24,927 nucleotides of DNA from a virus: IMG/VR virus record IMGVR_UViG_3300050821_023988, positions 1 to 24,927 of that record; one strand, written 5' to 3'. Each line of letters opens with the position of its first letter. Position 1 is the first letter of the stretch. A program made the translations under genes and the position numbers. Below the pieces are notes generated by a model that was given only the letters and a program-made list of their open reading frames with translations, was not told where the DNA came from and did not search any database. Positions 1 through 24,927 of the stretch are shown here, in pieces.

Positions 1-981
1 CTATCCGGGCGTGCTCATCCAAGCGTAAACCAGAGTTCCGCCAGAATACGTAGAACACGTAACGAATGCCGCATGACTTGGGGCGAGAGTAGAAATACCA
101 GATGAGGTGGTAATGCCGCTGCCTAATGCGACATTGCCGGTACTGACGTTGATTACATCGCAGGAAAAGCCAGTTCCCATGTCAGCCGTCGCTGGTACGA
201 TGGTGATGGGTTGACTGCATATCAAAAGCCGACCGTTATGAACTGCCATACTTAGAGTGGTATCAGTTGTAAGTTCCAACGTGGGCAACTGATAGCTTGG
301 CAGCTGCGAACTCAGCCAGACCCATACAGCGGCGAGAGTTTGACGTAACATAACGTTCCCGCCTTGCGCCATTAAAAGAGTATCAGTAGCAGAGACTGCG
401 GTGGCAGTTTGCGCTTGGTCAATCGTTTGCCCATTAATGAGACTGGCGTAGGTGATCGTATGATCCGATCCAGTTTGGCTTATCCCTACAAGATCGCCCG
501 GCGAAATTGTAGTCACCGCCGGCAAATTCGTGATACTATATTCAGACGCACCAACCGACGTCCTGCCTGTGAGCGTAGCGGAGATCGTGCCGTACTGATC
601 GATCGCAATATTCGAACCAGGGGAGAACAGGCCACGTAACAGCGACAGTTGCAATAGCTTAGGATTGCCTTCGCTGCTCAGAACTGCTTGGTCGCTGACC
701 GTGAGGGTACCCTGTTCGGGGAAGGTCGCATGATCGGCTCCTGTGGCGACCAAGATATCGGTCTCGAGGAGGAGACCGGTTCCGACCTCGACCGGGTCTG
801 GTCCTCCGGGTCCCAAACTCGTGCGCCCCAACAGTGTGCCAGTCGCCGTGAGAATCGCCGGCTGAGTGCCAGCCAGTAGCGTGCCGACGCTGACTGAGCA
901 CGCTGCGCCACCTTGGCTAATTGGAAGCTGGTCGGCGGCGGTCACCTGCGAAACGGCCGGAAGCTGAGAAATTGTTGGCAT
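1..981 (-). CDS. Putative second tail fibre / receptor-binding protein
   Basis: A complete 326-residue ORF: the ATG is at 981, the stop is at the window edge, and CGGAGC lies just upstream of the ATG. Its first ~70 residues parallel the larger fibre encoded just upstream. Both begin MPTI-x-QL, then have a 'ISQGG/VSQAG' segment, an 'LAG-x-QP' segment and 'GTLLGR(S/T)S'. A later 'PGDL(V/I)-ISQ/LSQ' segment is also shared. This suggests a common virion-attachment or N-terminal domain carrying a different C-terminus. The middle and C-terminus are Ser/Thr/Gly-rich with short beta-prone stretches, as in fibre shafts and tips. There is no signal peptide or membrane segment. It is the last gene of the visible tail operon, 42 bases after the larger fibre. 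The fibre role is inferred from paralogy and position; no catalytic motif is visible. It could instead be a short tail spike or an adaptor for the larger fibre. Confidence 0.6.
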   Translation of the reverse strand: MPTISQLPAVSQVTAADQLPISQGGAACSVSVGTLLAGTQPAILTATGTLLGRTSLGPGGPDPVEVGTGLLLETDILVATGADHATFPEQGTLTVSDQAVLSSEGNPKLLQLSLLRGLFSPGSNIAIDQYGTISATLTGRTSVGASEYSITNLPAVTTISPGDLVGISQTGSDHTITYASLINGQTIDQAQTATAVSATDTLLMAQGGNVMLRQTLAAVWVWLSSQLPSYQLPTLELTTDTTLSMAVHNGRLLICSQPITIVPATADMGTGFSCDVINVSTGNVALGSGITTSSGISTLAPSHAAFVTCSTYSGGTLVYAWMSTPG

Positions 982-1023
982 AAATGCTCCGAATGCGTGA
1001 CCGCTTTTCTTGGCTTGCTTGTG

Positions 1024-3672
1024 TCAGGCTAGAACCTGAGTGCCAATGCATCCTGCGATCCAGTGGACGCCGTCGTAAAATACCTCCACGCCAGATCCGG
1101 CGCCTGCGGCCTCATTTGGTTTGCGGCCATTTATGGCGAACGCCTTTGCCCCCGCGATCGCGGTGGTGGGCAAGCCAGCAACGTTGTACGACGGCAGCAC
1201 GGGCGGGCCAATAAACCGAGGATTGATCAAATTCGTCCGGAATACCTCGTGCCACGACGAACTGCCGTCCGAGATAATGTGATAACGGTCGTTCTGGTGG
1301 AGGGTCACCGGGCTATTGTCGATTGCATCCGTGCCAGAGGGAGCGATCGAGACGCTAGCTGTGCCTACAACCGAGAATGTGAATCCTGTTCCTGCTGCAA
1401 CTACAGCGGCTGCTGGGAGAGTGACCGTATAGGTGCTTATACCGGCCAGAAAGACAATGTTCCCGGCAGTGTAGTTGGGCAAAGTCGTGCTGGCGGTGCA
1501 GACTGTTTGAAACCCTACGCTGAGCCCCTTTCCGATCACATAGGACAGTGCACCTTGATACCACCGGAGAACACTTGTCGTGCTATCGAACGCTAGGCGA
1601 TAGCTGGCGGTTGGTTCGAAGGCGATCGCGTGACCTGCGGCTAAGCGTATCGCCGCAGCTCCAGTCATTTGCGTCGCATTCGTAGTGTCCAAGACCGACG
1701 TCGAAAAAGGAATGCAGACCCTGAGCACGGTGTATGCATACCCCGCACTGCCCGACGCAAGATATACGCCTACTACAGTCGAGATCTGGACAGGCGTCCC
1801 AGAAAGATTATTCTGACCGATTACAAGTGATTGAATTTGCCGATTGTTGCCATCGTCCGGGCCATTGCCGAACCAGTTCATCTCCGAGGTAATGCCAGCA
1901 TTCGTGACACTCGATAATTGTGCTGTCGTATCACGATATTCTAAATATGACGCCCACAGTTGCGGTTGTGGCAGCGCGGCGCCGGTCGAACTCGTGCCGA
2001 CAGTTTGCCGTACCGTCTGCACGTAACGCCCAATGTGCTGCGCTGGCGCGCTTGCGGACCCAGTTTGGGTGCCGCACCAAAGCAAACGGTCAATACCGCC
2101 CCAGATGTAGTTGTTCGGACTATTATAGATAATTGTATCGGTTCGCGCATTGGCGGATACCACCCCGGTCGTAGGTCCTCCAGTGTGATTCACTATGTAT
2201 GCGGAGCGCGATACTGCAAAGTCGGTAGCTTGCGACGCACCTTGAGAAACCTCGGCACTAACGTTGCTGTTGCCGACGACTACTCCCGGCAAGACCAGGC
2301 TAGCGGGTCCTACGCCACCGGGGATCGAGTCTGCCAGCGACGTTCCGTTTGACAATGTCGTGCCATCGACGATCCATTTGATCCATTTCGTGAGAGCAAT
2401 GCCCCAGGTATTGGGGTTCTGTATGTTTGTTACGCCATTCGGCACGTAGATCACTGAACCGGGCGGGGCGGCCTGGTAGGCTGAGAGGAAAGCTGCCGTG
2501 TCGTCTGTAGTGCCATTAAGTTGGGCATTATATGGCGCCGACTTGACGTTGATTACGCCCGTCATGCCTCCAGAGGCGGAGTCGACGTACTGCTTGGTGG
2601 CAGCGTTGAAGGGAGTTGTTGGCGCATTTGCCAGCGTCAACGGCCCGGTCAACGTTCCACCACTGATAGGTAGAGCCGTCGCAATCTGTCCGTCAACGTA
2701 CTGCTTGGGTGCTGCTTGCAATGCAGTTGTAGGGTTGGCTGAAAGTACGATAGGTCCGCTTACTGTCCCCCCGGAAAGGGGAAGGCTTGTCGCAACCTGC
2801 GCGTCAACGTATTGCTTGGGAGCAGCCTGCAAAGCGGCCGTAGGATTGGCCGCAAGCGTGACTGGTCCGGTTAAGGTGCCACCGGAAATGGGCAAGTTTG
2901 TTGCAGTCTGATTGTCCACGTAATGCTTCGTCGCAGCCTGTAGGGCGGAAACCGGGTCCGACGCCAAAATCAGACCGCCGGTTAAAGTGTCTCCAGATCG
3001 AAATATGCGCGTGTCGACGTATTCCTTCGTCGCTGCCTGAAGCGCTGCGGCAGGATCCGCTGCCAGGGTCAGCGGCCCTGAGAGGGTTCCCCCTGCTCTC
3101 GGCAAGGCGGTGGCCAGTTGGCTGTCCACATAAGTCTTGGCGGCCGCTTGGAGTGGTGCAGTTGGAATAGCAGGAAGGGTCAAGGGTCCAGTCATCGAGC
3201 CGCCCGCGATCGGCAAGACCCCTGCGGCAAAGTCAGCCAGCTTCACGCTGGTCGTGGAACCCGTCGCGGTGAGGAGCATCTGGGATGCGTCTACGTTGGC
3301 AATTTCGGGTAGGCCACTCAGAAATTGGCTATACGGCACTGCACTGTTGGTGCCTCCCTGACTCAACGGGATCAGGTCACCTGGAGCAGGGACTGTGCCG
3401 GCGGGCAATGCACCTATTACGTAGGGCATCGCAGATGCCGATAGTGTGCCGGTAGACAGGGTAAGATTTGCACCTACCGCCAGCGATTCGGGAGCGCCAG
3501 TTCCGGCGCTGCTGCGCCCCAGAAGGGTGCCACTCTGAAGTGCCAACTGCGGCTGAACTCCGGCTAGGATCTGGGCGCGCGTCATTTTTAGCGCCGTGCC
3601 TGCCTGGCTGACGATATGTTCGTCGGTATCTGCCGCCGCAGTTGCCGGGGCTAGTTGGTCGATCGTCGGCAT
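1024..3672 (-). CDS. Large modular tail fibre with repeats and beta-helix-like region
   Basis: An 882-residue protein starting at ATG 3672, preceded by TTGGAGTAGGA as ribosome binding site. Residues 1-150 form an N-terminal domain shared with the downstream 326-residue gene. Residues about 153-365 hold six tandem modules of mostly 37 residues (one of 33), each of the form 'LPxxGGTLTGPLTLAxxPTAALQAAxKxYVD', a pattern common in phage tail fibre shafts. From about 372 there is 'GVINVKSAPYNAQLNGTTDDTAAF', which resembles the start of pectate-lyase-3-like right-handed beta-helix domains in tail spikes. The rest is Ser/Thr/Asn/Gly-rich and beta-prone up to a 'YDGVHWIAG' end. The role is probably host recognition at the baseplate. 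I cannot see whether the beta-helix has enzyme activity against surface polysaccharide; no catalytic residues can be assigned by eye. Confidence 0.8.
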   Translation of the reverse strand: MPTIDQLAPATAAADTDEHIVSQAGTALKMTRAQILAGVQPQLALQSGTLLGRSSAGTGAPESLAVGANLTLSTGTLSASAMPYVIGALPAGTVPAPGDLIPLSQGGTNSAVPYSQFLSGLPEIANVDASQMLLTATGSTTSVKLADFAAGVLPIAGGSMTGPLTLPAIPTAPLQAAAKTYVDSQLATALPRAGGTLSGPLTLAADPAAALQAATKEYVDTRIFRSGDTLTGGLILASDPVSALQAATKHYVDNQTATNLPISGGTLTGPVTLAANPTAALQAAPKQYVDAQVATSLPLSGGTVSGPIVLSANPTTALQAAPKQYVDGQIATALPISGGTLTGPLTLANAPTTPFNAATKQYVDSASGGMTGVINVKSAPYNAQLNGTTDDTAAFLSAYQAAPPGSVIYVPNGVTNIQNPNTWGIALTKWIKWIVDGTTLSNGTSLADSIPGGVGPASLVLPGVVVGNSNVSAEVSQGASQATDFAVSRSAYIVNHTGGPTTGVVSANARTDTIIYNSPNNYIWGGIDRLLWCGTQTGSASAPAQHIGRYVQTVRQTVGTSSTGAALPQPQLWASYLEYRDTTAQLSSVTNAGITSEMNWFGNGPDDGNNRQIQSLVIGQNNLSGTPVQISTVVGVYLASGSAGYAYTVLRVCIPFSTSVLDTTNATQMTGAAAIRLAAGHAIAFEPTASYRLAFDSTTSVLRWYQGALSYVIGKGLSVGFQTVCTASTTLPNYTAGNIVFLAGISTYTVTLPAAAVVAAGTGFTFSVVGTASVSIAPSGTDAIDNSPVTLHQNDRYHIISDGSSSWHEVFRTNLINPRFIGPPVLPSYNVAGLPTTAIAGAKAFAINGRKPNEAAGAGSGVEVFYDGVHWIAGCIGTQVLA
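2578..3216 (-). repeat. Six tandem in-frame modules in the tail fibre gene
   Basis: Six protein-coding repeats, starting near residues 153, 190, 223, 260, 297 and 334 of the 882-residue fibre. Spacing is 37 residues (111 bases) except for one 33-residue unit. The conserved core is GG-T-(L/V)-(T/S)-G-P-(L/I/V)-x-L, then P-T-(A/T)-(A/P)-(L/F)-(Q/N)-A-A-x-K-x-YVD. The third unit is the most diverged (RSGDTLTGGLIL). DNA copies are similar but not identical. The periodicity can support unequal crossing-over that lengthens or shortens the fibre shaft; that consequence is inference. Confidence 0.85.
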
Positions 3673-3778
3673 GTTTGGTCCTACTCCAACCGCAATTCCC
3701 GGATGATAAACTGGGAACGGGAGCCACTAGAATATGATGGCATACAATTAAGCAGCTTCAAACTCGATCGCATCTCGG

Positions 3779-4258
3779 TCAGGTGAGTACCGGGTTGCCA
3801 TTTTGATCAGTCAGAACCACACCTGTGGCTATATCGACCGCATTAGGCGGGACTGGAGGTACCGAGAGAAAAAGAACCGGAAGCAAGACGCTGCGTTGCA
3901 GCGCCCTTCCATTGATAGTAGAAATTACAACTGTAACGGTATAAACTGTCCCCGCCTGTCCTCCGGATAGCCATAATACCGCTGAAGGGCCGTCTGCCAG
4001 CGCTTGGTTTAGCGTCAAATCGCCAGGGTTGCCAGGAGCTATGGTTACATCTAGGGTTGCGATTGAATCTCCTTCGTTCCCTATCAACGCCGGAGATATA
4101 TTAAGCTGATAATCGAGGACATCATTGGGGTCTTTAGTTGGCCAGTTCAATGGGGGTGGGGCAACTGCGATGGACCCACGAGGCACAGGAATGAAGGCAT
4201 CGAGGAGAACAGTGCGTGCGCTGCTGGGCTTCGATATGTGAACAGCTGGAGTGGCCAT
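3779..4258 (-). CDS. Putative Ig-like phage fibre/tail accessory protein
   Basis: I choose ATG 4258, preceded by AGAAGGG, over an in-frame GTG at 4285 that has no obvious ribosome binding site; this gives 159 residues. The protein has a Pro-rich N-terminus, then 'PTKDPNDVLDYQLNISPAL' and alternating beta-prone segments such as 'LWLSGGQAGTVYTVTVVIST', which look like an immunoglobulin- or fibronectin-like beta sandwich. The acidic 'DPNDVLDY' start and 'GTVYTVTV' strand are features I associate with small alphaproteobacterial prophage proteins next to tail fibres; this is memory-based and the exact function is unknown. It lies between the small 88-residue protein and the large fibre, so a structural or adaptor role in the receptor-binding cassette is likely. 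The 142 bases upstream hold no convincing gene. Confidence 0.6.
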   Translation of the reverse strand: MATPAVHISKPSSARTVLLDAFIPVPRGSIAVAPPPLNWPTKDPNDVLDYQLNISPALIGNEGDSIATLDVTIAPGNPGDLTLNQALADGPSAVLWLSGGQAGTVYTVTVVISTINGRALQRSVLLPVLFLSVPPVPPNAVDIATGVVLTDQNGNPVLT

Positions 4259-4400
4259 GACACCCTTCTGAAGCTTCTGAGCCACGCGCCCAATCTCGCG
4301 GGTGCCGGCCGATTGCAGAGTATACGAACACTAATACGTGTCGGATGCAGCTATACCGGCCCTAACGAACCAAGCGTAGCTTCACTCAAAAAGACACAAA

Positions 4401-4667
4401 CTAAGTGGCCCTGGTCAAGGTCGAGAGCTGAGCCGAGAGCATCTTCAGCTGGGTCTGTATCTCGGAAATAGACAACGTTGGCGCCACGGTTTCGACCACT
4501 GCGGGCTTCGAAAAGACTGACCCATCATAGGTCCAGCCTTCCGCTATTCCGCTCGCGGTGGAGGCCTCAATCCAGTGCAACGCGGGGTGGAACATGATCG
4601 CAATATCCGAGTCTATTGTTATTAACTCGACCACGCGCCCATCTTCAACTCTTGCATAAGTCCGCAT
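4401..4667 (-). CDS. Small phage protein next to fibre, possible fibre assembly factor
   Basis: An 88-residue protein with ATG at 4667. The ribosome binding site AAGGTGG overlaps the last codons of the upstream fibre gene, so translation is probably coupled. It begins MRTYARVEDGRVVELI, continues with 'DIAIMFHPALHWIEA' and then 'GWTYDGSVFSKP', followed by a predicted amphipathic helix to the end ('ISEIQTQLKMLSAQL'). The 'GW-x-Y-DG-x-x-F' element followed by a helical tail is seen in small proteins encoded beside fibre genes, including tail fibre assembly chaperones. That supports, but does not prove, a chaperone role for one of the neighbouring fibres. No transmembrane segment or signal peptide is visible. 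Confidence 0.55.
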   Translation of the reverse strand: MRTYARVEDGRVVELITIDSDIAIMFHPALHWIEASTASGIAEGWTYDGSVFSKPAVVETVAPTLSISEIQTQLKMLSAQLSTLTRAT

Positions 4668-4668
4668 A

Positions 4669-5931
4669 TCACCACCTTACGACTACTAACCCGGATGCCC
4701 CGGGGGCGCCAGTGTATGACGTATTGCCATTGGCGCCTGTGCCGGCTCCCGCTCCGCCGCCACCTGGAAACACCCCGGCAACGCCGGTCGTTCCACTGTT
4801 CTGGCTTCCGCCCATTGGAGCAGCCCCGCCCATTCCTCCTTGGTTCAGCACGGCCGCTTGACCGGCAGACCCAGCGAGGTTGACATCTCCACCGACGCCA
4901 ATTCCCGCAGGCGTAGCACCGTTCTGGGGGCTTGAGGCGCTCGCGAGATAATTGAGACTGCCACCGGTCGCGCTAACGTACGGCCCGAAACTGGACGTGC
5001 CACCTGAAGTCGCGCCACCGCCCACTGTTCCATAATTACCGCCAGCGCCGACGACGACGGCAACAGACTGGCCTGGCGTTAGACCGGTAACCCGCTTTCG
5101 TGCATAGCCTCCGCCCGAACCACCGCCTGAGGCGATGCCGCTAGTTGCTCCGGATGCGGATGCGTAGCTGCCTGCTCCGCCTCCCCAGATTTCGACCTCT
5201 ACCTGCGTGACACCTGCTGGAATGACGAAATTTCCGGACGTAGTAAAGCTTTGAATACCGGATCCAAAGCCGGGGCGTAGCCACGGCAGCTTCCATGCGA
5301 GAAATGGTGCCGTCGGAAGCGTGGAGATGTTCGCTAATCCGACGGATGTTTGGCCGTACGAAACAGTGATAACATAGAGCCCTGTCCAGCCATTGTCGAC
5401 AGGAGGGGTCGATTGTGTCCCGGAAATAGCCGGCGCACCAGACTTCATCTCCAGTTCAACACGTTGCGTACGCAGTGTGTTCTGAGCAACCGCGGAATTG
5501 GCGGGGCCACTATATGGCTGAGATGGCTGGGCTGCATTGTAGTAGGGCAGAACAATTGGATCGACGTCACTTTCCTGGAATGCTGCTTGGATAAGGTAAT
5601 TCGCCGATTGGCCCGATGTGGTCGGAGCAACGACTGTGAAGTTCGTTGGCGATATATTGATACCAATCTTGAGTAAAGGGTCTGTTGTGTCTGCTGGCAT
5701 GGAACCATACGGAAGCATGTCGACCACCGACAGCTGAGTAATTGTACCCGGGCCAACGGTTATGGTCATGGACGCCGGGGATGTGGGAGTGCAAGCTAGT
5801 CCGTCCACGACAGGGCCAGTGCCCAATATAGCCTGTGCTAGGTATCCCAGTGCGATCATCGCGTTACGATTGACCGAGAGCAGATCGGTGTCGAGCGGGA
5901 TGCTTCCTGGATAAACTAAATTCCGGTCCAT
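4669..5931 (-). CDS. Tail fibre-like protein with glycine-rich tip domain
   Basis: A 420-residue protein with ATG at 5931. Residues 1-~210 form an N-terminal region ('MDRNLVYPGSIPLDTDLLSVNRN...') with 'VGPGTITQLSV' and 'QAAFQESDVDPIVLPYYN' segments, which I recognise as typical of a phage protein that binds the baseplate and carries a tip. From ~230 the sequence changes to 'FTTSGNFVIPAGVTQVEVEIWGGG', followed by about 165 residues extremely rich in Gly, Ser and Ala, ending 'GASGLVVVRW'. This is the classic architecture of a glycine-rich C-terminal domain (polyglycine-II-like receptor-binding tips). It follows the gpI-like gene by 28 bases, the place where P2-type phages carry gene H. The role is probably adsorption. 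The glycine-rich stretch is a likely hot spot for recombination and host-range change. Confidence 0.75.
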   Translation of the reverse strand: MDRNLVYPGSIPLDTDLLSVNRNAMIALGYLAQAILGTGPVVDGLACTPTSPASMTITVGPGTITQLSVVDMLPYGSMPADTTDPLLKIGINISPTNFTVVAPTTSGQSANYLIQAAFQESDVDPIVLPYYNAAQPSQPYSGPANSAVAQNTLRTQRVELEMKSGAPAISGTQSTPPVDNGWTGLYVITVSYGQTSVGLANISTLPTAPFLAWKLPWLRPGFGSGIQSFTTSGNFVIPAGVTQVEVEIWGGGAGSYASASGATSGIASGGGSGGGYARKRVTGLTPGQSVAVVVGAGGNYGTVGGGATSGGTSSFGPYVSATGGSLNYLASASSPQNGATPAGIGVGGDVNLAGSAGQAAVLNQGGMGGAAPMGGSQNSGTTGVAGVFPGGGGAGAGTGANGNTSYTGAPGASGLVVVRW

Positions 5932-5959
5932 ATAGTCCTCTCGCTGCCAAGCGGAAATG

Positions 5960-6634
5960 CTAGCTGCTTATTCGGGTCCAAGCTATGACCCCAACCGGCA
6001 GTATATCGGTAATTGAAGCGCAAATATCGGCATCCGTAACTTGACCCTGCATCATAATGAGGTTTGCGTATTCTAGTGAACCCAGACCGTAACCTCCTCC
6101 GCCACATCCCCACCCCGACACGGACCCGATGCCCACGCTTACCGGCCGATAGGCTGTGACGAAGAATTGGAATGGCAAGTTCAGGCTTCCCCAGCCGCCT
6201 GCCGTTCCGTAAGCGATCCCACTGGCATGGCCACTGATGCTGCCGTAGCCGCCGGTATCCAAAGTGTTCGCCGGCTCGAACACCGCTGGAGGCCGACCGG
6301 TTTGATCGAGAAGTGACGAAATGACAGCCTGCCGCGTCCCTCGTTCTCGGATTAGCTCTACCAAGATACGGTGTCTATATGAGTCGTCATTTTCGCCTAC
6401 GCGCCGGTCGAGGCCAGATCCAAAGAAATCTGTTGCTATCAAGTCCAGCCAGGCGGTCTCGGCTGTAGAAATCCGTGCCTGTGTTATGACGTACTGCAAG
6501 AGCTCGTAGACCCATGCCCATGCCCATGCCACGCCATTCAGCAACGTGTCAAGTACGGGTGTTTCATCCGGGAACCAACGCAGCGGTAGGACCTGTTTCA
6601 AACGAGACAGGATGTCCTGCTGATCGCCTATCAT
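5960..6634 (-). CDS. I: Baseplate wedge protein, P2 gpI-like
   Basis: A 224-residue protein with ATG at 6634, one base after the gpJ stop. The N-terminal half ('LLNGVAWAWAWVYELLQYVITQARISTAETAWLDLIATDFFG') and 'RVGENDDSYRHRILVELIRERGTR' match the helical N-terminal signature I associate with phage tail protein I and related baseplate wedge proteins. The C-terminal half is unusually Gly/Tyr/Trp/Ser-rich (about residues 125-185) and ends with 'ADICASITDILPVGVIAWTRI'. In P2-like baseplates gpI works with gpJ to form the wedges that link the hub to the fibres. Its position directly after gpJ and before a fibre supports this. Family identity is moderate; the Gly/Tyr-rich segment may be the docking site for the next protein. 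Confidence 0.7.
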   Translation of the reverse strand: MIGDQQDILSRLKQVLPLRWFPDETPVLDTLLNGVAWAWAWVYELLQYVITQARISTAETAWLDLIATDFFGSGLDRRVGENDDSYRHRILVELIRERGTRQAVISSLLDQTGRPPAVFEPANTLDTGGYGSISGHASGIAYGTAGGWGSLNLPFQFFVTAYRPVSVGIGSVSGWGCGGGGYGLGSLEYANLIMMQGQVTDADICASITDILPVGVIAWTRISS

Positions 6635-6635
6635 G

Positions 6636-7760
6636 TCAACTTACTACCACCGCGCCAATCTTGACCACTCCAGAAAGCGGAACGACAATATCGGAAGCTT
6701 GACCATTTAACAGAATTGCGGTCACGTTACTTATGATTGGACTCGACATATAGGCAATTTGTGCAATTTTGGTAACAGGAAGCGGACCGCCAACAGGGAG
6801 AGCATTGACATATGCGCCAATTGCACCAACGACCTGCGATATGGGGGGAGTCGCACTAGCACCGCCAGAGACTGCGATGGTAAGTGAAATGTTCACTTGT
6901 GTTACCGTCGGCGCAAAAACGCCAAATGTCGATCCCACTGGGCGAATCGCCTCGACAGCCTGTTGGACCATAGACAACAGTGTAGCAGATGGATATCCTG
7001 AGCCATCGTCAACGACAATCACGAAGTTCCCGAGCTGGACTACTCCCGAAGGGGACTGGTTTTCTTGTATTGTATAGCTCAATCCTTGCTGAACGGTGCT
7101 GATTGCGTACCCTATCGCCACAAGTGTTGCCCGCGATAGGCTTGCCATGTAGCTCTGGAACCGAAGCCTGAAGGCAGCGTCCGACTCGGCGTCGATACCA
7201 TTTACAAACGCAGATGCATTCAAAACACTATCCACACCGGACAGCGCGGACGCAAGAACGGATATAGCTGTGGCCTGCACATTAGCGGATGTTCCAGCAG
7301 CCTGTGCTATGACTGGTATAACGATTGAGGAAGTCCCTACGCCAATGACGTAGCCATTCTGTGCCTGACTCCATCCCGCTATGGTCGCGTCCTTAGTAAC
7401 CACGAAAGTCTCGGTACCGTCGGCGGTCCGTACAAGAGCGCCTACCGGGACTAGTGCGGGAGCGCTGGAGTTGAACCGGGAGAAGGTAACCACTCCCGAT
7501 GCCGGGCTCGCCGGTAGTCGTACCAGGGAGAAGTCAGCCATCCAACTGTCGAGGTCGGCTCCACTGCTCGTCGCCGCCCGTGTCATCTGTAGTACCTGCA
7601 AGATTAGCCATTGCATCCACAGTGCAATCGAAGCGGTCGCTTCTAATATTGCTCGAAGCGTCGAGCCAACGGTCAGATCGAGGAGCTGGGTCGCGGCTGC
7701 CTGGACGGCCGCAGCCATGCCCTGTACAAGACTGGTAAATGTCTGAAGTGAAAGCTGCAT
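6636..7760 (-). CDS. J: Baseplate protein J (wedge)
   Basis: A 374-residue protein with ATG at 7760. The layout fits the baseplate J family: an N-terminal helical region of ~60 residues ('VQGMAAAVQAAATQLLDLTVGSTLRAIL'), then 'RLPASPASGVVTFSR', a beta domain with 'VPVGALVRTADGTETFVVT' and 'IPVIAQAAGTSANVQA', and the characteristic 'DAESDAAFRLRFQSYMASLSRAT' and 'VDDGSGYPSATLL' segments. These motifs correspond to the P2 gpJ / T4 gp6 wedge core. It ends three bases before gpI and starts three bases after gpW. Function: wedge assembly around the hub and transmission of the contraction signal to the sheath. The gene looks intact. Confidence 0.9.
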   Translation of the reverse strand: MQLSLQTFTSLVQGMAAAVQAAATQLLDLTVGSTLRAILEATASIALWMQWLILQVLQMTRAATSSGADLDSWMADFSLVRLPASPASGVVTFSRFNSSAPALVPVGALVRTADGTETFVVTKDATIAGWSQAQNGYVIGVGTSSIVIPVIAQAAGTSANVQATAISVLASALSGVDSVLNASAFVNGIDAESDAAFRLRFQSYMASLSRATLVAIGYAISTVQQGLSYTIQENQSPSGVVQLGNFVIVVDDGSGYPSATLLSMVQQAVEAIRPVGSTFGVFAPTVTQVNISLTIAVSGGASATPPISQVVGAIGAYVNALPVGGPLPVTKIAQIAYMSSPIISNVTAILLNGQASDIVVPLSGVVKIGAVVVS

Positions 7761-7763
7761 CGG

Positions 7764-8141
7764 TTATGCACTCACAGGAAAGCTCAGAACCTGAGTCTGG
7801 CCGGTCTGCGCATCGACATAGAGAATATGCACATACACATCTCCAGCAGCGCCTCCGGGGTTGAGTGTCACGTCGATAGTCGGTTCTGGATTTTGCGCCA
7901 CAGTCTCTTCCTTGAAGATCTGGCTACGGATCGTGGCTCGAATTTGCAAAACGTTTGCCGGCTGTCCGATGAAGCTAGCCAGGCCGGCGCCGTAAGCTGG
8001 CTGCCATATGTAGTCGAGCAGACTGGTAAGGAGTCGTCGCAAGACACGTTGCTGGCCGAGACTTGGGCCAGTAACGATAGCCAGATCGCCGGTTGGACCG
8101 AATCCCAGATCAGATCCCCACTGGTGAAAGAGGTCTGCCAT
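7764..8141 (-). CDS. W: Baseplate protein W (gp25-like)
   Basis: A 125-residue protein of the usual family size, ATG at 8141. It begins with 'QWGSDLGFGPTGDLAIVTG', then 'QRVLRRLLTSLLDYIWQPAYGAGLASFIGQPAN', the gp25/gpW signature in which an acidic first strand is followed by the 'P-x-YG-x-GL' motif. It ends in a beta-rich C-terminus ('DVTLNPGGAAGDVYVHILYV'). gp25-like proteins sit at the inner baseplate and start sheath polymerisation. It lies between the spike gene and gpJ, as in P2 (V-W-J-I). No anomalies are visible. Confidence 0.88.
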   Translation of the reverse strand: MADLFHQWGSDLGFGPTGDLAIVTGPSLGQQRVLRRLLTSLLDYIWQPAYGAGLASFIGQPANVLQIRATIRSQIFKEETVAQNPEPTIDVTLNPGGAAGDVYVHILYVDAQTGQTQVLSFPVSA

Positions 8142-8148
8142 TGTGCTT

Positions 8149-8664
8149 CTAGTCTGGCTGGCTAGTCGTAGCTGTTACGCCACCGCGGGAGTCAGTGTGC
8201 GTATGAGCATCATAGTGGTCTCGCAATCGCGACAGAGAGCCCTGACTGTCGTAAACGTCTCCACTAACGTGCAAATCGCCGCCGACCCGAACGGTCCCGT
8301 CGTTGAGCAGTTTGAGGTAGGAACCTGTCTGATGTACCAGCCACATTTCCCCGCAAGGAGCGGCTGGTGGACACTGCTGGCTCGAAAATATGCGCCCAAC
8401 AATTATCCCGTGTTCAGCCGCTCCCTCCTGAGCGACCACAAGCACCTGATCTCCTGGAGCTGGAGGGCATATCATTCCCCAGCCGGCGCCTACCCAAGGC
8501 GACAAGATAGGAAGCCAGCCGCTCAGGACGCCTTCGGGTTGGAGCGTCAATCGCGCCGTCCCTGTGTTCGGATCGACAGATGTGATAGTACCGAACCGTG
8601 GTTGGGCCTGAGTCTGGACAAGGGCGTCTGCGTGCATCTTCATTACGTTCAGGAACTGATCCAT
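8149..8664 (-). CDS. V: Baseplate spike / puncturing protein, gpV-like
   Basis: A 171-residue protein with ATG at 8664, overlapping the gpD end region with a 1-base spacer (TAAAATG). Residues ~23-100 ('RFGTITSVDPNTGTARLTL', 'GWLPILSPWVGAGWGMICPPAPGDQVLVV') form an OB-fold-like domain typical of gpV/gp45 spikes. Residues ~115-145 are a short beta-helix ('DGTVRVGGDLHVSGDVYD'). The C-terminus has 'HYDAHTHTDSRGG', which fits the HxH iron-coordinating apex described for P2 gpV and phi92 gp138. The trimer is expected to tip the tail tube and pierce the outer membrane. Position between gpD and gpW supports the call. Confidence 0.88.
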   Translation of the reverse strand: MDQFLNVMKMHADALVQTQAQPRFGTITSVDPNTGTARLTLQPEGVLSGWLPILSPWVGAGWGMICPPAPGDQVLVVAQEGAAEHGIIVGRIFSSQQCPPAAPCGEMWLVHQTGSYLKLLNDGTVRVGGDLHVSGDVYDSQGSLSRLRDHYDAHTHTDSRGGVTATTSQPD

Positions 8665-8665
8665 T

Positions 8666-9769
8666 TTAACTCTCAGTATTGGAAACCAACTCTGTTCTCG
8701 GTGAGCTATTACTGGCTCGGATCCGCTGAACGAATCCAGATCGTATTCGGAATGTACGCTTGATCGAATCTACATAATAGGCCTGATCAAAATCTGTCCC
8801 GGTACCGTCCAGCTGAATTGTACTACGAGGAGTAAGCGTAAGTTCTCCTGGCATTGAGAATTCAATTGCCCGCTCATGGCGGGATAGCTCAGACAAGCGT
8901 TGACGTGCGATTGCTAATGCTTTGTCCGGCGTCAAATTGGGATGTATGATAACATACCGCTGTGGTGAGTTTGCAGCGGCATCGGAGCCGCCCAATGAGA
9001 TTACATCTATAGCACTAGAGACGCACTCGCTAAAGGCCATGTTTTGAAGGGTATTCCAGCTCTGTACTGTGACCTGGATGTCCCGCGCAAGTGTTAGCGA
9101 GCGCTCCAGTCGAAGCTCCATCATGTCGGTTGGATACAGCACTTGGGTGATCGCTGACATCTGCGCGGTCGGCTGGAAATAAAGGTCACTTCCGGACACA
9201 AACGCATCATAGCTTTCTTGTCGTGCCAAATATACTAGGAGATCCCACTCGGTTGTCGTTTTAGAAAACCGATCTAGAGTTAGACCTTCATGATCGCTCT
9301 GGTAAAAGCGGCCGACTGGAGTGCTTGTTGGAACGACACAAGGTACTAGGCCGTGACGTTGCGCAAAGATCGCAGCGATCTCGCTTGAAGTCCGATTGGA
9401 GAAGGCTTCCTGGGTCTGAGCTTCTATCATCGCCGCAGTAAAATCGCGACCGCTGATATGCACAATACCGCCAATTGAATCGATCGAAACCGTGTCGACG
9501 AAACCCTGAATGACGCTTGTGAAACTCGCCCCACCATCAAGACCCAACTGAACGTCGATCAGAATGTCCGATTCAGACGACCAAAAGCCTAGATCTGCCC
9601 ATGGGTCAGGGCCGAGCCCAAGGACTGCGTCGAAGTGGTCGGAACCGTAATGACTGGTAGAAGTAATTTCCGCCTCGTACGCGCCAATCAGCTCTTGACC
9701 ATTAACCAGAAGGCGAAGTCTGGGCTCTCGATGAGAGAGTTGAGGTTCATTGAGAAGCAATGCCACCAC
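8666..9769 (-). CDS. D: Baseplate hub, late control gene D-like
   Basis: A 367-residue protein. The start is GTG 9769, overlapping the end of the upstream gpX-like gene by 23 bases. Segments include 'PRLRLLVNGQELIGAYEAEITST' at the N-terminus, 'IDVQLGLDGGASFTSVIQGFVDTVSID', 'VHISGRDFTAAMIEAQTQEAF', 'TEWDLLVYLARQESYDAFVSGSDLYF' and a C-terminal 'FDQAYYVDSIKRTFR'. These are recognisable features of the phage late control D family (P2 gpD, Mu gp44, T4 gp27 hub). The trimer caps the tail tube and holds the spike encoded next. The gene looks intact. Confidence 0.88.
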   Translation of the reverse strand: MVALLLNEPQLSHREPRLRLLVNGQELIGAYEAEITSTSHYGSDHFDAVLGLGPDPWADLGFWSSESDILIDVQLGLDGGASFTSVIQGFVDTVSIDSIGGIVHISGRDFTAAMIEAQTQEAFSNRTSSEIAAIFAQRHGLVPCVVPTSTPVGRFYQSDHEGLTLDRFSKTTTEWDLLVYLARQESYDAFVSGSDLYFQPTAQMSAITQVLYPTDMMELRLERSLTLARDIQVTVQSWNTLQNMAFSECVSSAIDVISLGGSDAAANSPQRYVIIHPNLTPDKALAIARQRLSELSRHERAIEFSMPGELTLTPRSTIQLDGTGTDFDQAYYVDSIKRTFRIRSGFVQRIRASNSSPRTELVSNTES

Positions 9770-9932
9770 CCCCCCTCGGGTCCTGATCAGGGATCAACAA
9801 GGTTACGACACCCACAAGCATGGGATCGTTAAGTTCATTTAGCTGAGCAATCCTTAGCCATTGCGTGGCGTCATGTAATTGCTCCGCTGCAATACGAAAC
9901 AGGTTGCCACTGCTAACTGTGATCGTCTTCAA
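9747..9932 (-). CDS. X: Small LysM-like tail protein (gpX-like)
   Basis: A 61-residue ORF starting with TTG at 9932. The gene upstream ends three bases earlier and no ATG fits. 'MKTITVSSGNLFRIAAEQLHDATQWLRIAQLNELNDP' followed by 'GVVTLLIPDQDP' follows the LysM pattern: helix-'A'-helix with an 'N...DP' turn, then 'L-x-IP'. Short LysM-like proteins of this size (P2 gpX, Mu gp43-region) sit beside gpD and are thought to help dock the hub to the tube. The last codons overlap the gpD start, indicating translational coupling. The TTG start and short length lower certainty, but the context is strong. Confidence 0.7.
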   Translation of the reverse strand: MKTITVSSGNLFRIAAEQLHDATQWLRIAQLNELNDPMLVGVVTLLIPDQDPRGGGGIASQ

Positions 9933-9934
9933 TA

Positions 9935-10675
9935 TCAGGTGCTCGCGTTCGAGAGATTGCGCGCGGCGCGACCGACATAGGCGCCAGCACTCGTTAGGTC
10001 TGCCAATTGCCCGGCGGCGGTTGTAGATACAATAAGGTTTGTTATCAAGGGCCCAGCTGAGCCCGTGTCTGCCGCAATAGCGGTCTGAAAAGCGGATTCG
10101 ATAATCCTGATTTGCGTATCGATAGCGGTCTGCGCAAGGTTGATGCTCGATTGCGCTGCTACGTACCCGGCGCTTCCGACGGTAGTGGCATCAGGATCTG
10201 CTAAACTGTCTTGGGCGTCCGTCAAGTTAATACCAAGGTTAGCACATTGGCCAGCAGCGAGCCCTAGATCAGCCAAGACGGAATTGCTGAGGGAGATCGC
10301 AGGAAGAATTGCAGCGGCGGCCTCATCGCGTATGACAGTACAGGAAATCCGGTACGGTATCCATACGGGGTTCTGATAATTCGCATCAAAACGGGTCAGA
10401 ATAACTGTGTAAAAGAAGACGTCCCAGGTCAGGGTCAAGACGCCACCTGCGACGCGAAGCGAATTCAACACTCGGGCGCGCAACGTGGCATCTGCTCCGG
10501 AGAACGAGCCCGAAAACATGATTTCTGTTTCACTCGCACCAATGCTGTCAACTATCCGTCGACCTCCCGTCAGTTGATGTACTGCAAGGAGCTGTCGTCC
10601 TCCGAAATTGATACCCGCCGGGATTTCAAAATCCTTGAAGGCGACCGGACCAAGTACCAGCACTACACCCGACAT
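9935..10675 (-). CDS. Tail protein, gpU-like position (tail completion/baseplate)
   Basis: A 246-residue protein with ATG at 10675 (GGGGCAGAG just upstream). The first ~115 residues ('GPVAFKDFEIPAGINFGGRQLLAVHQLTGGRRIVDSIG', 'EIMFSGSFSGADATLRARVLNSLR', 'LTLTWDVFFYTVILTRF', 'WIPYRISCTVIRDE') form a beta-rich domain resembling the gpU / hub-adaptor fold in layout: a Gly-Gly-arginine loop, then 'F-S-G-F-G', then a WDVF strand. The second half is Ala/Ser-rich and mainly helical. It lies between the tape-measure gene (beyond the IS debris) and gpX/gpD, where P2 carries U. Known role of that position: tail terminator or hub-tube adaptor. Family assignment is approximate. It is now separated from the upstream operon by about 1.3 kb of transposon remnants. 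Confidence 0.65.
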   Translation of the reverse strand: MSGVVLVLGPVAFKDFEIPAGINFGGRQLLAVHQLTGGRRIVDSIGASETEIMFSGSFSGADATLRARVLNSLRVAGGVLTLTWDVFFYTVILTRFDANYQNPVWIPYRISCTVIRDEAAAAILPAISLSNSVLADLGLAAGQCANLGINLTDAQDSLADPDATTVGSAGYVAAQSSINLAQTAIDTQIRIIESAFQTAIAADTGSAGPLITNLIVSTTAAGQLADLTSAGAYVGRAARNLSNAST

Positions 10676-10744
10676 TCTCTGCCCCGCACGACGATCATTA
10701 ATGTACTCCTAATCCTAGTGCGTCATTCATTGCGTGCGTTTTGT

Positions 10745-11597
10745 CTCTGACGGAAGCTGTTACAGCGGGGACATCGCAGCAAGGCCTGTAGCAGCGTGCG
10801 CGCCAGACAGATGCGTAGAGTGGCGATCAGGTTGGGCATGTGGCGTTGTGACCGTAGCGGCAGCACCTATGGGTCGGTAACCGGCGGGAAGGGCGGATTG
10901 CATGCAACGCCGGGCGCCGGCAGGTCCTGAGGGGGATTCGTCTCCTTCTCGGGGATCAGGAACCCGCAGGCGGCAATGCAAAGACTCGCTTGGTGGTGGA
11001 AGCCCCGTCACCCGCGTCCTTCGTGGTAGCCGAACCCGATCCCTTGCTTGAGTTCGAGATAGTCGCGTTCGATCCGCCAGCGCAGCTTGGCCTGATCGAC
11101 CATGCGCTCGAACGGGGCATCGGCTGGCAGGGTGAAGAGCAGTAGCGGTTCGGTTCGGCTTCGCCTTCCGGCCATTCGATCAGCAGTGACTCTTCGGGGG
11201 CCGGTTCGCTGCGTTTGGCATTACCATGCGCCGGACGCACTCGCAGGCTGGCAAAACGCGAGGTGAGCGACGTGTTGCTGCCGTCCCGCCACGCGATCGT
11301 CTGGCGGGCTTAGGGGACAAGTTCCATGGCCAACGCCTTGGTCGAGGCCGGTTCATGAGCCGCGTCGCGGCGCAATCGCTTGGCGAGCCGGCCACTCCGC
11401 GCTTCGCCGGGCCGCCAGACCGTCGTGCTGGGCAGGATGCCCATGACATAACGCAGCCCGAGTTCACTGATGCCGGGCCCGCAACTTGCCGTCGTTTCCA
11501 TAGGCCGGGTCGGCCGACACCACGGCTGGCGGTCCGCCGCTGGCCAGCATCTGAACTATCTGCTGCAACGCGACCTCCGGCTTGTTCTGGAATGGCC
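10745..11597 (-). pseudogene. Degenerate IS701-type transposase (3' portion)
   Basis: Reading the minus strand and switching frames recovers the C-terminal half of an IS701-like DDE transposase: 'NKPEVALQQIVQML' and 'ADPAYGNDGKLR', then after a frameshift 'GISELGLRYVMGILPSTTVW', 'LAMELVP', an in-frame stop, 'ARQTIAWRDGSN', and 'LLIEWPEGEAEPNRY'. After another frameshift come 'LRWRIERDYLELKQGIGFG' (containing the expected catalytic Glu), a stop, then 'RGFHHQASLCIAACGFLI'. At least two frameshifts and three stops make it non-functional. The 5' half is missing and the remnant abuts an IS5-type fragment near 11597. Family identification rests on the motif order; the reconstruction is mine. Confidence 0.8.
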
Positions 11598-11810
11598 ATG
11601 CGCACCGTCGTCGAGATCGTGCGCACGCTGCCGGATCAGATGGATTTCGCCCTGCCGTCGCGCCGCGGGGTCGTCGAGCGCTTCTTCGCCTGGCTCAACC
11701 GGAGCCCTCGACTGGCCAGGGACTTCGAGGGGACCATCGCCGGAACCACCTCGTTCCTCTACGTCGCCTCCGAGATGTTGCTGGCCCGCAGGTTGGCTCG
11801 CTCGGTATGA
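11598..11810 (+). pseudogene. IS5-family transposase C-terminal fragment
   Basis: The plus-strand frame ending at 11810 gives 'VVEIVRTLPDQMDFALPSRR', then 'GVVERFFAWLNRSPRLARDFEGT' and 'FLYVASEMLLARRLA' to a stop. 'VVER-x-FAWLNR-x-x-RLA-x-DFE' is the hallmark C-terminal block of IS5-type (IS1031/IS402-like) transposases and includes the expected catalytic Glu. Only about 70 codons of a normal ~260-residue protein remain; the N-terminal part and the first two catalytic Asp residues are absent. The open frame that continues upstream to 11226 is antisense to the IS701 remnant and is not part of this gene. The fragment cannot encode an active enzyme. Confidence 0.75.
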
Positions 11811-11957
11811 GATTCGGTGGCGCTGGGAGTGGCTTCGCGGTCGACGCGTTCGCGATCCAACATCGCAGGCGATGGGTGATCCCTTGTCAGGTACCGTCGT
11901 CGCGGAAGCTGAAAAATCAAGCATAGATAAGATTTTACGGGAACATCCGGGGGATCG

Positions 11958-12926
11958 TTACGTAAAGAGAGACGGCCCGCCCCACGACGGTGTAATTCGC
12001 GGATCGACAGTGATGATACCCGCGCGAGGACGGATGATCTCACGGGTCAAGTGTTGGGTCAGCCAGCGACCCAAGACGGAGCCTTCTAGGTGCAGATCGC
12101 CTCGGCCCGTGCTATTTCCGTTATCATACTCATCTTTGATGTAACTTGGATTTCTCCGCATTGTCGTTGAGTGAGATGCCGCCGTCGCCCGCGATGGGAA
12201 CTCAGTCGAAATCGTTTCTGAGAATCTGCTTAGATGCTGAGCAAAACCGCCCAATCGCCTACTACTAGGATGGCTGTAGCCGAACGGCGCGACCGCAGCG
12301 GGCAATCGACGTCTCGCCGAGCCATGTCGCTCCGACGAAGGGTGAGGTTGTCCAAAAGCGCGCATAGAACTAGAGAACTGCGATGCAAGGGCTTGCACGA
12401 TAGTTTCGATTGCTATCGGATGCCGCGCAGAAGCACGGTGGGGCTGGGGAGGCAATAGGGCGATCGCATTAACTACCCTGCTGGCTGGCTTCTCTTGTTG
12501 ACGTGGTGTTGTCCAAGTGTAATTGCTTGGCACAATGGGCGCTTTTGACGTCGCGGCTAAGACTCGGCGGGGTAGCGACAGCAGCGCCTGGAGCGGTCGC
12601 GAAACTGTAAGCTGACGGAATGACACCGAGGAGGCTCGTGAGGGATTGTCCTGGTAATCGACTTGATGCGTCCTTGACAGCGTGGTGGTCGTCATCTTCG
12701 TCGATCGCTGCGGTTGGAATGCTAGGGTGGTCGGGGCGACCCAGGGTAGTCGCCCGGCCTTGAGTCCAACTATGCGTTCAGAGATGGACCGTAATCTGGA
12801 TAGGTTGATCGATGACTTAACAATCGTCCTGTTAAGTATTTCGAGCTGGTTGCGCGTTGCGAGTATTTGCCTGGATGTGCTACTGCCGCGCGGGTGCATC
12901 GGGCCGAGTGCGGTCGTGTCGATCAC
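11958..12926 (-). CDS. Short tape-measure-like tail protein
   Basis: A 322-residue ORF in the tape-measure position, right after the tail assembly chaperone. It is open from a GTG at 12926. The N-terminal ~60 residues have a helical heptad-like stretch ('ILATRNQLEILNRTIVKSSINLSRLRSISERIV'), and the C-terminus 'RGDLHLEGSVLGRWLTQHLTREI' followed by 'DPRITPSWGG' looks like an intact tail-protein end. The middle is low-complexity and rich in Ser, Arg, Pro, Thr and His, unlike the Ala/Leu/Gln-rich helices of normal tape measures. Its length is well below the several hundred to over a thousand residues usual for myovirus tape measures. No ribosome binding site precedes GTG 12926; the proper start (ATG 12968, GGAGG) is blocked by two stops (separate entry). 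It may be a decayed or truncated gene, or a genuinely short ruler. Confidence 0.5.
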   Translation of the reverse strand: MIDTTALGPMHPRGSSTSRQILATRNQLEILNRTIVKSSINLSRLRSISERIVGLKAGRLPWVAPTTLAFQPQRSTKMTTTTLSRTHQVDYQDNPSRASSVSFRQLTVSRPLQALLSLPRRVLAATSKAPIVPSNYTWTTPRQQEKPASRVVNAIALLPPQPHRASARHPIAIETIVQALASQFSSSMRAFGQPHPSSERHGSARRRLPAAVAPFGYSHPSSRRLGGFAQHLSRFSETISTEFPSRATAASHSTTMRRNPSYIKDEYDNGNSTGRGDLHLEGSVLGRWLTQHLTREIIRPRAGIITVDPRITPSWGGPSLFT

Positions 12927-12935
12927 AGTATGGCG

Positions 12936-12968
12936 CTATTAGCGTGTTATATGATGGTTATACGTCAT
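12936..12968 (-). other. Blocked original start of the tape-measure-like gene
   Basis: An ATG at 12968-12966, with GGAGG a few bases upstream, overlaps the stop of the frameshifted chaperone ORF as ATGA, the usual coupling arrangement. It is in the same frame as the 322-residue ORF. Nine codons later come TAA (12941-12939) and TAG (12938-12936) in tandem. Reinitiation at GTG 12926, ten bases past the second stop, is the only obvious way to make the downstream protein. This looks like a loss-of-function lesion, but a sequencing indel cannot be excluded. Confidence 0.6.
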
Positions 12969-13482
12969 GCTGACTGCCTCCATCGCAACGTCCTCCAATC
13001 GAACTCTTGCCCATCCAGAATGCCAAATATGACCACGTATGCCATGCGCTCATCAGATGGCAGCGAGAATGCGACATCGAACGGCACCCCGTTTCTGACC
13101 AAATAGAGGCAATCGGTCAGCTCGGGGTGCCGAACAAGTTTCCCGCGTTTGTAACCTGCTCGCTCTCGTCGATCTCCGACAATGCCTCGATGCTTTGGGC
13201 TATTGCCTCGATTCCGCTATCACCCAACCGACCTACCAACGCCTCCACCTGAGTCTCTGAGGATGGCGGCGGAATGGGGATATCATCGATAGCAGTCACC
13301 GAGCTACAGAGGATCGCCATAGCAAGCCAAGGTTGATTGAGGGCGAGCTCTGGTCCCGCTGCCTTAAAGACTCGCAGCTTGTCCAGCGCAGTCAAAGTCC
13401 GTAGCGTGAGGCGCCGGCCCAGACTGTCTACAATGGACCGCGATTCGGTTGCTTTAGCCACAATCGTTGCTGAAGGGGTCAT
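12965..13482 (-). CDS. Tail assembly chaperone, -1 frameshift (G-T / E-E'-type) product
   Basis: Translation of the 0-frame chaperone followed by a -1 slip at 13144-13138 yields about 172 residues. The -1 extension adds 57 residues starting LVRHPELTDCLYLV and including 'NGVPFDVAFSLPSDERM', 'YVVIFGILDGQEFDWRTLRW', then a stop at 12967-12965. The '(G)VPFDVAFSLP' and 'G-x-E/K-FDW' motifs are typical of the frameshift-only domain of phage tail chaperones (lambda GT, P2 E'). In lambda-type systems the long form binds the tape measure and recruits tube subunits. The -1 ORF has no start codon of its own with a ribosome binding site near the junction. The site is supported by a GGGAAAC slippery heptamer and a strong hairpin (separate entry). 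Confidence 0.85.
13082..13144 (-). promoter_or_regulatory. Programmed -1 ribosomal frameshift signal
   Basis: On the minus strand the slippery heptamer G GGA AAC lies at 13144-13138, correctly phased with the chaperone frame. Five bases later begins a two-tier hairpin. The outer stem CGGCACCCCG (13132-13123) pairs perfectly over 10 bp with CGGGGTGCCG (13091-13082). The inner stem CTGACC (13120-13115) pairs perfectly over 6 bp with GGTCAG (13100-13095), leaving a 14-base loop. The 0-frame TGA stop (13119-13117) lies in the inner stem. Heptamer, short spacer, structure and a conserved -1 ORF together are the textbook arrangement for phage tail chaperones; the closest known heptamer is lambda's GGGAAAG. 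Confidence 0.9.
13117..13482 (-). CDS. Tail assembly chaperone, 0-frame product
   Basis: 121 residues from ATG 13482, which overlaps the tail tube stop by one base (TGATG) and is preceded by AGGAG. A TTG one codon upstream is less likely. The sequence has an N-terminal beta-rich portion ('SRSIVDSLGRRLTLRTLTALDKLRVFKAAGPE') and a helical C-terminal half ('SETQVEALVGRLGDSGIEAIAQSIEAL'), matching the layout of P2 gpE / lambda gpG-type chaperones. The gene sits between tube and tape-measure genes, the invariant position for this function. The protein stops the tape measure from aggregating and delivers tube subunits, but is not in mature virions. Most ribosomes should end here; some shift to make the longer form. 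Confidence 0.85.
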   Translation of the reverse strand: MTPSATIVAKATESRSIVDSLGRRLTLRTLTALDKLRVFKAAGPELALNQPWLAMAILCSSVTAIDDIPIPPPSSETQVEALVGRLGDSGIEAIAQSIEALSEIDESEQVTNAGNLFGTPS

Positions 13483-13916
13483 CAAATGCGACTCCTACTG
13501 ACGCCAAAAAATTCTAGCTTCTGCTTAACGCTGCTATCACCCTTCCAAATCCCTGCGTTGACCAACTTGAACGTAACGCTAGCGTACTGGTATGTTGACG
13601 TCGATCCATCCGTTTCGTTAATATACTGGTACATGGTGATCGAGCCCACAGTGCCACCATTAAAGTATGTCTGCTCGGTCGCTGCGATGAAGTCTTCGAC
13701 TGTGGAGTTGCCGCGTTCGAGCTCGAAGCTTCCCTCCCAGCCTTTGGGTAATTCGGCAGCCAACTGGGTTCCATCTAGCCGGCTAACGCGCACAGATTGA
13801 GTCAGCTGACGACTTTCAAAAGCGGTAACGTGCTCAAGGTCGACGCGCCCGCTTGGCCCCATCACAACAAGCTGAGTGTCGCGACCAACTGAGAAGGCTG
13901 TAAATGACATCGGCAT
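13482..13916 (-). CDS. Tail tube protein (FII-like)
   Basis: A 144-residue protein with ATG at 13916, six bases after the sheath stop. It is dominated by beta strands: 'MSFTAFSVGRDTQLVVMGPSGRV', 'VTAFESRQLTQSVRVSRLDG', 'GWEGSFELERGNSTVEDF', 'YASVTFKLVNAGIWKGDSSVKQKLEFFG'. The 'DG...P-x-GW-x-G-x-F-x-x-RG' block is typical of contractile-tail tube proteins. Position immediately after the sheath and before the chaperone is the standard order. Hexamers should form the inner tube through which DNA passes. The gene looks intact. Confidence 0.85.
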   Translation of the reverse strand: MPMSFTAFSVGRDTQLVVMGPSGRVDLEHVTAFESRQLTQSVRVSRLDGTQLAAELPKGWEGSFELERGNSTVEDFIAATEQTYFNGGTVGSITMYQYINETDGSTSTYQYASVTFKLVNAGIWKGDSSVKQKLEFFGVSRSRI

Positions 13917-13922
13917 ACCTCG

Positions 13923-15485
13923 TTAAGTCGCTTGTCCGGTGGGGAGGGTCTGGACGGACACCTGGACCGTCTGTCCCCCTTCCACGTTAACAATGAACTT
14001 TTCGTTGATCGATTGATATTGTACCTGCGCGTCGGACTGGACGTAGCCGAGGCCGGTCCTGCTCGGCGGATTGTTCGATGTGTCGCAGATCACAGTGAAT
14101 GGCAGACTTCCATCAGTACTGCCAAGCAGACCCTGACTAAGCATGTTTTGCAGGAACGAGAGCTGACAGGAACGAATGCTGAGGAAAAGGTTGGCGTTGA
14201 TGACTTGTCCAACGTACTGGCCCATTCCTGCGGCGAGTGTAGCAGCGATGTAGTTAGTGAGGCGTGTATAGTTGTCGCCATTGGTAGCCTGATTGGATGA
14301 CGAGTTGAAGCCTCCGCGGACGCCCCAATAGGTTCCGCCAGGTTGCGGGTTACAGATCACGTCGATTCCCGATCCGAGCAACACCGCCAGATCCGCGGCG
14401 GAGTAGGAGGTGTTTTGACCCGAGCCGGGGGTGCCAGACCTTTGGCTACCGATAACGCAATAAATTTGCTTGTTCAGGCTCGATTGTTCTGGCGACAGGT
14501 TTGCGAGCCGGCCGGCAGCAAACCCTTGTGGGGAGACTAGCCGGATAGCACCATTTACTTGATCAGACCACCACAACCAGTCGCCGAACATTAACTTTGC
14601 GGAATAGCTGTCGAGACCCGTCTGCTGCATTACAGCGACAGCATTTTGGATTGTGTCGCCGGCTGGTCCGGTCAGGATCATATAGACGCCTTCCTGGAGG
14701 CCGAACGCCGCCTGGGTTGTCCATTGATCAGGATCGTCCGAATCCGCCAGAACGGCGATACCGCACCCCTGTCCTCTCAGGGCGTACATTCCGGTGCGGG
14801 GAGGAATGTCCACGCCGATCAATTGCGCGGATGATACATTGGATCCGCCGTCGGAGCCTGGCGTGGTGGCGCCAAGCGTCGTAGCGAAAGCCGTTGGAGA
14901 CACAGTAGCACCACCAGCACTGGCGATTACAAGCTGTGACGGCCCACGCTGCGGACCTTGGCCCTGATTCACCGCTGCGGCGAGGGAGAGCCAAAACTGC
15001 GCCCCCGTGCCGCTGATATTGTCGTAGACCTCAGGCTGCAATCCCGGAAGCGCAGCTATCAATCGCCAGGTGTTTGCGCCGGAACCTGGCTGCAGCGTTA
15101 GTTTGACTTGGTTACCCAGCGAGCCCGTATAGAGTGCGGTGAACGTGGCGGTCGTTCCCGGGACAACTGTCTGCGCGGCCGTGTCGGTACCATCACTCAC
15201 TCGAACGCAACGGAAATTCTGGGCTCCCTGTTGAACCGCGGTGGCTACTTGGGTTCCCATGTCGTATTTTCTCGGAATAATCGGACCGAAGCCCTGCGCA
15301 TAATCTGCCATGGTCGCGACAATGACGGGCTGGGCGACGGGGCCCCAGGACGCAGCGCCGACAACGCCAAGCACATTGGTCGGAACCCCGTTCAGGACAA
15401 GGTTCTGAGGCGGCACTATCTGAACGTAAAGATCTGGCACCACAAGCGCCGTCGTATTGATGCTACCCTGCTGAACGATTGGCAT
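13923..15485 (-). CDS. Tail sheath protein
   Basis: A 520-residue protein with ATG at 15485 and an excellent ribosome binding site (AGGAGGAG about 9 bases upstream, inside the end of the 49-residue gene). The N-terminal arm and first domain read 'VVPDLYVQIVPPQNLVLNGVPTNVLGVVGAASWGP'. Two insertion domains are Gly/Ser/Thr-rich. The conserved C-terminal domain has 'NYTRLTNYIAATLAAGMGQYVGQVIN' and 'RSCQLSFLQNMLSQGLLG', ending 'YQSINEKFIVNVEGGQTVQVSVQT', the strand that completes the neighbour's sheet. Sheath hexamers contract to drive the tube through the envelope. This gene defines the phage as a contractile-tail (myovirus) type. No lesion is seen. Confidence 0.93.
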   Translation of the reverse strand: MPIVQQGSINTTALVVPDLYVQIVPPQNLVLNGVPTNVLGVVGAASWGPVAQPVIVATMADYAQGFGPIIPRKYDMGTQVATAVQQGAQNFRCVRVSDGTDTAAQTVVPGTTATFTALYTGSLGNQVKLTLQPGSGANTWRLIAALPGLQPEVYDNISGTGAQFWLSLAAAVNQGQGPQRGPSQLVIASAGGATVSPTAFATTLGATTPGSDGGSNVSSAQLIGVDIPPRTGMYALRGQGCGIAVLADSDDPDQWTTQAAFGLQEGVYMILTGPAGDTIQNAVAVMQQTGLDSYSAKLMFGDWLWWSDQVNGAIRLVSPQGFAAGRLANLSPEQSSLNKQIYCVIGSQRSGTPGSGQNTSYSAADLAVLLGSGIDVICNPQPGGTYWGVRGGFNSSSNQATNGDNYTRLTNYIAATLAAGMGQYVGQVINANLFLSIRSCQLSFLQNMLSQGLLGSTDGSLPFTVICDTSNNPPSRTGLGYVQSDAQVQYQSINEKFIVNVEGGQTVQVSVQTLPTGQAT

Positions 15486-15490
15486 TTATA

Positions 15491-15640
15491 TTAGACTCCT
15501 CCTGGCATGCGTGCGGCTACCCGGACAACATAATGGGCGCGTTCGCCGCTAAGGATAGTGGCGATGCGCGCGGAATCAGTGATTACGTCACCCCGCGAAA
15601 GACCATCGAACGGCCTTACCACGACCAAATGCATTTCCAT
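15491..15640 (-). CDS. 49-residue conserved-looking phage micro-protein before the sheath
   Basis: A small ORF from ATG 15640 (GGAG nearby) to TAA 15493-15491, filling most of the gap before the sheath. Sequence features: 'MEMHLVVVRPFDGLSRGDVI', a central 'DSARIATILSGERAHYVVRV', ending 'AARMPGGV'. It has the look of a compact beta barrel: 'VVRPF-G-x-x-RGD', then a helix, then 'YVVRV', reminiscent of small SH3/KOW-like folds. I recall similar small proteins beside tail sheath genes of alphaproteobacterial phages but know no function. Its last codons contain the sheath ribosome binding site, so the two are probably co-translated. A tail initiation or neck role is possible; that is speculation. 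Confidence 0.7.
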   Translation of the reverse strand: MEMHLVVVRPFDGLSRGDVITDSARIATILSGERAHYVVRVAARMPGGV

Positions 15641-15653
15641 GAAGGCTCCAAGA

Positions 15654-16463
15654 TTAGGTAGTGAAGGTACCGGCGTTTAAGACAAGCTCTCCGAATAGCA
15701 TCGCAGGATGCAGAGCCGTGATTATCGTCGGATACTCCACGTCGTATAGGAGATCACGGCGATAGAGCAGTGCATCCTGGGATTGATCAAACACAAGTGT
15801 CCCACGATATTGCAGTCGACCTTGGGAGCCATCGGCCAAGTCAATGAACTGACAACCGGCAAGCAGCAGATCAACTGCCGATGCCGACACGTCTCGAGTA
15901 GCGGGGGTGGGGCACCAGCACGTAATACGAAATTCCTGTTTTTGCCGCCGCGCTTCCTGCATAACTGAAGCGCTGGCGACCACACGCGCAAGTACAGTGC
16001 CAGCACCGGGGATTGTTAGTACGGCGCCTGACATATTGACAATCCAGTCGGCGCGGATGGACGTTGCTAGATTAGCGGCTACGGTTGACGGAGTGTCACT
16101 GGCCTGGGAGCAATATACGTAACTGGCTTGGTTCACTAGGATTCCAACGAGCTGTCCTGGACCCGCGGTGCCACCGATAGTGACCGAGACGCCAGAAACC
16201 GATGCGGTGAGCGTTGTCTGCGTTGGGGAACCATGCCATTGCTGCGAATACCGGCTTGTGTTGTGTCCTGGCTCGCCCCGTGGAAAGATTGTGACATTAA
16301 TTACGCCAGCTGCGAGATCTGCGTTCAGCGCCGCCGAATTCGGCCATCCGCGATATATCCGGCAATTTGGCCCAGGAAGGCTCGGCGAGCCCGATCCGTT
16401 CGGATATATAGCACTTGCAGCCAGCGCTACCAACGCGTTCTCCACGTCTGACTGGTCAGCCAT
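15654..16463 (-). CDS. Putative neck/tail terminator protein
   Basis: I prefer ATG 16463 (269 residues), which overlaps the upstream stop by one base (TGATG), to the longer TTG start at 16496. The N-terminus reads 'MADQSDVENALVALAASAIYPNG', then 'CRIYRGWPNSAALNADLAAGVINVTIFP' and 'HNTSRYSQQW'. A middle domain ('VSGVSVTIGGTAGPGQLVGILVNQASYVYC') looks like an inserted Ig-like or adhesion module. The C-terminal part has 'CWCPTPATRDVSASAVDLLLA' and 'DLLYDVEYPTII'. The beginning and end together resemble tail terminator or completion proteins, with the beta-rich insert between. Position between head-closure genes and the sheath fits. Identification is by context; the family name is uncertain. Confidence 0.55.
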   Translation of the reverse strand: MADQSDVENALVALAASAIYPNGSGSPSLPGPNCRIYRGWPNSAALNADLAAGVINVTIFPRGEPGHNTSRYSQQWHGSPTQTTLTASVSGVSVTIGGTAGPGQLVGILVNQASYVYCSQASDTPSTVAANLATSIRADWIVNMSGAVLTIPGAGTVLARVVASASVMQEARRQKQEFRITCWCPTPATRDVSASAVDLLLAGCQFIDLADGSQGRLQYRGTLVFDQSQDALLYRRDLLYDVEYPTIITALHPAMLFGELVLNAGTFTT

Positions 16464-17107
16464 CAGGTCGTCGCCTGTCTCACAGCCAATCGCCAACCCA
16501 GATCAGTCAGTTCTGTGGTCGCAACAATACCGCTGCGCCCGAGATCATCGGACATCAAATCGGCAGTCTGTAAAACAACACCTAGGCAGACTGGAATCAA
16601 GACCGTCCAATATGAGACCGAGATATCATTGGGTAGGTCGGCGAGAGGGCGACCTTCTCTCGTCGCGACCAGCACGCTCGCAGGCCAGTCAGTCATGAGT
16701 GGAATGACATTTGCTGCCGTCACGCCGCCATATGTGTTCACGCCTGTGCTTGTTTGCGCTGCGGGGCGAGTAAACGAGACCACCCGATTGGCCTGCACGC
16801 AAAGAACGGGCAGCAGGTTCTGCTGCGCGGCAATAAACCAAGTAACGTCCTGCTGGACGAGATAGTCGCCGGGACGCGTGTATGCGGCATCGAACACGCC
16901 GCACCAAATGGCGGTTCCATACGCATTCGGCCGGGCAAACTTCCCATCAAGACCACTGAACGCCGCATGAAGCCGAAGAAATCTGTTGCAAGCCGCGAGT
17001 GGATTTCCGGCTCCGCATGGTCGGTATGCGCTGGTCGGCGCGCCGATTGCTCGCGCTGCAACATTCAGACCCCAACGAATGCGGTCTTCGAGTCGAGCAG
17101 ATTCCAT
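16463..17107 (-). CDS. Putative head-closure / neck protein
   Basis: A 214-residue protein with ATG at 17107, one base after the previous stop (TGAAATG). It begins 'MESARLEDRIRWGLNVAARAIGAPTSAYRP', then 'DGKFARPNAYGTAIWCGVFDAAYTRPGDYLVQQDVTWFIAAQQNLLPVLCVQANRVVSFTRP'. The wording 'T-x-PGDYLV-QQ-D-x-TWFIAAQ-x-LLP-x-LCV' is typical, in my recollection, of proteins in the head-closure position of alphaproteobacterial prophages. No enzymatic motif is visible. Placed between the connector and the tail-completion gene, it probably joins head to tail. Confidence 0.55.
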   Translation of the reverse strand: MESARLEDRIRWGLNVAARAIGAPTSAYRPCGAGNPLAACNRFLRLHAAFSGLDGKFARPNAYGTAIWCGVFDAAYTRPGDYLVQQDVTWFIAAQQNLLPVLCVQANRVVSFTRPAAQTSTGVNTYGGVTAANVIPLMTDWPASVLVATREGRPLADLPNDISVSYWTVLIPVCLGVVLQTADLMSDDLGRSGIVATTELTDLGWRLAVRQATT

Positions 17108-17108
17108 T

Positions 17109-17486
17109 TCAGACCACCAGTGTAATTCCGTAGTCAGTCAGCCAAGGTCCAGGCGGGATGCCGAGGAACGCGCATAGGCGCCGACGCCATTCGTCGAATA
17201 GCCGCATTCGATCGCGCGGTTCGTCGCGGTTCCTGGTCCACACTGCTGCAGTGTCCGTGTCGAGATTGTCAGCGGAGCGGGGGATAGCGATCTCCATGAC
17301 AGTTAACGTTCCGAGATAGCGTAGGAGGATGGTCATTTCCGAATCAGATAGGTTGTTAAGGCGGAATTCCAGCAAGCCGAAGACTTGATAGAAGCGCCAA
17401 TTGTCAAACCCAGTTGGCGCAGCACCATATGCGGGATACCCGCAAAAGCGCCGAGCATCAGTCTTTTGGGCGTCTGTTATCGTCAT
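17109..17486 (-). CDS. Putative head-tail connector protein
   Basis: A 125-residue protein with ATG at 17486. It is mainly helical with 'TDARRFCGYPAYG', 'FYQVFGLLEFRLNNLSDSEMTILLRYLGTL', 'DNLDTDTAAVWTRNRDEPRDRMRLFDEWRRRLCAFLGIPPGP'. The size, helical content and the 'R-x-x-FDEWRRRLCAFLGIPPGP' ending fit small connector proteins that bind the portal ring. It is the first gene after the capsid gap and is followed closely by the neck genes. The functional call rests on position and general build, not a known motif. Confidence 0.55.
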   Translation of the reverse strand: MTITDAQKTDARRFCGYPAYGAAPTGFDNWRFYQVFGLLEFRLNNLSDSEMTILLRYLGTLTVMEIAIPRSADNLDTDTAAVWTRNRDEPRDRMRLFDEWRRRLCAFLGIPPGPWLTDYGITLVV

Positions 17487-17792
17487 TGAAGGTACGACTC
17501 ATCGTTGCGCGGAAGAGAACGTAGGTGGAACACTGACGAGCAAGAGACCAGCACACGTGATTATCGAGTTGATCGGCAATATAACACCTAATACGACGAG
17601 GCTGGCGCATCAACTGATACTGGAGGGTGTGGCTGATTAGCTATTCATAAGCCGTAGCCGCCGTCACTCCCGTTTATCGAGCCCATTACTTGAGACAAAC
17701 CAATGGGTGTGAGTTTTGTGAAGATGTTCAGCCCCCGTTGGATGGAAGCGGGTTAGCAATTCCGATTGAGATCTTCACTTAAACTTTCTGCA
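17487..17792. other. 306-base gap between capsid and connector genes; no gene recognised
   Basis: This is the largest gap in the phage operon apart from the IS debris. Short frames occur on both strands, including a plus-strand frame that ends at 17640 and overlaps the connector gene in antisense, but none has a ribosome binding site and recognisable sequence. I see no strong hairpin plus T-run. It may be a decayed small gene, or the untranslated leader of a separate connector-tail transcript. Confidence 0.5.
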
Positions 17793-19112
17793 TCAGCCGA
17801 TATGCTCCACCATCACGGCACGCTTGTAGGTCGCGTTTGTGGCAGTGGAGATCGTGCTCGAGTTCGTCGTCGTATCTGATGGAGCGCAGAACCCCCCCAT
17901 CCAATACCAGGACTGGGCGATGATCTGCTGTAACCGGTCGATCGGCTCGCGCGTAACCATAGCCACCCCATCGACTACGACGACAATTGAATCCTTGGGA
18001 GCTACGTCGTCGGCGGCCATGCCAGCAAAGTCGCCTTCGACCAACGCGCCCTGTCCACAAATGATTGGCCGGCGCACCATGAGGCCCGCTATAGTCGGGT
18101 GTGGCTGCACGAATGCCTCGGTAGTGGGCATAAATCTTAGACCCAGAAAATCGTTGGTCATTCCTTGGCGAAATACCTGGTTAGCTGAAGTCGCGCCCTG
18201 GAAGAGTTGCTTAAAATCGGGATCTGCAAAGAGCTGTCGAGCAGAGACCGGATCTAAGTAGCAGTTGTACGAGCCGTCGATCTCGGGCACGGCGTTCATG
18301 CGCAACTTCGATACTGCATCGAGTAGGTTCGACATTGCAAGCGTATCTGTCGCGACGATCTGTGACGTATTGCTGCGTTGCGACGGTCGGACAATCACGC
18401 ATGCATTCGCGGCGGTTACCGTGTTGCCGGCAGTGCCGTCACTAACGAGGACGTTATTCGAAAACGTCAATACACCAGATATACCGTTAGGAGCAGTGGA
18501 AACGGTGCCATTTGGCGCAGCTCCTATCAGCGTATAGGTATCCGAACCCACCGTGACTGACAGGGTATTCGAGCTGCTGATCGGTTGTTGCACGCCGTTG
18601 ACAAAGGCAGTTTGAAAACCACGGATATCGTCAACTGACACCGATGGGCCAGCGCTGCTAAGCGTAGTGACCACACGTGTGTTGCCTCCAAAATACGCGT
18701 TGAATAGAGCATTTCGGGCTAGTTCGTCAAGACTGCGTGCGGCTTGCTCGCCGTTGACATAGGCGTTCTGCAGGAATTGCGAGGCGATCCCGACTCTGGC
18801 GGTCACCATGTTTAGGTCTGTTGTCGCCGCATAGTGATTGATTGTAATCGTGTATTGTTCCACGCTCCACGTGGTCGGCGTCAGGCCGTTGTCGAAATTT
18901 GTATTCGTGGCGGGTGCCAGGGGAGTTGTCACAGTCGGCTTTAGCCCGACCCGCGTCTTGGTGAGGGTCTCACCGATTCCCACAGCAAACGCTTCTCTAT
19001 CTGCGCACGCTCGATAGCCAAGCCGTGAACGCAGCGCTTGCTCAAATTCACGTTCCAGAAAGCCCTGCTGAATGATCGGCTGCAAAGCTAGTGGAAAATT
19101 TTGAATCCCCAT
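17793..19112 (-). CDS. Major capsid protein
   Basis: A 439-residue protein with ATG at 19112 (an 'AAAGGGG' tract just upstream). It begins 'MGIQNFPLALQPIIQQGFLEREFEQALRSRLGYR', then 'FAVGIGETLTKTRVGLKPTVTTPL' and 'WSVEQYTITINHYAATTDLNMVTARVGIASQF', a layout typical of HK97-fold coats of the P22 / N4-gp56 group. A central domain of ~100 residues ('VTVGSDTYTLIGAAPNGTV...') looks like an insertion domain. Later come 'YNCYLDPVSARQLFADPDFKQLFQGATSANQVFRQGMTNDFLGLRFMPTTEAF' and 'IVVVVDGVAMVTREPI'. It follows the scaffold-like gene. The gene looks intact. Confidence 0.85.
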   Translation of the reverse strand: MGIQNFPLALQPIIQQGFLEREFEQALRSRLGYRACADREAFAVGIGETLTKTRVGLKPTVTTPLAPATNTNFDNGLTPTTWSVEQYTITINHYAATTDLNMVTARVGIASQFLQNAYVNGEQAARSLDELARNALFNAYFGGNTRVVTTLSSAGPSVSVDDIRGFQTAFVNGVQQPISSSNTLSVTVGSDTYTLIGAAPNGTVSTAPNGISGVLTFSNNVLVSDGTAGNTVTAANACVIVRPSQRSNTSQIVATDTLAMSNLLDAVSKLRMNAVPEIDGSYNCYLDPVSARQLFADPDFKQLFQGATSANQVFRQGMTNDFLGLRFMPTTEAFVQPHPTIAGLMVRRPIICGQGALVEGDFAGMAADDVAPKDSIVVVVDGVAMVTREPIDRLQQIIAQSWYWMGGFCAPSDTTTNSSTISTATNATYKRAVMVEHIG

Positions 19113-19155
19113 AGAAGGCCCCTTTTATGTACCGTGAGAAAGTACGGCTTTGATG

Positions 19156-19566
19156 TTAAAGCCGCTGCCTGAGAAGCGCCGCTCGAGCGATAGCATACTC
19201 CGTCCTGGTCATCTCAGTTGCGTGCTTTTGGCGCGGCGCCTGCGCCAAAGGTGCGCTCATTGGGTTCGAAGATGATGATGTCCCGAACAACCAGGGCTTG
19301 GCTTTCTTGAACTGCGCCATAAGTCCTGGCGCGTCATCGATCTCTCCCTTTTCATTAAGCTTCACTGTCGAAAGATCCAGCAGTTTGAGGCCATCCAAAT
19401 CGATCATTCCTGCGCGGATGGCTTCCGCCTTCATCTCGGCACGGATCAAGCGTGTATCCGACTGTTGTTGAAGGTCGGACAATTTGAGCTCAAGGAGTTC
19501 CGCGCGAGCACGTAGCTCATCGACAGGATTGGCGCTCGGCTCGGCCACAGGCACATCTTCTGTCAT
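19156..19566 (-). CDS. Putative capsid scaffolding protein
   Basis: A 136-residue protein with ATG at 19566, overlapping the portal stop by one base (TAATG). Residues ~14-50 are a charged helix likely to form a coiled coil ('DELRARAELLELKLSDLQQQSDTRLIRAEMKAEAIRAG'). Then comes 'MIDLDGLKLLDLSTVKLNEKGEIDDAPGLMAQFKKAKPWLFG', matching the 'LLD...V......G.I.D...L...KP.LF' pattern of GP20-like scaffolds, and a basic helical C-terminus ('EYAIARAALLRQRL') that may bind the coat. Position between portal and coat is standard for scaffolds. No protease motif is present. Confidence 0.75.
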   Translation of the reverse strand: MTEDVPVAEPSANPVDELRARAELLELKLSDLQQQSDTRLIRAEMKAEAIRAGMIDLDGLKLLDLSTVKLNEKGEIDDAPGLMAQFKKAKPWLFGTSSSSNPMSAPLAQAPRQKHATEMTRTEYAIARAALLRQRL

Positions 19567-20981
19567 TAAACCATCCTAGTGTTGCGATCCGCTGCAATAC
19601 CAACAAGCTCGCCGGGAACGTCTTCAATGTCGAATGTGTCGGCGATGGCCTTTACCGCCGTTTCCCTGCTTATCAAGCCAGCCGAGACAAGGGTTGTCAG
19701 GGTTTGTGCGTCTTTCTGACGGTCATCAGCCGTAGGCGGATACCAGCGCGGCCATTTAATCGACAAACGCGCGGATGTGTCGAGGTCCGGCACGTCTCTT
19801 TCCATCACTCGCAATCGGTACACTTTTGATGCGTGCAGGACCATCCGCGCGAGGCGGAGCAAAGCAGTTTCGCCGTAACTTATGCGCAAATTATCAGCGA
19901 GCCATAACAGACCCTGGTTCATGAGTTCGAGAGCCCGGCCTGACTGGGCGGCCGTTAGACGATCGGCATTGGCGCGGTTCCCATGCACACTTTCCAAGGC
20001 CAGCTCGCGCAAGGTTCTTACGTACTCCATGACTGCCGTGGATGCCGTGCCGCCGATTTCAAGTAGTTTCGCGTCGCCCTTTTCGCTTACTACAAGTGCA
20101 TTGCTTGCGCCCTTGACGATCTGGAGGTCGCTGGTAGCCGGCTCTTTGATCAATAGGGTTGGATCGCTGCTGTACTTTAACCCGCGACCTGCTTGGCTGA
20201 GTTGATAGTCGATCTCTATCTGTGTTTCAACCGCCGCCCGAAATGTGCAGGCTCCCTCATTTGGATCCCCGGTCGCCGAGCCGCCAGGTAGGTTCCGTAC
20301 CCACACCATTGGTACAAAGCCAAGACCATGTCTGACACTCCGCCGCAGATCTACTTCTGATACATTCGCGCTATCGACGGCAATCGGAATGAACCATGTT
20401 TCATGTTCAGCGTCCCACTGACGTTCAAACCAATAGTCGATCTCAGGAGCGGGAATTTCGTAGCCGCTTTCGACCAGTCTCTGCCCAGGGACCTTGTATC
20501 TCTCGATGACCCGTGATAGAGAGTCCGGGGTCGCTGTATCCCAGACTGGCACGAGATATGTGGTATCCAGCACCTGAAAGAATACACGTCCGCGAAGGAC
20601 GCGCATAAGAATTACGACAGAGCCTACCGACCCACGAATCGCTGCCTCTATCATAACCTGGTTCAGACGCGCCTCTTTGGTAATGTCCGAGAGAACCGAC
20701 AGGATGTCTGGATCTGGGCAGTCGATGGTTGGAAAGTGGCCCTCGCTGAACAGGAGGGACACGCTATCCTCGACGACGACGCGGGACAGACCGTAGCGTA
20801 CGCTAGGCCGGCGATTGCGGAGTGGAATATAATCGCCTCCAGGGCTGCGCTCTTCGTGGAAGTGATATGGCAAAACGTCATACAGTGTTCCGTCCAGGAC
20901 CCGATGTAGGATGTCGAGCATTCGCGTCCGTGACGAATAATCAGGGTCACGAGGGATCAGATTGCAGATCGTGTCGAACAT
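19566..20981 (-). CDS. Portal protein (SPP1 gp6-like group)
   Basis: A 471-residue protein with ATG at 20981. Features: 'RMLDILHRVLDGTLYDVLPYHFHEER', 'YIPLRNRRPSVRYGLSRVVVEDSVSLLFSEGHFP', 'MIEAAIRGSVGSVVILMRVLRGRVFFQVLDTTYLVPVWD', and 'VWVRNLPGGSATGDPNEGACTFRAAVETQIEIDYQLSQAGRG'. The C-terminal crown-like part includes 'LTAAQSGRALELMNQGLLWLADNLRISYG' and 'DRQKDAQTLTTLVSAGLISRETAVKAIAD', a typical portal ending. The dodecamer would form the DNA gate at one capsid vertex and receive the terminase. It lies directly after terminase. Confidence 0.85.
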   Translation of the reverse strand: MFDTICNLIPRDPDYSSRTRMLDILHRVLDGTLYDVLPYHFHEERSPGGDYIPLRNRRPSVRYGLSRVVVEDSVSLLFSEGHFPTIDCPDPDILSVLSDITKEARLNQVMIEAAIRGSVGSVVILMRVLRGRVFFQVLDTTYLVPVWDTATPDSLSRVIERYKVPGQRLVESGYEIPAPEIDYWFERQWDAEHETWFIPIAVDSANVSEVDLRRSVRHGLGFVPMVWVRNLPGGSATGDPNEGACTFRAAVETQIEIDYQLSQAGRGLKYSSDPTLLIKEPATSDLQIVKGASNALVVSEKGDAKLLEIGGTASTAVMEYVRTLRELALESVHGNRANADRLTAAQSGRALELMNQGLLWLADNLRISYGETALLRLARMVLHASKVYRLRVMERDVPDLDTSARLSIKWPRWYPPTADDRQKDAQTLTTLVSAGLISRETAVKAIADTFDIEDVPGELVGIAADRNTRMV

Positions 20982-21027
20982 CTTAGCCTTTTATCTAGTG
21001 TTTAAGCAGCGAGGTCTGTCTTCGGAA

Positions 21028-22410
21028 TCATCGCTCTATGTATGGGACCGCGAGAGCCCGAGCCGGGAGGCCAATATCCAACAGCATCATAAAAGCGCGC
21101 GACAACGCATCGACCTGGTCGTCTTTGCGGCCGTAGGGAAAATCACGCAATTCCTCGATAAATGCGTGGTTCCAGTTCGCCCGAACAAGACTAATGTTGC
21201 CAGCCTCGAGCTGAGCAGCAACCGGGGCTGCCCTGGTCGCCTTTGCACCGGTTTCACGCGACGAAACCACATGAAAGCCGGCGAGCTGTGCGGTAAGATA
21301 GGTGACTTGGCTCTTGCCCGCTTGGCCCGGATCCTTGGGAAGACCGATGGTTACGCCACGTCCGTCGGCCCGTGCGGTTGTTGCGATGATGTCTCCCACT
21401 TCATGGGGACTCCCGCGCAACCGTACGACATCCAGGATCGTGTACCGTCCCGATCCATGCCGAGTGAGTTTGACGCCAACGGTCCAGTCGGGGTCGTTGC
21501 GCCCTGTGACTGCTGTGGAGGCGAGATCCCATGCCCGCACACAGGGGATAGATGGGTCGGGCCGTGGCACATCTATGAACTCCAGGCAGGGGACCTTGAA
21601 CAATGTTCCTGAGGCAGGCCGCGGCGACTGCTGAAACTGCGCCAGCCATGCGCGTTCGCCGACGGATGTGCGACGACGCAATAGCCCTTGGATGTCTTCC
21701 CATTCCGGCCAGAGAGGCTCGCCAGGGGAACGGCGCAGTTGATCTTCCTCCTCCGCTAACGCTGGCAGCTTCAAGCAACGCCATCCACTTGGGTCTTGTT
21801 CAAGTAAGCGGCCACAAAGGTCGTCCTGATGCCAGCGCGTCATAATCAACACAATGCGGGCCTTCGGCTTCAAGCGCGGAATTAGGTCCGAACGAAACCA
21901 CTCCCAAATCCGGTCCCGATGGATAAGGCTGTCCGCCTCGGCTTGTGATTTAACTGGATCGTCGATTATCGCCAGATCGGCCCGACGTCCAATCATCGCT
22001 CCGCGGATACCGACCGCATAATATTCTCCGCCCGACGAGGTTGACCAGTGCGCATTAGCGCGATCCTGGACCGCTATGCCATATCCGAGCGATTGCGCTT
22101 CCTCTACTATAACGGAGCGGGCCCGTCGCCCGAAATACATTGCAAGGCCTGCAGTGTGCGATGCTGCGATAATCGAGTCTCTTGGATGTTGTGTGAACCA
22201 CCAGGCCGGGAAAAGGATCGATGTATAGGTTGATTTCGCCGATCCCGGTGGCATCTGCACCATCAGTCGATCTGTATCTCCACGACTGAGTGCTTCCAGT
22301 TCATCCATGAGCAGGCGATGATGCTTTGCCGGGTTCTGGCCACAACCGCGGATCGCTATCTCGGCCCATTCCAACAAGTTGCGACGGGTCTGATCTGGGG
22401 GGATTACCAT
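21028..22410 (-). CDS. terL: Terminase large subunit
   Basis: A 460-residue protein of typical length with ATG at 22410. ATPase motifs: Walker A 'MPPGSAKST' (residues 53-61), Walker B 'LAIIDDP' (146-152), and coupling motif 'TRWHQDD' (191-197). Nuclease domain: 'RAWDLAST' with Asp295, 'GLPKDPGQAGKSQ' with Asp360, and 'GRKDDQVDALSRAF' with Asp431/Asp434. It packages DNA into the prohead through the portal. All expected catalytic residues are present, so the enzyme looks functional. It is the most upstream recognisable phage gene; no small terminase is evident before it. Confidence 0.95.
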   Translation of the reverse strand: MVIPPDQTRRNLLEWAEIAIRGCGQNPAKHHRLLMDELEALSRGDTDRLMVQMPPGSAKSTYTSILFPAWWFTQHPRDSIIAASHTAGLAMYFGRRARSVIVEEAQSLGYGIAVQDRANAHWSTSSGGEYYAVGIRGAMIGRRADLAIIDDPVKSQAEADSLIHRDRIWEWFRSDLIPRLKPKARIVLIMTRWHQDDLCGRLLEQDPSGWRCLKLPALAEEEDQLRRSPGEPLWPEWEDIQGLLRRRTSVGERAWLAQFQQSPRPASGTLFKVPCLEFIDVPRPDPSIPCVRAWDLASTAVTGRNDPDWTVGVKLTRHGSGRYTILDVVRLRGSPHEVGDIIATTARADGRGVTIGLPKDPGQAGKSQVTYLTAQLAGFHVVSSRETGAKATRAAPVAAQLEAGNISLVRANWNHAFIEELRDFPYGRKDDQVDALSRAFMMLLDIGLPARALAVPYIER

Positions 22411-22499
22411 CGCGCCACCGTCCGATGCACTTGGGGGCGTTCGGCCTCGTACCAGATCCGGGGCTCCTCGCGTCGGACCGGGTCGGCTGAGTTACTCAT
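22404..22499 (-). CDS. Possible 31-residue leader ORF overlapping terminase start
   Basis: ATG 22499 to TAA 22406-22404 encodes 31 residues rich in Arg, Glu and Pro with a 'RIWYEAERP' core. Its stop overlaps the terminase start (ATGGTAA), as in translational coupling. No clear ribosome binding site precedes it, and it is far too short to be a small terminase unless it is the C-terminal stub of one. It may be fortuitous. Confidence 0.2.
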   Translation of the reverse strand: MSNSADPVRREEPRIWYEAERPQVHRTVARW

Positions 22500-22705
22500 G
22501 ATTACGCGACTTACGGCCGGCTCGGCCCGAAGCGTCGATACTGGCGCCGGCTAAAATGTGTGCCGGTCGGTGCTGGTTCTTTATATTCTTGAGGCCAGCG
22601 CAGCTACCGACTACGCTTGCGGTGTACAAAGAACGCCGTCGGAGCAGTGGACTGGCACTGCGTCCTAATCTCGCCATCGTAGGCAAACTTATACAGGAGA
22701 TTGGG
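22411..22705. other. Divergent region between terminase and lipoprotein genes
   Basis: A 295-base region separating the leftward phage operon from rightward host-like genes. It should contain the start of the phage late transcript or the trace of upstream phage genes, but I see no promoter I would defend. A minus-strand frame of 64 codons (22686-22492) is basic and has no recognisable motif. The AGGAG at 22695-22699 serves the downstream plus-strand gene. Confidence 0.4.
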
Positions 22706-23155
22706 GTGTTCGGTCAAGCCTTTTTTCCTAGCCTTGGGCGTTCGCCATTAGGTGTGGCCGTTAGCCTTAATTGTCTGTGGCTTCTGGTTGCCTGCACTGG
22801 GGACGCGGGTGAGCGCCTGCAATCCGGGCGGGTGCTGCCGTGGGCTGGGCTCGAGGGGCGCTGGGTGGGCCCGGTTACCCCCTCTGACCCTGGATGTGGG
22901 GTTGGAGTCGTAGGGCTGATGTCCATAGGTAGTGATACGTTTGCTTTCGACCCTTTCCAGAGCACTGCCGTGCTGCGAGGTAAGGTCGGCTCCGCAGGAG
23001 ATCTCGTGGGCAAGGCGACTCGCCCCGTTCTAGCAGGGAGTTCCATCACGATGGAGTTTCTGGGACGGGTTACGCGCTCGGAGAGCGACGAAAGAATCGT
23101 GGGAACGCTCATATCGGGGCGCTGTCATTGGTCTGTCATCTTATTTCGGGGCTAG
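22706..23155 (+). CDS. Putative small lipoprotein of unknown function
   Basis: I choose GTG 22706, six bases after AGGAG (22695-22699), giving 149 residues; a longer ATG frame from 22556 lacks a ribosome binding site and would put the signal peptide far inside. The N-terminus 'GRSPLGVAVSLNCLWLLVAC' has a basic residue, a hydrophobic core and a lipobox-like LVAC at residues 27-30, so Cys30 would be lipidated. The mature part has 'LEGRWVGPV', 'GVVGLMSIGSDTFAFDPFQSTAVLRG' and a C-terminal 'EFLGRVTRSESDERIVGTLISGRCHWSVILFR', alternating beta strands that suggest a small beta barrel. Function is unknown. It resembles host genes more than phage genes and marks the phage/host or phage/other boundary. 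Confidence 0.6.
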   Translation: MFGQAFFPSLGRSPLGVAVSLNCLWLLVACTGDAGERLQSGRVLPWAGLEGRWVGPVTPSDPGCGVGVVGLMSIGSDTFAFDPFQSTAVLRGKVGSAGDLVGKATRPVLAGSSITMEFLGRVTRSESDERIVGTLISGRCHWSVILFRG

Positions 23156-23174
23156 CAGCCGGCTATCCCTCTCT

Positions 23175-23192
23175 ATTCACGGACATTCACGG
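23175..23192 (+). repeat. Direct repeat ATTCACGG x2 upstream of a promoter
   Basis: Two copies of ATTCACGG at 23175-23182 and 23185-23192, exactly 10 bases apart (one helical turn), lie 14 bases upstream of the -35 hexamer at 23207. Same-face direct repeats at this place are a typical activator or repressor site. Function is inferred. Confidence 0.4.
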
Positions 23193-23206
23193 TTTTTTCC
23201 CAGAAA

Positions 23207-23234
23207 CTGACAGTGAACTGATCGTTGGTATACT
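23207..23234 (+). promoter_or_regulatory. Candidate sigma-70-type promoter
   Basis: CTGACA (23207-23212, five of six matches to TTGACA) and TATACT (23229-23234, five of six matches to TATAAT) are separated by 16 bases. The leader to the next start codon (23330) is about 90 bases. It stands between the lipoprotein gene and the receiver-like gene and would drive the latter. Confidence 0.5.
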
Positions 23235-23329
23235 TTAACAAGCGACGCTTTGGTCGCACACTCACGGATGTCGCTAACGGGCTAAATCTTATCCGCAAGG
23301 CCCGAGGTTGGATGATTTTGGAGGTAACA

Positions 23330-23803
23330 ATGACCTATATGCAGCAATTGATCGAGATCGGTTCCACGGATAGCGCTGCCAACATAGAGCTGATTCGGCG
23401 GCATCCGCTGCTGTTGGTAGTTGAGGACGGGGACGCAATCGCCGCGGCGTTACAGCCAATATGTGACTTTCTTGATATCGCCGTTGAGAGGTTTCCCAGT
23501 GAACACGATCTTGCGGGAGCGCTGCGGGATTATCATCCAATGGCCGTCGTGGCTCACCTGGATTGTCAAGGGCAAGATGGGTGTCACGTCATGATGACTG
23601 TCGCGAAGTACGACCGCAGCCTGCCGATTCTGCTGCTCACCGGTGACGATCCTGCCTTAGCCGGCGCTGCCGACGCGGTCGAGGAACTGTGGGAACTTGA
23701 AATGGTGATAAAGTCCGCCAGATTGCCGAGCATAGGTGCAATCGTCGATTTCATCTTTCGCGCCGGCCGAAAGGGACGATGCACCCGACTACTACCTGTC
23801 TAA
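23330..23803 (+). CDS. Stand-alone receiver-like protein with altered phosphoacceptor
   Basis: ATG 23330 with an ideal GGAGGT 4 bases upstream gives 157 residues; earlier in-frame starts lack a ribosome binding site. Residues ~27-145 follow the CheY-like pattern. 'LLLVVEDGD' supplies the acidic pair Glu32-Asp33, 'LPILLLTGDD' the conserved Thr104, and 'MVIKSARLP' the conserved Lys128. At the end of strand 3, 'MAVVAHLDCQGQDG' places His76 where the phosphorylated Asp should be, with a nearby Asp78 that does not align. The 'GQDG' turn is preserved. There is no output domain; the C-terminus is basic ('FRAGRKGRCTRLLPV'). It may be a phosphorylation-independent adaptor. A promoter is visible upstream. 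The receiver call is fairly strong; its partners are unknown. Confidence 0.7.
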   Translation: MTYMQQLIEIGSTDSAANIELIRRHPLLLVVEDGDAIAAALQPICDFLDIAVERFPSEHDLAGALRDYHPMAVVAHLDCQGQDGCHVMMTVAKYDRSLPILLLTGDDPALAGAADAVEELWELEMVIKSARLPSIGAIVDFIFRAGRKGRCTRLLPV

Positions 23804-23824
23804 CTCGACAGTATCGGCTCATTC

Positions 23825-24927
23825 TGTGATCCGGCGTGGGAAAAAGGGCCCCCTTGGAGGAGTAATCGGCGTCCAATAGGGACCCCTCTGAAGGTGGGAT
23901 TCGCGACGGCTCCCTGGAAGGAAGGGAGCCTGGATCAGGATGCTGGTGGTGGAGACGGTCGCAAAAATCCGACGGAGTATTTTGTGCACGGCAAGCCGAT
24001 CAAAGCAATTTGCCGGGAACTGCGGGCATCGCGAAAAGTAGTTGTGCGGTCGGAGGGACCATGTTCGGCTGAGCTTCGCGCCCGGCGAGCCGTATCAGTT
24101 CGACTGGCGCCACGAGATCCGCGCTGATCAACAACACGAGCGTGACGGTGAACGTGGCGCATGTGCGGATGTGCCGCAGCCGGATGCTGTTCGTCGGTGC
24201 CTATCCGCGCGAGACGCAGGAGAGGGTGTTCGACGCGCGCGATCGGGCGTTCGCCTTCTTCAAAGGTGCCTGCCCCCATCGCATCTGCGACAATATGAAG
24301 ACGGCTGTTGATACGATCTTTGTCGGGCGTGAGCGCGCTTGCAAACGCCGACCCTTGCAAACTGGCAATGATTATCTGGTTCATCCTGTGGCCTCAGGCT
24401 GGGAGAAGAGACTGGTTAAGAACCAGGTCGGCCCGGTCCGGGAACGCTTCTTCACATCGCGGTCACGGGTGAAAAGCTATGAGGAGATGAACGCCTGGTT
24501 CCTTGATCAATGCGTCGCGCATGCTAAGGCCCATCGCCACCCTAAACAACACGACCGAACGGTCTGGGAGATGTTTGAGGCCGCGCGTCCCAGGCTGGTG
24601 CGATACACCGGGCGCTTCGACCGGTTCCACGCTGTGCCCGCCTCAGTCTCCAAAACCTTCCTCGTGCGGTTCGAGAACAACAGGTATTCCGTGGCGGTGA
24701 GCGCTGTCGGGCAGCCGGTGGAGACCCGGGCCTATGCTGAGCGGATCGAACTGCGCCAGGCAGGGCGTCCGGTTGGTGAGCGTGCCCGCTGCTTCGGGCG
24801 TGACCGGACAATATTCGACCCTGGCACTATATATACCCAGAATCCGCAAGATTTCGCTTGCCCGACGCGGGGCAGGTCTGACTCGATACGCGGCATGGCC
24901 GGGACAGTGCTCACACCAGCGGATCGG
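23825..24927 (+). mobile_element. Left part of a decayed IS21-family element
   Basis: The region starts near 23825-23828 (TGTGATCC...) with two related terminal units: AAAAAGGGCCCCCTT (from 23841) and CAATAGGGACCCCTC (from 23874), the multiple short terminal repeats usual at IS21-family ends. An istA pseudogene follows and runs toward the window edge. istB and the right end are not in the window. The exact end is uncertain because I cannot see a target duplication. Confidence 0.7.
23940..24830 (+). pseudogene. istA: Degenerate istA transposase (IS21 family)
   Basis: Three or more frames together recover IstA: 'MLVVETVAKIRR' from ATG 23940, then 'EYFVHGKPIKAICRELRASRK' (the N-terminal helix-turn-helix) one frame over. 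An internal deletion of roughly 80-90 codons follows, then 'LSFAPGEPYQFDWRHEI' with the first catalytic Asp, another frameshift, and 'LINNTSVTVNVAHVRMC' onward in a frame open to the window end. 'RICDNMKTAVD' carries the second Asp. The normal 'GQVENQVG' reads 'RLVKNQVG', so the expected catalytic Glu is Lys. The recognisable IstA similarity fades after 'FGRDRTIFDP' near 24828, suggesting another junction. The pieces cannot give an active enzyme. Confidence 0.8.

Follow-up and report, generated by a model that had tools for sequence, protein, structure and literature searches.

Lambda-type −1 frameshifting in tail chaperone genes is textbook knowledge, and many tailed phages make helper proteins in this way. 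The frameshift heptamer of lambda is G GGA AAG, and a gpG/gpGT molar ratio of 30:1 has been reported as crucial (PMC5009743). For Burkholderia phage KL1 gp18/gp19 the predicted site is GGGAAAC, directly before a TGA and with a predicted stem-loop (PMC3483164), and GGGAAAC is also the slip site predicted in the tail chaperone genes of Caulobacter phage Colossus (PMC3556154). The general phenomenon is well known, and the gene family considered here is a well-supported further example of it; a literature search, largely among papers open without subscription, found neither the present instance nor a family-wide description.

The window, a stretch of viral DNA of 24,927 nucleotides (IMG/VR record IMGVR_UViG_3300050821_023988, positions 1 to 24,927), has, with high probability, a cassette for programmed −1 ribosomal frameshifting in the gene for the tail assembly chaperone of a contractile-tailed phage or prophage. 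The features concerned are the following.

13923-15485, minus strand: tail sheath gene, 520 aa (phrog_23, E 7e-45)
13482-13916, minus strand: upstream gene, 144 aa, candidate tail tube (phrog_12993, listed as 'unknown function'; role from its position after the sheath)
13117-13482, minus strand: 0-frame gene, 121 aa, putative short form of the tail assembly chaperone (open reading frame; phrog_20383, phrog_508, fold match)
13138-13144, minus strand: slippery heptamer GGGAAAC, in phase as G GGA AAC (sequence, conservation in relatives)
13133-13137, minus strand: spacer TTGTT, 5 nt (sequence)
13123-13132, minus strand: outer stem, 5′ arm, nine conserved pairs and one unconserved (folding, covariation)
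13115-13120, minus strand: inner stem, 5′ arm CTGACC, partly conserved (folding, pairing counts)
13117-13119, minus strand: 0-frame stop TGA, 18 nt past the heptamer, within the inner stem (sequence)
13095-13100, minus strand: inner stem, 3′ arm GGTCAG, partly conserved (folding, pairing counts)
13082-13091, minus strand: outer stem, 3′ arm, pairing with 13132-13123 over 10 bp (folding, covariation)
12968-13138, minus strand: −1 frame extension, 57 codons past the heptamer, stop at 12967-12965 (open reading frame; conserved protein)
11958-12926, minus strand: downstream gene, 322 aa, candidate short tape measure (position; no family match)

The start codon of the 121-aa gene (ATG, 13482-13480) overlaps the TGA of the gene upstream, and the 0-frame part joined to the −1 extension gives a fusion of 172 residues. 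The inner stem of 6 bp becomes one of 8 bp when folded with G-U pairs counted, and encloses the 0-frame stop. On re-reading, the coordinates and counts of the original prediction (heptamer, 5-nt spacer, stems of 10 and 6 bp, 57 codons and 172 residues) proved exact.

The 0-frame protein matches phrog_20383, a family listed as 'unknown function', with E 2e-17, as do all 12 of the 12 diverse family members tested (best E 5e-22), and it has a marginal match to phrog_508, 'tail assembly chaperone' (E 0.003). Pfam and NCBIfam searches gave no match for the chaperone, nor did Pfam for the fusion; a PDB sequence search returned nothing meaningful, and tblastn against cultured phages with the window protein and with a relative from Aquitalea found no match. 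The structure predicted for the 0-frame part (pLDDT 85) finds its best solved counterpart, a weak one, in the HK97 chaperone 2OB9 (probability 0.89, E 0.08, TM 0.45), and among viral proteins several that bear the name tail assembly chaperone are high-ranking fold matches.

The sheath gene nearby is assigned by family match, and the tube and tape measure genes by position alone. Baseplate genes lie beyond the 322-aa gene and the window also encodes terminase, portal and major head protein; with the sheath, these mark it as a contractile-tailed phage or prophage. Its host, judged by where relatives occur, is probably one of the Acetobacteraceae or related Rhodospirillales. Close relatives have a fast-evolving gene of 315-327 aa (33-45% identity) at the same place as the 322-aa gene, which rules out its being the remains of a long tape measure gene wrecked by an insertion sequence. 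In most relatives of the Acetobacteraceae type the candidate tape measure has a length of only about 300-430 aa, as against about 570-640 aa for Burkholderiales, Planctomycetes and some others; should the 322-aa gene indeed encode the tape measure, the contractile tails of these phages would be very short. A stretch of about 1.26 kb (10690-11950) that separates the 322-aa gene from a 246-aa gene is absent from several close relatives. This DNA is about 70% identical to insertion sequence DNA of rhizobial plasmids and contains, at 11226-11810 on the plus strand, a decayed remnant of an IS5-type transposase (NCBIfam transpos_IS5_3, E 1e-6 to 2e-7); two relatives (L004 and L009) have extra DNA of their own in the same gap, so the spot may tolerate insertions.

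Conservation of the heptamer among homologues, on which the original prediction had staked the frameshift reading, is borne out. When IMG/VR was scanned with the fusion protein, 541 related stretches emerged, and in the window and the best 80 of the 541 (44-86% identical), that is in 81 of 81, GGGAAAC is in phase and is followed by the second part in the −1 frame. This result is not circular, since none of the peptide patterns used in the search covers the slip site. One of these relatives (L072) reads GGGAAAC TGA, again with its second part in the −1 frame. Scanning of bacterial genomes added 71 loci, mainly from Acetobacteraceae and other Rhodospirillales with some from Burkholderiales, Rhizobiales and Planctomycetes, and plasmid records supplied further relatives in Rhodovastum, Aquitalea and Pantoea; most of these genome and plasmid relatives have GGGAAAC or AAAAAAC at the same position. 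Among the 148 sites located by script, which come from related sequences and are not all independent, the heptamer is GGGAAAC in 118, AAAAAAC in 27, and CCCTTTG, AAAAAAT and AAAAAAG in one each. AAAAAAC, AAAAAAT, AAAAAAG or CCCTTTG occurs at this position in remoter relatives, from Alpha-, Beta- and Gammaproteobacteria and Planctomycetes. Sites located by hand read AAAAAAC (L141), GGGAAAC (L142), GGGGGAA (L143), AAAAAAG (L150) and, as an imperfect heptamer, A AAG AAG (L151), and inspection by hand found no clear slip site at the junction in L124 and L144. In the latter, from Endobacter medicaginis (about 6360-6410), the frame of the second part is +1 with respect to that of the first, which would call for a +1 shift or reinitiation.

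The 0-frame stop immediately follows the heptamer, as in GGGAAAC TGA, at 103 of the 148 located sites, and 53 of these 103 also retain an in-frame stop at +18. The +18 stop occurs by itself at 41 of the 148, and it is in the clade of the window that the stop is 18 nt past the heptamer and inside the inner stem. Burial of the stop in the hairpin, put forward originally as a defining feature, is therefore not one: with about 70% of located sites stopping at the heptamer itself, it is one of two states and is not needed for the mechanism. There is some chance, though a rather small one, that the position of the stop (+0 or +18) is itself selected and tunes the frameshift ratio, in which case release-factor recognition might compete with slippage, or a stop within the stem might alter refolding. 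Were that so, the family would be a natural comparison set for relating stop position to frameshift efficiency.

The hairpin of the window has a folding energy of −32.7 kcal/mol (z = −5.4, with none of 200 shuffles equally good). Of the folds that follow the window's 104 XXXYYYZ heptamers it is the strongest, the next best reaching −22.8 kcal/mol, and it is among the top two of 4972 window segments by fold strength. Downstream of the heptamers at the 148 sites the median is −28.8 kcal/mol, as against −16 to −18 in control stretches. The outer stem begins 5-6 nt past the heptamer and shows covariation. Nine of its base pairs are 99.7% paired in the close set and 96.8% paired in 62 diverse sequences, where 13 double-sided changes, with C-G to A-U, G-C and U-A among them, compare with 1.0 expected by shuffling, and where every slid register pairs far below the true one. 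In five remote relatives (L083, L148, L149, L155 and L156) the outer stem is incompletely formed in this register; four of the five were omitted from the set of 62 or could not be aligned there, so that the 96.8% applies to relatives in which the stem is kept. Of the outer pairs the tenth, unpaired in 31 of 67 sequences, is not conserved, and the inner stem is 86.8% paired, with one pair broken in 24 of 67. Of the two stems in which covariation was originally to be looked for, the outer shows it clearly and the inner is only partly kept; likewise the two-tier hairpin is real in the window and, rather than a feature of the family, is a trait of its clade. The conserved stimulator is the 9-bp outer stem. 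An Rfam search found no match. Sequences resembling a Shine-Dalgarno motif, as 4-mers, occur in only 45 of the 148 upstream stretches and are not conserved, which sets aside an upstream stimulator like that of dnaX.

Codon usage in 69 non-redundant close relatives gives a further view of the signal. Over the slip site and stem arms the codons for alanine (GCG, 67 of 67), glycine (GGA, 69 of 69) and asparagine (AAC, 69 of 69) are fixed, and those for proline (CCC, 60 of 65), glycine (GGG, 65 of 69) and valine (GTG, 69 of 69) are nearly or wholly so, the expected same-codon rate being about 0.3 for four-fold residues and 0.66 for asparagine. At four-fold sites in the heptamer and stem the rate is 0.86-1.00 and it falls to 0.34 at the next proline codon; synonymous choice is thus nearly frozen across the heptamer and outer-stem arms and at background level from the very next codons. 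Since in most relatives the 0 frame is already over at the heptamer, the constraint on the stem arms acts at the level of RNA rather than through a second protein. Because constraint is at background right past the outer stem, this codon-level test reveals no conserved downstream partner for a pseudoknot.

The protein encoded by the second frame is conserved in 36 relatives with a mean column identity of 72%, it starts at the heptamer junction, and the fusion is 169-180 residues long across the close set. The second part has, by itself, a low-confidence predicted structure with no fold match, and no PHROG matches it, the profile of phrog_20383 covering the 0-frame part only. That the −1 frame has no start of its own, as originally claimed, is upheld: in the window there is no ATG, GTG or TTG in that frame upstream of the heptamer, and many relatives lack the near-cognate TTG and GTG that it has at 17 and 32 nt beyond the stop of the 0 frame. 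With no conserved start in the open −1 frame, the short form and the −1 extended form would share one start. No in-frame fusion of the two parts was seen among the located relatives, and a second part clearly behind an ATG of its own was found in one alone, which leaves the frameshift reading intact. In that planctomycete locus (L139, about 6300-6320) a stop-start overlap (ATGA) within GGAATGACC replaces the slip site, and the second part may there form a gene of its own. The expectation that gene callers miss the −1 frame holds in four of five annotated plasmid prophages, in which the extension is unannotated and falls in the gap before the next CDS; it fails in Pantoea sp. Lij88 (L087, 3040-3186), where the annotation gives the extension a small hypothetical CDS to itself.

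From anatomy, conservation and covariation, programmed −1 frameshifting at this site is very likely. The majority of ribosomes would halt at the TGA to give the 121-residue protein, and a minority would be held up at the hairpin while their tRNAs sit on GGA and AAC, slip one base back onto GGG and AAA, unfold the hairpin and read 57 more codons to give the 172-residue protein. By analogy with lambda gpG and gpGT, the short form may coat the tape measure protein, and recruitment of tail tube subunits may fall to the rarer long form; the lambda case likewise leads us to infer that the frameshift would set the ratio of the two chaperone forms.

Other readings of the same facts have to be weighed. 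That conservation merely reflects protein constraint and shared ancestry, with the hairpin a by-product of coding, draws on the good conservation, as protein, of the RHP and NGVPF encoded by the stem arms and on the relatedness of the sequences, which makes the counts not independent; yet protein constraint would not hold four-fold codons so far above the expected rate and release them at the next proline, nor produce compensatory changes such as C-G to A-U and G-C, and the codon-level data have largely refuted this reading, which is now scarcely credible. Separate production of the second part by reinitiation or an internal start, leaving the heptamer and hairpin to serve something else, could make use of the TTG and GTG beyond the stop and recalls the ATGA overlap of the planctomycete and the separate CDS annotated in Pantoea sp. 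Lij88. Those starts, however, are absent in many relatives in which the heptamer is invariant, the codon freeze lies exactly over heptamer and stem, and the conserved second-frame protein opens at the heptamer junction, so that such a route is very improbable.

Somewhat less remote, and still improbable, is a cassette that is real and whose products have another role in tail assembly or in regulation rather than acting as tape-measure chaperones. The families named give it an opening, as phrog_20383 is of 'unknown function', the chaperone match is marginal and neither Pfam nor NCBIfam has a match. Against it are the location of the gene between the sheath and tube genes and the candidate tape measure, the frameshift architecture itself and the HK97 chaperone as best solved-structure match. 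The reading as a frameshift cassette in a tail assembly chaperone gene would give a likely function to phrog_20383 and supplies the −1 extension where annotation had overlooked it, as in the four plasmid prophages. With its roughly 150 located sites, two main heptamers and two stop positions, the family is also a comparative set for frameshift signals.

Among known systems, the HK97 chaperone 2OB9 shares 16% identity with the 0-frame part, and that relationship is suggestive only. As with lambda gpG and gpGT (PMC5009743), there would be a short form and a rarer −1 extended form, and the X XXY YYZ heptamer opens with GGGAAA; the lambda gene follows the tail tube gene and precedes the tape measure, a likeness that depends here on the candidate tube and tape measure. 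Unlike that of lambda, the heptamer of the window ends in C and is followed by a strong conserved hairpin, the tail is contractile with a sheath, and there is no detectable sequence similarity. KL1 and Colossus share with the window a predicted GGGAAAC slip site in tail chaperone genes; KL1, in contrast, is a siphophage whose extended form is much longer (264 aa), and the stop of the window is 18 nt further on.
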